From: Solirubrobacterales bacterium
Lineage (GTDB): Bacteria > Actinomycetota > Thermoleophilia > Solirubrobacterales > Solirubrobacteraceae
DNA: 64,000 bases
Reading direction: 5' to 3'
Assembly: GCA_019241635.1 (NCBI GenBank)
Contig: JAFAWR010000285.1
Location: 1-64,000 of the forward strand
The notes beneath the pieces were generated by a model, which was not told the origin of the DNA, did not search any database, and worked only from the letters and a program-made list of their open reading frames with translations. Positions within the stretch are counted from its first letter, which is position 1, and each line of letters begins with the position of its first letter. The position numbers and the translations under genes are program-made. Shown here piece by piece: positions 1 through 64,000 of this stretch.

Positions 1-65
1 GTAAAGCCGGGTGCACCGCGAGGTGTTGTGGTCAGCACACAAGAGACGAATCGGCTGAGCAGGAC

Positions 66-107
66 CTGGTCGAGAAACGTCCCTCCAGAGGTGCGTTTCT
101 CGACCAG
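66..107. repeat. Perfect 14-bp inverted repeat CTGGTCGAGAAACG / CGTTTCTCGACCAG, with a further copy of GTTTCTCGACCAG at 206-218
   Basis: Read directly: 66-79 and 94-107 are reverse complements; third copy downstream in the same noncoding region. Confidence 0.8.
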
Positions 108-241
108 CCTCCGCTGAATTGCGATCGCCGCAACCGTTGCGCGCCGGCGGGTTGTGTGCTCCTCACAACTCCCCGGCCTTATGCGACGACAGCCTCATAG
201 GGCCGGTTTCTCGACCAGGCTCGGCTCCGGCGACTAGCGGA

Positions 242-514
242 TCACCCGCCGGCCACGGCGGGGAGGATCGTCACCTCGTCGCCCTCGGACACCGGGGTCT
301 CGAGGCCGTCGAGGAAGCGGATGTCCTCGCCGCCGACATAGACGTTGACGAACCGCCGCAGGCCGCCGTCCTCGGCGATGCGGCTGCGCAGCTCGCCGTA
401 GCGGTCGTAGAGCGCGTCGAGGACCTCGCCGACCGTGGAGCCCTGCACGCTCGCGGTGGCGTCGCCGTCGGTAGCGGCCCGGAGCTGGGTTGGGATCTTG
501 ACCGTGACAGGCAT
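242..514 (-). CDS. MoaD/ThiS-family ubiquitin-like sulfur carrier protein (90 aa, C-terminal GG)
   Basis: MPVTVKIPTQLRAATDG...GDEVTILPAVAGG; beta-grasp MoaD/ThiS pattern and terminal diglycine; directly downstream of the ThrC-like gene. Confidence 0.85.
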   Translation of the reverse strand: MPVTVKIPTQLRAATDGDATASVQGSTVGEVLDALYDRYGELRSRIAEDGGLRRFVNVYVGGEDIRFLDGLETPVSEGDEVTILPAVAGG

Positions 515-528
515 GCGCCGCAGTCTTA

Positions 529-1764
529 TCACGCCACCGCGACGACGCGCTCGGCGGCCTGCTCGAAGGACTGGAGGGTCGGCTCGATCTCCCAGGCCTC
601 GAACGTGCCGCGAGCCACGTCGAGCGTCTTGAGCCCCTCGCCGGTGATGTAGGCCACGACCCGGTCTTCCGGGTTGATCTCGCCGCGCGCCGCCAGCTTG
701 GCCAGCACCGCGACGGTCACGCCACCGGCGGTCTCGGTGAAGATCCCGGTGGTCCGGGCCAGGAGCTTGATCCCCTCGCGAATCTCGTCGTCGGTCACCG
801 CCTCGATCGAGCCGTGCGTCCGCCGGGCAAGGTCGAGTGCGTAGGGGCCGTCGGCCGGGTTGCCGATGGCCAGCGACTTGGCGATCGTGTCCGGCTTGAC
901 CGGGCGGCAGAAGTCCTGTCCGGCCTGGTATGCCGTGGCCACCGGCGAGCAGCCGGTCGCCTGGGCGCCGTGGAAGATCGGCAGCTCGCCCTGCAGCAGG
1001 CCGATCTCGAGCCACTCCTCGAACCCGCGCGCGATCTTGGTGAACAGCGACCCCGAGGCGATCGGCGCGACCACCCGGTCGGGCAGCTCGAAGCCAAGCT
1101 GCTCGGCGGTCTCGAACGCGAGCGTCTTCGACCCCTCGGAGTAGTACGGGCGCATGTTGATGTTCACGAACGCCCACTCGTGCTCGCCGGCGAGCTCGGT
1201 GCACAGTCGGTTGACGTCGTCGTAGTTGCCGTTGACCTTGACCAGATTGCCGCCATACACCCCCGTGGCGAGCACCTTCTGCTCCTCGAGGTTGGACGGG
1301 ATGAACACGTAGGAGTCGAGGCCGGCGGCCGCGGCGTGAGCCGCGACCGCGTTGGCCAGGTTGCCGGTCGACGCGCAGGCCACCGTCTCGAAGCCCAGCT
1401 CGCGAGCACGGGCCATCGCCACCGACACAACCCGGTCCTTGAACGAGTGCGTCGGGTTAGCGGCGTCGTTCTTGATCCAGACCTCCCGCAGGCCGAGCTG
1501 CTCGGCCAGGCGATCGGCCTTGAGCAGAGGCGTCCAGCCGGCCGGCAGCACTCCGCGGGGCGGGGCCTGCACGGGCAGGAAGTCCGTGTAGCGCCAGAGC
1601 GAGTGCGGGCCGGCCTGGATCCGGCGGCGCAGCTCGGCCGGGTCGGCGTTCGTCCGCTCGGCGTAGGCCACCTCGAGCGGGCCAAAGCAGCGCTCGCAGA
1701 CGTACCGTGCCTCGAGCGGATAAGTTGTCCTACATTCTTTGCAGCGAAGAGACTCTGGCGGCAT
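529..1764 (-). CDS. thrC-like: Threonine synthase-like PLP-dependent enzyme with N-terminal four-cysteine zinc-ribbon-like motif
   Basis: CKECRTTYPLEARYVCERC; IKNDAANPTHSFKDR PLP-lysine motif; ACASTGNLANAVAAHAA; 411 aa. Confidence 0.85.
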   Translation of the reverse strand: MPPESLRCKECRTTYPLEARYVCERCFGPLEVAYAERTNADPAELRRRIQAGPHSLWRYTDFLPVQAPPRGVLPAGWTPLLKADRLAEQLGLREVWIKNDAANPTHSFKDRVVSVAMARARELGFETVACASTGNLANAVAAHAAAAGLDSYVFIPSNLEEQKVLATGVYGGNLVKVNGNYDDVNRLCTELAGEHEWAFVNINMRPYYSEGSKTLAFETAEQLGFELPDRVVAPIASGSLFTKIARGFEEWLEIGLLQGELPIFHGAQATGCSPVATAYQAGQDFCRPVKPDTIAKSLAIGNPADGPYALDLARRTHGSIEAVTDDEIREGIKLLARTTGIFTETAGGVTVAVLAKLAARGEINPEDRVVAYITGEGLKTLDVARGTFEAWEIEPTLQSFEQAAERVVAVA

Positions 1765-1767
1765 ATG

Positions 1768-1800
1768 AAAAAACCTCCGCCGGGGTCAGTGGTCGGAGGT
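1768..1800 (-). terminator. Intrinsic terminator of the SAM riboswitch; 3' arm contains GGAGG, the likely RBS of the ThrC-like gene
   Basis: Minus strand ACCTCCG-(14 nt)-CGGAGGTTTTTT; GGAGG lies 9 nt upstream of the ATG at 1764. Confidence 0.8.
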
Positions 1801-1817
1801 CAGAGAAACCGCCCTAT

Positions 1818-1927
1818 CCACATCTCCCAGGCTTGTTGTTGGAGCCTGATGGAATTGGCACCTTTCCCTTGCGGGAGGTTGCCGGGGTTTCATAGGGCCA
1901 GTCCCTCCACCCCTCTTGATGCGTACA
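1818..1927 (-). ncRNA. SAM-I (S-box) riboswitch aptamer
   Basis: Minus strand GCATCAAGAGGGGTGGAGGGACTGGCCCTATGAAACCCCGGCAACC...AAGGTGCCAATTCC...GAGATG matches the S-box conserved core. Confidence 0.93.
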
Positions 1928-2035
1928 GCTATGTGCAGCGAATTATATCCACAGGTTCGCCAGACTACGAGCAGTCTTGAGTCGATCGCCTCCGGAGTCG
2001 ACGATTGACCAGGCTTAACGCGTCGAATCGAGAGC

Positions 2036-3022
2036 ATGCCCGCCGCCTCCGCTGACCCACTCGAGCGTCTCGAGGCGACGCTGGCGCTCGGCCGCAGCGC
2101 GCCGAGCCGGCGCATGCTGATCATCGTCAACCCGTACGCGACCACGGTGTCCGATCGGCTGAAGAACCTCGTCGTCTACGCGCTGCGCGGGCGCTACGAG
2201 GTCGACGCGATCGATACCAACGCCCGCGACCACGCCACCGAACTATCCCGCGAGGCCGCCCGCGAGGGCTATGACGTCGTGGTCGCCTTCGGCGGCGACG
2301 GCACGGTCAACGAGGCGGCCAACGGGCTGGCCGGGTCCGACACTCCGCTGTGCTGTCTGCCCGGCGGCCGGGCCAACGTGTACTGCCGCATGCTCGGGAT
2401 CCCCACCGACGTCGTCGACGCCACCGAGCACCTGCTGCTGATGGCCGACGACTGGCGCCCACGGCGGGTTGACCTCGGCTCGGTCAACGACCGCGTCTTC
2501 CTGTTCTCGGCCGGGGCCGGGCTTGACGCGAGCGTGGTCGAGCGGGTTGACGCGCATCCGCGCCTCAAGGCGCGCTACGGCGAGTGGTACTACACCTGGA
2601 CGGGCGTGAGCACGTTCACCCGGCGCTACCTGGTCCACCCGCCCCGGCTCGAGGCTCAGCTCGAGGGAAAGACGGTCGCCGGGGTGACGGTGATCGTCCA
2701 GAACGCCACCCCCTACACCTACTTCGGCGACCGGCCGGTGGAGATGGGCGAAGGGGCAACGCTGGACAGCGGTGACCTGGCCGGCGTGGTGCTCGAACGG
2801 GCGCGGCCGATGGATATTCCGACGATCATCGCGCGCGCGCTGTCGCGGCATTTCCGGGTGAGTCGCCACCGGCACGTGGATCCGTTCTCCGGCGTCCACC
2901 GTCTGGTCGTGCGCTCTCGCGACGAGCGACCGCTGCCCCTCCAGGTGGACGGCGACTACATCGGAGAGGTTGAGGAAGCGGTGTTCGGCGTGCGACCACA
3001 CGGCATCCCGGTCGTGTCCTGA
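2036..3022 (+). CDS. Diacylglycerol/lipid kinase family protein
   Basis: IIVNPYATTV, VVAFGGDGTVNEAANGL motifs of the DAGK catalytic domain. Confidence 0.9.
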   Translation: MPAASADPLERLEATLALGRSAPSRRMLIIVNPYATTVSDRLKNLVVYALRGRYEVDAIDTNARDHATELSREAAREGYDVVVAFGGDGTVNEAANGLAGSDTPLCCLPGGRANVYCRMLGIPTDVVDATEHLLLMADDWRPRRVDLGSVNDRVFLFSAGAGLDASVVERVDAHPRLKARYGEWYYTWTGVSTFTRRYLVHPPRLEAQLEGKTVAGVTVIVQNATPYTYFGDRPVEMGEGATLDSGDLAGVVLERARPMDIPTIIARALSRHFRVSRHRHVDPFSGVHRLVVRSRDERPLPLQVDGDYIGEVEEAVFGVRPHGIPVVS

Positions 3023-3030
3023 TCCTGCCG

Positions 3031-3990
3031 ATGCGCCGCCCCGTCATCGTCCTGGCCTGTGTTTCGGCGCTCGCCGCCGCGGCGGCGCTGATCGTGGTGC
3101 CAGCGATGGTCTCCGCGCATCCGCTGACCGGCGCGCCGAACTGCCCGGTCTTCCCGGCCGACAACCCGTGGAACCAGCGGGTCGATCGGCTTCCCGTGGC
3201 CAAGGACTCGGCCGGCATCATCGCCCGGATCGGGCTGAATAACCCTGTCCACCCCGACTTCGGATCCGGGCTCTACAACGGCGAGCCGATTGGCATCCCG
3301 TACGCGGTGGTGTCGTCGCGCACGCGGCGGGTGCCCGTGAGCTTCCTGTACTCCTCTGAGTCCGACCACGGGCCGTACCCGCTGCCTCATGGAGTCCCGA
3401 TCGAGGGCGGCTATGGATCGAGCGGCGACCGCCACGTGATCGTGGTCGACCGCAGTTCGTGCCGCGACTACGAGCTGTTCGCCGCGTATCCGCACGATGG
3501 CGGCCGGCGCTGGACCGCCGGGTCGGGTGCGATCTTCGACCTGCGCTCCGATCACCTGCGGCCCGCCGGCTGGACCTCCGCGGACGCCGCCGGACTGCCG
3601 ATCCTGCCCGGGCTGGCCCGGTACGACGAGGTCGCCGCCGGCTCGATCGACCATGCCCTGCGCTTCACCGCCCCGTGCACGGCGGCTCGCTACGTCTATC
3701 CCGCCCGCCACGAGGCCTCGACCTGCAGCGGGGCGGGGCTGCCGCCGATGGGCCTGCGCGTCCGTTTGAAGGCGAGCGTGAACATCTCGACACTGCCCTA
3801 CCAGGCACGGGTGGTTGCGCAGGCGCTCAAGCGCTACGGGATGATCCTGGCCGACAACGGCTCGCCCTGGTTCATCTCGGGCGCACCGGACCGCCACTGG
3901 AACAACGACGCGCTGCATCTGCTCGATCGCCTGTCCGGGCGGGATTTCGAGGTCGTGAACACGAGCTCGCTCCCGCATCCGGGCCTCTGA
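3031..3990 (+). CDS. Secreted conserved hypothetical protein
   Basis: N-terminal signal peptide MRRPVIVLACVSALAAAAALIVVPAMVSAHP; long ORF, no recognised domain. Confidence 0.75.
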   Translation: MRRPVIVLACVSALAAAAALIVVPAMVSAHPLTGAPNCPVFPADNPWNQRVDRLPVAKDSAGIIARIGLNNPVHPDFGSGLYNGEPIGIPYAVVSSRTRRVPVSFLYSSESDHGPYPLPHGVPIEGGYGSSGDRHVIVVDRSSCRDYELFAAYPHDGGRRWTAGSGAIFDLRSDHLRPAGWTSADAAGLPILPGLARYDEVAAGSIDHALRFTAPCTAARYVYPARHEASTCSGAGLPPMGLRVRLKASVNISTLPYQARVVAQALKRYGMILADNGSPWFISGAPDRHWNNDALHLLDRLSGRDFEVVNTSSLPHPGL

Positions 3991-4098
3991 GGAGCGCTCA
4001 CCCCGGCACCCGGGGCCTTCTCTGAGGAGCGCTCACCCCAGCGCCCGGGGCCTCCTCTGAGGAGCGCTCACCCCAGCACCCGGGGCCTCTGAGGAGCG
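3986..4098. repeat. Tandem 35-bp repeat (3 copies plus a partial fourth), each with a CCCC...GGGG hairpin; first copy contains the stop codon of the upstream CDS
   Basis: tctgaggagcgctcaccccRgcRcccggggcct begins at 3986, 4021 and 4056; partial copy at 4088. Confidence 0.9.
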
Positions 4099-4247
4099 GG
4101 AGTTTCTCGACACTGGCGGTCCCCCGCGGCGCGAGTGGCGTGTTCTTCGCGCTATTCGCCACCGAACTGCCTTTCGCCACCGGCGGGGCGGCGAGTGGCA
4201 GGAAACTCGCGGTTCGGGGGGGGAGATTTTCGCCGCCCTGCGGGCTC

Positions 4248-5078
4248 ATGGTGTTCGTGGAGCGACATGGCACCCAGTCGGGCGCCCGTCCAAAGCGCCA
4301 GGCGGCCCGCCTTGGCGAGAAGGACCTGGAGCTGCTGTGGTTCCTGGGCGAGCACCGGATGGTGTTGAGCGAACATGTCGCGGCGCTGCTGGGCGTCACG
4401 GTCGGGACGGCCGATGAGCGACTACGGAAGCTGGCCGAGGCCGGCTACGTCCGGACAGAGGACCTGTTTCGCAAGTGGCCGGCCATGCAACTGATCACGC
4501 GCGCCGGCCTGAACGCGATCGGAAGTGCGCTGCCGACGCCCCGGCGCGACGTGCGGACCTACGAGCACGACGCGGGGGTGGCCTGGCTGTGGATCGCCGC
4601 GCGCCGCGGCACGTTCGGGCCACTGACGGAGGTCGTCGGCGAGCGCCGCATGCGCTCGCACGACCGCTCGCGCGATCCCGGCACCGAGCCCCTGGCGGTG
4701 AAGCTGGGAGGCGTCGGGCCGCGCGGGAGCGAGTCGCTGCACTATCCCGATCTGCTATTGCGAACCACCGACGGCCGGCGCGTCGCGCTCGAGCTCGAGC
4801 TCTCCTCCAAGGGGCGCCGTCGCCTGGAGGGGATTCTCGTCGGATACGCCGCAGACCCACGCTTCGACGGGGTCGTCTACCTCGTGCAGAGCGCGGCCCT
4901 TGCCCGCTCGGTCGGGGCCGCGGCGCGCCGGCTGGGGATATCCGACCTGGTGCACATCCAGCGGGTTCGCTCCACGGTGTCGAGCCCCGCGGCCTCCGCG
5001 GCGCTCGCGGCGCAGCGGAGGGCACCGGGGCGGACGGCACCGGGGCGGACGAGCCGGGACGCGGGGACAACCCGGTGA
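4248..5078 (+). CDS. Winged-helix protein resembling the replication-relaxation (Replic_Relax) family
   Basis: DLELLWFLGEHRMVLSEHVAALLGVTVGTADERLRKLAEAGYVRT (wHTH) followed by HDAGVAWLWIAAR...YPDLLLRTTDGRRVALELELSSKGRRR...YLV. Domain call from recall. Confidence 0.65.
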   Translation: MVFVERHGTQSGARPKRQAARLGEKDLELLWFLGEHRMVLSEHVAALLGVTVGTADERLRKLAEAGYVRTEDLFRKWPAMQLITRAGLNAIGSALPTPRRDVRTYEHDAGVAWLWIAARRGTFGPLTEVVGERRMRSHDRSRDPGTEPLAVKLGGVGPRGSESLHYPDLLLRTTDGRRVALELELSSKGRRRLEGILVGYAADPRFDGVVYLVQSAALARSVGAAARRLGISDLVHIQRVRSTVSSPAASAALAAQRRAPGRTAPGRTSRDAGTTR

Positions 5079-6709
5079 GCATCCGTCCCTGGGAGCGCTA
5101 CCTGATGCCGGCGGCGTTCGTGGCGCTGCTGCTGGCTCCCGGTCCCTGGGGGATGGTCGTGGCGGTGGGCGCGGGCGTGGCCGCATCCGTCTGGCGCGCG
5201 CGACGCGCGGCGGCGTCGCGCCGCGCCGATGCCTCGGCGCGGGAGCACGGCGTGGCGCTCGGAAGCGACTCGCATGGCCGGGACGTGGTGCTCAGCAATG
5301 ACGAGCTCTCGGCACATGGGCTGATCCTCGGCGCGAGCGGCGCCGGCAAGACGACCACGCTGCTGCGCATCCTGACCGAGCAGATCGCCCGCGGTCAGCC
5401 CGTCGTCGCCATCGACATGAAGGGCTCGCCGGCCTTCGCCCGCGTGCTCGGCGAGGCGGCCCGCGCGGCCGGACGTCCGTTCGCGGTCTGGAGCATCGAC
5501 GGTCCGGCGCACTGGAACCCGCTCCAGCACGGAAACGCCACCGAGCTCAAGGACAAGCTGATGGCCACGGAGCGCTTCACCGAGCCTCACTACCAGCGAG
5601 CGGCCGAGCGCTACGTCCAGATGGTTTTGCACGTGCTCTCGGCAGCCCACACGGGTCGCGCACCGGTGCTCGGCGAGGTCGTGGCGGCGATGGACCCGGC
5701 CCGCCTCGCCACGCTCCTGCGCGGGGTCGACGCGGAGCTCCGCGACCGGGTGCGCGACTATCTGGCCGGACTCACTCCGGATCAGCGCAGCGCTGTGCGT
5801 GGACTGCAGACGCGGCTCGCGGTGCTGACCGAGTCGCACACGGCGCCGTATCTCGCGCCAGCGGGTGGTGGCGCGGCGGCGGGCGCTGGCGCGGTGGCGG
5901 CCGGTGGCGCGGTGGCGGGCGCGGTGGCCGGCGCCGGCGAGGCCACGATCGACCTGCGCGAGGCGCTGCGGGGTCCGCAGGTCGTCCTGTTCAGTCTGAA
6001 CTCGGCCCGCTACGGCCGCCTCGCCGCCCAGCTCGGCACGCTGGTCGTGCAGGACCTGGTGAGCGCCTCGGGCGACCGGCTGGACAGCACACGGTCGACC
6101 GGTGAGGCGCCTAGCGCGACCATCGCGATCGACGAGTTCTCCGCGCTGGGCGCCGACCACGTGATCGCTCTCCTATCCCGGGGGCGCGAGTCGGGACTGT
6201 CCGTGCTCGTCGCCACCCAGGAGCTGGCCGACCTCGATCGCGCCGCCCCGGGCCTGCGTGATCAGGTCGTCGGCGTCACCGCGCTCAAGATCGTGCACCG
6301 ACAGGAGGTGCCGAACTCCGCCCGGACGATCGCCCTGATGATCGGCACGGAGCGGGTGTGGGAGCAGACGCGGCAGACCGCGGGCCGGCTGTTCGGGGGC
6401 TACGACACCGGCCGGGGCACGCGCAGCCAGACGGAGCGGTTCATCGTGCATCCGAACGAGATCCAATCCTTGCGGACGGGTGAGGCGATCGTGATCTCGA
6501 AGCTGGCCAAGCAGCAGGTCAGGAGGGTGTGGGTCGACCCGCCCCGCTTCGTCGAGCCTTCTCGCGAGCCGACCCCACCGCCCCCGGTCGCGCCCCTGCC
6601 AGCCGAACGCGCGCGCCGTCCAGACCGGGCCCGTCGCCCCGAGCCCGCGCGTCCGGCACGCCAGCCCGAGCCGCCCAGCCGGCCGCCCCCCGACTCACTC
6701 GGTCTCTGA
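5075..6709 (+). CDS. VirD4/TraG/TraD-like type IV coupling ATPase
   Basis: GTG start overlaps the upstream stop. Walker A GASGAGKTTTL; AIDEFSALG; SRGRESGLSVLVATQELADL. Ala/Gly-rich insert near 5856-5943. Confidence 0.8.
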   Translation: MSIRPWERYLMPAAFVALLLAPGPWGMVVAVGAGVAASVWRARRAAASRRADASAREHGVALGSDSHGRDVVLSNDELSAHGLILGASGAGKTTTLLRILTEQIARGQPVVAIDMKGSPAFARVLGEAARAAGRPFAVWSIDGPAHWNPLQHGNATELKDKLMATERFTEPHYQRAAERYVQMVLHVLSAAHTGRAPVLGEVVAAMDPARLATLLRGVDAELRDRVRDYLAGLTPDQRSAVRGLQTRLAVLTESHTAPYLAPAGGGAAAGAGAVAAGGAVAGAVAGAGEATIDLREALRGPQVVLFSLNSARYGRLAAQLGTLVVQDLVSASGDRLDSTRSTGEAPSATIAIDEFSALGADHVIALLSRGRESGLSVLVATQELADLDRAAPGLRDQVVGVTALKIVHRQEVPNSARTIALMIGTERVWEQTRQTAGRLFGGYDTGRGTRSQTERFIVHPNEIQSLRTGEAIVISKLAKQQVRRVWVDPPRFVEPSREPTPPPPVAPLPAERARRPDRARRPEPARPARQPEPPSRPPPDSLGL

Positions 6710-6765
6710 TCGTGGCTCGACCACGCCCGCCGGCGCGGCCCCCCGCCGTTACGCGGCCCCCGCCG

Positions 6766-9078
6766 TTACGCGGCCGCCGGCGTCACCCGGTAGGCGTCGA
6801 ACACCGCGTCGATGTTGCGCAGGCGGTTGATCGCCTGATCGAGCGACCGCGTGTCCCCCACCTCGACCACGAAACGGTTCTTGACCATGGGGTGGTTGAC
6901 GATGCAGCGCGCCTCGAGGATGTTGATGCCGGCCTCGGCGAACGTACGCGACATGTCCTCCAGGAGGCGGTGGCGGTCCCACCCGTCGACCTCGATCTCC
7001 ACGCGGAAAGACGTCTCGGGATCGCCGTCCCATGACACCGGGGTGAAGCGCTCGGGGTCCTTGCGCAGCACGGCCACGTTCGGACAGTCCTCGCGGTGGA
7101 TGGTGATCCCCCTCCCGAGCGAGATGTAGCCGACGATCGGATCGCCCGGCACCGGCCGGCAGCACTTGGCCATCCGGAGCATCACCTCATCGATGCCCTC
7201 CACCGAGATCCCGAAGCGCGAGGAGGAGGTGGTGGCGCGGGAGCGGCGCCGGCGGGTCTTAAGCAGGTCGTCGGCGGCGGTCGGCTCGGACTCGGCCGTC
7301 TCGCCCTGCTTGAGGCGCTGCATGATCTTGTTGACCACGACCTTGGCCGAGATCTTCGCCCCACCCAGCGCGATGTAGAAGTCGTCGGCCTTGCGGAAGC
7401 CCATCTCGCGGATGACGTCGGCCAGCAGTGGCGAACCGACGATCTTCTGGGCCGGCAGCCCCTGCTTGCGCAGGTGGTCCTGGAGTAGCTCGCGGCCGGT
7501 GTGCTCGGAGTCCTTGCGCGACTCGGCCTTGAACCAGGCCTTGATCTTGTTGCGCGCGCGGGTGGTCTTGACCAGCGCCAGCCAGTCCCGGGACGGGCCC
7601 CGCTCGCGCTTGGAGGTCAGCACCTCGACGATGTCGCCCGAGCGCAGCTGGTAGGAGAGCGGCACGATCTTGCCGTTGACCTTCGCCCCGACGCACCGGT
7701 GCCCGACGTCGGTGTGGATCTCGTAGGCGAAGTCGAGCGGCGTCGCCCCGGCGGCCAGCGACTTGACCTCGCCCTTGGGCGTGAACACGAACACCTCGTC
7801 CTCGAACAGGTCGACCTTGAGGGTCTCCATGAACTCGCGCGGGTCGGCCTCCTCCTGCTGCCAGTCCAGCAGCGAGCGCAGCCATTTGAGCTTGCCGTCG
7901 GAGCCGGAGGCGCCCACCCCGGCCGGACCATTTCCGTCGCGCGGGCCGGTCTCCTTGTACATCCAGTGGGCGGCGATCCCGTACTCGGCCAGGTCGTGCA
8001 TCTCGCGCGTGCGGATCTGAATCTCGAGCGGCCGTCCCTCGGGCCCGATCACCGTCGTGTGCAGCGAGGAGTACATGTTGAACTTGGGCATCGCCACGAA
8101 GTCCTTGAAGCGGCCCGGAAGCGGCTTCCAGAGCGAGTGGATGACGCCGACGGCGCCGTAGCAGTCCTTGACCGAGCCGACGATCACCCGCATCGCCGTG
8201 AGGTCGTAGATCTCGTTGAACTCGCGCCCCTTCTTGGTCATCTTGGCGTAGATCGAGTAGAAGTGCTTGGCGCGGCCCGAGATCTCGGCCTGGACGCCGA
8301 TCTCCTCGAGCTCCTTGCTCAGATAGCCCGCGGCCTGGTTCACATAGCGCTCGCGCTCGGCGCGCTGCTGGGCGACCAGGCCCTTGATCTCGTTGTACTT
8401 GCGCGGATGCAGGGTCTGGAAGGCCAGGTCCTCGAGCTCCCATTTGATCGCGTGGATGCCGAGCCGGTGGGCGATCGGGGCGTAGATGTCGAGCGTCTCG
8501 CGCGCCTTCTCGATCTGCTTCTGCTTGGGCAGCGCCGAGATCGTGCGCATGTTGTGCAGCCGGTCGGCCAGCTTGATCAGGATGACCCGGATGTCCGTGG
8601 CCATCGCCACCATCATCTTGCGGTAGTTCTCGGCCTGCGCCTCGTCGCGGGACTGGAAGGTCAGCCCGGTGAGCTTGGTCACCCCGTCGACCAGGCCGGC
8701 CACCTCCTCGCCGAACGCCTCGCGCACCTCCTCGAGTGACGCCGAGGTGTCCTCGACGGTGTCGTGGAGCAGCGCCGCGCACAGCGTCTCGGTGTCGAGC
8801 CGCATGCCCGCGCAGATCTTGGCCACCCCGACCGGATGGACGATGAAGTCCTCGCCCGAGCGCCGGCGCTGGTCCGCGTGATGCGCGCACGCATAGACGA
8901 ACGCCTCTTCGACGCGGTCGCGGTCGATCGAGGCGGCCGACTCGTGCGCGTGCTCCTCGACGATCGCGAACAGGTCACCGAGCAGGCGCTGCTCGGTATC
9001 GGTCAGCTCCGAGCGCTCCACGTCGCCGTGGGCATCGGGATGGGCGACCCGATCGACCCGCGGGCGCGCGGCGAACAC
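6766..9078 (-). CDS. rel: RelA/SpoT bifunctional (p)ppGpp synthetase/hydrolase
   Basis: HD hydrolase (CAALLHDTVEDT), synthetase, TGS (VFVFTPKGEVKSLAAGATPLDFAYEIHTDVG) and ACT regions. Confidence 0.97.
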   Translation of the reverse strand: MFAARPRVDRVAHPDAHGDVERSELTDTEQRLLGDLFAIVEEHAHESAASIDRDRVEEAFVYACAHHADQRRRSGEDFIVHPVGVAKICAGMRLDTETLCAALLHDTVEDTSASLEEVREAFGEEVAGLVDGVTKLTGLTFQSRDEAQAENYRKMMVAMATDIRVILIKLADRLHNMRTISALPKQKQIEKARETLDIYAPIAHRLGIHAIKWELEDLAFQTLHPRKYNEIKGLVAQQRAERERYVNQAAGYLSKELEEIGVQAEISGRAKHFYSIYAKMTKKGREFNEIYDLTAMRVIVGSVKDCYGAVGVIHSLWKPLPGRFKDFVAMPKFNMYSSLHTTVIGPEGRPLEIQIRTREMHDLAEYGIAAHWMYKETGPRDGNGPAGVGASGSDGKLKWLRSLLDWQQEEADPREFMETLKVDLFEDEVFVFTPKGEVKSLAAGATPLDFAYEIHTDVGHRCVGAKVNGKIVPLSYQLRSGDIVEVLTSKRERGPSRDWLALVKTTRARNKIKAWFKAESRKDSEHTGRELLQDHLRKQGLPAQKIVGSPLLADVIREMGFRKADDFYIALGGAKISAKVVVNKIMQRLKQGETAESEPTAADDLLKTRRRRSRATTSSSRFGISVEGIDEVMLRMAKCCRPVPGDPIVGYISLGRGITIHREDCPNVAVLRKDPERFTPVSWDGDPETSFRVEIEVDGWDRHRLLEDMSRTFAEAGINILEARCIVNHPMVKNRFVVEVGDTRSLDQAINRLRNIDAVFDAYRVTPAAA

Positions 9079-9140
9079 CGCCGACCCGGCGCCGTCCTCG
9101 CGCGCGGTGGGACCTGACCCGTCCTTCTGCCGGGTCCGGC

Positions 9141-11696
9141 TCAGCCTCCTCGAAGTTGGTTTGCGCTGCTCAGGAATCGTCGCCCGTCCTCGTACCGCTG
9201 TGCATAGGCCCTGTACGCGGGAGAGCGTTCCAGCTCCGTCGGACCGTCGCCCGCGATCTCCAGGGCCGGCAGATCCCGGTCGAGGCTGACGAGCCCAAGC
9301 TCCGCGAGGACCTGGATCAGCCGGGCCGCCAGACGTGCCGGGCGACCGTGCGGACCGTCTCCGCGAAGCAGGTGCTCGAGCTCCTCGCCGGTGACCCTCC
9401 CGCGGAGCCGTAGGCTCCGGTAAAGGGTCACGAGCGAAGCACGGAGACCGTACTCCAGCTCGTGCATCTGCTGTGCAAAGCGTAGCTCAGGCTCGCCCCA
9501 CGCCAAGTGGGTAAATCCGTGTCCGGCGTCGAGGAGCGCGCCCGCCGACGGGATCGCGGGAGGATCGAGCGCCACGAGCTGCGGGAAACGCTCGGCGAGA
9601 AGAGGGTCGAGCTCGAGCGCGTGGTAGGAGATCAGGGCAAATCCGCCGGCGCGCGAGCCCAGCCCGGCCAGGCGGCGGGGAGCATCCGCGCACACCGCGA
9701 GCACCGCGCCGCCCGCCGTGCCTGCATCGCGGAGCACGGCCAGCGGGCTGTGCCCGCGGTGGTCGACCACGTTCCGTGTCCTCGCCACCACCGGACCCGG
9801 CGCCGACGGGTCGCGCGTCGTCTCGGCCAGCACCTCCGCCAGGTAGTCGTCCGGTTCGCCCACCAGCTCGATCGTCTCGGGACCGCAGGGCCGGGCATGA
9901 CCGAGCACCAGGCGCGGCTCGACCGCGCCGTTCCAGAAGTTGCGCTCGAGCCGGAACGTCGCATCGACCGGCTCGTCGGCCTCGACGCCGAGGCGTCCCC
10001 CGCACCCGAAGGCGACCGCCCTCGCGCTGATCCCGCCCGATCCGACCGAGAAGCGCAGGTGGCGCCCCTCCCCCATCGGCCGCAGGTCGCGCAGCCGCGC
10101 GCCGGGCACGAGCAGTCGCGGGCGCGGGTTGCCCATCCCGCAGGGCTCCAGGCGCTCGAGCTCCTCGGCCAGCTGAAGGCCGAGATCGCAACCCGACGCG
10201 ATCGCGTCCACCCGTTCGCGTGGCACGAGCAGATCGGGCGTGAGGACCTCCCCGGCGTGGCGCTCGAACGCGGCACGGAACGCCTCGAGGCGCTCGCGGC
10301 GGATCGTCAGGCCGGCCGCCGCCCGGTGCCCGCCATAGCGCTCCAGGTGTTCGGCACTCGCGGTTAGCGCGGCCAGCAGATCGAAGCCGGGGATGCTCCG
10401 AGCCGACCCCGAGCCCACGTCTCCGTCCAACCCGATCACAACAACCGGCCGATGGTGACGCTCGACCACCCGCGAGGCGACGATCCCGACCACGCCCGGG
10501 TGCCATCCCTCGCCGGCCAGGACGAACGACCGGCGCTCTCCGTGCTCGGCCACCTGGTCGGCCGCCTGGGCCTCGGCCTCCCACACGATGCGCTGCTCGA
10601 CGGCGCGGCGCTCGGCGTTCACGCGTTCGAGCTCGGAGGCGATCTGCGCGGCTCGGACCTCGTCGTGGGTCAGCAGCAGCTCGAGCCCGGCGTCAGCTCG
10701 TCGGAGCCGCCCCGCGGCGTTGATGCGGGGCGCCAGACGGAAGGCCAGGGCGTGGGTGTCGAGCGCGCTCGGATCGACGCCGGAGGCACTCATCAGGGCG
10801 CGCAGCCCTGGCCTCGAGGTCCTGGCCAGGGCACGCAGCCCGTGCCGGACGAGCCGGCGGTTCTCACCGGTCAGCGGCATCAGGTCGGCCACCGTGGCCA
10901 GGGCGACCAGTTCGAGCTCGTCCTCCAGGTTCGGCGCGCCCAGCGCCTGCGCGACCTTGTAGGCGACCCCGGTGCCGCACAGCTCCGGACAGGGGTAGCC
11001 GCAGACGCCGGGGTGGACGATCTCGGCCTCGGGAAGACGCCCGTCCGCGCGGGGGGCGTGATGGTCGCAGACGACCACGTCGAGTCCGGCCGCGCGGGCT
11101 GCCGCGACCTCCTCGACGGCGGTGATCGCACAATCGACGGTGACGAGCAGGCCCGTGCCGCGCTCGGCCAGACGCTGAACCGTGCCGAGCGACAGCCCAT
11201 ACCCATCGGTGATCCGATCGGGCAGATACCAGCCCACGTCGGCGCCGCGAGTGCGCAGGGCGCGAATCATGATTGCGGTCGCACACACGCCGTCGACGTC
11301 GTAGTCGCCGTGCACCACGATGCGGCTGCCTCGCCCGATGTGCCGCTCGATCACGCCGACGGCGCGGTCGATCCCGGCGAACGCGCTCGGCGGGTGCGAC
11401 TCCTGGGGGTCCAGGAACGCCCGCGCGGCGCCGGGGTCGGCGAGCCCGCGGCGGACCAGGACCTGGGCGAGAACATGGCTGACGCCGAGCGCTCTGCGCA
11501 GCGCGAGCGCGGCACTCAGGTCGTAGTCGGGAATCTCCAGGCGCGGCGTCGGCGCCGGCGGGTCAGGAACGGCACGGAGGGTGACCTGGGGGAGGTCCTC
11601 CGCGGCCGCCGGGCCGCCGGGCGGGGTCGCGGGCGCGGGCGCGCCGGTGGGAACGAGCTCGAGCGGTGTGGAGCGGAGAAGGGCTGCCTCGGCCAT
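9141..11696 (-). CDS. recJ: Single-stranded-DNA-specific exonuclease RecJ
   Basis: DHH motifs HGDYDVDGVCATAIM, VVCDHHAPR; APRINAAGRL. Confidence 0.95.
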   Translation of the reverse strand: MAEAALLRSTPLELVPTGAPAPATPPGGPAAAEDLPQVTLRAVPDPPAPTPRLEIPDYDLSAALALRRALGVSHVLAQVLVRRGLADPGAARAFLDPQESHPPSAFAGIDRAVGVIERHIGRGSRIVVHGDYDVDGVCATAIMIRALRTRGADVGWYLPDRITDGYGLSLGTVQRLAERGTGLLVTVDCAITAVEEVAAARAAGLDVVVCDHHAPRADGRLPEAEIVHPGVCGYPCPELCGTGVAYKVAQALGAPNLEDELELVALATVADLMPLTGENRRLVRHGLRALARTSRPGLRALMSASGVDPSALDTHALAFRLAPRINAAGRLRRADAGLELLLTHDEVRAAQIASELERVNAERRAVEQRIVWEAEAQAADQVAEHGERRSFVLAGEGWHPGVVGIVASRVVERHHRPVVVIGLDGDVGSGSARSIPGFDLLAALTASAEHLERYGGHRAAAGLTIRRERLEAFRAAFERHAGEVLTPDLLVPRERVDAIASGCDLGLQLAEELERLEPCGMGNPRPRLLVPGARLRDLRPMGEGRHLRFSVGSGGISARAVAFGCGGRLGVEADEPVDATFRLERNFWNGAVEPRLVLGHARPCGPETIELVGEPDDYLAEVLAETTRDPSAPGPVVARTRNVVDHRGHSPLAVLRDAGTAGGAVLAVCADAPRRLAGLGSRAGGFALISYHALELDPLLAERFPQLVALDPPAIPSAGALLDAGHGFTHLAWGEPELRFAQQMHELEYGLRASLVTLYRSLRLRGRVTGEELEHLLRGDGPHGRPARLAARLIQVLAELGLVSLDRDLPALEIAGDGPTELERSPAYRAYAQRYEDGRRFLSSANQLRGG

Positions 11697-11798
11697 CGCG
11701 GGCAGGGTATGGGCCGCTCCCGACGGAATCGCCTGATGACAGGCCGTTCGCGAGCGGTCACGGGCGCTCCGCCCGGGCGCGGCGTGCGGGCCGGGCGG

Positions 11799-11914
11799 GG
11801 TGCAAAACGTGCCAAAGTCCGCCCTCGGGCCCCGCCAATGCGCAGATAAGCGTCGTGGAGGCGCTTATGTGGTCATGGAGCCGGAGCGCCGCGCGATTTG
11901 GCACGTTTTGCACC
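11799..11914. repeat. Nested palindromic element: perfect 18-bp outer inverted repeat and an inner 7-bp stem
   Basis: ggtgcaaaacgtgccaaa (11799-11816) / tttggcacgttttgcacc (11897-11914); inner ataagcg...cgcttat. Confidence 0.9.
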
Positions 11915-11917
11915 GTC

Positions 11918-11977
11918 GCGCGAGGTCTGGCCGCGCGAGGTCTGGCCGCGCAAGGTCTGGCCGTGCTAGGTCTGGCC
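11918..11977. repeat. 15-bp tandem repeat x4 (gcgcgaggtctggcc, last copies diverged)
   Basis: Copies at 11918, 11933, 11948 and 11963. Confidence 0.9.
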
Positions 11978-12030
11978 GGCGGGGCGGGTTAACGAACGGC
12001 CGGAGCCGCCGGGGGAACGCGCGCGGGGCC

Positions 12031-12321
12031 TCAGGCCAGGCCGGGCTCGGCGGCCGCAGCAGCGGCGCGCTCGCGCCGCACGCCCTCGAACCACACGATG
12101 GCCAGCCCGATCAGCGTGCCCGGGATCGCCTCGATCGCCGTGCCCAGATCGGTGGCGTGGCGCCCCGGGATGGCGAAGCCGTTGACGAGCCAACCGAACA
12201 GCGCCGAGCCGATCAGCGCGCCGATCAGCGCGCCGACGATGCCGCCCCAGAAGCGATCGGGAAGCCAGATCGTGAAGTGCCAGAGGGCGAGGCCCATCAT
12301 GGCCCAGGCGAGCATGCCCAT
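12031..12321 (-). CDS. GlsB/YeaQ/YmgE-like small membrane protein (transglycosylase-associated family)
   Basis: MGMLAWAMMGLALWHFTIWLPDRFWGGIVGALIGALIGSALFGWL; Gly-rich TM pattern. Confidence 0.7.
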   Translation of the reverse strand: MGMLAWAMMGLALWHFTIWLPDRFWGGIVGALIGALIGSALFGWLVNGFAIPGRHATDLGTAIEAIPGTLIGLAIVWFEGVRRERAAAAAAEPGLA

Positions 12322-12364
12322 CAGCGACGCCTCCCGTGGCGGGGACGAACGCGGCAGGTCGCCA

Positions 12365-15300
12365 TCAGCGCCGCCTCCCGTGGCGACGGTTTCGCGGCTG
12401 CCTCGGCTTGGCCGGGCGCTTCTGGGTCGGCGCCACGCCCTCGTTCTCGGCGATGTCGGGCGCGGGGCGCACCTCGCCAGGAGCCTGCGTCTCACCGTCC
12501 ACGCGGGGGGCGCCGTTGCCAGCCCCGTCGGCGCCGTCGACGGGCTTCGGAGCCGCGCCGGCATCCGGCTCGGTCCGCCGGGCGGGCGCCGGCTTGGCCC
12601 GCGGCTTCTGAGTCCGCGGCGCGGGGCCGTCGGTCGAGCGGGTGTGGGACAGCCGCTTGGTCAGCGTGGAGGTGCGGCGGGTCGGCCCCGGCTGCTCGTC
12701 GGCGATGTCTTGCTTCATCTGCTCGAACTCGGCAGCCGAGACGTTCTCGGCGTCCGGGGTGGTCAGCCGACCGGCGCGCCGGCGGCGCCTGGCGGCGGGT
12801 TCGACGTCGCCGCCGACCGCCGCGTAGGCGGGCACGTACCCGAGGTCGGACTCGATCCGCTCGCGGCGGTGGCGGTATTGACTCTCGCGCTCCTTCCAGT
12901 GCGTGAGCACCGGGGAGGCGATGAAGATCGACGAATACGCACCCGAGGCCACGCCGATGAGCAGCGCGAAGGCGAAGTCGGTGAGCTCGGTGGACCCCGC
13001 GGTGCCGCCGAACAGGAGCAGCGCCACGATCGGCATCAGCGTGCACGCCGTGGTGGCAATCGACCGGGTCAGCACCTCGGACATCGAGCGGTTGACGATC
13101 TGCGAGAACGCCGCGCGCGGCATGCGCGGGATGTTCTCCCTGACTCGGTCGAAGACGATGATCGTGTCGTACATCGAGTAGCCGAGGATGGTCAGCAGCG
13201 CGGCCACGGTCGCGGTGGTCACCTGGCGCCCGGTCAGCGCGTAGACGCCGCTGGTGATCAGCAGGTCGTGCGCGAGCGCGATCATCACCGGGATCGCGAA
13301 CTTCCACTCAAAGCGCAGGGCCACGTAGGCCGAGATCACCAGCAGCGAGGCGATGATCGCGACCACCGCGCTGTTGGCCACGGTCTTGCCGAAGGTCGGA
13401 CCGACCGAGGTGTAGTTGAATGCCTTCTCGTTGTCGGCGATCCCGAACTTCGCCTGCAGCGAGTTCTGGATCGCCGCGCGACCGCCGTGCGGCGCCGTCT
13501 TGAACGAGATCTGGTACGCGTTTGTCCCGAGCGACTTGTCGCCGGTGATCTTCTGCACGGTGGAGTCCGTCACGCCGAGCGAGTTCATCACCGAGGAGAC
13601 TTGCTGCTGGGTGGCGGCATGCTCGAGCCCGACCGTGACGCGGGTGCCCGACGTGAAGTCGATCCCCAGGTTCAGGCCTCGGCCGCCGATGGCCAGCGCC
13701 CCGACGGCCAGGATCACGCCGGACATCGAGAAGAAGTACCGGGAGGCGCCCATGAAGTCGAAGCGCCACACCCGCTTCTCCCCCCCTGCCCCGAGCGCCG
13801 ACGGGCGGTGGATTAGCCGCGAGCTGCCCATCGTGGTGAGGATCGCCTGGGTGGCCATGACCGCCGTGAACAGCGAGACGAACGTGCCGATGCCGAGCGT
13901 GAAGGCAAAGCCCTGCACGTCGGAGGTGGCGAGCACGAACAGGATGAACGCGGTCATGATCGTGACCACGTTCGCGTCGATGATCGCGGTCAGGCCCTTG
14001 CGGTAGCCGGTGACGATGCCCTGGCGGATCGAGCGCCCGCCGCGGATCTCCTCCTTGACCCGCTCGAAGATCACCACGTTGGCGTCGGCGGCAACGCCGA
14101 TGGTCAGGATCAGACCGGCGATGCCCGGCAGCGTCAGGGTGATCGGAATCAGCTTGATCAGCGCGTAGAAGTAGATGCCGTAGACGGCCAGGCCGGCCAC
14201 CGCGATCACCCCGAGCACGCGGTAGTAGGCGATCAGGAAGATCGCGACCACGAGCAGTCCGACCATGCCCGCGATCAGGCCCGAGTGCAGCGCCTGCTTG
14301 CCGAGCGTGGCCGACACCTGGGACTCCGAGATCAGCTTGAGGTTGATCGGCAGCGCACCCAGGCGCAGCTCGTTGGCCAGATCCTCGGCCGAGGTGATCG
14401 TGAAGCTGCCGCTGATGTCGGCGCCGTTGTCGCCGTTGATCCCGTCCGGGTACTGCTTGTAGTCGATGTAGGGAACCGTGATGAGCTCGTTGTCGAGCGC
14501 CACCGCGAAGTGCTGGTTGAGCGACTGGCCGAGACCGCTGACCAGGCTGCCCCGGCGGGCGATCGCCGCGGTCACGTTCTGGAACGCGGTCTTGCCCTTC
14601 GAGCTGAAGCCGAACGTCACGTTGGGCTCGCCGGTGTTGGAGTCCGTGCTCTGCTGCGGATTGGTGATGTCCGACCCGCGCAGCGCGATGTTGTCCTTGA
14701 GCACGTAGAACTGCGCGCTCGGCGAGCCGAGTGGCACCGGATGGGCGAAGCTCGCGGGAATCGCCTGCAGGACCACCCAGCCGCGGGGGATCGTGATGAT
14801 CTGGCCCTCGGACGCGCTCACCCCGTTGGGCAGATCCGACTTGAGGGACTCGAGGCTCTGCTCCTGTCCGGCCAGCAGGCAGTGCTGGCCGGCCACCGGC
14901 ACCGTCCCCTGGTCACGCGCTGCGGTGGCGCACGCCGCGCTCCCCGGCGCTCCGAACATCCAGTACTGCGGACCGAGCCGCGAGTTCGCCGAGCTGGCCC
15001 AGCCCTTCTGCTTGGCGGCGAGCTGCACCGCCTGGTAGAGGCCCAGGCTGCCCGAGCCCGGATTGCCGGGCGCCGAGGACGTGGTCGCGCCCTGGCTGAT
15101 CGTGATCGCGTTCTGATCCTGGGCCTGGAGCTGGTTGGCCACGATCTTGCCGTCCGGCGTCAGAGCATTGGCCTCCCAGTCGTAGAAGGCGAGCTGGGCG
15201 GTCGTGCCCACCTCGCTTTCGGCCCGGGCGGTGTCGCTGACGTTCGGGAGGCCGACCGTGATCTGGTTGCCACTCGAGGTCTGGATCTGGGGCTCGGAGA

Positions 15301-15550
15301 CGCCCAGCGAGTCGACGCGGCTGCGCATGATGTCGACCGCGCGCTGGAGGGCGTCGGCGGTGACATGGGGCGTCTGGGGGCTCGGCAGGCCCTGGTAGAC
15401 CAGCTCGACGCCGCCCTTCAGGTCGAGGCCGAGGACGGTTTTCTTGGACTTCACCGACGTGCCGGGGATTCCGGCGATCACGACCAGTGAGCCGAGGACC
15501 AGCCCCAGGACCAGGAGCAGGATGAAGCCGTTGCGCTGACGATCGGTCAT
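12365..15550 (-). CDS. secDF: Fused protein translocase SecD-SecF with long basic/disordered C-terminal tail
   Basis: SecD: VLGLDLKGGVELVYQ, TIGVAADANVVIFERVKEE; SecF: LNLGIDFTSGTRV, TILGYSMYDTIIVFDRVREN in a single 1061-aa ORF. Confidence 0.96.
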   Translation of the reverse strand: MTDRQRNGFILLLVLGLVLGSLVVIAGIPGTSVKSKKTVLGLDLKGGVELVYQGLPSPQTPHVTADALQRAVDIMRSRVDSLGVSEPQIQTSSGNQITVGLPNVSDTARAESEVGTTAQLAFYDWEANALTPDGKIVANQLQAQDQNAITISQGATTSSAPGNPGSGSLGLYQAVQLAAKQKGWASSANSRLGPQYWMFGAPGSAACATAARDQGTVPVAGQHCLLAGQEQSLESLKSDLPNGVSASEGQIITIPRGWVVLQAIPASFAHPVPLGSPSAQFYVLKDNIALRGSDITNPQQSTDSNTGEPNVTFGFSSKGKTAFQNVTAAIARRGSLVSGLGQSLNQHFAVALDNELITVPYIDYKQYPDGINGDNGADISGSFTITSAEDLANELRLGALPINLKLISESQVSATLGKQALHSGLIAGMVGLLVVAIFLIAYYRVLGVIAVAGLAVYGIYFYALIKLIPITLTLPGIAGLILTIGVAADANVVIFERVKEEIRGGRSIRQGIVTGYRKGLTAIIDANVVTIMTAFILFVLATSDVQGFAFTLGIGTFVSLFTAVMATQAILTTMGSSRLIHRPSALGAGGEKRVWRFDFMGASRYFFSMSGVILAVGALAIGGRGLNLGIDFTSGTRVTVGLEHAATQQQVSSVMNSLGVTDSTVQKITGDKSLGTNAYQISFKTAPHGGRAAIQNSLQAKFGIADNEKAFNYTSVGPTFGKTVANSAVVAIIASLLVISAYVALRFEWKFAIPVMIALAHDLLITSGVYALTGRQVTTATVAALLTILGYSMYDTIIVFDRVRENIPRMPRAAFSQIVNRSMSEVLTRSIATTACTLMPIVALLLFGGTAGSTELTDFAFALLIGVASGAYSSIFIASPVLTHWKERESQYRHRRERIESDLGYVPAYAAVGGDVEPAARRRRRAGRLTTPDAENVSAAEFEQMKQDIADEQPGPTRRTSTLTKRLSHTRSTDGPAPRTQKPRAKPAPARRTEPDAGAAPKPVDGADGAGNGAPRVDGETQAPGEVRPAPDIAENEGVAPTQKRPAKPRQPRNRRHGRRR

Positions 15551-15609
15551 CGCTCTCGCTGGATGCTAGAGGTAGCGGACGGCGGTGTGTCGCTGGCTCG
15601 GATCGGCGC

Positions 15610-16086
15610 TCACCGGTGGTTGGTTGGCGTGAGCACGACCAGCACCCCGCCCTCCTCGTCGTCGTAGGCGGGGAAGATGTCGGCCACGGCCCGAGCGGGA
15701 AGATCGCGCTCGGCGTTCACCTCCACCGGCTTGCCCTTCACGCGCACCTCCCATTCGAGGGCGGTGTGCACGTGATCGGTCCCGTCTTCGAAGCGCAACC
15801 CGAGCACCTCGCCCACCGGACGCCCGATCACCTGTTCGGTCTTCAGCCCGGTGAGCTCGAACGAGCCACGACCGCAGTCGATGATCCGCCCGTCGCCGTC
15901 GCAGGCGAAGAACGCCGCGTTGGGGGCGGGGTAGTAGTCGTCGAGCAGCTCATATAGATAGGCGAAGCCGCATTTCTCGCAGCCGCGGGCCTCATTGCGA
16001 AAGCCGGCGTTGCGGTCGATGCCCATCGACCGGTTGCCGCAGTGCGGGCAGATGAAGTAGTGCTCGTGACTCATAGGTGCGCCCAC
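15610..16086 (-). CDS. Zinc-ribbon plus PAS-like domain protein
   Basis: FICPHCGNRSMGIDRNAGFRNEARGCEKCGFAYLYELLDDYYPAPNAAFFACDGDGRIIDCGRGSFELTGL. Confidence 0.7.
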   Translation of the reverse strand: MGAPMSHEHYFICPHCGNRSMGIDRNAGFRNEARGCEKCGFAYLYELLDDYYPAPNAAFFACDGDGRIIDCGRGSFELTGLKTEQVIGRPVGEVLGLRFEDGTDHVHTALEWEVRVKGKPVEVNAERDLPARAVADIFPAYDDEEGGVLVVLTPTNHR

Positions 16087-16176
16087 CCGGGCGCCCTGAG
16101 GATAGCCGTAGGCACCCGGGCGCTCCCCGGGCTCTTCATCAACACTTAAGGGAGCCCGCGAGGGGTGGGGGCAGGG

Positions 16177-17217
16177 TCAGAGCAGCGACAGCGGTCCCGG
16201 CGGCTCCAACCCGAGGTGGAGGAAGGCGTGCTTGGTCGCCGCCCGCCCCCGAGGAGTGCGCTCGATCAGCCCGCGCTGGAGCAGATACGGCTCGTAGACG
16301 TCCTCGATCGTGTCCTGCTCCTCGCCCACCGCGACCGCCAGCGTGGAGAGACCGACCGGCCCGCCGCCGAACTTCTCGCAGATGGCGCGGAGGATCTCCC
16401 GGTCCAGGCGGTCGAGCCCGGCGTGGTCGACCTGGAGCAGGTCGAGGGCCGACATCGCGACCTGACCGGTGACCACGCCGCTGCCGCGCACCTCGGCGTA
16501 GTCGCGGACGCGTTTGAGCAGGCGATTGGCCACGCGCGGCGTGCCGCGGCTGCGCTCGGCGATGGCGCGGGCGCCGGCGTCCTCGATCGCCACCTCGAGC
16601 AGCCGGGCCGAGCGTCGGACGATCGTGGCCAGATCCTCGAGCCCGTAGTGCTCCAGGCGCTGCTGGATCCCGAACCGATCGCGCAGCGGGGTGGTGATCA
16701 GCCCCGCGCGCGTGGTCGCGCCGATCAGCGTGAAGGGCGGCAGCGGGAGCGTGACTACCTTGGCGCCGGCCCCCTGCCCCACGGTGATCGGCAGGGTGCC
16801 GTCCTCCATGGCGGGATAGAAGGTCTCCTCGAGCGCCCGCGGGAGGCGGTGGATCTCGTCCACGAAGAACACCGCGCGGGGTTCGAGGGCGGTCAGGAAG
16901 GCGGCCACGTCGCCCTTGCGCTCGAGCGCCGGACCGGCCGTCTGGACGAACGGCACCCCGAGCTCGGCGGCCAGGATCTGGGCCAGCGACGTCTTCCCCA
17001 GACCCGGCGGGCCAGACAGCAGCACGTGGTCAAGCGCCTCGCCGCGGCTGGCCGCCGCGGCGACCGCCACCGTGAGCTGGTCCTTGATCGCCTCCTGCCC
17101 GACGAAGTCCTCGAGCCGGCGGGGGCGCAGCGAGCGGTCGAGGTCGTCGTCCGGGAGCAGCTCGGGATCCTGGATCCGCGGGTGCCGATCGTCATGGATC
17201 TCGCGAACCGGGCTCAT
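16177..17217 (-). CDS. ruvB: Holliday junction branch migration helicase RuvB
   Basis: [42 protein letters not shown]. Confidence 0.97.
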
Positions 17218-17239
17218 GGACAGGCCTCGCGAACCGGGC

Positions 17240-17827
17240 TCATCGGCGGGCCATCCTCAGTGCGTGGGCGATCAGGTCCTCGGCCCGCTCGCCCTCGGCG
17301 CCGTCGAGCAGCTCGTCGACCTCGAGCGCCGTGTAGCCGAGCCCGAGCAGGCCGTCCCGGGCCAGGGTCCGCGGATCGTCGGACGCGCCGGCCCCCGCCG
17401 CGATGGCCACGGGGATCGGCGCGGTGGCGCCGACCTTCTCGCGCAGTTCGACGATGATCCGCTCGGCGGTCCGCTTTCCCACCCCGGGAGCGGTCTGGAG
17501 ACGGGCGGTGTCGCCGGCCGCCAGGGCTTTGAGCAGCTCCCGCGGGGGGCCGCCCGAGAGGACCGCCAGCGCGACCTTGGGCCCGACCGACTGCACCGCG
17601 ATCAGCATCAGGAACAGCTCGCGCTCCTCCTCGGTGGCGAAGCCGTAGAGAAGCAGGGCGTCGTCGCGCACGACCATGTGGCTGTGCAGGAGCACCTGCT
17701 TGCCCACCGCCGGAACGTGCCTGAGCGTCTCGGCCGACACCGAGAGGCGATAGCCCACCCCGCCGCAGTCGACGACCACGTAATCGCCGCGGCGGACCGC
17801 GACCGTGCCGGAGACCAGCGCGATCAT
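17240..17827 (-). CDS. ruvA: Holliday junction DNA helicase RuvA
   Basis: [40 protein letters not shown]; upstream of ruvB. Confidence 0.95.
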
Positions 17828-18330
17828 GCGGCAGGCCCCGCCCCGACGAGCGCCCGCTCCAGGGGCGCGCGATTGAGATCGCAGATGGCCACGGCCAGCG
17901 CGTCGGCGGCATGGTCCGGCGAAGGCACGGCGCTCAGCCCGAGGAGCCGGGCGACCATCCGCCCGACCTGGTCCTTGCCGGCTCGCCCGTGCCCGCACAC
18001 GGCGTCCTTGACCTGCTGCGGGGTGTAAGAGCGCGAGGGCACGGCGCGCTCTCCGGCCGCCAGCAGCACCACGCCACGGGCCTGGCCCACCGCGAACGCG
18101 GTGCGCACATTGGCCCCGAAGTAGAGCTCCTCGATGGCCACCGCGGCGGGCCGGAAGCGGTCGAGCAGGTCCCCCACGTGTCCGTGGATCTCGGCCAGCC
18201 GGCGCTCGAGCGGAACACCGGCGTTGGTTTCGATCACCCCGGCGGACAGGGCGTGCAGCCGCGAGCCCGCGCTCTGCACCACGCCGTAGCCGGTGCTCGC
18301 GGTGCCCGGATCGATGCCGAGGACGATCAT
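17824..18330 (-). CDS. ruvC: Crossover junction endodeoxyribonuclease RuvC
   Basis: MIVLGIDPGTASTGYG; AIEELYFGANVRTAFAVGQARG; overlaps ruvA. Confidence 0.95.
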   Translation of the reverse strand: MIVLGIDPGTASTGYGVVQSAGSRLHALSAGVIETNAGVPLERRLAEIHGHVGDLLDRFRPAAVAIEELYFGANVRTAFAVGQARGVVLLAAGERAVPSRSYTPQQVKDAVCGHGRAGKDQVGRMVARLLGLSAVPSPDHAADALAVAICDLNRAPLERALVGAGPAA

Positions 18331-18411
18331 CTCGGACACCATTCTCCGTAGCCGCCCGGACGCCTCCCCGAGGCGCCGGGCCGATCTCGCGGCCAGGGTC
18401 GCCCGAGGCGC

Positions 18412-18621
18412 CTACGCGGCCGGATTCACCGGCGGGTCCCCGCCCTCCTCCTCCTCGGCGATGATCTCGGCGCACAGCCCGACGCATTCGCTGCAGATCG
18501 CCACCGCCGGCGTGGGTCCGGCGATGATCCGGTCCACCTCGGAGGCGCGCTTACCGCAGAACGAGCAGCGAATCGACTCGAGAAACGAGGGCGGCGGCTG
18601 GGGCGGGTCGGCGTCGGCCAT
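18412..18621 (-). CDS. Stand-alone ClpX-type C4 zinc finger protein
   Basis: [36 protein letters not shown] matches the ClpX N-terminal zinc-binding domain; no AAA+ domain (69 aa). Confidence 0.8.
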
Positions 18622-18646
18622 CCGCGCACCGTAGCGCCGCAGCCCG

Positions 18647-20155
18647 CTACGAACCCACGCAGCGCGTATCCGAGCCGGGCCTGGTCACCCGGTAGACCCG
18701 CCACACGCCGACCCTGGCGAGCAGCTGGCGGCTGGTCAGATCGGCCTTGACCGGCGCGGCGATCCCGTCGATCGTGTCGTGCGGCCCGACGAACATCACG
18801 CCCTGGTGGCGCATCGAGGTGCCCACGCGCCCGAGCGTTACGTGGAGCTGCCAGGCCAGCGCGGTCTGCACCCCATGGTTGACCGCGGCGAAGCTCGACT
18901 TGCACGGGAACACCCGGCTGTGACCGCCGACCGCGGCGACCGCGGCCTTCATCTGGTCAAGCCGCGTGACCGCCTGCGCGGCGATCCGCTCCTGGGCGCG
19001 GGCCTGGCCCAGCCGGCCGCCGGTGAACGGAATGGTCAGCGCGACCAGGGCCACGATCACACCGGCGGCGACGAGCCCGCGCCCCCGAGCGGCCAGCTCG
19101 GCGAGGCGCACGATGCCCACCCCGGCCAGCACGGCGGTCACCCCGGCGGCCGGCAGATAGAAACGCTCCAACCCGGGATAGCCGTCGAGGGTCATCCCGA
19201 CCACGACCACCCACCACACGAGCGCGCCGGCCCCCAGGGCCAGGGTCAGCCAGTCGCGCGGGCGGCGCAGCCAGGCGACCGTCACCGCCACCGCGCCGAG
19301 GATCAGGATGGGGATCGTCTGCACGTCGAGCCCCCGTCCGAGCACGGTCAGGAACGGATCCGATCCGAGCTGGCCGTTGTATTCCTCGGCGTGCACCGCG
19401 GCCAGGAAAGGCTGACCCGAGCCGATCCAGGGCGGCACGAACCAGAAGAACGGGATCGCCAACAACCCGAGCACGATCAACGCCCGCGTCCGCGTCGACG
19501 CCGACCGCCACCACAGCCAGGCCGCGTAGAGGATGATCAGCGGCCAGGCCTCCGGGCGAATCAGCGAGGTGGCCACGCCGAGCACGAACGCCCAGCCGTA
19601 GCGCCGCTCGAGATGGCGGTCGATCGCCCAGAGCGCGCAGGCGATCAGCATCGGCTCCGAGGTCCCGCGGAACATCTCGTAGAACCACTCCTGGGTGACA
19701 ACCACCCCGGCCGCTGCCAGCACCCCCGCGGTCACCGCCGCCCAGCGCGGCGAGTGCGAGCCGACCAGCCGCGCGCCCAGCCGGTAGGCGGCGAACAGCG
19801 CGAGCAGCCCGCCGGCGCGAGCGGTGATCACCCACAGCGTGGGCGCCGCGGTGCTGCCGAACAGCGCGAACGCGGTGGTGAACAGCACCGGCAGCGGCTT
19901 CCACGACGGGCCGCCGCTGATCGCGAAGCTCAAATGCGGGTCGACGACCTCCCGCCCCCACGAGATCCACGCCCAGGGGTCATACGACGCCACCGTCGGC
20001 AGCAGCGCGGCTGACAGCGCCGCCAGCACCACGCACGCGACCGTGGCCGACACGAACGGATACCGCTGCAGCAGCTCACGCCAGTCGTCCCTCCCGGACT
20101 GCCCGGCCGCCCGGTCAGGCGCCGCAGACGGAGCGGGTGTCTGGGTGGCACTCAC
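18647..20155 (-). CDS. Multi-TM membrane protein, glycosyltransferase (GT39/mannosyltransferase-like)
   Basis: Many TM helices; [15 protein letters not shown] early loop typical of GT-C enzymes. Confidence 0.6.
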
Positions 20156-20158
20156 CGC

Positions 20159-20863
20159 TCAGCGCCGGGATGCGTCCGAGAACCGGCAGCGCAGCAGCGT
20201 GCCGAGCACCCGGAAGCCATCAACCGCGGTCAGCTTCTTGCCCTCATCGGTGGCGCGCGCCCGGTAGTGCACAGGCACCTCGAAGATCCGCTCGCCGTGC
20301 TGGACGAGCCGCGCGGTGATCTCAGGTTCGATGGCGAACCCGGGCGAGCGCAGCGGCAGGCTGCGGAACACGTCGGTGCGGATCATCTTGTGGCAGGTCA
20401 TGATGTCGTGCAGGTACACGTTGAACAGGACGTTGCATGCGAACGTCACGCCCTTGTTCCCCAGCACGAACAGGAACGAGTGGCTCGTGTACCCGTCGAA
20501 TGCCCGCACTCCGAAGCACGCGTTCGTACGGCCATCGAGAAGCGGGGGCATCAGCAGCCCGAGGTCGGTCGGGTCGTACTCGAGGTCGGCGTCGAAGATC
20601 GCCGCGAACTCGCCCCGCGCCTCCGCGAGCGCGGTCTGCACGGCGGCGCCCTTGCCGCGGTTCTCGGGGTGCTGGAACAGCCGGACCCGGCCGGGCGGGA
20701 GGGACGGAATCAGATCCTTGAGGATCTCCCGCGTGCCGTCGGTGGACCCGTCGTCGACCACGATCAGCTCGAAGTCGGTCGGCAGGGGCGTGTCGAGCAC
20801 CTCCGCGATGGCACGCTCGACGCGCTCGCGCTCGTTGTAGACGGGCATCAAGATGGAAAGCAT
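20159..20863 (-). CDS. Glycosyltransferase family 2
   Basis: MLSILMPVYNERERVERAI...LIVVDDGSTDGTREIL...IFDADLEYDPTDL. Confidence 0.9.
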   Translation of the reverse strand: MLSILMPVYNERERVERAIAEVLDTPLPTDFELIVVDDGSTDGTREILKDLIPSLPPGRVRLFQHPENRGKGAAVQTALAEARGEFAAIFDADLEYDPTDLGLLMPPLLDGRTNACFGVRAFDGYTSHSFLFVLGNKGVTFACNVLFNVYLHDIMTCHKMIRTDVFRSLPLRSPGFAIEPEITARLVQHGERIFEVPVHYRARATDEGKKLTAVDGFRVLGTLLRCRFSDASRR

Positions 20864-21007
20864 GTGACTGACTCTGAGTTTGAAGGGCTCCCCGCCCGCC
20901 CGTCCGAGCGGGCCCACCAGCGACACTGACGCGCGCCGGCTGGAAGGGCACCCACGAGGAGGCTCGATGCTAGCCGATCGCCCGGACCATCGACGGACCC
21001 CGCGCGT

Positions 21008-22210
21008 TTGCGCAACCATCCCCGCGTGGATTTCGCCGGCGCCGGCTTGCTCGACGGCCTGGAGGGCGAGGATCGCTCCTCCCGCGAGCGCCTGCTTACG
21101 CGACTAATCGACGAGGGCTACGGCATCGACGAGCTCAAGCGGGCGGTCGCCGAGGACCGGCTCGCGCTGCTGCTGGTCGACCGCGTGCTCGGCGGCCGCT
21201 ACAGCGCCCGCGAGCTCGAGGAGCAGACCGGCCTCACCGCCACCCAGATGCTGAGGATCAGGCGGCTGCTCGGCCTGCCCGAAGCCTCACCCGAGGCCCG
21301 GGTGTTCGGCGAAGAGGAAGTCAAGGCGGCCGAGTCGACCCGGATGTTCCTCGAGGTCGGGCTAGGCGAGCCGGCGATCGCCGAGATCACCCGGGTGCTC
21401 GGCGAAGGCATGGCTCGCCTGGCCGCCACCACCGCCGCGGCGTTCGTCGACGCCTTCCTCGAGCCCGGCGACAGCGAGGACGAGGTCGCGCAGCGCTTCG
21501 CCTCGGTGGCCGAGCAGCTGATCCCGGCGATCGACCCCGTGCTGGTGGCCGCCTACAAGCAGCACCTGGCCGCGGCGGTCCGCCGCGGGATGCTGAGCCA
21601 GGCCGAGCGCGAATCCGGCGAGGCGGGCGGGGCTCAGGAGATCACCGTGTGCTTCGTCGACCTGGTGGGCTTCACGCGCCTCGGGGCGCAGATCGAGGCG
21701 CAGGAGCTCGGCAGCGTGGCCAGCCGGCTGGCCGAGCTCGCCAACGACGTCACCGAGCCGCCCGTCCGCCTGGTCAAGACGATCGGCGACGCGGCGATGT
21801 TCGTCAGCCCCGAGCCCGCGCCGTTGGTGTCGGTGGCCCTGTCACTGCTCGAGGCGGTGGACGCGGCGGAGCTGCCGAGCCTCCGGGCCGGCGTCGCCAC
21901 GGGCACTGCCCTTCAGCGCGCCGGCGACTTCTACGGCCACGCGGTCAACCTGGCCAGCCGGGTGACCGGGGCGGCCCGCGCCGGCAGCGTGCTGTGCACC
22001 GAGGAGGTGCGCGAGGCCGCCCCCGAGGACTTCGACTGGTCGTTCGCCCGCAAGCACAAGCTCAAGGGCATGTCCGACGCGGTTCCCCTCTACCGGGCCC
22101 GGCGCCGCGAGGAAGCGCCGGCCGAGGATGGCCCGAAACGGGCCAAGAAGCCCGAGACGCCTAAGAAGAAATCGAAAGCAGATCGACGACGAAAACAAGC
22201 GGCGAGTTAG
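21008..22210 (+). CDS. Class III adenylate/guanylate cyclase with N-terminal regulatory domain
   Basis: ITVCFVDLVGFTRLG; KTIGDAAMFVS; AGVATGTALQRAGDFYGHAVNLASRV; N-terminal region resembles the Rv1264-type regulatory domain. Confidence 0.88.
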   Translation: MRNHPRVDFAGAGLLDGLEGEDRSSRERLLTRLIDEGYGIDELKRAVAEDRLALLLVDRVLGGRYSARELEEQTGLTATQMLRIRRLLGLPEASPEARVFGEEEVKAAESTRMFLEVGLGEPAIAEITRVLGEGMARLAATTAAAFVDAFLEPGDSEDEVAQRFASVAEQLIPAIDPVLVAAYKQHLAAAVRRGMLSQAERESGEAGGAQEITVCFVDLVGFTRLGAQIEAQELGSVASRLAELANDVTEPPVRLVKTIGDAAMFVSPEPAPLVSVALSLLEAVDAAELPSLRAGVATGTALQRAGDFYGHAVNLASRVTGAARAGSVLCTEEVREAAPEDFDWSFARKHKLKGMSDAVPLYRARRREEAPAEDGPKRAKKPETPKKKSKADRRRKQAAS

Positions 22211-22691
22211 GCGGGATCGTCGTGCCGCTGCCCTTGGAGCCGTAAGCGAGGCTGGCCGGGATGATCAGCTCCCGGCGGCCGCCGATCTTCATCCCCGGGA
22301 TGCCCTGCACCCATCCTGGGATCACCCCGCCGCTGGTCAGCGGGAACGTCGCGGGCTGGTTGCGGCTCCAGGAGGAGTCGAACTCCTTGCCGTTCTTGTA
22401 GAGCACCCCGACGTAGTTGACCGTCACCGTCTGGCCCGCCTTGACCGTCTGGCCGGTCCCGACGACCAGGTCCTTGGTCACCAGCTTGCTCGGCGCCGCG
22501 CCCTTGGGCACGCTGACCACGGGCTTCTTGGCCAGCGCCGGCGGAGGCTTCGGCGTCGTGGCGATGGCGGTCTGGGTGGCGCCGCCCTGGGGGGCCAGCT
22601 GAATCCCGCCGGCCTTCGAGGAGCCGCCGCACCCGGCCAGCGCGGCCGCGGCCAGCGCGAGGAGGGACAAGAGAGACGTTCGGATTCGCAT
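22161..22691 (-). CDS. FKBP-type peptidyl-prolyl cis-trans isomerase, lipoprotein
   Basis: Lipobox LAGC; VKAGQTVTVNYVGVLYKNGKEFDSSW; GMKIGGRRELIIPASLAYG. Confidence 0.92.
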   Translation of the reverse strand: MRIRTSLLSLLALAAAALAGCGGSSKAGGIQLAPQGGATQTAIATTPKPPPALAKKPVVSVPKGAAPSKLVTKDLVVGTGQTVKAGQTVTVNYVGVLYKNGKEFDSSWSRNQPATFPLTSGGVIPGWVQGIPGMKIGGRRELIIPASLAYGSKGSGTTIPPNSPLVFVVDLLSISS

Positions 22692-22730
22692 CGGAGCGGA
22701 CGAGGCTAGCGGCCGGGCGTCAAATGCGTG

Positions 22731-23480
22731 TCATTGCGCGACGCGCTCGAGCACGGCGGCGTCGACATCGAAGTTGGCGTGCACGGCGTTGACGTCGTCG
22801 TTCTCTTCGAGGGCGTCGATCAGCTTGATCAGCTTACCGGCATCGCCCTCGTCGACCGGCACCCGCGCCCGCGGCCGCTGGGTGAGGTCGGCGCTCTCGA
22901 TCTCGACCCCGGCCTGCACGAGCGCCTCGCGCGCGGCGGCCAGGTCCGACGGCTCGGTGATCACCTCGTAGACGTCCTCGTCGAGCGCGATGTCCTCGGC
23001 GCCCGCGTCGATCGCCGGCATCAGGTCGTCTTCCCCGTAGCGATTGGCGTCCACCACGATCACGCCGCGCTTGTCGAACAGGTAGGACACCGACCCGGGC
23101 TCGCCCAGGTTGCCACCGTGCTTGCCCAGCAGGTGGCGCATCTCGGCGCCCGTCCGGTTGCGATTGTCGGTCAGCGCCTCGATGAGCAGCGCCACGCCGC
23201 CCGGCCCGTAGCCCTCGTAGAGCACGGTCTCGATCTGATCGGCGTCCGATCCCTCGCCGGTTCCCTTGGCGATCGCGCGCTCGATGTTGTCCTTGGGCAT
23301 CGACGCGTCGCGGGCCTTCTGGACGGCCAGGGCGAGAGCCGAGTTCCCGGTTGGATCGCCGCCGCCCTCACGCGCGGCGATCTGGATCGCGCGGGCCAGC
23401 TTGGTGAAATGCTGACCGCGGCGCGCGTCGACGACGGCCTTCTTGTGCTTGATCGAAGCCCATTTGGAGTGGCCGGACAT
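22731..23480 (-). CDS. yebC: YebC/PmpR family transcriptional regulator
   Basis: MSGHSKWASIKHKKAVVDARRGQHFTKLAR. Confidence 0.97.
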   Translation of the reverse strand: MSGHSKWASIKHKKAVVDARRGQHFTKLARAIQIAAREGGGDPTGNSALALAVQKARDASMPKDNIERAIAKGTGEGSDADQIETVLYEGYGPGGVALLIEALTDNRNRTGAEMRHLLGKHGGNLGEPGSVSYLFDKRGVIVVDANRYGEDDLMPAIDAGAEDIALDEDVYEVITEPSDLAAAREALVQAGVEIESADLTQRPRARVPVDEGDAGKLIKLIDALEENDDVNAVHANFDVDAAVLERVAQ

Positions 23481-23486
23481 GGGTTT

Positions 23487-24209
23487 TCAGTGTAGGACCC
23501 ACGGGGCCTGCCCGCCGGACCACAGGTGGTTGAGCGTGATCCAGTCCTTGTAGGTGTCCATGCACTCCCAGAACCCCTGGTGGCGGTAGGCCTGGAGTTG
23601 TCCGGCCGCGGCCAGGCGCTCGAGCGGCTCGCGCTCGAGCACGGTCCCGGGCTCGACGAGCGCCAGCGCCGTGCGCTCGAAGCAGAAGAACCCGGCGTTG
23701 ACCCACAACTCTGAGCGGGGCTTCTCGGTGAACCCCCGCACGGTGCCATCCCCGTTCAGACGGGCCACCCCGAACGGGAGCCGGGGCTGGACGACGGCCA
23801 TCGTGGCGGCGGCGCCATGCCCGCGGTGGTGCTCCAGAAGCGCGGTCAGATCGATGTCGGCCACGCCGTCGGCGTAGGCCAGGCAGAAGCGCTCCTGCGC
23901 GGCCAGCACGGGCGCGGCCCGGCGCAGACGCTCACCGGTCGGGGTGTCGGTGCCGGTGTCCAGGCAGGCGATCTGAACGCCGGCGGGCCAGGACTCGCCG
24001 TCGACGAACGCCTCCACCTGGGCGGCCCGGTATCCGGTCAGGAGCAGGAACTCGCGGAAGCCGTGGGCCAGGTACATGCCGATCACGTGCCACACGATCG
24101 GCCGCCCCCCGACCTCGATCAGCGGCTTGGGCAGCGCCGCCGAGTGCTCCTGCAGGCGCGTACCGCGCCCGCCGCACAGGATCACGACGGTGGGCTTGGG
24201 CGTCGGCAC
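23487..24209 (-). CDS. Nucleotidyltransferase (glucose-1-phosphate cytidylyltransferase-like)
   Basis: VVILCGGRGTRLQEHSAALPKPLIEVGGRPIVWHVI; GFWECMDTYKDWITLN. Confidence 0.88.
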   Translation of the reverse strand: MPTPKPTVVILCGGRGTRLQEHSAALPKPLIEVGGRPIVWHVIGMYLAHGFREFLLLTGYRAAQVEAFVDGESWPAGVQIACLDTGTDTPTGERLRRAAPVLAAQERFCLAYADGVADIDLTALLEHHRGHGAAATMAVVQPRLPFGVARLNGDGTVRGFTEKPRSELWVNAGFFCFERTALALVEPGTVLEREPLERLAAAGQLQAYRHQGFWECMDTYKDWITLNHLWSGGQAPWVLH

Positions 24210-24247
24210 GGGTTCGGCATTATCGCCCGGGGTAGGATCCGCGGACG

Positions 24248-25618
24248 ATGAGCGTGGCCAATCCGGGCATCTTCAAGGCCTACGACATCCGGGGGCTCTA
24301 CGGCTCGGACATCGACGCCGACCTGGCCGAGCAGATCGGGAGGGCGTTCGCCCGCGTGATCGGCGAGCTCGAGGACAAGCCGACCGCCGAGCTGCGCCTG
24401 GGGCTCGGCCGCGACATGCGGCTGACCGCGCCGGAGCTCGCCGAGGCCTACTGCAAAGGCATGTGCTCCGAGGGCGCCACCGTCCTCGACGCCGGCGAGG
24501 TCGGGACCGAGATGCTCTATTTCCTGGTCGGCTCGCGCGATCTGGACGGTGGGCTGATGTGCACCGCGTCGCACAATCCCCAGCGCTACACCGGCGCCAA
24601 GATGGTCAGGCGGGGGGCCATCGCCTTGTCCGGGGACGCCGGAATCGGCGAGGTGCGCGCCAAGATCGACGAAGGGCTGGGCAGCGCTCCGGGCGGGGGC
24701 GCCACCGAGTCCGTCCAGCTCTACGAGGAGTTCCAGGAGGCGGTGCTGAAGTTCATCGACCCCGCGGCGGTGAAGCCGATGCGGGTCGTGGTCGACGGCG
24801 GGAACGGCATGGCCGGCCCGATGGTCGGTCCGCTGCTTCACCGGCTCGGGCTCGACCTGGTCGAGACCTACTTCGAGCCCGACGGCCGCTTCCCCGACCA
24901 CGAGCCCAACCCGCTGCTCGAGGAGAACCGCGAGTTCATCATGCGCGAGGTGGTCCGCCAGAAGGCCGACCTGGGGATCGCCTGGGACGGCGACGCCGAT
25001 CGCTGCTTCTTCATCGACGATCAGGGCACGTTCGTCGACGGCGACTTCCTGACCGCACTGCTCGCCGAGTCGATGTTCGAGAAGAACCCGGGCGCCACGA
25101 TTCTCTACGACGTCCGGGCGAGCTGGGCGGTCAAGGACGTCGCGGAGAAGGCGGGCGGAAAGGCGCTCATGAACCGGGTCGGCCATGCCTTCTTCAAGAC
25201 CCGGATGCGCGAGGAGAACGCCGTGTTTGGCGGCGAGGTCTCCGGCCACTACTACTTCCACGACTTCTACTGCGCCGACTCAGGGACGATTCCGGCCCTG
25301 CTCATCCTCGAGCTCCTCTCGAACCGCGGCCGGCGGATCTCCGAGCTGCTCGAGCCGTACCGCTCGAAGTACTTCATTTCGGGCGAGATCAATTCCGAGG
25401 TCTCCGACGGCGAGGCCAAGATCGAGGAGCTGGCCTCCAAGTACGAGGACGGGCACCAGTACAGCCTGGACGGCCTCTCGGTCGAGTACGACGACTGGCA
25501 CTTCAACGTGCGCCCGTCCAACACCGAGCCGCTGCTGCGCCTGTGCCTGGAGTCGCTGCGCTCGCGCGAGGACATGGAGCGCCGGCGCGACGAGGTGCTG
25601 GCCGTGATCCGTTCGTGA
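24248..25618 (+). CDS. manB: Phosphomannomutase/phosphoglucomutase
   Basis: FKAYDIRGLYG; CTASHNPQRYTGAK; GIAWDGDADRCFFID; FNVRPSNTEPLLRLCLE. Confidence 0.95.
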   Translation: MSVANPGIFKAYDIRGLYGSDIDADLAEQIGRAFARVIGELEDKPTAELRLGLGRDMRLTAPELAEAYCKGMCSEGATVLDAGEVGTEMLYFLVGSRDLDGGLMCTASHNPQRYTGAKMVRRGAIALSGDAGIGEVRAKIDEGLGSAPGGGATESVQLYEEFQEAVLKFIDPAAVKPMRVVVDGGNGMAGPMVGPLLHRLGLDLVETYFEPDGRFPDHEPNPLLEENREFIMREVVRQKADLGIAWDGDADRCFFIDDQGTFVDGDFLTALLAESMFEKNPGATILYDVRASWAVKDVAEKAGGKALMNRVGHAFFKTRMREENAVFGGEVSGHYYFHDFYCADSGTIPALLILELLSNRGRRISELLEPYRSKYFISGEINSEVSDGEAKIEELASKYEDGHQYSLDGLSVEYDDWHFNVRPSNTEPLLRLCLESLRSREDMERRRDEVLAVIRS

Positions 25619-26643
25619 CCACGCCGGATCGCCGCGCCACCAGCGCCGAGGACGCGCTGGCCCTGGCGCAGCGGGCGGGCATCCACCGGATCGCCGTGCC
25701 CACGCCTTTCCTGGTCGGTCGGGTGAACTGCTACCTGATCGAGGACGAGCCGCTCACCCTGATCGACACCGGACCGAACTCCGGCAAGTCTTTGGACGAT
25801 CTGGAGCAGGCGCTCGCGGTCCACGGCCGGCGGATCGAGGACCTCGAGCTGATCGTGCTCACCCACCAGCACATGGATCATCTCGGCCTGCTCGAGATCC
25901 TGGCTCGCCGCTCGGGCGCCGAGGTCGCGGCGCTCGACCTGCTCGTGCCCTATCTGGAGAGCTTCTCGCGCAGCGCCACCACCGACGACGAGTTCGCCCA
26001 GGCGGTCATGCGCCGGCACGGTGTCCCCGAGGACCTGGCCACCGTGCTCGGCGAGCTGGCCGCGGCGTTTCGCGCCTTCGGGTCGAGCGGGCGGGTGACC
26101 GTCGCGCTGCGCGACGGCGAGACCCTCAAGCTGCGCGACCGGACGCTGCGGATCTTCCACCGTCCCGGGCACAGCCCGTCGGACACCATCCTGTGGGATG
26201 AGGAGCGGGAGATCCTGATCGCCGGCGACCACCTGCTCGCGTCGATCTCCTCAAACCCGCTGATCTCGCGGCCGCTCTCAGGACCGGTCGAGCCGCGCCC
26301 CCGGGCGCTCCTGCAGTACATCGACTCGCTTCGGGCAACCCGCGAGCTGCCGGCCCGGCTGATCATGCCGGGGCACGGCGACCCGGTCCTCGAGCACGTC
26401 GAGCTGATCGACGAGCGCCTGCGCATGCATCGCCGGCGGGCCGCCCGGGTGCTCCAGATCCTCGACGGGGAGGCCTTGAGCGCCTACGAGATCGCCCTGC
26501 GCATGTGGGGCAACGTGGCCGTCACCCAGGCCTACCTGACCCTGTCGGAGGTGCTCGGACACCTCGATCTCCTGGCCGAGGCGGGTCAGGCGGTCGAGCG
26601 CGAGGCTGACGGCGTCTCGCGATTCGAGGCCGTCGCGGTGTAA
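25615..26643 (+). CDS. MBL-fold metallo-hydrolase
   Basis: GTG start overlapping upstream stop; VLTHQHMDHLGLLE; IFHRPGHSPSD; LIAGDHLL; IMPGHGDPV. Confidence 0.9.
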   Translation: MTTPDRRATSAEDALALAQRAGIHRIAVPTPFLVGRVNCYLIEDEPLTLIDTGPNSGKSLDDLEQALAVHGRRIEDLELIVLTHQHMDHLGLLEILARRSGAEVAALDLLVPYLESFSRSATTDDEFAQAVMRRHGVPEDLATVLGELAAAFRAFGSSGRVTVALRDGETLKLRDRTLRIFHRPGHSPSDTILWDEEREILIAGDHLLASISSNPLISRPLSGPVEPRPRALLQYIDSLRATRELPARLIMPGHGDPVLEHVELIDERLRMHRRRAARVLQILDGEALSAYEIALRMWGNVAVTQAYLTLSEVLGHLDLLAEAGQAVEREADGVSRFEAVAV

Positions 26644-26709
26644 CAACGCAGACAATCCTCGTCCAATCAGGGTACGGACCGAGGCCGGTTCTGCCGATTA
26701 GCAGGGGAC

Positions 26710-28989
26710 ATGGTCGGGGATTACGACAGCGCTGGCCTGCCCGGCGCGGGGCAGGGCGAATCTACGTCGGGCGGGATGGCTGGCGACGGCTATTCGGAGC
26801 TGCTCGAGCGCGTCCCGGCGATCGTCTACGTGGCCGATCCCGGCGAGGACGGCCTTTGGTATTACGCGAGCCCGCAGATCGAGCACATCCTTGGCTACAC
26901 ACCGGCGCAGTGGTGCGCGGACCCCGATCTGTGGGCCGCGCGGCTGCACCCCGACGATCGCGAATGGGTGCTCACCCGCGAAGCCCGACTGGCCGCGGAC
27001 GCATGTGACGGGGCGGCGCTCGAGTACCGCATGCTCCATCGCGACGGACGCGTCGTGTGGATCCGCGACGACTCGGTGATCGTCCGCGACGAGGCCGGTG
27101 AGCTGCGCTGGCACGGCGTCCTGTCGGACGTCACCGAGCGAAAGCAGGTCGAGGCCGAGCTCGAACGGCGGGCCGCGCAGCAGGCGGCCGTCGCGGTGCT
27201 CGGCGAGCACGCGCTCGAGGGCGCGAGCACCGAGGAGCTGATGCACGAGGCGGTCCGGAGCGCGGCAGAGCTCCTCGGAGTCGAGCTGGCGGCGGTGTGG
27301 GAGCTCCTCCCGGCCGAGACCGAGCTGGTCCTGCGCTCGGGGCTCGGGTGGCCGGCGTCGGAGTTCGGCAACCTGCGCTATCCCGCCGCCGAGGGCTCAC
27401 AGGCCGGCTACACGCTGATGACCGGCGCCCCGGTGGTGGTCGAGGATTGGGACGCGGAGACGCGCTTTGCCCAGCCGCGCTACGGCGAGCGGCGGACCGG
27501 GGCCGGGCTGTCGGTCAAGATCGAGGGGCGCTCGCGCGAGCCCTTCGGCGTGCTGATCGTCCAGTCGATGACGCCGCGGGCGTTCGCGCCCGGCGACGTC
27601 GACTACCTCCAGGCGCTGGCCAACGTGCTGGCTGACGCGCTCGAGCGCCAGGCGATCGAGGACGCCATCCGCGAGCGCGCCGTGCACGACCCCCTGACCG
27701 GCCTGCCCAACCGCGTCCTGTTCGTCGACCGCCTCGAGCATGCGCTGGCCCGCCTCGGACGCTCGGAGGCACTGTGCGCGATCCTGTTTCTGGACCTCGA
27801 CCACTTCAAGCTGGTCAACGACAGCCTCGGCCACCACGTGGGCGACGAGCTTCTGACCGCGGCCGCGCCGCGCCTCAAGCAGGCTCTGCGCTTAAGCGAC
27901 ACGGTCGCCCGGTTCGGTGGGGATGAGTTCGGGATCCTGCTCGAGGACATCTCCTCCGAGCGCGACGCGATCGAGACGGCCGAGCGGATCGCGGCGATCT
28001 TCGCCCGGCCGTTCGTGCTTTCCGGCTCCGAGCACTTCGTGACCACGAGCATCGGGATCGCGCTGGCCCGCGGCGGCGAGCTGGCCGACGAGCTGATCCG
28101 GGACGCGGACGCCGCGATGTACCGGGCCAAGGACCGCGGGCGCGCCCGCTACGAGGTGTTCGACGAGGGCATGCGCGGCCGCGCGATCGAGCGACTGCGG
28201 GTTGAGAACGACCTGCGCCGCGCGCTCGAGCGGGGCGAGCTGCGGCTCGAGTACCAGCCCGTGGTCTCCCTGCGCAACTTCTCGCTCGTCGGGGTCGAGG
28301 CGCTCGTGCGCTGGCGCCACCCCGAGCGCGGTGAGATCCCGCCCTCGGATTTCATCCCGATCGCCGAGGAGAACGGGCTGATCGAGCCGATCGGCCGGTG
28401 GGTGCTCGAGCGGGCCTGCCGCCAGGCCGCCGAGTGGTACGCGGCCCGGCCCGACTCGGCCCCGCTCACGATGTCGGTGAACCTGTCGGCGGTCCAGGTG
28501 ACGCGTCGCTCACTGCCCGATGTGGTCGCCTCGATCCTGCGGAGCACCGGGCTCGATCCGGCCTGCCTGAGCCTCGAGATCACCGAGACCGTGATGGTGC
28601 GCGACGCCGAGGGACTGGGCGAGGTGCTGGGGGCCCTGAAGGCGCTCGGAGTCAGGCTCGTGCTGGATGACTTCGGCACCGGCTATTCGTCGCTCAGCTA
28701 CCTGACGCGCCTGCCGCTCGACGTGCTCAAGGTCGATCGCTCGTTCGTCGACGGCCTCGGCTCGGAGCCTCGCGACACCGCGATCACCGAGACGATCATC
28801 GCGATGTCGCGCGCGCTTTCGCTGGACGTGGTCGCCGAGGGCGTCGAGACCTCCGAGCACGTCCGCGAGCTCAGTCGCCTCGGCTGCGGCCTGGCTCAGG
28901 GCTTCCACTTCTCCCGCGCCGTGCCCGCTGAGGAGATCACACGGGCGCTCGAGCACGGGCCGGCGTGGCTGCCCACGCTCAACACCTGA
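26710..28989 (+). CDS. PAS-GAF-GGDEF-EAL c-di-GMP signalling protein
   Basis: GGDEF (VARFGGDEFGILLED) and EAL (GVEALVRWRHPERGEIPPSDFI) motifs intact. Confidence 0.95.
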   Translation: MVGDYDSAGLPGAGQGESTSGGMAGDGYSELLERVPAIVYVADPGEDGLWYYASPQIEHILGYTPAQWCADPDLWAARLHPDDREWVLTREARLAADACDGAALEYRMLHRDGRVVWIRDDSVIVRDEAGELRWHGVLSDVTERKQVEAELERRAAQQAAVAVLGEHALEGASTEELMHEAVRSAAELLGVELAAVWELLPAETELVLRSGLGWPASEFGNLRYPAAEGSQAGYTLMTGAPVVVEDWDAETRFAQPRYGERRTGAGLSVKIEGRSREPFGVLIVQSMTPRAFAPGDVDYLQALANVLADALERQAIEDAIRERAVHDPLTGLPNRVLFVDRLEHALARLGRSEALCAILFLDLDHFKLVNDSLGHHVGDELLTAAAPRLKQALRLSDTVARFGGDEFGILLEDISSERDAIETAERIAAIFARPFVLSGSEHFVTTSIGIALARGGELADELIRDADAAMYRAKDRGRARYEVFDEGMRGRAIERLRVENDLRRALERGELRLEYQPVVSLRNFSLVGVEALVRWRHPERGEIPPSDFIPIAEENGLIEPIGRWVLERACRQAAEWYAARPDSAPLTMSVNLSAVQVTRRSLPDVVASILRSTGLDPACLSLEITETVMVRDAEGLGEVLGALKALGVRLVLDDFGTGYSSLSYLTRLPLDVLKVDRSFVDGLGSEPRDTAITETIIAMSRALSLDVVAEGVETSEHVRELSRLGCGLAQGFHFSRAVPAEEITRALEHGPAWLPTLNT

Positions 28990-28990
28990 G

Positions 28991-29662
28991 CTACGGGTAC
29001 GCGGACGTCCCCGCGCGCAGCGGGGACACGTTGGCGTCACGGCATTCGTACGCGCCGTTCGGGATCGCCGTGCGAAGCGTAACGGTGTCGTTGGGCGGGA
29101 TCACCTGGAGCGCATAGGCGGTCGCGCACCCATTCGGCGTCGCCACCCCGTGCCCTACGTCGAGCCGGAAGGACGCGCTGTGCCCGGGTGCGATCACCAG
29201 CCGCGCCGCCGGCGTGGACCCGAAGAAGTCATTGGTCGTGTGATGCGGGACGGTCGGGAGTGGACCGCCGTACTGGTCGAGGAACAGGATGCCCGGGTAC
29301 CCGTAGGTCCGGCAACTGCGAGCGCTGGTGTTGCGCAGCGCAAAGCCGATCTCGCCGTGGCCCATCCCGCCCTGCTGGCCGAGGAACGACAGCGAGAGCC
29401 CGGCCGCGCGGCACGGCGGGGTGCCGGAGACCGCGGCGGTTGTCGCGGTGCTCGTCGTGGGCGCGGTCGTGGTCGTGCTCGACGTCGAGGTTGACGTCGT
29501 GCTCGTGCTCGGCGTGCTCGCGGCGGAGGCGGGTGCCGCGCCCTGGGATGACGTCGAGGACGTCCCGCCGGAGCTCCCGCAGCCGGCGAGCAGCAGGGCC
29601 ACCGTGAGGAGCACCGCCGCCGGCAGGATCGGCGTTCGTCGCATGAGACTTTGTTCGGGCAT
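28991..29662 (-). CDS. DUF4232-like lipoprotein with Ser/Thr-rich linker
   Basis: Lipobox LLAGCG, STSTTSTSTSSTTTTAPTTST linker, C-terminal beta-sandwich-like region with NTSARSCRTYGYPGI. Confidence 0.75.
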   Translation of the reverse strand: MPEQSLMRRTPILPAAVLLTVALLLAGCGSSGGTSSTSSQGAAPASAASTPSTSTTSTSTSSTTTTAPTTSTATTAAVSGTPPCRAAGLSLSFLGQQGGMGHGEIGFALRNTSARSCRTYGYPGILFLDQYGGPLPTVPHHTTNDFFGSTPAARLVIAPGHSASFRLDVGHGVATPNGCATAYALQVIPPNDTVTLRTAIPNGAYECRDANVSPLRAGTSAYP

Positions 29663-29716
29663 GGTTAGCTCGGCTCCTTCCCCTTGCAGCTGCGTGCCAC
29701 TATCCCGGTCGCGACC

Positions 29717-30415
29717 ATGGACCGTAGCGAGGAGCTCCCGAAGACGCCGCGTCCACCGCGGAACGGCCTGCTGGGCCTGGTCGAGCGATGGTTGCCGTTC
29801 TGGGAGCCCCAACTCGTCGTGGCCTGCGCGATCGCGCTGCAGCTCTCGCTCTCCGAGGACGTCACGATCGGTCCGAGCTGGCTGTTTCCGGCGCTCGAGG
29901 GCGCGCTGCTGGTCGGCCTGGTACTCGCCTCCCCGCATCCGAGCGTGCGCCACTCTCGGCTTCGCCGGCACGTCGCGATCGGGATGATCGGCCTGGTCAG
30001 CGCGGCCAACATGGTCTCGCTGGTGCGGCTTTGCCACCACCTTCTGGTCGGCGGCAAGGAGAACGGCCACGCCCTGATCCTGTCCGGGATCGTGCTGTGG
30101 TGCACGAACGTGCTGCTGTTCGCGCTCTGGTATTGGGAGGTCGACCGCGGCGGCCCGGTCGCCCGCGCGTGCGACGAGGGCGGGTTTCCGGACTTCATGT
30201 TCGTGCAGATGGACAAGACCCAGTTCGCGCCCCCCGGCTGGCGACCCCAGCTCGTCGACTATCTCTACCTCTCGTTCACGAACGCCACCGCGTTCAGCCC
30301 CACCGACACGATGCCACTGACCCCGATTGCCAAGTGGTTGATGACGGGCCAGTCGGTGGCCTCGCTGGTCACGGTGGCGCTGGTCGTCTCCCGAGCCGTG
30401 AACATCCTCTCCTGA
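29717..30415 (+). CDS. Membrane protein with ion-channel-like pore region
   Basis: Several TM helices; YLYLSFTNATAFSPTDTMPLTPIAKWLMTGQSVASLV resembles a K+-channel P-loop/TM2 layout. Confidence 0.6.
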   Translation: MDRSEELPKTPRPPRNGLLGLVERWLPFWEPQLVVACAIALQLSLSEDVTIGPSWLFPALEGALLVGLVLASPHPSVRHSRLRRHVAIGMIGLVSAANMVSLVRLCHHLLVGGKENGHALILSGIVLWCTNVLLFALWYWEVDRGGPVARACDEGGFPDFMFVQMDKTQFAPPGWRPQLVDYLYLSFTNATAFSPTDTMPLTPIAKWLMTGQSVASLVTVALVVSRAVNILS

Positions 30416-31758
30416 TGGACGCTCACGATCAGGCTCCGATTGATGACGCTATCGAGCGCGCGATCGGCGAGATCGGCGCCGAGCTGTCCTCCGCCTTTCC
30501 CTCGAGCGCCCGCCATCCGCTGCGGGCGATCGATCAGCGCGCCATGGACCTGGCCTCGGCCGATCGGGAGCTGAAGGCGGCGCTGTTTCGCTTCGTCGAT
30601 GTGACGCCGGCGTGTCGCTCGCTCGACGATCTGGCCCGTCACCTCCGGGAGTTCCTGCGCGAGGTGCCCGACGCCCCGCCGCCCCTGGCGGTGGCGATGC
30701 GCATGGCCGACAACAAAGCCGGGCGGCGGGCGGTGGGCGCGGCCGCGGCCGCGGGCGTGCGCCACATGGCGCACCGGTTCATCGTCGGCGAGACGCCGGC
30801 CTCAGCCCTCGGCGTCCTGCACGAGTTGTGGAACCACGGCGTGGCTACCTCGGTCGACCTGCTCGGCGAGGCGACGGTCACCCAGGCCGAGGCCGACCGC
30901 TACGCCGGGCGTTGCGACGAGGCGCTGGCCGATCTGGCCCGGGTGGAGGCGGGCTGGCCGGCGCGCGACGTGCTCGAGCGCGACACCAGCGGTCCGATCC
31001 CGCGCACCAACGTATCGGTGAAGATCTCGGCGCTCACCCCGCTGCTGCGCCCCGACGCCCCGGAGCGGGGCCGGCGTGACGCGGCCGAGCGCCTGCGCCC
31101 GCTGCTGCGCCGGGCGCGCGAGCTCGAGGCGCACATCCACATCGACATGGAGTCGCTCGACTCGCGCGAGGCGGTGCTCGACCTCGTGCTCGAGCTGCTC
31201 TCCGAGGAGGAGTTCTCCCGTGGACCGTCGGCTGGGCTGGTGCTCCAGGCCTACCTGCGCGACTCCCCCGAGCAGCTCGACCGCGTCCTTGAGTGGGCAC
31301 GATCGTCGGGACGGACCCCGCCCCTCACCGTCCGCCTGGTCAAGGGCGCCTACTGGGACCACGAGCTGGTCCAGGCCAGCCAGCACGGCTGGCCGACCCC
31401 GGTGTTCGACGTCAAGGCCGAGTGCGACCGCAACTTCGAGAGGCTGACCCGCGGGCTGCTGGACGCCCGCCCCGCGGTGCGGGTCGCGGTGGCCTCGCAC
31501 AACCTGCGCTCGGTGGCCCACGCGATCGCCTACAACCGCAGCCGCGGGGGCGCGGACTCCGACCTCGAGCTTCAGGTCCTCCGCGGGCTGGGCGACCAGC
31601 TCCAGGACGCGCTGGCCTCGCGCGGGTTTCGCGTGCGCACGTATTGCCCGATCGGTGACCTGGTCGCCGGGATGGCCTATCTGGTCCGCCGGCTACTCGA
31701 GAACACCAGCAACGAGTCATTCCTGGCCGCCCAGGCGCAGGGCGCCTCGCTCGAGTAG
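30415..31758 (+). CDS. putA-N / pruB-like: Proline dehydrogenase
   Basis: NVSVKISALTPLL; AHIHIDMES; VRLVKGAYWDHE; ASHNLRSVAHAI; TYCPIGDLVAGMAYLVRRLLENTSNESFL. Confidence 0.93.
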   Translation: MDAHDQAPIDDAIERAIGEIGAELSSAFPSSARHPLRAIDQRAMDLASADRELKAALFRFVDVTPACRSLDDLARHLREFLREVPDAPPPLAVAMRMADNKAGRRAVGAAAAAGVRHMAHRFIVGETPASALGVLHELWNHGVATSVDLLGEATVTQAEADRYAGRCDEALADLARVEAGWPARDVLERDTSGPIPRTNVSVKISALTPLLRPDAPERGRRDAAERLRPLLRRARELEAHIHIDMESLDSREAVLDLVLELLSEEEFSRGPSAGLVLQAYLRDSPEQLDRVLEWARSSGRTPPLTVRLVKGAYWDHELVQASQHGWPTPVFDVKAECDRNFERLTRGLLDARPAVRVAVASHNLRSVAHAIAYNRSRGGADSDLELQVLRGLGDQLQDALASRGFRVRTYCPIGDLVAGMAYLVRRLLENTSNESFLAAQAQGASLE

Positions 31759-31785
31759 CTGCTCGCCGCGCCGTAGGGAGGTGTT

Positions 31786-32325
31786 TCAGGCCGGGGGGCG
31801 CGCGGGCCGGAAGCGCTCGGTCAGGCGAGCCAGGTCGCCGCGGGCCTTCTCGACGCGCGTGGCCACGATGCCGGCCAGGGTCTGCATGAAGCGAAGCTCC
31901 TCGGATCCGAGCCCGGAGCGCGGTTCGCGGCTCACGCAGCACAGCGTGCCATGGACTCGGCCGTCGGACAGCCGGACCGGCACGCCGACATAGGCGTGGA
32001 ACTCCTGCGTCACGGCGAGACCGCTGATCGCCGGCTCCTCCCGCGTGTCCGGGACGATGTTGGGGATGTCCCCGCTCAGCATCCGCATGCAATAGGTCTG
32101 CTCGACCGGGAAAACCGTCCCGGTGTAGCGCGCGGCCGTATCGGCGTCCCCGACGATCGCGTGGATGGTCTGATTGCGGGCGTCGATCGTCGTGATGTAC
32201 GAGGCGTCCATGTTCAAATGCTGCTGCGCGGCGGCGAGCGCCTGCTCGACCACGTCGCTTTCCTGGGCCGCCTCGAGCTTGTCGATCAGCTCCGCGTACT
32301 CCGACTCTGTCGCCCCTCGGTCCAC
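31786..32325 (-). CDS. GAF domain protein (start codon uncertain)
   Basis: VEQALAAAQQHLNMDASYITTID...YCMRMLSGDIPNIVPDTREEPAI...YVGVPVRLSDGRVHGTLCCVSREPR. Confidence 0.8.
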   Translation of the reverse strand: MDRGATESEYAELIDKLEAAQESDVVEQALAAAQQHLNMDASYITTIDARNQTIHAIVGDADTAARYTGTVFPVEQTYCMRMLSGDIPNIVPDTREEPAISGLAVTQEFHAYVGVPVRLSDGRVHGTLCCVSREPRSGLGSEELRFMQTLAGIVATRVEKARGDLARLTERFRPARPPA

Positions 32326-32446
32326 GGAGCGATTTAACCAGCGCGGAGCCTCCGGATGTGAGGACTTTGCGGCGCCTTCGCGGGTGCTGCAAGAGCTGAT
32401 GCACATACTTCGGCGCGCCGGATATAGGCCATAGTTCCGCCCAGCC

Positions 32447-33937
32447 ATGAAGCGCTCGTCACGGTGGAGGACGCGGCTCGGTCGATTGCTGCTGCTGATC
32501 TTGGCCCTGGTCGCCCTGGCCGGCGTCGTCGCGCTGGTCATCCGCTTCGCGCCGCCCTGGCTGGTCTCGACCAAGGGACTGACCGGCGCTGCCCGCCTGA
32601 ACGAGCTGAGCCGGGTCCGGGTGGCTCTCGTCGTGCTGATTCTGGGGGCGCTCGCCGGGGCCGTGGCCATCTACCTGCTGCGCAGCTCGGCGCGCGAACG
32701 ACGCGATGAGAACCAGGAACGCCTCCTGATCGAGCGTTTCATGCGCGCGGTCGATCAGCTCGGGCATCCCGCGCTCGACGTGCGGCTCGGGGGCATCTAC
32801 TCGCTCGAGCGCCTGGCCCACGAGTCCCCGGAGCATCACCCGCCGATCATCGAGATCCTGGCCGCGTTCGTCCGCGAGCACGCGCCGTGGCCCGCGCGGG
32901 GCAGCGGACGTGCCGGCAACGGCGCCCGTCCCGGAGCGGCGGCCGCCGGTCACGGCGGCGAGACCCGATCGCGCCCCCCGACCGACGTGCAGGCGGCGCT
33001 CACGGTGCTCGGGCGACGGCGGCTCGAGCAGGACACCGACGCGCCGCTGTTCCTGTCCTACACCGCGCTGGCCGGCGCGACGCTCACCGGTGCCCACCTG
33101 GAGCGAGCCATGCTCAGCGGGACGAACCTGGAGGGCGCCGACCTGTTCAAGGCGCACCTGAACACCGCAGACCTCGAAGGCGCCAGCCTCCGGGGCGCGG
33201 GGCTCCTGCTGGCCAATCTGAACGACACCGTGCTGTGGGGCGCCAACCTGGAGGGCGCGCGGCTCTACGGCGCCAACCTCGAGGGAGCGGCGCTCAAGGG
33301 AGCGAACCTCAAGGACGGCGGGCTGACCGGTGCCAACCTCAAGGACGCCGGCCTGCACGGCGCGGTCCTGAGCGGCGCCGACCTGACCGGAGCCAACCTC
33401 GAGGGCACCGGGCTCGAGGGGGCCAACCTGGAGGGCGCGAACCTCCAGGGCGCCAATCTCAGAGGCGCGGTCCTGCTCAACGCCATCTACGACGAGTCGA
33501 CGATCTGGCCGGGCGGATTCGACGTGGCCGCTCAGGGCGCCGTGCGGCGGGCCTGGCCCCAGGAGCCGGCGCCGTGGGTCCGCGAGCCCTCCGAGCAGCC
33601 GGCCCGCCGAGGCGTCGTGGGTTGGCCCCACGAGGAGCAGGAGGTCCGTCAGGCGCCGGTCGAGTGGCCGCGCCCGCCGGCGCCGGCGTGGCCGCATGCC
33701 TCCGAGGAGGCGCCGCCGAGCCACGAGGCGACGGCGCCCGCAGCCGAGGACGCGCCGACGCCCGAGCCTTCCGCTGAGCCTGCGCCGGATGCCGATCCGG
33801 AGCCTCCCGCGGAGCCCCCGGCGGGATCCGACCTCCAATCGGGCCCCGAGGTTCCCCCCGCGCAGGAGACCGAGACGCCTCCGCCTCCGCCCTGGGGGTT
33901 CGGTGGCGGCGGGGAGCCGGGTCCACCCGACCAGTAG
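32447..33937 (+). CDS. Pentapeptide-repeat membrane protein with Pro/Glu-rich C-terminal tail
   Basis: Two N-terminal TM segments; repeats GANLEGARLYGANLEGAALKGANLKDGGLTGANL; Pro-rich tail. Confidence 0.9.
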   Translation: MKRSSRWRTRLGRLLLLILALVALAGVVALVIRFAPPWLVSTKGLTGAARLNELSRVRVALVVLILGALAGAVAIYLLRSSARERRDENQERLLIERFMRAVDQLGHPALDVRLGGIYSLERLAHESPEHHPPIIEILAAFVREHAPWPARGSGRAGNGARPGAAAAGHGGETRSRPPTDVQAALTVLGRRRLEQDTDAPLFLSYTALAGATLTGAHLERAMLSGTNLEGADLFKAHLNTADLEGASLRGAGLLLANLNDTVLWGANLEGARLYGANLEGAALKGANLKDGGLTGANLKDAGLHGAVLSGADLTGANLEGTGLEGANLEGANLQGANLRGAVLLNAIYDESTIWPGGFDVAAQGAVRRAWPQEPAPWVREPSEQPARRGVVGWPHEEQEVRQAPVEWPRPPAPAWPHASEEAPPSHEATAPAAEDAPTPEPSAEPAPDADPEPPAEPPAGSDLQSGPEVPPAQETETPPPPPWGFGGGGEPGPPDQ

Positions 33938-33958
33938 CGGCTGTTAGCGTCACACGGC

Positions 33959-35527
33959 GTGTCGCCCCTCCCCCAGTTCGTCAACGAGCCGGTGCTCGAG
34001 CTGCGGCGCGCGTCGGTCAGGGCCGGACTTCAGGACGCCATGGGCGATCTCTCCGGCCGGCTGCCCCTGCGCGTGCCCGTGATGATCGGGACCGGGGAGC
34101 GGGCCGGCGGCGAGCTGCGCTCCACCGATCCCGGCGCGCCCGACCGCGAGGTGGCGCTGGCCGCGAAGGCCGGTGATGCCGACGTCGCCGCGGCGCTTAC
34201 GGAGGCTGAGCGCGGCCTGCGCGAGTGGCGGGCAGTGAACGCGGCGGAGCGCGCGGCGGCGCTGGTGCGGGCCGCGGCATGGTTGCGCGAGCGCCGGCTT
34301 CTGATCGCCGCGCTCGAGGTCCGCGAGTGCGCCAAGCCCTGGCCCGAGGCCGACGCCGACGTGTGCGAGGCGATCGACTTCCTTGAGTACTACGCCCGGG
34401 GCGCGATCGAGCTCGAAACTGGTCCCGCGCTCCTCCAGGTCCCCGGCGAGCGCAACGAGATGCGCTACGCGCCCCGCGGGGTGACCGCGGTCATCTCGCC
34501 GTGGAACTTCCCGCTGGCCATCCCCTGCGGCATGAGCGCCGGGGCACTGGCCACCGGCAATGCCGTCGTGCTCAAGCCGGCCGAGCAGTCCCCCGGGTGC
34601 GCGTGGATGCTCGTCCAGGCGCTGCGGGCCGGCGGAGTCCCGGCGGCGGCGATCTCGCTGCTCCCGGGCGAGGGGGACGTCGGCGCGGCGCTGGTGGCCG
34701 ATCCGCGCGTGCAGACGATCGCGTTCACCGGGTCGCTGCCGGTCGGCCTCGAGATCAGCCGCGCCGCCGGCACCGTGGCAGCCGGCCAGCACCACATCAA
34801 GCGCGTCGTGTCCGAGCTCGGGGGCAAGAACTGCGTGATCGTCGACTCCGACGCCGACCTCGACGAGGCGGTGCCCGGCATCGTCTCGTCGGCCTTCGTG
34901 TACGCCGGGCAGAAGTGTTCGGCCGCGGCGCGGGTCCTGGCGCACGAGGCGATCGCCGATCAGCTGATCGAGCGGGTGGCCGGCGCGGTGCAGGTTCTCG
35001 TGGTCGGACAGGCCGACGAGCTCGGCACCGATGTACCGCCGGTGATCGAGCAGGCCGCCCAGGAGCGGGTGGACCGCTACGCCGCCATGGCCCGCGAGCA
35101 GGGCGAGATCGTCGCGCGGGTCGAGCCGGTTCCCGAGCGGGGGTGGTTCTGCCCTCCGACGGTGGCCGCCGGCCTCCCGCGGGACTCGGCGGTGCTGAAC
35201 GAGGAGATCTTCGGCCCGCTCCTGGCCATCGACCGGGTGGCCGGCGTGGAGGAGGCCTGCGACATCGTCGACGGGCTTCCCTACGCGCTCACCGGCGGGC
35301 TGTTCGCGCGCGATCCGGCGACCGTCCGCTACGTCCGCCAGCGCTCGCCGGTCGGCAACCTGTATGTGAACCGGGGCATCACCGGCGCGATGGTCGGACG
35401 CCAGCCGTTCGGCGGCAACCGGCTGTCCGGGACCGGGAGCAAGGCCGGCGGTCCCGACTACCTGCGGCAGTTCGTCGAGCCCCGGGTGGTCACCGAGAAC
35501 AACATGCGCCACGGGCTCGAGGTGTAG
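33959..35527 (+). CDS. rocA/pruA-like: 1-pyrroline-5-carboxylate dehydrogenase
   Basis: VTAVISPWNFPLAIPCGM; IAFTGSLPVG; ELGGKNCVIVD; YAGQKCSAAARV; NEEIFGPLLAI. Confidence 0.93.
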   Translation: MSPLPQFVNEPVLELRRASVRAGLQDAMGDLSGRLPLRVPVMIGTGERAGGELRSTDPGAPDREVALAAKAGDADVAAALTEAERGLREWRAVNAAERAAALVRAAAWLRERRLLIAALEVRECAKPWPEADADVCEAIDFLEYYARGAIELETGPALLQVPGERNEMRYAPRGVTAVISPWNFPLAIPCGMSAGALATGNAVVLKPAEQSPGCAWMLVQALRAGGVPAAAISLLPGEGDVGAALVADPRVQTIAFTGSLPVGLEISRAAGTVAAGQHHIKRVVSELGGKNCVIVDSDADLDEAVPGIVSSAFVYAGQKCSAAARVLAHEAIADQLIERVAGAVQVLVVGQADELGTDVPPVIEQAAQERVDRYAAMAREQGEIVARVEPVPERGWFCPPTVAAGLPRDSAVLNEEIFGPLLAIDRVAGVEEACDIVDGLPYALTGGLFARDPATVRYVRQRSPVGNLYVNRGITGAMVGRQPFGGNRLSGTGSKAGGPDYLRQFVEPRVVTENNMRHGLEV

Positions 35528-35656
35528 GCAGCCACCGGCTCGCGCTGTCGGTGGCGCCGGCCACGCTCGGTCTTCGGGGTGACCAAACCTCGCCATTCGG
35601 AGGGGTCAAACCGACAAATCTCGCCGCTAGGCTTGATTCGGTCGCTGCCGCGGTCG

Positions 35657-36088
35657 ATGATCGTCCTGGAGATGCCGTTGCCGCCCTCGATTGCGTGGAA
35701 GCTGGTGCTGGTCCTGGTCCTGGTGGGCGGGATCATGCTGAGCGCCTGCGCCCGGGCGCCCCGCCGGCCCCTCCCCCGCACCGAGCTGCGCCGGCTCGTG
35801 CTCGCCGCGCTGACCCTCTATGCGGTCGGCGTGTTCGCCTCGCTCACCCACCATGCCGTCCTGGCCGGAGTGGTCTACGTGTCCGGGATCGCCGCCTGCG
35901 CGCTCGCCGCCTGGCTCTCGCGGGGCAGCGACTCCGAGGATCCGCCGAGCGGAGGCGAGGATCCGATCGACCCAGGTCCGCCGCCGGACGATCCCGATGG
36001 CCTGCCGATGTTCGACTGGGCCGCGTTCGAGCGCCAGTTCCGGGCCTATTCCGATCGCCGGCGCAAGGCCGTCGGCGCCGGTCGCTAG
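35657..36088 (+). CDS. Small membrane protein with Asp/Pro-rich tail
   Basis: Three hydrophobic segments and a DPPSGGEDPIDPGPPPDDP linker. Confidence 0.6.
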   Translation: MIVLEMPLPPSIAWKLVLVLVLVGGIMLSACARAPRRPLPRTELRRLVLAALTLYAVGVFASLTHHAVLAGVVYVSGIAACALAAWLSRGSDSEDPPSGGEDPIDPGPPPDDPDGLPMFDWAAFERQFRAYSDRRRKAVGAGR

Positions 36089-36104
36089 CCAGTCCGCGCG
36101 GTCG

Positions 36105-36707
36105 CTAGCCCGTCCCGTTCATCGCCAGCAGCATCTCGTGCAGCCGGTCGTCCCCGGACAGCTCCGGGTGGAACGAGACCGCGATCATGTTGCCTTGGCG
36201 GATGGCCACCGGATGCTCCTCGACGCTGGCCAGGACCTGAACCGCCGGGCCGCGTTCGGCCACCCACGGGGCGCGGATGAACACGGCGTGCATGGGGCCG
36301 CCCGGGATCCCGTCGACGTCGAGGTCGGCCTCGAAGGAGCGGACCTGGCGGCCGAACGCGTTGCGCCGGGTGGTGACGTCGAGCAGGCCGAGGTGCTCGC
36401 GGTCGAGCATGATCATGCCCGCGCACGTGCCGAGCACCGGGGTCCCTTGGCTGACCAGGTCGCGGAGCGGCTCGGCCAGCCCCTCGCGCTCGATGCCCAG
36501 GGTCATCACGGTCGACTCGCCGCCGGGGATGATCAGGGCATCCAGGTCTTCGAGATCGTTCGGGGTCCGAACCTCGCGCGGCTGTGCCCCGAGCGCGCGC
36601 ACCATCTTGGCGTGAGCTTCGAAGTCGCCCTGCAGGGCGAGGATGCCGACCAGCTTGCCCGCGTCCGGCTCGGCGCCGTTGGCGGCGTGCCCGGGTGTCC
36701 GAGGCAC
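36105..36707 (-). CDS. pdxT: Pyridoxal 5'-phosphate synthase glutaminase subunit PdxT
   Basis: GILALQGDFEAHAKM; LIIPGGESTVM; GTCAGMIML; ISFHPEL-type end (AVSFHPELSGD). Confidence 0.95.
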   Translation of the reverse strand: MPRTPGHAANGAEPDAGKLVGILALQGDFEAHAKMVRALGAQPREVRTPNDLEDLDALIIPGGESTVMTLGIEREGLAEPLRDLVSQGTPVLGTCAGMIMLDREHLGLLDVTTRRNAFGRQVRSFEADLDVDGIPGGPMHAVFIRAPWVAERGPAVQVLASVEEHPVAIRQGNMIAVSFHPELSGDDRLHEMLLAMNGTG

Positions 36708-36709
36708 GG

Positions 36710-37615
36710 CTACCAGCCGCGCGGGGCGAGCAGCTGCTCGGCCTCGAGCTTGGAGCTCTCGAGGCTCACCATGGGCTGGCCGAGGCCGCCCGACGCGGCG
36801 GCGATCCGGGCCGGATCCTGGTAATGGGTGGTGGCCTCGACGATGGCGCGGGCCCGGCGCTCCGGATCCTCGGACTTGAAGATGCCCGAGCCCACGAACA
36901 CGCCCTCGGCCCCGAGCTGCATGACCAGCGCGGCATCGGCCGGGGTGGCGATCCCGCCGGCGCAGAACAGCACCACGGGGAGCCGTCCGTCCTGGGCGAT
37001 CTGGCGCACCAGATGCAACGGCGATTGCAGGTTCTTGGCGGCGGTGGCCAGCTCGGCGTCGTCGAGCGTGGCCAGACGGCGGATCTCGGAGCGAATCTTG
37101 CGTAGATGGGTGACCGCGTTGACGATGTCGCCGGTGCCCGCCTCGCCCTTGGAGCGGATCATCGCCGCCCCCTCGCCGATCCGTCGCAGCGCTTCGCCGA
37201 GGTTGGTCGCCCCGCATACGACCGGGACGTTGAAGGCCCACTTGTCGATGTGGTTGGCCTCGTCGGCGGGCGTGAGCACCTCGGACTCGTCGATGTAGTC
37301 GACCTCGAGGGCCTCGAGCACCTGGGCCTCGACGAAGTGGCCGATCCGGGCCTTGGCCATCACCGGGATCGTCACCGCTTCCTGGATGCCCTGGATCATC
37401 TCCGGGTCGGACATGCGGGCCACGCCGCCGTCGCGGCGAATGTCGGCGGGCACGCGCTCGAGCGCCATGACCGCGGCAGCGCCGGCGTCCTCGGCGATCT
37501 TGGCCTGCTCGGGGGTGACCACATCCATGATCACGCCGCCTTTGAGCATCTCGGCCAGACCGGCCTTGACGGTGAAGGTCGCCTCGTCTCGCGACGTGTG
37601 GCCGTTCTCGTCCAT
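36710..37615 (-). CDS. pdxS: Pyridoxal 5'-phosphate synthase lyase subunit PdxS
   Basis: [44 protein letters not shown]. Confidence 0.97.
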
Positions 37616-37652
37616 CGGGGCTGAGTGTAGCCGGGCGCTAGCGTTCCCGGCC

Positions 37653-38426
37653 ATGTCCGCAGAGCCAGTGTTTTCGCTCGCCGATGGCCGTTTTGTCGCG
37701 TCCGAGCTCGCGCGGGGGCCCTGGGATCCCGGCGCCCAGCACGGCGGAGCGGCGGCCGCGCTGATCGTGCGCGCGTTCGAGGCGCTGCCCGCGGCGGAGG
37801 GGCTCAGCCTGGCTCGGGTCACCTACGAGTTCATGCGCCCGGCGCCAATCGGGCCGGTCGAGGTGCGGGCCGAGGTGGTTCGGCCCGGGCGTCGCGTCCA
37901 GCTGCTCGAGGCCTCGATGGTGGCCGACGGCGTGGAGGTGGTGCGCGCCCGAGGGCTTCAGGTTCAGAGGGCGCACGCGGACGCCGTGGCCGACGGCACT
38001 CCACCGCCTCCCGGCCCCGAGCACGGCAAGCCCGCGGAGCTCAGCCCGCCGCATCGCCCGATGTTCGCCCTCGACGCGATCGAGATCCTGTTCGTGGCCG
38101 GCACGTGGGGAGGCGGCCCGTGCACCGCATGGTTCAGGCTCCGCGGCCCGATCGTGGCCGGCGAGGAGCCCTCGCCCCTGCAGCGCCTGGCCGCCGCGGG
38201 CGACTTCGGCAACGGCATCAGCGCGAGCCTGTCCTGGTACGAGTACCTGTTCATCAACCCCGATCTGACGCTGTACATCGAGCGCGAGCCGGTCGGCGAG
38301 TGGATCGGCCTCTCGTCTGAGACGCGCATCTCCGCCGGCGGGGTCGGGGTGGCCGAGAGCGTGCTGTTTGACTCGCGAGGCCGGATCGGGCGGGCCACGC
38401 AGGCGCTGCTGGTGGCGCCGCGGTGA
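37653..38426 (+). CDS. Thioesterase-family (double hotdog, TesB-like) protein, copy 1
   Basis: [32 protein letters not shown]...[24 protein letters not shown]. Confidence 0.75.
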
Positions 38427-39220
38427 GCGAGTCGGTCGGGGTCGCCCGGCCGGTGTTCGAGAAGGTTCACGATGGACGCTTCGTGGCCACCGAGCTGGCC
38501 AGCGGCCCGTGGGACCGAAACGCCCAGATCGGAGGCGCGCCGGCGGGGCTGCTGGCGCGGGCGTTCGAGCGGGTGCCGGCTCCCGCCGGGTTGACGCTGG
38601 CGCGCCTGACCTACGATCTCATCCGCCCGGCCCCGATCGGCCCGGTTGACGTGCGCGTCGAGGTGGCCCGGGCCGGGCGTCGCGTTCAGCTGCTCGAGGC
38701 CTCGATGTCGACCGACGGCGTCGAGGTGGTCCGGGCCCGGGCGCTCCGGGTCCACCGGGCCTCGGTGGAGGCTCCGGGCTCCGACGCGGCCGCAGCGCCG
38801 CCGGCCGGCCCGGAAGCCGGCCATGCCGGCGAGCTTCCCGGGCTGCACCGCCCGCGCTTCGCCACCGACGCGAACGAGGTGCGCTTCATCGCCGGCGGGT
38901 TCGGCGGTGGACCCGCCACCGCGTGGTTTCGCCTGACGACTGCGCTGCTCGGCGGCGAGCAGGCCACTCCGATCCAGCGCCTGGCCGCGGCGGCCGACTT
39001 CGGCGCGGGCCTCAGCTCAATGCTGCCCCGCGAGCGGTACGTGTTCATCAACGTCGACCTCACCGTGTACCTGGAGCGCGAGCCGGTCGGCGAGTGGTTC
39101 TGCCTGGAGTCGGTGAGCCGGATCGCATCGGGCGGCGTCGGTCTGGCCGAAAGCGTGCTGTTCGACGAGCGGGGCCGTGTGGGCCGCGCGACCCAGGCGT
39201 TGCTGATCGCGCCTCGCTAA
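38423..39220 (+). CDS. Thioesterase-family (double hotdog, TesB-like) protein, copy 2
   Basis: Clear paralogue of the preceding gene; GTGA overlap with its stop. Confidence 0.75.
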   Translation: MSESVGVARPVFEKVHDGRFVATELASGPWDRNAQIGGAPAGLLARAFERVPAPAGLTLARLTYDLIRPAPIGPVDVRVEVARAGRRVQLLEASMSTDGVEVVRARALRVHRASVEAPGSDAAAAPPAGPEAGHAGELPGLHRPRFATDANEVRFIAGGFGGGPATAWFRLTTALLGGEQATPIQRLAAAADFGAGLSSMLPRERYVFINVDLTVYLEREPVGEWFCLESVSRIASGGVGLAESVLFDERGRVGRATQALLIAPR

Positions 39221-39227
39221 CACCGAT

Positions 39228-39266
39228 TTGGGAAGAAAGGGGGAATTATTCCCACTTTCTTCCCAA
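39228..39266. terminator. Bidirectional stem-loop between convergent genes
   Basis: TTGGGAAGAAAG / CTTTCTTCCCAA 12-bp perfect stem plus inner GGGAA/TTCCC stem. Confidence 0.75.
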
Positions 39267-39273
39267 CCCCCGG

Positions 39274-41226
39274 CTAACCCTCGCCGTCGCGCAGGTAGGA
39301 CAACAGGCCGCCGGCGAGCAGGATCTCGCGCTCGTGCTCTGAGAAGTCGTGGCTCAGCGTCAGCTCGTCGCCGTCCTCGATCTTGGCCGTGATCGTCTCC
39401 GAGCCGCTTTCGAGCTCCTCGTGCAGCTTGGGCAGCGACCACTTCTGGCCCACCTCGGCCTTGTCGTAATCGGACTCATCGGAAAACGTCAGCGCGACGA
39501 TCCCCTGGGCGATCAGGTTGCGCCGGTGGATCCGGGCGAACGACTTGGCGATCACCGCCTTGACCCCGAGATGGAGCGGCGCCAGCGCGGCGTGCTCGCG
39601 CGAGGAGCCCTGGCCGTAGTTCTCGCCGGCCACGATGAACCCGCTGCCCCACTCCTTCAGGCGCCCCCGGAAATCCGGATCGCGGTGGCGCAGGGTGAAC
39701 TCGGCGATCGCCGGCACGTTGGAGCGGAAGGCCATCACCTCGACCCCGTCCGGGGCCAGGTCGCCGGTCGAGATGTCGTCGGGCTGCACGGTGGCGATGC
39801 ACGCCTCGAGCGAGTCGCCGAGCGGCTTGTGCTCGGGCGGGCGCTTGATGTTCGGGCCGCGCGGGATCTCGATCTTCTCCGCCTCCTCGGGCTCGGCCGG
39901 CGCGAAGATGTGCACGTCATCGACGTACGGCTTCAGCTCGGGCATCGGGAGCAGCTCGGGCGGCTCGCCGTACTCGCGGGGATCCTCGATCCTCCCGCTG
40001 AGCAGCGAGACCGCCGCCACCGCGGGCGAGCACAGGAACACCGAGTCCTCGGGGGTCCCGCTTCGCCCCGGGAAGTTGCGGTTGAACGTGCGCAGGGAGT
40101 TCGAGTCCGACGGAGGCGCCTGCCCCATGCCCACGCACGGGCCGCACACCGGCTCGAGCATCCGCACGCCGCCGTCCGAGAGCTGGCGATAGACGCCCGA
40201 CTCGGCGATCGCGGCGAGGATCTGGCGCGAGCCCGGCGTCGCCGTGGCGGCGATCGACGGGTGCACGATCTGCCCGTCCTTGTCGGCCAGGATCGCGCCG
40301 GCCAGCGCGAGGTCGTTGAATCCCGAGTTGACCGAGGAGCCGATGCACACCTGGGAGATCTCGGTGCCCGCAACCTCCTCCACCGGAACAACGTTGTCGG
40401 GGTTGTGCGGCTTGGCGACCAGCGGCCCGAGCTCGCCCAGGTCGATCTCGACCCGGTCGTCGTACTCGGCGCCATCCTCCGGACCGACCTCCACGAAGTC
40501 ATCGAGGCGGTCCTGGCGCTCGAGCCATTTGCGCGTGTTCTCGTCGGGCGGGAACACCGCCGCGGTGGCGCCCAGCTCGGCGATCATGTTGGCGATCGTC
40601 GCGCGCTCGGGGATGCTCAAATCAGCCGTTCCCGGGCCGGTGAACTCGAACACCTTGTTCTTGCCGCCGCTCGCGCTCAGCCGGCGCAGCAGCTCGAGAA
40701 TGATGTCCTTGGCCTGGACCCAAGGCCTTTGCAGCTCGCCGTCGAGGTGGACCTCGACCACCTCGGGGCAGGCGATCTCGTAGGGATGACCGCCGAGCAC
40801 CACGGCCACGTCGAGTCCGCCGGCGCCGATCGCGATCATCCCCAGGCAGCCCGCCTGCACCGTGTGGGAGTCCGCGCCGAGCATCGTCTGGCCGGGCTTG
40901 CCGAACCGCTCCATGTGGATGTAGTGGCTGATCCCGTTGCCGGGGCGCGAGAAGTGCAGGCCGTACTTGCGCGCCAGCGCCTGGAGCATGCGGTGATCGT
41001 CGGGATTCTTGTAGTCGAGCTGCACGACGTTGTGGTCGACGTACTGCACGGCGCGCTCGATCTTGATCCGCGGCTCGCCGAGCTCCTCGAACTGCATCAG
41101 CGCCATCGTGCCGGTGGCGTCCTGGAGCAGCGCCTGATCCATGCGGATCGAGATCGGCTTGCCCGGCTTCAGCTCGCCGTCTTCCAGGTGCTCTTTGAGG
41201 ATCTGGCGGGTCAGGTTGAGGGGCAT
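39274..41226 (-). CDS. acn: Aconitate hydratase
   Basis: LGADSHTVQAGCLGMIAIGAGGLDVA; CGPCVGMGQAPPSDSNSLRTFNRNFPGRSG; GENYGQGSSREHAAL. Confidence 0.96.
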   Translation of the reverse strand: MPLNLTRQILKEHLEDGELKPGKPISIRMDQALLQDATGTMALMQFEELGEPRIKIERAVQYVDHNVVQLDYKNPDDHRMLQALARKYGLHFSRPGNGISHYIHMERFGKPGQTMLGADSHTVQAGCLGMIAIGAGGLDVAVVLGGHPYEIACPEVVEVHLDGELQRPWVQAKDIILELLRRLSASGGKNKVFEFTGPGTADLSIPERATIANMIAELGATAAVFPPDENTRKWLERQDRLDDFVEVGPEDGAEYDDRVEIDLGELGPLVAKPHNPDNVVPVEEVAGTEISQVCIGSSVNSGFNDLALAGAILADKDGQIVHPSIAATATPGSRQILAAIAESGVYRQLSDGGVRMLEPVCGPCVGMGQAPPSDSNSLRTFNRNFPGRSGTPEDSVFLCSPAVAAVSLLSGRIEDPREYGEPPELLPMPELKPYVDDVHIFAPAEPEEAEKIEIPRGPNIKRPPEHKPLGDSLEACIATVQPDDISTGDLAPDGVEVMAFRSNVPAIAEFTLRHRDPDFRGRLKEWGSGFIVAGENYGQGSSREHAALAPLHLGVKAVIAKSFARIHRRNLIAQGIVALTFSDESDYDKAEVGQKWSLPKLHEELESGSETITAKIEDGDELTLSHDFSEHEREILLAGGLLSYLRDGEG

Positions 41227-41636
41227 GTCGTTCTCTCCTCGGCCGTGTCCGGGTTGGGGGACCTGAAACTACCCCGCGCCTGGGCCACCATGCGCTGGTC
41301 GAGCCGGGCGGCGGCCGTGGTGTACGCGAGCAGACCGTGGCGCTCGGTGACCCGCGCCTCGAGCTCCAGGAACTCCCCGATCGGCGCCGGCGCGTCCACC
41401 GACACCTCGAACGAGACCGCACGCGCTTCCAGGCCACAGGCCAGCCCCATCGCCTCGAGAAGCGCGGCACCCACCACTCCGTCGTGCGCCCAGCCGCGCT
41501 CGGGGCCTTGGTGGTCCTGCTTGAGGAAGCAGCGGCCGGCCACGGCATCACGGCCGGCCGGCTCGACCTCGAGCAGCAACCCGAACAGGTTGACGCGCCC
41601 GCAGCCGAAGCAGAGCTCGTGGTGGACCAGCGCCAC
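41211..41636 (-). CDS. PaaI-like hotdog-fold thioesterase
   Basis: CFGCGRVNLFGLLLEV...HQGPERGWAHDGVVGAALLEAMG. Confidence 0.8.
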   Translation of the reverse strand: MALVHHELCFGCGRVNLFGLLLEVEPAGRDAVAGRCFLKQDHQGPERGWAHDGVVGAALLEAMGLACGLEARAVSFEVSVDAPAPIGEFLELEARVTERHGLLAYTTAAARLDQRMVAQARGSFRSPNPDTAEERTTCPST

Positions 41637-41640
41637 CGGC

Positions 41641-42519
41641 TTATTTCAGCCGGAACGCCTTGATCCGCACGTCGTACTGCTGGGCGTCGCGCGAGTACAC
41701 GCCGTACGCGAGGGCCTGGATCAGCGACAACAGCGCGGTGTGGCTGCGCACGAAGGCCGGCGTATTCGATGAGTAGTAGAGGCGGATCCGCGCAAGCCGG
41801 GCCACCTCGGACAGCGTCGCGTCGGTGATCGCCAGGGTCGGCGCCTTGCGGTGGCGCGCGAGCTTCATGGTTCGCGTGATCAGCGGGTGCGGGCGCCCGG
41901 CCGACAGCCCGACGACCAGCGTCTGCTCGTCGATCCGGCTGAGGCGCCCCAGCGCCTCCTGGGACGGGCTGGCCACGATCTCGGCGCGCAGGTCGAGCAG
42001 CATCAGCAGGTGGCGTAGGTAGCTGGCGAAGAACGCCATCTGGTCGGTCCCAGCGATCAGCACCTTCCCGGCGGACACGATCGCGTCGATCGCGGCCTCG
42101 AGATCGGCCCGCGAGAGCTTGTGCGCGGTGTCCTCCAGGTTCACATGGTCGGCGGCCAGCGCGGCCTCGGACTCGGTGTGGTCGAGCGAGAACAGCGGCG
42201 CCGCGGCGGCCGCCGAACCGTTGGCCAGGCCGCCCGGCGGCCGGCGCCGGTACTCCTCGCGGGCGGCCTGCTGGAGCTCGGGAAAGCCTTCGAAGCCGAG
42301 CGCCTGGGAGAAGCGCACGACCGTGCTCGAGGAGGTATTGGCCCGGCGGGCCAGCTCCTCGGCGGTCTGGAACGCCGCCTCGTCCAGGTGATCGACGATG
42401 TACTGCGCGACGTCCTTCTGCGAGCGAGAGAACTCATCGAAGCGCGCCCGGATGTACGCGGACAGGGCCTGATGGCCGGTGGGCGGGGCGGTCGCGGTGG
42501 GAGCGGCTGGCTGCTTCAT
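41641..42519 (-). CDS. MurR/RpiR family transcriptional regulator
   Basis: FDEFSRSQKDVAQYIVDHLDEAAFQTAEELARRANTSSSTVVRFSQALGFEGFPELQQ plus SIS domain. Confidence 0.92.
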   Translation of the reverse strand: MKQPAAPTATAPPTGHQALSAYIRARFDEFSRSQKDVAQYIVDHLDEAAFQTAEELARRANTSSSTVVRFSQALGFEGFPELQQAAREEYRRRPPGGLANGSAAAAAPLFSLDHTESEAALAADHVNLEDTAHKLSRADLEAAIDAIVSAGKVLIAGTDQMAFFASYLRHLLMLLDLRAEIVASPSQEALGRLSRIDEQTLVVGLSAGRPHPLITRTMKLARHRKAPTLAITDATLSEVARLARIRLYYSSNTPAFVRSHTALLSLIQALAYGVYSRDAQQYDVRIKAFRLK

Positions 42520-42589
42520 CGGCAGGCGTCTGATTCGACGCCCACCGCCCGCGTCCTTCACGCACTTCTGTAGCGCGGTCCCTCCGGCC

Positions 42590-42769
42590 CTACACGTCGC
42601 GCTGGCGGGACTCCTGGTTCTGCTTGCGCTCGGCCAGAACCTGGCCGACGATGTAGACGACCAGCACGTTCGCGATCACGCCGATCCCGAGGAACGTGAG
42701 CAACAGGGCGATCGTCTGTCCCAGCGAGCTGGGGCTCTGGCCCAGGAATCCGGCGATCGCAAGCACCAC
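42590..42769 (-). CDS. 59-aa predicted single-TM small membrane protein (not in the supplied ORF track)
   Basis: VVLAIAGFLGQSPSSLGQTIALLLTFLGIGVIANVLVVYIVGQVLAERKQNQESRQRDV* from GTG at 42769; TM helix then charged tail. Confidence 0.55.
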   Translation of the reverse strand: MVLAIAGFLGQSPSSLGQTIALLLTFLGIGVIANVLVVYIVGQVLAERKQNQESRQRDV

Positions 42770-42860
42770 TGGAAGGCTACCGGACGTCCATGCGCACCGG
42801 GCCGCCGCACCCCACCGGAGTGCTAGCGTCGCGCCCGATCGCGGCCCGACAGCCGATCGC

Positions 42861-42933
42861 GGCCCTGTAGCTCAGTCGGTAGAGCAGCGGACTCATAATC
42901 CGTCGCGCCCAGGTTCGAGTCCTGGCAGGGCCA
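42861..42933 (+). tRNA. tRNA with CAU anticodon (elongator Met or lysidine-modified Ile2)
   Basis: Acceptor GGCCCTG/CAGGGCC, D arm GCTC..GAGC, anticodon loop CTCATAA, T arm CCAGG TTCGAGT CCTGG; no encoded CCA. Confidence 0.95.
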
Positions 42934-42991
42934 TCGCGGGACCTGGGCGCCCGCTGTGCCGCGCTGACCGTCGCCCGGCCCGGGCCCTAAG

Positions 42992-45900
42992 ATGGTGTCG
43001 GTGGCAGGGAGCATTGTCAGTCCGGTTCTCGTGGGGCGCGAGACGGAGCTGGCCGCGATGGACCGAGCGCTCCAGCGGGCGCTGGCCGGAGAGCCGGTCA
43101 CGCTGGTGGTCGGCGGGGAGGCCGGGGTCGGCAAGTCGCGGCTGATCGGCGAGCTGATCAACCGGGCGCGGGGCGCGGGCGCGCGGGCGCTGGTGGGCGG
43201 CTGCGTCGAGCTCGACGGCGGGGGAATCCCGCTCGCCCCTCTGGTCGACATGTTGCGGGCGCTGGCCGCCGAGCTGCCGGCCGACGAGCTCGATGAGCTG
43301 CTGGGACCGGCGCGGCGCGAGATCGGGCGCCTGGTCCCCGAGCTCGCCGACGTGCACGGGGCTCAGGCGCCCGCCGACTCGGACCCCTCGCGCATCCTGG
43401 AGCTGCTGCTCGGCGTCGTCGGTCGGCTGGCCGCCCAGGGACCGCTGCTGCTGCTGGTCGAGGATGTCCAGTGGGCCGATCGGGCCACGCTCGATTTGAT
43501 CGCGCTGCTCGTCGCCGCTCCGACCACAAGGCCACTTTTGCTGGTGTTCTCGGTCCGCTCCGACGAGCTTCCGCGCGCGCATCCGTTCCGGCGGATCTCG
43601 GCGCGTTGGGAGCAGCAGCGCACCGTCGAGCGAGTCGAGCTCGAGCGACTGTCGGCCGGCGAGGTCGCGGCACAGATTTCGGCGATCATGGGCGAGCGGC
43701 CCGACGGCGACCTCACCGACCTGCTGTTTGAGCGCTCCGAGGGGATTCCGCTGTTTGTCGAGGAGCTGCTCGGCGCGGTCCGCGAGGGTGGTCTCGGTCC
43801 CGACTACCTGCCTCCCTCGCTGCGTGACGTCCTGCTGGCCCGGGCTGAGCGCCTGTCCGCCAACGCCCAGCATGTCCTGAGGGTCGCCTCGGGCGGGGGT
43901 CGCTGGGTGCCGGATCGGCTGCTCGGCCTGGTGGCCGGGCTTCCCGACGCCGAGCTGTATGGATCGCTGCGGGAGGCGATCGAGCACCAGTTGCTCGTGG
44001 TCGACCCGACGGGTCGCGGCTTCGGCTTCCGCCACGCGCTGGCGCGCGCGGCGATCCACGAGGATCTCCTGCCGGGTGAGCGGGCCCAGCTCCATCGCGC
44101 CTACGCCGAGGCGATGGAGAGCCGGCCCGAGCTTGTCGCCGCCGGACTTGATGGGATCGCGATGCTTGCCCATCACTGGCTTGCCGCGCACGACGTGGCC
44201 CGTGCGCTGGTGGCATCGGTGCGTGCCGGACACGCCGCCGACGCAGTGGCGCCTTCGGCGGCGCAGCGACACTTCGAGGTGGCGCTCGAGCTGTGGCCCC
44301 AGGTTCCGGACGCGGCCGAGCGCGCCGGTATCGCCCACTCGGAGCTCCTCGATGCTGCGGCTGATGCCGCCTTTCGCGCCGGGGCCGGAGAGCGAGCGTT
44401 GGGGCTGGTCGACCAAGCCCTCGAGGAAGTCGGCGATACGGGGACGCTCGAGGAGCGTGCGATGCTGCTCGCGCGGCGGGCCGCCATCCTCGGGAAAATC
44501 GGCCGCGACACGGAAGGGATCGCGGTCCTCGAGCAGGCGGCCGGACTGCTCCCGGCGGAGCCGCCGAGCCGCGCCAGCGCCTATGTCCTCGGGCAGCTGG
44601 CCAGTGCGTTGATCCGCTTGGATCGGTCCGAGCGCGCCGGGCCGATCGCCGAGCGCGCGGTGAGGAGCGCGGCGGCGGTAGGTGCGGATGCCGAGCTGCT
44701 CGACGCACAGATCACCGCGGGTTACGCGCAGGTGTTCTGTGGCGAGGTGGAGGCGGGCCTGGCTCGGATGCAGGAGGCGTCCGAGCGTGCTGCCGCGGCC
44801 GGCCTACCGTGGATCGCGGCGCGCGCCTCGACCAACCTCAGCGACATCCTCGTCACTCTCAGTCGCTACGAACAGGCGATTGAGGTGGCTGACGCGGCCG
44901 TGGCGTTTGTCGAGCGCGCGGGGGGCGCGCGGACTCTAGGCGCATTCCTGCGCGGTAATCGAGCCGAGGCGCTGGTCCGTGCGGGTCGCTGGGACGAGGC
45001 GCTCGCCGCGGTGGCGCCCGAGCGGGAAGCGGCGGGCTCGTGGGCTGCGACCGTCCTGATGGTGCGAATCGAGCTCCACGTGCTGTCGGGGCGCGCAGCG
45101 GAGGCTCGTGCCGACCTGCGTGAGATCCGCCAGTACCTGCGCAACGCCTCGGAGCCGCAGTGGGCTTTGCCGCTGGCGGGGATGGAGGCCGAGCTGGCCC
45201 GTGGCGAGGGAGATATGGATACCGCCCAGACGATTCTCGGTCGCGCGCTCTCGGCGCTCACCCCGGAGCAGGATCCCCGGTATCGCTGGCCGGTGATGTC
45301 GCGCGCCATGCGTGTCGAGGCCGAGCGAGTTATCCGGGCCCGGGACGAAGGCCTGGAGGTGCCGGGCGAGACGGAGCCACGCGTCGAGGAGCTTCTGCGG
45401 GATGCCGATGCGCTCCCGGCCGCGACGCCGAGCGCTCGGGGGCATCGCGCGCTCCTCCAGGCGGAGCATGCTCGTTTGCGCGGCGTCGACGAAGCCTCGG
45501 CATGGGACCGGGCGGTGAGCGCGACTCGCGAAATGCAAGAGCCTTTCTACGTCGCCTACGCGCTGCTGCGCCACGCCGAAGCGCTCGTCGCAGCCGGCGA
45601 CAGCGTCGCCGCCGCCGCTTCCGCAACCGAAGCCCAGGCACTCGCGGGCGGCATGGGCGCGGCGCCGGTCCTGGCCGACGTCGAGGCGCTGATCCGCCGG
45701 GCGCGGCTACGTCCCGACGACGGCGCAGCCGCAAACGGAGACGAGTCGACCCTCGAGACCGAAGCCGCCGACCCATTCGGGCTGACTCCGCGCGAGCGCG
45801 AGGTGCTTCACCTCGTCGCCGACGGCTGCTCCAACGGTCAGATCGCCGAGCAGCTCTTCATCTCCCGGGCCACCGCCAGCGTGCACGTCTCGAACATCCT

Positions 45901-45997
45901 CTCCAAGCTCGGCGTCACCACCCGGGTGCAAGCTGCCGCGCTGGCCCACCGGCGCGGACTGGTCGCCGCGGCGGCCGACAGCGACGCCGGGGCCTGA
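42992..45997 (+). CDS. LuxR-family LAL-type regulator with N-terminal AAA ATPase
   Basis: VGRETELAAMDRAL; GGEAGVGKSRLI; C-terminal LTPREREVLHLVADGCSNGQIAEQLFISRATASVHVSNILSKLGV. Confidence 0.93.
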   Translation: MVSVAGSIVSPVLVGRETELAAMDRALQRALAGEPVTLVVGGEAGVGKSRLIGELINRARGAGARALVGGCVELDGGGIPLAPLVDMLRALAAELPADELDELLGPARREIGRLVPELADVHGAQAPADSDPSRILELLLGVVGRLAAQGPLLLLVEDVQWADRATLDLIALLVAAPTTRPLLLVFSVRSDELPRAHPFRRISARWEQQRTVERVELERLSAGEVAAQISAIMGERPDGDLTDLLFERSEGIPLFVEELLGAVREGGLGPDYLPPSLRDVLLARAERLSANAQHVLRVASGGGRWVPDRLLGLVAGLPDAELYGSLREAIEHQLLVVDPTGRGFGFRHALARAAIHEDLLPGERAQLHRAYAEAMESRPELVAAGLDGIAMLAHHWLAAHDVARALVASVRAGHAADAVAPSAAQRHFEVALELWPQVPDAAERAGIAHSELLDAAADAAFRAGAGERALGLVDQALEEVGDTGTLEERAMLLARRAAILGKIGRDTEGIAVLEQAAGLLPAEPPSRASAYVLGQLASALIRLDRSERAGPIAERAVRSAAAVGADAELLDAQITAGYAQVFCGEVEAGLARMQEASERAAAAGLPWIAARASTNLSDILVTLSRYEQAIEVADAAVAFVERAGGARTLGAFLRGNRAEALVRAGRWDEALAAVAPEREAAGSWAATVLMVRIELHVLSGRAAEARADLREIRQYLRNASEPQWALPLAGMEAELARGEGDMDTAQTILGRALSALTPEQDPRYRWPVMSRAMRVEAERVIRARDEGLEVPGETEPRVEELLRDADALPAATPSARGHRALLQAEHARLRGVDEASAWDRAVSATREMQEPFYVAYALLRHAEALVAAGDSVAAAASATEAQALAGGMGAAPVLADVEALIRRARLRPDDGAAANGDESTLETEAADPFGLTPREREVLHLVADGCSNGQIAEQLFISRATASVHVSNILSKLGVTTRVQAAALAHRRGLVAAAADSDAGA

Positions 45998-46072
45998 CTG
46001 CGCCATAACAAAACCTGCCGAAAACGCTAAAGGTCTGCCGGCCGGCGCCCGATACAGCCCAGGACCCGAGTT

Positions 46073-46182
46073 GATAAAGGCAAACCCGTCGTGAGGCGGG
46101 GACGCAAAGCCAGAGGTCTCGCTCCCGCGAGATAGCTCGGCTTCCGGCTCAGCGTGCTCGATAACCGCATCACCTTTATCGA
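46073..46182 (+). ncRNA. Cyclic di-GMP-I (GEMM-I) riboswitch
   Basis: AAAGGCAAACCCGTCGTGAGGCGGGGACGCAAAGCC with GNRA (GTGA) tetraloop P2, then gagataGCtcGGCTTCCGG; 46073-46080 gataaagg pairs with 46173-46180 cctttatc next to the RBS. Confidence 0.88.
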
Positions 46183-46195
46183 TAGGAGGACATGG

Positions 46196-46291
46196 ATGTC
46201 CAAGTTCAAGTTCCGTCACGCTCAGCTGATGTTGTCGCTCATGTCCCTGATCGCGCTCGTCGTGGTCTCGGGGGCCAGCTGGAAGTTCTAA
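46196..46291 (+). CDS. 31-aa predicted single-TM peptide under the GEMM-I riboswitch (not in the supplied ORF track)
   Basis: GGAGG at 46185-46189, 6-nt spacer, ATG: MSKFKFRHAQLMLSLMSLIALVVVSGASWKF*. Confidence 0.75.
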   Translation: MSKFKFRHAQLMLSLMSLIALVVVSGASWKF

Positions 46292-46304
46292 TGCGAACGG
46301 CGGG

Positions 46305-46337
46305 CCGGGCGCTCCGGCTTTCCCGCTGAGCGCCCGG
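46305..46337 (+). other. 9-bp perfect stem-loop between the 31-aa ORF and the GGDEF-EAL gene
   Basis: CCGGGCGCT / AGCGCCCGG; no U-tract follows. Confidence 0.7.
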
Positions 46338-46345
46338 ACCGAGCC

Positions 46346-48430
46346 ATGAAATCTCGCAACCTCGAGTCAGTTCGCCTGTACTGCGTGCTCATCGCGCTCG
46401 TGGGAGCGGGACTGCTCGTTCCGATCTTCTTGGGGTCGTCGCTCGACCTCGACCGCCCCAGTAAATTCGTCGAGTTCGGAGCGCTGGCGGTCAGCGTGCT
46501 GGTCGGCGAGCTCTTCCCGATCGAGGCGCCGCGCCGCTCGGGAGACGGCGAGATCACCGTCTCGGTGATGTTCTCCTTCGCGCTGCTGCTTGGCCTGGGG
46601 CTGGTTCCCGCCCTGATCGCGCAGCTCACCGCCTCGATCGTCCAGGACCGCTTCGCGCGTAAGCCGTGGTGGCAGGTCGGCTTCAACGTCGGCCAGTACA
46701 CCCTTTCCCTCGCCGCCGCTTCGGCGGTCTTGTCGTGGCTGGGGGCCTACGGGGCGCTGCGGGGTACCGGGTTCGGCGCGATCGATCTGTTCGCGGTCGT
46801 GGGCAGTGCCGCCGCGTACTTCGTCGTGAACCTGCTACTGGTCACGCGGGCCACCACCCTTTACATGGGAATCCGGTTCTCGGAGGCCCTCCGCAGCGAC
46901 CTGATCTTCGGCCTGTCGGTGAGCGCCGTGCTGCTGTGCCTGGCCCCCGTGGTCGACACGGTGTTTCAGTCCAGCCCGATCCTCTATCCGCTCCTGCTCG
47001 TCCCCCTGGTCGGCGTGTACGTCAGCGGCCGCCAAACCGTACGCACGGTCACCGCGGAGCATCTCGCCCGCCACGACCACCTCACCGAGCTGCCCAACCG
47101 GCGCTGGTTCATGGAGGCCGTGGGCGGGGCGCTTCAGAACGCCGCCCTCGCCGCCGGCGGCCTGCTCCTGGTCGACCTGAACGGCTTCAAGGACGTCAAC
47201 GACACGCTCGGGCATCACCACGGCGACCTCGTCCTGCAGGAGCTGGGGCCGCGCCTGCGCGCGGCCTTCCGCAGCGAGGACCTCGTGGCCCGCCTGGGCG
47301 GCGACGAGTTCGCCGTGTTCATGCCGGGCGCGGACTTCAGCGCGGCTCAGGCCGCGGTCCAGCGCCTCGAGGACGCCCTGCACAAGCCGGTCGACGTCGA
47401 CGGAATCAGCATCGCGCTCGACGCGAGCGTCGGCCTGGCCTGGTATCCCGAGCACGGCACCGACGTCGACACCCTGCTCCAGCGCGCCGACGTGGCCATG
47501 TACCGAGCGAAGGCTGGGCATCACCCGCTGGTCGTCTACCGCTCCGAGGACGACTACCACAGCCCCGAGCGCCTCGGCCTGGCCGCCGACCTGCGCCAGG
47601 CGCTGGCCGTCGATCAACTCGTGCTCCACTACCAGCCGCAGGTCGAGCTCGGTCACGGAAAGCCGGTGGCCGCCGAGGGCCTGCTGCGCTGGCAACATCC
47701 CCAGCGCGGTCTGCTCGCCCCGCTCGAGTTCATCGAGGTGGCCGAGCGCACCGGCGTGATCAAGGACCTGACCTACCGCGTGCTCGACCTGGGTCTTCGC
47801 GACCTCCGAGCCTGGACCGACGCGGGGCGCCAGCTCTCGCTGTCGCTCAACGTGTCGGTGCGAAGCCTGCTCGACCGCCGCTTCCCGGACGAGGTCGAGA
47901 AGCTCCTCGTGGAGCACGGCGTCGACGGCCACTCGCTCACGCTCGAGCTGACCGAGAGCTCACTGATGGTCGATCCCGAGCTGGCCAAGCGGACCATGCG
48001 CCACCTGGCCGAGCTCGGCGTGTCGGTGGCGATCGACGACTTCGGCACCGGCTACTCCTCGCTGGCCTACCTGACCGACCTGCCGATCGGGGAGCTGAAG
48101 ATCGACAAGTCGTTCGTGCGGGCGATGAGCTCGGACAGCCGCAACGCGATCGTGGTTCGCTCGACGATCGAGCTGGCCCACAACCTGGGCCTGCGCACGG
48201 TCGCCGAGGGGATCGAGGACGCGTACACGTTCGAGCGCCTGCGGGCGCTCGGCTGCGAGCTCGCCCAGGGCTTCCACATGTCACGACCGCTGCCGGCCAG
48301 CGGTCTGGTGCGCTGGTGGGATGTCCACGTCGGACAGCAGCCGGTCGCGAACATCGGACAGCAGCCGGGCGCGCGGCCCGCCGGGGTGCCGGCCAGCCCG
48401 ATCGTCGTGCCGCAGCTGAGCGTGGCCTGA
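46346..48430 (+). CDS. Multi-TM GGDEF-EAL c-di-GMP signalling protein
   Basis: LGGDEFAVFMPG; EAL site reads AAEGLLRWQHP (EGL); DDFGTGYSSLAYL; N-terminal membrane-spanning region. Confidence 0.94.
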   Translation: MKSRNLESVRLYCVLIALVGAGLLVPIFLGSSLDLDRPSKFVEFGALAVSVLVGELFPIEAPRRSGDGEITVSVMFSFALLLGLGLVPALIAQLTASIVQDRFARKPWWQVGFNVGQYTLSLAAASAVLSWLGAYGALRGTGFGAIDLFAVVGSAAAYFVVNLLLVTRATTLYMGIRFSEALRSDLIFGLSVSAVLLCLAPVVDTVFQSSPILYPLLLVPLVGVYVSGRQTVRTVTAEHLARHDHLTELPNRRWFMEAVGGALQNAALAAGGLLLVDLNGFKDVNDTLGHHHGDLVLQELGPRLRAAFRSEDLVARLGGDEFAVFMPGADFSAAQAAVQRLEDALHKPVDVDGISIALDASVGLAWYPEHGTDVDTLLQRADVAMYRAKAGHHPLVVYRSEDDYHSPERLGLAADLRQALAVDQLVLHYQPQVELGHGKPVAAEGLLRWQHPQRGLLAPLEFIEVAERTGVIKDLTYRVLDLGLRDLRAWTDAGRQLSLSLNVSVRSLLDRRFPDEVEKLLVEHGVDGHSLTLELTESSLMVDPELAKRTMRHLAELGVSVAIDDFGTGYSSLAYLTDLPIGELKIDKSFVRAMSSDSRNAIVVRSTIELAHNLGLRTVAEGIEDAYTFERLRALGCELAQGFHMSRPLPASGLVRWWDVHVGQQPVANIGQQPGARPAGVPASPIVVPQLSVA

Positions 48431-49008
48431 TGCTCCTCGTGGTCACGGCTCTGGCCCTGGTCGCCAGCGTGCCGCTGGCCGGCGGCCGCCTCAGCCGCCT
48501 CGCCGACATCCGCGTGCGCGCGATCTGGGCGGTGCTGCTCGCCGTGGCGATTCAGGTGGCGATCACGCAGATCCCCGGCGGTAGCCATGGCGTGCACGTC
48601 GCCCTGCACGTGTTCTCCTACGTGCTCGACGCCTACTTCGTATTCGTCAACCGCCGCCTCACCGGGGTGCCGGTGGTCGCGTTCGGCGCCGCGCTCAACG
48701 TGCTGGCGATCACCACCAACGGAGGCGTGATGCCGGCCAGCGCGAGCGCGGTGCGGATCGCCGGCATCGCCGAGCGCGCCGGGTTCGACAACTCGGCCGC
48801 CCTGGCCCACCCCCATCTGGGCTTCCTCGGCGACATCATCCCCGTACCGGGTCCGTGGCCGATCGGCAACGTCCTGAGCGTCGGCGACCTGATCATCTTC
48901 GTCGGTGCGCTGATCGTGCTGCACGCGGCCTGCGCATCGAGGCTGCGGCCGCGGGTGCGGAGCGCCAGAATCTCGCGTGATGCGCGAGGTTCGACTGCCG
49001 GAATCTGA
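48430..49008 (+). CDS. DUF5317-like integral membrane protein
   Basis: Overlaps upstream stop (TGATG); hydrophobic; NRRLTGVPVVAFGAALNVLAITTNGGVMPAS. Family assignment from recall. Confidence 0.7.
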   Translation: MLLVVTALALVASVPLAGGRLSRLADIRVRAIWAVLLAVAIQVAITQIPGGSHGVHVALHVFSYVLDAYFVFVNRRLTGVPVVAFGAALNVLAITTNGGVMPASASAVRIAGIAERAGFDNSAALAHPHLGFLGDIIPVPGPWPIGNVLSVGDLIIFVGALIVLHAACASRLRPRVRSARISRDARGSTAGI

Positions 49009-49858
49009 TCTGCCGCTCGACGCGGCGTCGTTTCTCGCCTGCCTGGCCACGATCCTCGAACTCGCCTTCGAGGATCTGCCGCGCCCCGGGGCGGGCGCGG
49101 ACCCGGCCACCGGCTGGGGCATGAGCCGCTGGCTCGGCGGCCTCGGGCTCGCGCTCGCCCAGATCGCCGAGCCGGCGTCGTTCTCCTGGCCCGGGCCGTG
49201 GCTCGCCCGCGTGACCGATCCCGACCGCTACGTGGTCATGTTCGGCGTCCCCTCGGGGGTGGTGTGGGATCCGGCCGGCGACGGCGCGGTCGACCCCGCC
49301 GAAATCGAGGCAGGGTTCCTGGTCGCCGCCGCCGACATCGCGCTGGCCATGCCCACCCAGGCCGCGCCGCCATCGGCGGCCGGCATGGTCGAGGTGCTCG
49401 CGGTGGCGTCCTCCGCGGGTGAGCCGGCGCGGTTGCTCGACGAGGTCCGGGCGCTGGCCGGCAAGGGGCTCGAGGGCGATCGTCATGTCACGGGCAAGGG
49501 CACCTTCCCATCGGGGCCGCCGGGCAGCGCTCTGACCCTGATCGAGGCCGAGGTGTGCGAGTCCTTCGACCCGCCGCTCGAGCCGAGCCAGCACCGCCGC
49601 AACGTGGTCACCCGCGGCATCGATCTGAACGCGCTGGTCGGCTACGAGTTCACCATCGGAGAGGTCCGCTGCCGCGGCATGCGGCTGTGCGAACCGTGCA
49701 CCGTGGTTCAGCGGCACGCCGGGCGACCGGTGCTGCGCCCGCTGGTGCACCGCGGCGGCCTGCGCGCGGACATCCTGGCCGACGGGACGATGAGGGTCGG
49801 CGATCCCGTCCGGACGAGGCCATCCGGCCCCACGGACGCCGCCGCAGGCGGCCCCTAG
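48977..49858 (+). CDS. MOSC domain protein with N-terminal extra domain
   Basis: [12 protein letters not shown]...[13 protein letters not shown]...[35 protein letters not shown]. Confidence 0.85.
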
Positions 49859-51453
49859 TCCAAGTACTCGTACGCCGGGATCGTGAGAAACTCGAGCAGC
49901 TCCTCCGACAGCGCCACCCGCTCGAAGATCTCGCGGGTCTCGTCGGGACGCCCGGCCTGCCAGACCTCGTCGCCGACCTGCTCGCGGATCTTGGCCGTCT
50001 CCTCGTCGAGCACGCGGCGGACCAGATCCGGGGTCACCGTCTCGCCGTTGTCCAACTGAACGCCGTGGTGGATCCACTGCCAGATCTGCGAGCGGGAGAT
50101 CTCCGCGGTGGCGGCGTCCTCCATCAGCGAGTTGATCGCCGCCGCGCCGCGTCCGGTCAGCCAGAACGAGATGTACTGGAAGCCCACGTTTACGTCGGTG
50201 CGCAAGCCCTTCTCAGTGGCCGCACCGGGTGTGGCGGCCAGGTCGAGGAGCTGCTCGGCGGTCACATGGACGTCGTCGCGCCGGCGCGCGAGCTGGTTGG
50301 GCGCCCCGTTCAGGCCCTTCTCAAAGACCTCCCGCGCCACCGGCACGAGATCGGGATGCGCCACCCAGGTGCCGTCGTAGCCCTGGGAGACCTCGCGCTC
50401 CTTGTCCTTGCGCACGCCGTCGAGCGCCTTCTCGTTGTCTTCGGAATCCCCCTTGCGCGAGGGGATCAGTGCGGCCATGCCGCCCATCGCGTGGGCGCCG
50501 CGGCGGTGGCAGGTGGCGGCCAGCAGCTCGGTGTAGGCGCGCATGAACGGCACGGTCATCGTGACGTCGACGCGGTCGGGCAGGACCATCTCGGGGCGCT
50601 GCGGAAAGCATTTGATCGAGGAGAAGATGTAGTCCCAGCGGCCGGCGTTCAGCCCGGCCGAGTGATCGCGCAGCTCGTAGAGGATCTCCTCCATCTCGAA
50701 CGCGGCCGGCAGCGTCTCGATCAGCACGGTGGCCTTGATCGTCCCGCGCGGGATGCCCAGGCACTCCTGGGCGAAGTCGAACACGTCATTCCACAGCCGC
50801 GCCTCGAGGTGCGACTCCATCTTGGGCAGATAGAAGTACGGCGCGGAGCCGCCTGCGATCAGCCGGCGTGCGCAGTGGAAGACGTACAGGCCGAAGTCGA
50901 ACAGCGCCGCGGTGACCGGCTCGGAGTCGACCAGGAGGTGGCGCTCGGGCAGGTGCCATCCGCGGGGGCGAACCAGGAGCGTGGCCGGGCTCTCGCCCAG
51001 CTCGTAGCGCTTGCCCTCCGAGTCGCGGTAGGTGATCGTGCCGTCGATCGCGTCGCGGAGGTTGCGGTGGCCGTCGACCATGTTGTGCCACGTCGGTGCG
51101 TTGGCGTCCTCGAAGTCGGCCATGAACCCGTCCGCCCCCGAGTTGAGCGCGTTGATGGTCATCTTGCGGTCGGTCGGCCCGGTGATCTCGACCCAGCGCT
51201 GCTGCATGTCCCCGGGGACCGGCGCCACCGTCCAGTCGCCTTCGCGGATCTCCCGGGTCTCGGGCAGGAAGTCGAGCATCTCCCCGGCTCTGAGGCGCTC
51301 GCGCCGGCGCGCCCGGGCGTCCAGCAGCTCCCGGCGGCGCGAGCCGAAGCGCTGCTCGAGCTCGGCCACGAACTCCAGGGCGTCCGGGGTGAGAACCTCC
51401 TCGAAGCCCGTCTCCATGGGACCGTTCAGCTCGAGCTTGGCGTGTGTGGTCAT
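49855..51453 (-). CDS. aceB: Malate synthase A
   Basis: [78 protein letters not shown]. Confidence 0.97.
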
Positions 51454-52649
51454 CCCGTCATCCTCTCATCCGCGGTCCTAGATGCTTCCCCGCCCCGACT
51501 GCCGATAACCCGGCGCACGGCCTCGGCTTCGCTCAGGCACAGGCCGCCGAGCAGCGCGGCCACCGCCGCCGCCAGCACCCACGCGGGCAGTCCTCCGCCG
51601 AACGCATAGAGCACGATCAGCGCACCGGCCACGCCTAGCTCTCCATACTGCCTCGCGCCAAGCAGCCGCAGGGCGAAGGCGGCGGTGCCGACCAGATAGA
51701 TCGCCACGCCGCCGCACAGGGCCAGCCGGTCCGGACCGGGCAGCGGGACGGTGACCGAGCCGCGGGTCATGGTCTTCACGCCGACGGCGAACGTGATGAT
51801 CCCCGCGACGATCACGAGGTGCAGGTAGCTGTAGGCGTCGGCTGCCGCCAGCACCGGGTCGCGGTGGCGGCGCAGGCGCTCGGCCGCTGCCTCGGCGAAG
51901 CCTTCGAAATACGTCCACCACATGGCCACGGTGATCAGCACGCCGAGCGCCACCGCGACGACCAACTCGGTGCTCAGCGCCCGCTCGCCGTTCTGGCCGA
52001 GGGCGCCGACGCCGATGGCCACGATCGACTCGCCGAGGCAAATGATCACGAACAGGCTGTAGCGCTCGGCGAAGTGCGCCACCACGACGTGCTGAAGCCC
52101 GCGCAGGCGCTCGCGGGTCAGCCACGCGGGGCCGGCGTAGTCGATCGCCGCGGCCAGCACCCACAGCACGATGCGGGCCGTTCCACTCGTGAACGAGCCC
52201 GCGATCAGCAGCACCATCCCGATCGTGATCGTGATCATGAACCCGACCATCGAGGACCACGACGCGCTCCCGCGCCTCGACGCGTCCGCGTACAGGGCCA
52301 GATGCAGGAACCGGACGATCGCGTAGGAGATCGCGAACAGCGTCCCCTCGTCGCCGAACGCGTGCGGGATCGACAGTCCGGCTACGAAGATCGAGATCGA
52401 CGAGAGGAGCAGGCAAACCCGCAGGGTCGGGGAGCTCGCAGGCTGGGCGTTGGCCGCCCATACGAACGCCGACCACGCCCACCAGACGAGTGCCAGCACC
52501 AGCATGGCGCGGCCAAACCCGGCCCAGCTCAGGTCGTGCCAGAGCAGCGTGGTCACCTGGGTGATGGCAAACACGAACACGAGGTCCCAGAAGAGCTCTA
52601 CCGGTGCGCTGCGGCGCTCGTCGGCCGTCTCGGGGGCGCTGTCGCTCAC
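51450..52649 (-). CDS. Low temperature requirement protein A (LtrA) family membrane protein
   Basis: [42 protein letters not shown]. Confidence 0.92.
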
Positions 52650-52695
52650 GGCCTGAGTATCGCGGCCGGCGGCGCGTTGCCATAGGGTTCCGCGC

Positions 52696-53730
52696 ATGCA
52701 ACTCGGCCTGTCCCTGGGCTATCTGATCCCCGGCATCGAGCCGGCCGACCACCTAAAGGTTGTCCTGGAGGCCGAGCGCCTCGGCTATGACTCGGTGTGG
52801 GCGGCCGAGGCATATGGATCGGACACGGCGACCGTGCTGGCGTGGTTGGCCGGCCAGACGAGCAAGATCAAGCTCGGGTCGGCCATCTTCCAGATCCCCG
52901 CGCGGAGCCCGGGCATGACCGCGATGACCGCGGCCACGATCGACGTGCTCTCGGGCGGGCGCATGCTCCTCGGTCTCGGGACCTCGGGTCCGCAGGTGGC
53001 GGAGGGCTGGCACGGTCAGCGCTTCGCCCGCCAGCTCAAGCGGACCCGCGAATACGTCGAGGTGCTGCGGATGGCGCTGGCCCGCGAGCGAGTCGAGTAC
53101 CACGGGGAGACGATCGAGTTGCCGCTGCCCGACGGCCCCGGCAAGCCGCTCAAGCTGATGATCGCGCCCGTCCAGGAGCGGATCCCGATCTACCTGGCGG
53201 CGATCGGGCCCAAGAACACCGCGCTGGCCGGCGAGATCGCCGACGGATGGCTGCCGATCTTCTTCTCGCCCGAGCACGTCTCGGAGGTCCGCGAGCCGCT
53301 CGAGGAGGGAGCCGCTCGGTCGGGGCGCACGCTCGATGGCTTCGACATGGCCCCCACGGTGAACACCTTCGTCTCCGATGACGTGGCGGCCGCGCGCGAC
53401 CGGATGCGGCCCTTCCTCGCCCTGTACATCGGCGGGATGGGCTCGCGGGAGCAGAACTTCTACAACCAGCTGGTTCAGCGCTACGGCTTCGAGGATGCCG
53501 CGCGCCGAGTCCAGGATCTCTACCTCGACGGCAAGAAGGAGGAGGCCGCCGCGGCGCTGCCCGACGAGTTGATCGACCTGGTCACGTTGTGCGGACCGCG
53601 CGACGCGGTGCGCGATCGCCTGGCCGCCTTCCGGGACGCCGGGGTGGGCACGCTGATCATCGGACCGACCGCGTGGACGACCGAGGAGCGGGTCGAGCAG
53701 CTGCGGGCGGTGGCCGAGCTGGCGGCCTGA
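52696..53730 (+). CDS. LLM-class (F420-dependent-like) oxidoreductase
   Basis: EAERLGYDSVWAAEAYGSDTATVLAWLAGQTSKIKLGSAIFQIPARSPGMTAMTAATIDVLSGGRMLLGLG. Confidence 0.92.
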   Translation: MQLGLSLGYLIPGIEPADHLKVVLEAERLGYDSVWAAEAYGSDTATVLAWLAGQTSKIKLGSAIFQIPARSPGMTAMTAATIDVLSGGRMLLGLGTSGPQVAEGWHGQRFARQLKRTREYVEVLRMALARERVEYHGETIELPLPDGPGKPLKLMIAPVQERIPIYLAAIGPKNTALAGEIADGWLPIFFSPEHVSEVREPLEEGAARSGRTLDGFDMAPTVNTFVSDDVAAARDRMRPFLALYIGGMGSREQNFYNQLVQRYGFEDAARRVQDLYLDGKKEEAAAALPDELIDLVTLCGPRDAVRDRLAAFRDAGVGTLIIGPTAWTTEERVEQLRAVAELAA

Positions 53731-53747
53731 ACGGCTCGCGCGAGCGG

Positions 53748-55076
53748 ATGCGCTTTTTCCTGGGAGCGTTCGGCGAGCCCGGCCATGCGTTCCCGATGCT
53801 GGCGCTCGGGGAACGGCTGGTCGAGCGGGGCCATGAGGTGACGTTCGAGACGTGGTCGCGGTGGCGGCCGGAGGTCGAAGCGGCCGGGATGCGGTTCCGG
53901 CCGGCTCCCGAGTACCCGCTGTTCGAGGGCGGGTCGGGGATCGGATCGGAGATGTACGAGGCCGTGGTGCTGGCCACCGCGGAGACCCGACGCGCCGTGT
54001 CCGAGCTGCGTCCGCACGCACTCGTGCACGACATCCTCACGCTGGCGCCGGCGATGGCCGGCGAGCTCGAGGGGGTTCCGGTGGCGACGCTCGTGCCCCA
54101 CCTGTATCCGGTCGGCGGACCCGGGTTTCCACCCTATGCGCTGGGCGCGCGATTTCCGCGCACGCGCGTGGGGCGGGCGCTGTGGGACCGGGTGGCTCGA
54201 GGCACGTTGGGCGGCCTGCGCCAGGGGCGCGAGGAGCTAAACCGCACCCGGGTGGCCCTCGGGCTGGCGCCACTTCACCGCTTCCACGGTGGCCTGAGCG
54301 CTCGCCTGTGCCTGGTCGGGACGTTCCCGCAGCTCGAGTATCCGCGGCGCTGGCCGGCCGGCGTGCATGTGGTCGGGCCGCTCCAGTGGGAGCCGCCGTT
54401 CGAGTTCGTCGAGCCGCCCCCGGGCCAGGCGCCGCTGGTGCTCATCGCGCCCTCCACGGCCCAGGATCCCTCGCACCGGCTCCTGCGGTCCGCTTTAGCC
54501 GGACTCGGGGACGAGCCGATCCGGGTGCTCGCCACCTGGAACCGTCGGCCGCTGCCGGCCGGCCAGCCGGTCGCCGTGCCCGCCAACACCCGGCTCGTCG
54601 AATGGGTGTCGTACTCGAAGACGATGCCGGAGTGCGCGCTGGTCGTCTGCCACGCCGGCCACGGAACGATGGCGCGGGCGCTGGCGTGCGGATGCCCGGT
54701 GGTCGCGGTTCCCCACGTGGGTGACATGGCCGAGAACGCCGCGCGGGCGGACTGGGCGGGTGTGGGCGTCCGGCTTCCCTGGCGCTTCCTGGGGCCGGAC
54801 ACGCTGCGCCTCGCGGTTCGCCGGGCGCTGTCCGAGGCGTCGCTCGGAGTCAGGGCGCGCCGGCTCGCCGCCTGGGCGGCGGGCCATGACGGCGCGTCGC
54901 GGGCCGCGGCGCTCGTCGAGGCGCTGGCGGCTCAGTCCTCGCGGCGGATGCGCACGAACTCGATCAGCTCGGGCGCGTCGCCCTCGACCACGTCCATCGG
55001 CTCTCCCGAGCAGCTGCACAGCTCGACCACGGCGCGCTCGTCGGACACGTCGAGCGCGCGCCAGATCGCGCCGTGA
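53748..55076 (+). CDS. UGT/MGT-type glycosyltransferase
   Basis: GHAFPMLALGERLVERGHEVTF; VVCHAGHGTMARALACGCPVVAVPHVGDMAENAARADWAGVGVRL. Confidence 0.88.
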   Translation: MRFFLGAFGEPGHAFPMLALGERLVERGHEVTFETWSRWRPEVEAAGMRFRPAPEYPLFEGGSGIGSEMYEAVVLATAETRRAVSELRPHALVHDILTLAPAMAGELEGVPVATLVPHLYPVGGPGFPPYALGARFPRTRVGRALWDRVARGTLGGLRQGREELNRTRVALGLAPLHRFHGGLSARLCLVGTFPQLEYPRRWPAGVHVVGPLQWEPPFEFVEPPPGQAPLVLIAPSTAQDPSHRLLRSALAGLGDEPIRVLATWNRRPLPAGQPVAVPANTRLVEWVSYSKTMPECALVVCHAGHGTMARALACGCPVVAVPHVGDMAENAARADWAGVGVRLPWRFLGPDTLRLAVRRALSEASLGVRARRLAAWAAGHDGASRAAALVEALAAQSSRRMRTNSISSGASPSTTSIGSPEQLHSSTTARSSDTSSARQIAP

Positions 55077-55120
55077 AGCTCCCAGTCCTCGAGCTCGGCG
55101 ATGGTCAGCCCCGAGCGCAT
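54932..55120 (-). CDS. 62-aa acidic hypothetical protein, downstream of the GST-N-like gene
   Basis: MRSGLTIAELEDWELHGAIWRALDVSDERAVVELCSCSGEPMDVVEGDAPELIEFVRIRRED; adjoins 55122. Confidence 0.6.
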   Translation of the reverse strand: MRSGLTIAELEDWELHGAIWRALDVSDERAVVELCSCSGEPMDVVEGDAPELIEFVRIRRED

Positions 55121-55121
55121 G

Positions 55122-55430
55122 TCAGGCCGGCGCCTCGGTCGCCGCCGGATGGTCGGCCGCCCACTGCATGATCGGGCGCGAGCCGCTGATCACCGCGCCG
55201 TCATCGGTGACCAGCGCGGGCACCCAGTGATCGCCAGTGAGCCGCTTGACCTCCCGCCGCCCTGGCGTCTGGTTGATGAACAAGAACGACGGCAGCCCAC
55301 CCAGGCCGTAGGAGCGGATCACCTCGGGCTCGTACCCGGCGTCGCGCAGCGCGTGGTAGGCGTTGCCGCATGGATGCCCCCCGGGCCTAGGGGCCGGCTT
55401 CCAGGTGCCGTAGCAGACGTACAGCTTCAT
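55122..55430 (-). CDS. Glutathione S-transferase N-terminal/glutaredoxin-like thioredoxin-fold protein
   Basis: MKLYVCYGTWKPAPRPGGHPCGNAYHALRDAGYEPEVIRSYG...VKRLTGDHWVPALVTDDGAVISGSRPIMQW. Confidence 0.75.
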   Translation of the reverse strand: MKLYVCYGTWKPAPRPGGHPCGNAYHALRDAGYEPEVIRSYGLGGLPSFLFINQTPGRREVKRLTGDHWVPALVTDDGAVISGSRPIMQWAADHPAATEAPA

Positions 55431-55465
55431 CTCAGGCTCGCTGGCCGCAATGGGCGAGACGACAG

Positions 55466-55538
55466 CTCCGGGGGTGGGACTCGAACCCACAACATTTCGG
55501 TTAACAGCCGAACGCTCTGCCGATTGAGCTACCCCGGA
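55466..55538 (-). tRNA. tRNA-Asn (GTT)
   Basis: Minus strand TCCGGGGTAGCTCAATCGGCAGAGCGTTCGGCTGTTAACCGAAATGTTGTGGGTTCGAGTCCCACCCCCGGAG. Confidence 0.97.
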
Positions 55539-55774
55539 TCGGCCCCGGTCTTGGGCAGCGCCAACTGTAGCGACAACCGCGGTCGCCGCAGCGCACCAGC
55601 CTAACCGGCCGTCAACGCGATCCTCAGCCACGTCAACTCTCCACCAACCCTGATCAGCGCTTCGGAGCGCGTCCTTCACCGGCCCGTGACGCACGGTGCC
55701 GTTCGGGCCCCTAGGGTTCGGAACGTCTTGTCTGATCGCGATCGACGCGCGAGTGACGGTGAGAGGCCGTCGTC

Positions 55775-57547
55775 TTGAACGGTCGGCCCGGTAAGCGGCT
55801 GGCCGCGCGCGGCCTGCGCTGGCTCGCGGGCCTGATCGCCGCCGCCCTGGTTCTGGCCGGCTGCGGCGGCGGGTCGGGGAGCAGCGGGGCTCCCGGGTCG
55901 AGCACATCGGGCTCGACGTCGGGCTCCGGAACGAGCACCACGACCGCGACCGTGGGCCCGGGTCCCCCGGAGGTCGGCATCCACAAGATCCGCCACGTGG
56001 TGATCATCATGCAGGAGAACCGGTCGTTCGACTCCTACTTCGGGACCTACCCGGGCGCCGACGGGATCCCGGGACTGGCCGGCAACCCGGGGACCGTGCC
56101 CTGCGTTCCGAACCCGGCGGCCGGCGGCTGCGTGCGGCCGTTTCACGACGTGCAGGACCGCAGCCTGGGCGGACCCCATAGCCACGGCTCCGCGGAGGCC
56201 GACATCGACGGCGGCAAGATGGACGGGTTCGTCGGCCAGCAGGAGCGAGGGATGGCGGGCTGCGCGCAGACGTTCAATCCGGCCTGCGGCAACTCGGGCG
56301 GCACGGCGGACGTGATGGGCTATCACGACGGGTCGGACATCCCGAACTACTGGACCTACGCGCGCGATTTCGTCCTCCAGGACCACATGTTCCAGTCCGA
56401 CTCGTCCTGGAGCCTGCCGGCGCACCTGTACATGGTGTCCGAGTGGTCGGCCTACTGCGCGCTCAAGGGAGAGCCCCAGAGCTGTCACGCCGCCATCGAG
56501 AAGCCGGGCTACCCACCCGACTTCGCGCGGCGGCTCGGCGTCACGGTGCCGACTGACCCGAGCTACGCCTGGACCGACCTCACCTACCTGCTGCACAAGT
56601 ACGGCGTCAGCTGGGCCTACTACGTGTACAAGGGCTCAGAGCCCGACTGCGACGACGACGCCGCGATGTCGTGCGCGCCGGTCGGCCAGAACGCCAAGAC
56701 TCCCGGCATCTGGAACCCGCTGCCCTACTTCAGCGACGTCCAGCAGGATGGGCAGCTCGGCAACATCAAGTCGCTCACCGACTTCTACGCCGACGTCCGG
56801 GCGGGCAACCTGCCCGCGGTGTCCTGGATCACGCCGAACGGCAGGGTGTCCGAGCATCCGCCGGGCCTGATCAGTGCCGGCGAGACGTACGTGACCAGCC
56901 TGATCAACGCGATCATGCAGAGCCCGGAGTGGAGCAGCACGGCGATCTTCCTGGCCTGGGACGACTGGGGCGGTTTCTACGACCACGTGGCGCCGCCGTC
57001 CGTCGATGCCCAGGGCTACGGACTGCGGGTTCCAGGCCTGGTCATCAGCCCGTACGCCAGGCAGGGGCTCGTCGACCATCAGACGCTCAGCTTCGACGCC
57101 TACGTGAAGTTCATCGAGGACGACTTCCTGGGCGGCCAGCGGCTGGACCCGCTGACCGACGGGCGTCCCGACCCGCGCCCCGATGTGCGCGAGGACGCGC
57201 CCCAGCTGGGCGACCTGACCGCCGACTTCGACTTCACCCAAACGCCGCGCTCGCCGCTGATCCTCCCCGTCACGCCGCCGACCGATCTGGTCGCGCCGGC
57301 GAGCGCCACGCGCCAGGGGCGGGCCGCCGGACGGACGCTGGCGCTGCCGCGCAGCGGGCCGCTTCGCTCGTTCGAGCTCGGCGTGATGGCCGCCCGGCTC
57401 GGCATCACCCAGACCGCTCTGAGCACTCAACTCGACGCCGGTGAGCCGCTGCGCCGAATCGCCCGGGCCCGCGGCGTCACGCTGGCGGAGCTTCGCCAGG
57501 CGGTTCTGTCGGCCGTGCAGGCGCAGGTGACGCGGACCATCCGCTGA
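55775..57547 (+). CDS. Phosphoesterase-family (phospholipase C/acid phosphatase-like) lipoprotein
   Basis: Lipobox [46 protein letters not shown]; apparent TTG start. Confidence 0.9.
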
Positions 57548-57609
57548 ACGTTGCCTGCCCCCTCCGTCCCCCCGCGCGGCCCCGGGGGCGGAGCGGCCTG
57601 GCGTGGCCC

Positions 57610-59400
57610 TCAGACGGCGCGTTCGAGCTTGGCCACCACCTGGCGGATCTGCTCGAGCACGGCCTCGCGCTCGCGGGCGAGCTCGCCGATCCCCGGCGCA
57701 CCCTCCGCGCGGGCCCGGCGGATCGAACGCTCGATCCGCGCCCGCTCCAGCACTAGGTGGGCGTGCGCGAGCTGGTCCTCGCTGACCTGGCCGGCCCGCC
57801 CCGCCCGGGCGACGAGATCGGCGACCGTGCGAGCCAGCTGCTCGTCGTCGGACGGCAGGTCGGCCAGCGGGGAGCGGGTGCGGCCGGCGATGTGGCGAGC
57901 CGCCTGGCGCATCGCCGGGCTGGTGATCAGCTGGTCGGCATCGATCCGGAACAGCGTGCGAGCCCCCGCGTCGGGCAGCGCGACACACAGGGCCAGGAAG
58001 GCGCGCTCGGCCCGGGCGGCCTGGTCGGTGGGCAGATCCTGGATCGGGCCGGCGGTATTGGCACGGCCGGCGTCTCGGGGCGCCCCGTTCTGGCGCGCGG
58101 CGCCCTCGATCAACGATCCCAGCTGGGCCTCGGTGAGCTCGAGCCGCCCGGCGATCCGACGCAGCAGCTCGTCGCCGAACGGTCCCCGCCGCAGGTTCTT
58201 GAGCGCCGGCAGGAGCTGCTGGAAGGCCCGGTCGCGCCCTTCGGAGTTGCGCGTGTCGACCTGCTCGAACACCCGCTCGACGTGGAAGGCGACGAACGGC
58301 ACCGACGCGGCCACTCGCTCGCGCAGCGCGTCCGCCCCCGACCGCTCGATCAGCTCGGCCGGATCGGCCCCCTTGGGCAGCGGGACGACCCGGAGCTCGA
58401 GGTTGCGCTTGTCGGTCAGCTGGGCGGCCCGCAGCATCGCCTCCTGCCCGGCGGCGTCGGCGTCGAGGCAGAGCACGAGCACCTTGGCCACGCGCTCGAG
58501 CTCTGAGATCTGCTCCTCGGTCAGCGCGGTGCCCATGATCCCGACCGCGTGCTGCAGCTCGGCCTGGTGCAGGGCGAGCACGTCGGTGTAGCCCTCGACC
58601 AGGATCACGTTCCCGGCTCGCGCCGCGGCGGCGCGGGCGCGATCGAGCCCGAACAGCACCCGGCGCTTCTGGTAGAGCTCGCCCTCGGCGGTATTCAGGT
58701 ACTTGGGGCGCTGGTTCTCGCGCATGGCCCGGGCGCCGAACCCGATGACGTTCCCGCGCGCGTCGGTGGAGGGGAACATGATCCGTTCGCGGAAGCGGTC
58801 GTACACCTGCCCCGGACGGTTCTGCGAGCGCTGCGCCAGACCCACGGTGAGGAGCTCCTCGTCGCTGAAGCCGGCCCGCCGCGAGGCGGTGAGGATCCGG
58901 TCCCAGGCGCTCGGGGCGTAGCCGACGCGGAACTCTCTGAGCGTGTCCTCGCGCAGGCCCCGGGCTTGAAGGTACTCGCGGGCCGGCTCCGCCTCGCGGG
59001 CCTCCCACAGGTACCGCGCGTAGTAGGTGGCGGCGCGGGCGAGCAGGCTGTGCAGGCGCTCGCGCCGCTGGCGGCGCTGGGCCGCGCGCGGGTCCTCCTG
59101 CTCGGTCTGGAGCTCGACCCCGAAGCGGTCGGCCAGCGTCTGCAGCGCGCCGGTGAAGTCGAGGCCCTCGGTCTCCATGACGAACGTGAACACATCGCCC
59201 TGGGCCTGGCAGCCGAAGCAGTAATAGACCTTCTCGATCGGGTTCACGCCGAACGAGGGGGTGCGCTCGTCGTGGAACGGGCAGCGGCCCACGTACTCGG
59301 TGGCGCCGGCGCGGCGGAGCTCGGTGCGCTCGTTGACCAGCGCGAGCATGTCGACCGCGTCGCGTACGCGGTCGCGCGAGTCGGCCGTGTAGCGAGTCAC
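57610..59400 (-). CDS. dnaG: DNA primase
   Basis: CPFHDERTPSFGVNPIEKVYYCFGCQAQGDVFTFVM; VEGYTDVLALHQAEL. Confidence 0.97.
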   Translation of the reverse strand: MTRYTADSRDRVRDAVDMLALVNERTELRRAGATEYVGRCPFHDERTPSFGVNPIEKVYYCFGCQAQGDVFTFVMETEGLDFTGALQTLADRFGVELQTEQEDPRAAQRRQRRERLHSLLARAATYYARYLWEAREAEPAREYLQARGLREDTLREFRVGYAPSAWDRILTASRRAGFSDEELLTVGLAQRSQNRPGQVYDRFRERIMFPSTDARGNVIGFGARAMRENQRPKYLNTAEGELYQKRRVLFGLDRARAAAARAGNVILVEGYTDVLALHQAELQHAVGIMGTALTEEQISELERVAKVLVLCLDADAAGQEAMLRAAQLTDKRNLELRVVPLPKGADPAELIERSGADALRERVAASVPFVAFHVERVFEQVDTRNSEGRDRAFQQLLPALKNLRRGPFGDELLRRIAGRLELTEAQLGSLIEGAARQNGAPRDAGRANTAGPIQDLPTDQAARAERAFLALCVALPDAGARTLFRIDADQLITSPAMRQAARHIAGRTRSPLADLPSDDEQLARTVADLVARAGRAGQVSEDQLAHAHLVLERARIERSIRRARAEGAPGIGELAREREAVLEQIRQVVAKLERAV

Positions 59401-60452
59401 GGGGCGAAGGCCACGGGCACGCTCAGGGCCTCGAACGTGCGGATGCAGAAGCGGTCGGTCATCCCCGCGAGGTGGTCGGTGACCCGGCGCGGGAGCTCGC
59501 CCGGCGGGATCGAGCCCGGGATCTCCTCGGGATGGGCGCAGTAGTGGTCGAACAGCGAGCGGACCACCAGGCGGATCTTCTCGTGCTCGCGGGTCGCCTC
59601 GGGGCCCAGGTACACGCGCTCGAACATGAACGTCCGCAGCTCGGCCATGGCCGAGCCGATCGTCTCGCCCTGGACGATGTCACCTGCCTCCTCGGAGTGC
59701 TCGACGAGGTCGTGGACGAGCGTGTCGATTCGCTGGGGTCCGGTGGTCCCGAGGACCTCGATCGGGTTTTCCGGCAGGTCTGCGGGGGCGAGCAGACCGG
59801 CCCGGACGGCGTCGTCGATGTCGTGGTTGATGTAGGCCACGCGGTCCATCAGGCGGACGATCTTGCCCTCGAGCGTGGCCGGCGGTCTCGATCGGCCGGA
59901 GTGGCTGACGATGCCGTCGCGGACCGGCGCGGTCAAGTTGAGCCCGAGGCCGTCGCGCTCGAGCGTGTCGACCACGCGCAGCGAATGCTCGTGGTGCATG
60001 AACGACAGGCCGAAGCGCTCGGACAGGCAGCGGTCAAGCGCGTCCTCGCCGACGTGCCCGAAAGGCGGATGGCCCAGGTCGTGACCGAGCCCGATCGCCT
60101 CGACGAGATCCTCGTTCAGGCGCAGCGCCCGCGCCACCGTGCGGGAGATCTGGGTCACCTCGAGAGTGTGGGTGAGCCGCGTGCGGTAGTGGTCGCCGGC
60201 CGGCGAGACGAACACCTGGGTCTTGTACTTGAGACGGCGAAACGCCTTGCAGTGCACGATCCGGTCGCGGTCGCGCTGGAACGGCGTGCGCAGGCCGCAG
60301 TCGGGCTCCTCGCGCTGGCGCTGGGGCGGGTAGGACGGCGTCGCGAGCGGCGAGTGCTCGCGCTCCTCGCGGGCCCGGATCCGCTCGGCGAAGCGCTCCG
60401 CCACCGGGCCGGCGGGGTGCTCGGAGCTCGAGGTCAGAAGCTGCTCGCTCAT
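59397..60452 (-). CDS. dgt: Deoxyguanosinetriphosphate triphosphohydrolase-like protein
   Basis: RDRDRIVHCKAFRRLKYKTQVFV; RTRLTHTLEVTQISRTVARAL; GLGHDLGHPPFGH. Confidence 0.95.
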   Translation of the reverse strand: MSEQLLTSSSEHPAGPVAERFAERIRAREEREHSPLATPSYPPQRQREEPDCGLRTPFQRDRDRIVHCKAFRRLKYKTQVFVSPAGDHYRTRLTHTLEVTQISRTVARALRLNEDLVEAIGLGHDLGHPPFGHVGEDALDRCLSERFGLSFMHHEHSLRVVDTLERDGLGLNLTAPVRDGIVSHSGRSRPPATLEGKIVRLMDRVAYINHDIDDAVRAGLLAPADLPENPIEVLGTTGPQRIDTLVHDLVEHSEEAGDIVQGETIGSAMAELRTFMFERVYLGPEATREHEKIRLVVRSLFDHYCAHPEEIPGSIPPGELPRRVTDHLAGMTDRFCIRTFEALSVPVAFAP

Positions 60453-60527
60453 CGCCTTCGATTCTGACACCGTGTCGCGGCGGCCGAGCGGAGTTGTCAC
60501 AAAGGCGTGACGGGAGGCATGCCGGCG

Positions 60528-61253
60528 CTATCCCCTGATCACCAGCGGCCGCAGGTGGACGTGGGCGTGGTGCTCCGCGGTTTCGGTGATCGCGCGCTCG
60601 GCCTGAGCCAGGGCGCGGTCGGAGGCGTCAGGGGCCTGGGCCAGCGGCCGCCCAAGGGCGCCGACCAGGAAGCCATGACCCTCCTGGCCGAGCGGGAACG
60701 CGGCGGCCTCGCACGCGCTGCAGACAACCCCGCCGGCGGCGGCGGAGAAGCCCTGCAGATGCTCGGTTTCTCCACAGCCCGCGCAGGAGGCGAGCTGGGG
60801 CACGATCCCGGCCGCGAGGAGCAGCTTGAGGCGGAAGGCCAGGCCGGTGGCCGGCCGGGCGTGCTCGGCGCCGGAATCGAGCAGGGCCAGCTCGTTGGCG
60901 AGCAGGCGAAACACCTCGGGATGAGGCTCGGGGGTCTCGAACAGGCGCGCCACCGCATCACAGGCGCGGGCGGCGGCGTCCAGGGTGGCCGCGTGCTCGC
61001 GCAGCGGGGCGTGGGCGGCGATCGTGTCGACGCCGGTGACCGTGTGCAGCTCGCCGCGCCCCTCGTGGAGGATCACGCCGATGTGGAAGAACGGCTCGAG
61101 CCGGGCCCCGAACCGGCTGCGGGCTCGCCGCGCTCCCTTGGCGATCGCCGCCAGCCGCCCGTGGTCCGGCGTGTACAGGTGGAGGATCCGATCCGCCTCC
61201 CCGTAGCGGATCGAACGGAGCACGATCGCCTCGGTCCTCAGCGATCTGGGCAC
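60528..61253 (-). CDS. recO: DNA repair protein RecO
   Basis: RTEAIVLRSIRYGEADRILHLYTPDHGRLAAIAKGARR; CAGCG...CSACE zinc site. Confidence 0.93.
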   Translation of the reverse strand: MPRSLRTEAIVLRSIRYGEADRILHLYTPDHGRLAAIAKGARRARSRFGARLEPFFHIGVILHEGRGELHTVTGVDTIAAHAPLREHAATLDAAARACDAVARLFETPEPHPEVFRLLANELALLDSGAEHARPATGLAFRLKLLLAAGIVPQLASCAGCGETEHLQGFSAAAGGVVCSACEAAAFPLGQEGHGFLVGALGRPLAQAPDASDRALAQAERAITETAEHHAHVHLRPLVIRG

Positions 61254-61345
61254 GTCTCCCCCTTGCTCCTCAGCGGTCTGAGCACGTCTCCCCCGCCCCA
61301 CCGGTGCGACGATCCCCCGAATCCTCCGCTATACTTTCTGAAGCT

Positions 61346-61600
61346 ATGGCGCAAGTCACGCTCTACACCACCGAGGCCTGTCCCTTCTGCACGAGCGCGA
61401 AGGCCCTGCTGGCCAAGCGCGGCATCGCCTACGAAGAGATCAATCTGGCACGCGACCCGGACAGTCGGACCAAGCTCCAGGAAAAGACCGGGATGTTCAC
61501 CTTCCCGCAGATCGTGATCGGCGAGCACGCGCTCGGCGGCTTCACCGAGCTCCTGGCCGCCGACCGCGCCGGGCGGCTCAACGAGCTGCTCGCGGCTTAG
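61346..61600 (+). CDS. grxC: Glutaredoxin
   Basis: VTLYTTEACPFCTSAKALL; TFPQIVIGEHALGGFTEL. Confidence 0.95.
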   Translation: MAQVTLYTTEACPFCTSAKALLAKRGIAYEEINLARDPDSRTKLQEKTGMFTFPQIVIGEHALGGFTELLAADRAGRLNELLAA

Positions 61601-62471
61601 CGGCTCCGCCCTGCGTCCGTGGGGCGTCTGGCCGGCCTGAACGCGACCGCGGCTTTGGCTGGCAGCGCTCGCACACATAGGTCCCCCGTCCCCCGACGAC
61701 GATCTTGCGGATGCCGGTGCCGCATCGCGGGCAGGGCCGGCCGGCGCGGCGATGGACCAGGAACAGGTCCTGGAAGGATCCGCGTGCGCCGTCGATGTGG
61801 CGGAAGTCGTCGATCGAGGCGCCCTTGGCCTGGATCCCGGCGCTCAGCGCCTCCTCGATTCCGTCCCGCAGGCGCGCCCAGTCGGCACCGCTGAGCCGGC
61901 CGGCCGGTCGCAGCGGATGGATTCCGGCCCGGAACAGCGCCTCGTCGGCGTAGATGTTTCCGACGCCGGCCACTCGGCGCTGGTCGAGGATGAACGCCTT
62001 GACCGGGGCGGCGCGGCCTCGGCCCAGTCCGCGGAGAAGCTCCGGAGTGAACTCCGGGGTGAACGGCTCGGTCCCGATCCGCGCGTTCAGGTACTCGTCG
62101 CGGGCGTCGGCGCCGTGGAGCAGGTGACCGGTGCCGAACCGGCGCGGGTCGACGTAGATCAGGCGGTGTCCGTCGTCGAGGTCGAGCAGGACCCGCGTGT
62201 GCAGCGGGGGCGCCGGGGGGTCGAACAGCAGCGTCCCGGTCATGCGCAGGTGCATGAGCAGGTAGCGCTCGCCCGACAGCGCCCACACCAGGTACTTGCC
62301 CGCCCGCTCGAGGCGCTCGACCACCGCACCCCCGAGCTCGGCGGCGACCGCGGCCGGCGGATCCGGGCGCGTCCAGCGTGGATCGAGGAGCTGTGCCCGG
62401 GTGATCGTGCGGCCGGTCAGATGCGGGGCCAGCTGGCGGCGGATGGTCTCGACTTCGGGGAGCTCGGGCAT
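61578..62471 (-). CDS. mutM: Formamidopyrimidine-DNA glycosylase
   Basis: MPELPEVETIRRQL; VGNIYADEALFRAGIHP; C-terminal zinc finger CPRCGTGIRKIVVGGRGTYVCERCQ. Confidence 0.97.
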   Translation of the reverse strand: MPELPEVETIRRQLAPHLTGRTITRAQLLDPRWTRPDPPAAVAAELGGAVVERLERAGKYLVWALSGERYLLMHLRMTGTLLFDPPAPPLHTRVLLDLDDGHRLIYVDPRRFGTGHLLHGADARDEYLNARIGTEPFTPEFTPELLRGLGRGRAAPVKAFILDQRRVAGVGNIYADEALFRAGIHPLRPAGRLSGADWARLRDGIEEALSAGIQAKGASIDDFRHIDGARGSFQDLFLVHRRAGRPCPRCGTGIRKIVVGGRGTYVCERCQPKPRSRSGRPDAPRTQGGAAKPRAAR

Positions 62472-62495
62472 GGCTGGACTCCTACGGAGTCTGAC

Positions 62496-62669
62496 TTAGA
62501 GAAACGGATCGCCGGGGAGCGGAGCCGCGCGTTCACCGGTCAGCCAGGCCAGAACGCTCGCCCCCACGTCGGCCAGCCCTCCGTCGTGCCGGCGCGCGCC
62601 CTCGGCGGCGTCGGGCAGCGCGCCGACCCCGCACGCGTCGAGCACAATCACGAAGGCTCGCCGGCTCAC
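62496..62669 (-). pseudogene. deoB (remnant): 57-aa remnant of phosphopentomutase (internally deleted, frame retained; not in the supplied ORF track)
   Basis: VSRRAFVIVLDACGVGALPDAAEGARRHDGGLADVGASVLAWLTGERAAPLPGDPFL*: N-terminal metal-binding segment joined to the C-terminal ADVGA(S/T)V...FL segment. Confidence 0.7.
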
Positions 62670-62692
62670 CCGCGAGTGGCGCCGAGAGCCAT

Positions 62693-63631
62693 TTAGTCCT
62701 CGCCGTCCCAGTAATCGAGCCGCTCGAGGCGGGCGATCACACCGACTCCGCGGAAGGCGAGCTTGTTCGAGCGCGGGTAGAAGCAGACATCGGCCGGGTG
62801 GCGCATCCCGTAGGCGAGGTAGGTGAGGCCGGACGGGCCGGCGCGGAACACGTGGGCCAGGCCGGTGCCGGCCGGGCGCGCGATCACATGGCCGGCTTGC
62901 ACCGGAGATTCGTCCTCGCCGACCACGACGACGCCCTCGCCGTCCAACACGACGAAGATCTCCTCCTCGAGCGAGTGGCAGTGCGGTGGCGCCGACTCCA
63001 AGCCCGGAAAGACCCGCACGTGCTGGAGCCCGGTGGACACCGAGCCCGCGGCGCGGCCCAGGTTGCGGCGGGTGCGGGCCACCCGGGGGCGCTCGACGGT
63101 GAGCGCCTCTACGTCCTGTACATTGACCACTGTGGGTGGCCGTGGCCCCGCTGCGCCCGGTGGGAGGGGTGGGGGCCCGAGCTCGGACTCGAGGACGAAC
63201 TGGGTGGCGTGGCCGTCGGTCAGGCAGGGGATCGATTCGACCATGCGCCTGCCCGCGTATGACATGCCCAGACGGGGGAAGCCGACGCTCTCGTCGTCGT
63301 GTCGCTCCCCGAACAGGAGCACGTCCATCGGCTCGACCGCGTGGAGGGTGTGCGCGCCGCCTCCGGCCAGGTACACGATGCAGTCCCCGGGTCCCACCTC
63401 ACAGACCTCGCCGGCCTGCCAGGAGAGGCCGCGCCCGCTCAGCACGTAGAAGATCTCCTCCTCGCGCCCGTGCTCGTGGGCCGGCGTCGACCAGCCGCCG
63501 GCCGGCAGCTCGAGCCGGCGCATGCCCACGTTGACGCAGCCCGCGGCGTCGCCGGTGTACGTCCAGCGGCTGCGGAGGTGACCGAGCTCGACCTCGCGCC
63601 GGCGGCCCTCGTCCAGTCGCGCGATTCCCAC
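62693..63631 (-). CDS. Bicupin protein
   Basis: Two cupin motifs: PAHEHGREEEIFYVLSGRG...GPGDCIVYLAGGGAHT and PPHCHSLEEEIFVVLDGEG...AGHVIARPAGTGLAH. Confidence 0.9.
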   Translation of the reverse strand: MGIARLDEGRRREVELGHLRSRWTYTGDAAGCVNVGMRRLELPAGGWSTPAHEHGREEEIFYVLSGRGLSWQAGEVCEVGPGDCIVYLAGGGAHTLHAVEPMDVLLFGERHDDESVGFPRLGMSYAGRRMVESIPCLTDGHATQFVLESELGPPPLPPGAAGPRPPTVVNVQDVEALTVERPRVARTRRNLGRAAGSVSTGLQHVRVFPGLESAPPHCHSLEEEIFVVLDGEGVVVVGEDESPVQAGHVIARPAGTGLAHVFRAGPSGLTYLAYGMRHPADVCFYPRSNKLAFRGVGVIARLERLDYWDGED

Positions 63632-63721
63632 GCCGGGGACTCTACGACCGAGCGGCCGCTCCGGGCGCTCCGGGAAGCTATCCCGGGGGCGACCCGCGCC
63701 GGCGCCGGGCGCTCCGGGAAC

Positions 63722-64000
63722 CTATTCGCGGGTGATCTGCGCCCGCGGATGCGATTCGAAGTACACGTCGCGCAGCCGCTCGGTGGTCAGGTGCGTGTAG
63801 ATCTGGGTCGTGCCGATGTCGGCGTGGCCGAGCATCTCCTGGAGCGAGCGCAGGTCGCAGCCCCCGGTGAGCAGGTGGGTGGCGAACGTGTGGCGCAGCG
63901 TGTGCGGGCTCATCCGCTGCTCGAGCCCGGCCGTGCGGGCATGGCGGCGCACGATCTTGTACAGCCCCTGGCGGGAAAGGCCGCCGCCTCGCTGGTTGAC
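63722..64000 (-). CDS. xerD: Site-specific tyrosine recombinase XerD, 3' part only (runs off the window)
   Basis: [69 protein letters not shown]. Confidence 0.92.

Follow-up and report, generated by a model that had tools for sequence, protein, structure and literature searches.

The gene for a predicted 31-residue membrane peptide, previously unlisted, is real, and it lies between a c-di-GMP-I riboswitch and a MASE-GGDEF-EAL gene in the window, the 64,000-nucleotide stretch of Solirubrobacterales DNA that was analyzed (Table 1). As judged from sequence comparison, this peptide belongs to a phylum-wide family encoded just upstream of MASE9-like sensors; both the existence of the micropeptide and its linkage to the sensor are established at that level. 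No description of the micropeptide family, or of a peptide pairing with MASE9-like c-di-GMP, HD-GYP, or SpoIIE proteins, was found among open-licence papers.

Table 1. Features of the riboswitch-micropeptide-sensor locus (positions in the window).
Feature	Position	Strand	Basis or remark
c-di-GMP-I (GEMM-I) riboswitch aptamer	46069-46148	+	RF01051, 69.6 bits
5' strand of possible anti-aptamer helix	46070-46080	+	Shares bases with P1 and with the ligand-core GG
3' strand of possible anti-aptamer helix	46173-46183	+	Directly abuts the Shine-Dalgarno sequence
Shine-Dalgarno sequence AGGAGG of the micropeptide	46184-46189	+	Sequence
31-aa micropeptide gene, MSKFKFRHAQLMLSLMSLIALVVVSGASWKF and stop	46196-46291	+	Shine-Dalgarno-led; orthologues with the same layout; family motif
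Intergenic hairpin	46305-46337	+	Perfect 10-bp stem CCGGGCGCTC/GAGCGCCCGG, without a T tract
MASE9-like membrane sensor-GGDEF-EAL protein, 694 aa (P0001)	46346-48430	+	Pfam, model

In a whole-genome covariance-model search, the aptamer scores well above the RF01051 gathering threshold of 35 bits (E 2.2e-13). The same stretch also passes RF03167, the c-di-GMP-I-GGC model (63.6 bits against a gathering threshold of 59), which is the label preferred by cmscan. However, the base that defines the GGC subtype in the RF03167 alignment, a G in the consensus (GGGACGCGAAgCC), is an A at this locus (GGGACGCAAAGCC); the position is presumably A47 in Vc2 numbering. A ligand switch of the GGC subtype was thus rejected despite the RF03167 score, and since the diagnostic base is A and not G, the aptamer is better labeled by sequence as the ordinary c-di-GMP type. 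The conserved ligand core (GGCAAACC...GGGACGCAAAGCC) is present, and the RNA is predicted to bind c-di-GMP. An earlier note on this DNA had proposed a GEMM-I core with a GNRA-capped P2, and both are borne out, the P2 loop being GUGA; the spacing of 14 nt that it gave from aptamer to open reading frame (ORF) was too short, as the start codon lies about 47 nt past the aptamer end. The aptamer thus passes both models of the c-di-GMP-I class (RF01051/RF03167) and, like known members, precedes genes of c-di-GMP biology, but the first gene here encodes a 31-aa micropeptide. Just upstream of the riboswitch is a 1001-aa ORF with a LuxR-type helix-turn-helix end (42992-45997, plus strand), and a SAM (S-box) riboswitch (97.4 bits) is found elsewhere in the window (1817-1925, minus strand).

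The strand abutting the Shine-Dalgarno sequence is probably the expression platform. It is complementary over 11 bp, including two G-U pairs, to the 5' strand within the aptamer, and this helix, which ends at the Shine-Dalgarno sequence, would be mutually exclusive with P1 and with the ligand-core GG. This helix is a plausible form for the platform to take. It is not conserved in the related genomes G040 and G382, and in constrained folding the partial pairing of the Shine-Dalgarno sequence is identical in both states. Between the peptide and enzyme genes, several relatives carry, by eye, a GC-rich hairpin at the site equivalent to the intergenic hairpin, its sequence not being conserved. A terminator reading of the hairpin was rejected because it lacks a T tract.

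The micropeptide has a basic N-terminus, one transmembrane (TM) segment, and the C-terminus SGASWKF. Two other starts were rejected, a GTG at 46154 without a Shine-Dalgarno sequence and an ATG at 46192 in another reading frame. The family has no Pfam or NCBIfam match; a profile of its peptides, which itself included the window peptide, matches that peptide with E 3.5e-12. The window peptide has the features that define the family, namely the G-A-S-W-K-F end, the net positive N-terminus, the single TM segment, and AGGAGG, and it departs from it at position -22, where Q10 replaces R/K. The Shine-Dalgarno-led ORF of the earlier note is therefore found where it was placed, and its proposal of an unannotated single-TM micropeptide is supported, since the frame is conserved in relatives and the family stands far above chance. 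Its proposed check on conservation of the frame gave a divided answer: the frame is kept in relatives, but the comparison with the nearest of them, G040 (55% identical), gives 5.2 synonymous and 17.8 non-synonymous changes and hence no synonymous excess. The link that it drew to the membrane GGDEF-EAL protein, whose gene begins 54 nt downstream, gains support from the family-wide linkage to MASE9-like sensor genes, and nothing points to the role of c-di-GMP effector that it suggested for the peptide.

The family motif was derived from a right-anchored, ungapped alignment of 36 peptides of 20-37 aa, with residues past the final aromatic trimmed. The shared pattern is [RK](-22)...G-A-x-x-[KR]-[WFY], with an aromatic residue at -1 in 36/36, [KR] at -2 in 33/36, A at -5 in 34/36, and G at -6 in 34/36. 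The end motif was partly used to pick the peptides; the G-A and the base at -22, present as K/R in 31 of 35 peptides, played no part in selection. The first ten residues are net positive in all 36. Some members extend one to ten residues beyond the W, and many peptides of family f7 carry a doubled motif such as QFTWDSFDQFTWF. Purifying selection is seen in other, more closely related pairs of family members: eight close pairs hold 53 synonymous and 21 non-synonymous changes (sites approximately 25:75), and the G040/G382b pair differs by five synonymous changes and no non-synonymous change.

Gene arrangement varies among the members. At L281, L283, L285, L289, L291, and L297, two tandem genes for nearly or fully identical 20-23-aa peptides, ending GSTVRW or CSTVRW before the stop codon, precede the MASE9 gene. 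Several loci (L101, L102, L105, L106, L108, L110, and L111) have, by eye, a second mini-ORF ending [RE]KW after the micropeptide; examples upstream of MASE genes are MTVRYGRKW, MQVRNGRKW, and MAAVDAVLHGRKW, each closed by a stop codon.

Linkage to the sensor was measured on a class set drawn from A2, a MASE9-like profile built for the analysis that has matches in 61 of 399 genomes of the class. A peptide qualified if it had 24-48 aa, a Shine-Dalgarno sequence, a hydrophobic stretch, a basic N-terminus, and W or K[FW] near its end. By this fixed rule, a TM micropeptide precedes 48 of the 75 MASE9-like loci, compared with 2 of 3750 dinucleotide shuffles and 2 of 75 reverse strands; about a third of the loci have no peptide recognizable by the rule. 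The gene control took, from ten of the same genomes, 40 GGDEF genes whose upstream DNA could be read; two of these genes are MASE loci already in the set. Both of these have a peptide, whereas none of the 38 non-MASE genes does (Fisher p ~1e-12 for MASE9-like against non-MASE GGDEF genes, with related loci treated as independent). Since the rule was shaped on data from the class, linkage was also tested on other classes of the phylum at Pfam MASE9 loci, under a rule whose length limit was shorter and whose tail was stricter. Here 15 of 28 loci pass as opposed to 10 of 2800 shuffles, related loci again being counted as independent, and several additional peptides are seen by eye. Applied back to the class, the stricter rule retains 45 of 75 MASE9-like loci and 0 of 37 non-MASE controls. 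In the reciprocal direction, a search with the peptide-only profile returned 13 new places, in 10 of which a MASE gene directly follows; of the remaining three, one runs into the edge of its contig and the others, L342 and L343, lack a MASE gene, the match at L343 preceding a non-MASE membrane gene.

Other loci near these sets were also read. Another GGDEF gene of the window (27679-28146, plus strand; L206, open frame of 781 aa) has no upstream micropeptide. The source genome (G000) also encodes a paralogous MASE-GGDEF-EAL protein (L192, on C323), and upstream of this gene and of L114, L109, L113, and L099, some of them from relatives, are longer, signal-peptide-bearing peptides ending GHKIA, GHRIR, GRRMR, or RMKIG.

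Orthologous loci place the riboswitch in a secondary position. In G040, from another family of the same order, the aptamer is followed by MYKFKLRNPKLLLSIAALVALVVDAGAGFKF and a stop codon, a hairpin, and a MASE-GGDEF-EAL gene, and G382, a Thermoleophilaceae MAG related to G040, has two loci of this type. A search that took the N-terminal sensor region of P0001 as query recovered 22 loci in the order, most with an upstream peptide of about 30 aa ending G-A-x-x-K-[FW]; a search for related loci with the A3 alignment gave 5 loci, all in genomes already covered. An Rfam scan found the c-di-GMP-I aptamer in 4 of 60 related loci, those of G000 and G040 and the two of G382. With so few carriers the riboswitch was rejected as a defining feature; the peptide is therefore tied to the sensor gene, with the riboswitch as an additional layer. 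The earlier note had conceived of the system as defined by its riboswitch, but most family members lack one and have a MASE9-like gene immediately downstream. The system is also wider than the note supposed, reaching other orders of Thermoleophilia and other classes of the phylum. The source genome has three further GEMM-I RNAs; going by the translations, the genes behind them encode a secreted protein, an S8 protease, and a type IV pilin, and none of the three RNAs precedes a similar peptide.

P0001 has strong Pfam matches to GGDEF (9e-41) and EAL (4.9e-72), and the catalytic-domain motifs RLGGDEF, EGLLRW, and DDFGTGYSSL are kept. Its match to MASE9 (PF20972) is 20.8 bits, below the cut-off of 24.3, while a related SpoIIE-type protein reaches 30.9 bits. 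MASE9 matches also occur in Thermotoga maritima and Thermus composti. A model of the 240-residue sensor region (pLDDT 86.8, pTM 0.83) has the ECF S components RibU, BioY, ThiT, and FolT as leading PDB matches in Foldseek, and the first 13 matches, CbiMQO excepted, are all either S components or ECF transporters that include one. These matches have a probability of approximately 1.00 and TM-scores to the target of 0.55-0.70, but E values of only 0.017-0.2. The MASE9-like sensor domain is modeled as an ECF S-component-like fold. S components take small ligands from outside, which would fit a peptide tail at the outer face. In open-licence papers, no ligand for MASE9 was found, nor any text on MASE9, on TM0504 (a Thermotoga peptide), or on MASE proteins with peptide partners.

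The outputs joined to the sensor include GGDEF-EAL, GGDEF-HD-GYP (L338, by eye), and SpoIIE. Since these differ, the constant partner of the peptide is the sensor. Family f6 (L264-L274) has a recurrent operon consisting of a GEMM-I RNA, an S8 protease gene, and a MASE9-SpoIIE gene. The C-termini of these proteases carry [FY]-x-W repeats, such as WTKFKWTKFKW...TLIQGQ at the very end, with 8-12 (TKFKW) copies and up to approximately 14-18 Trp in 110 residues. Among nine f6-type proteases read, a MASE gene is directly next in eight, and the ninth meets the contig end. These parallels between peptides and repeat proteins suggest a common aromatic-basic or Trp tag across carriers. At L167, L175, L176, and L169, the gene directly ahead of the MASE gene encodes a protein whose end carries SSWGASSWG or TWTDATW repeats, with SRWGAS/SQWGAS variants at L175/L176. 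One of the other GEMM-I RNAs of the source genome (L190, 2800-4494) precedes a secreted, S8-like protease that has SLGTWSLATW / SLGTWNLATW close to the C-terminus, and no MASE gene directly follows.

Small partners and peptide ligands of membrane receptors have precedents. YfiR is a small extracytoplasmic regulator of the membrane diguanylate cyclase YfiN (TpbB). The present locus likewise has a small dedicated partner gene beside a membrane c-di-GMP enzyme, but YfiR is a folded periplasmic protein, whereas the partner here would be a 31-aa TM peptide without family matches, and the sensor domain is a different one. In the peptide-signaling systems SHP-Rgg and AgrD-AgrC, a tiny hydrophobic peptide gene adjoins its receptor gene. 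This layout is shared, with the receptor role proposed here for a MASE9-like GGDEF/EAL/HD-GYP/SpoIIE protein and not for an Rgg or histidine kinase; an adjacent Rgg regulator is the mark of SHP-Rgg pairs, and the downstream gene here is MASE-GGDEF-EAL. Dedicated protein partners are also known for a MASE protein, Escherichia coli DgcE, which has a GTPase partner system (PMC6510439). MASE9 (PF20972), other MASE domains, and DgcE have in common a membrane sensor domain ahead of GGDEF/EAL outputs, but the candidate partner here is a 20-37-aa peptide encoded immediately upstream. The riboswitch is of a known kind, and so is what the peptide most likely resembles in its working: a small partner, or peptide ligand, dedicated to a membrane sensor.

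The reading considered probable, if far from secure, is that the 31-aa peptide serves the MASE9-like sensor as its dedicated partner or ligand on the extracytoplasmic side, in this case with feedback by c-di-GMP. By the positive-inside rule, the peptide would be anchored in the membrane by its one TM helix with the N-terminus inside and a short C-terminal tail, ending G-A-x-x-[KR]-[WF], outside. This aromatic-basic tail, still anchored or clipped off, may dock at the sensor's outer face and tune the enzyme domains joined to it, which in P0001 are GGDEF and EAL. The riboswitch ahead of the micropeptide probably controls the enzyme too, if the genes are co-transcribed, and c-di-GMP could then feed back on synthesis of peptide and enzyme in either regulatory direction, creating a feedback loop in this lineage.

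The peptide might instead be the precursor of a secreted pheromone, with the TM segment as signal or anchor, a protease freeing the tail, and the MASE9 sensors of neighbors reading it; the S8 proteases with their (TKFKW) arrays would then be self-processing multi-copy precursors. This is rather unlikely. The tandem identical genes at L281, L283, and L289, the multi-copy repeats fused to subtilisin, and the sensor modeled as S-component-like and outward-facing are in keeping with it, as are a size and layout like those of short hydrophobic pheromone genes. However, neither an exporter nor a protease for processing was identified, the mature tail past the TM segment would be only about 5-7 residues in most members, and the repeat domains could equally bind wall or membrane. 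Improbable, in turn, is a leader (attenuator) peptide; the downstream gene would then be controlled, via the intergenic hairpin, by translation of the peptide or by arrest at its conserved K-W/F-stop. Residues are indeed conserved beside the stop codon, and GC-rich hairpins separate peptide and enzyme in several loci, but conservation also covers the hydrophobic span, the basic start, and the basic residue at fixed -22. Moreover, the peptide occurs in tandem copies and tracks the sensor domain whatever the enzyme, some members continue past the W, and whole secreted proteases with a similar motif replace the peptide.

A stand-alone membrane micropeptide, such as a toxin-like or stress peptide that is merely an operon mate of the sensor, would account for the few matches without a MASE neighbor (L342 and L343). 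The linkage to MASE9-like genes, the absence at other GGDEF genes, the varied output domains, the tandem copies, and the protease carriers weigh against it and leave it very improbable. A spurious ORF, with only untranslated leader separating the riboswitch from the GGDEF-EAL gene, is hardly credible: it agrees with the lack of synonymous excess against G040, but relatives share the 31-aa length, the strong Shine-Dalgarno sequence, the motif, and the position, and closer pairs show synonymous bias alongside the profile match.

Few membrane c-di-GMP enzymes have a known input, and a peptide gene conserved next to a single sensor family would supply a candidate; small synthetic peptides and simple deletions could then test what the sensor perceives. 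The finding also points to a large family of 20-37-aa genes, likely missed by length-filtered annotation, in members of the phylum remote from the model organisms. The presence of a c-di-GMP riboswitch on the peptide-sensor operon suggests a built-in feedback loop, and the GEMM-I RNA class also precedes an unrelated carrier of a similar motif, the S8 protease repeats, in another family. A broader proposal, tentative and held at somewhat below even confidence, is that MASE9-like sensors are receptors for encoded aromatic-basic tags, whether on micropeptides or on the repeats of secreted subtilisins, in phylum-wide peptide signaling. If true, a class of peptide signaling would feed directly into c-di-GMP, HD-GYP, and SpoIIE outputs, and some lineages would close it into a loop by c-di-GMP riboswitches.
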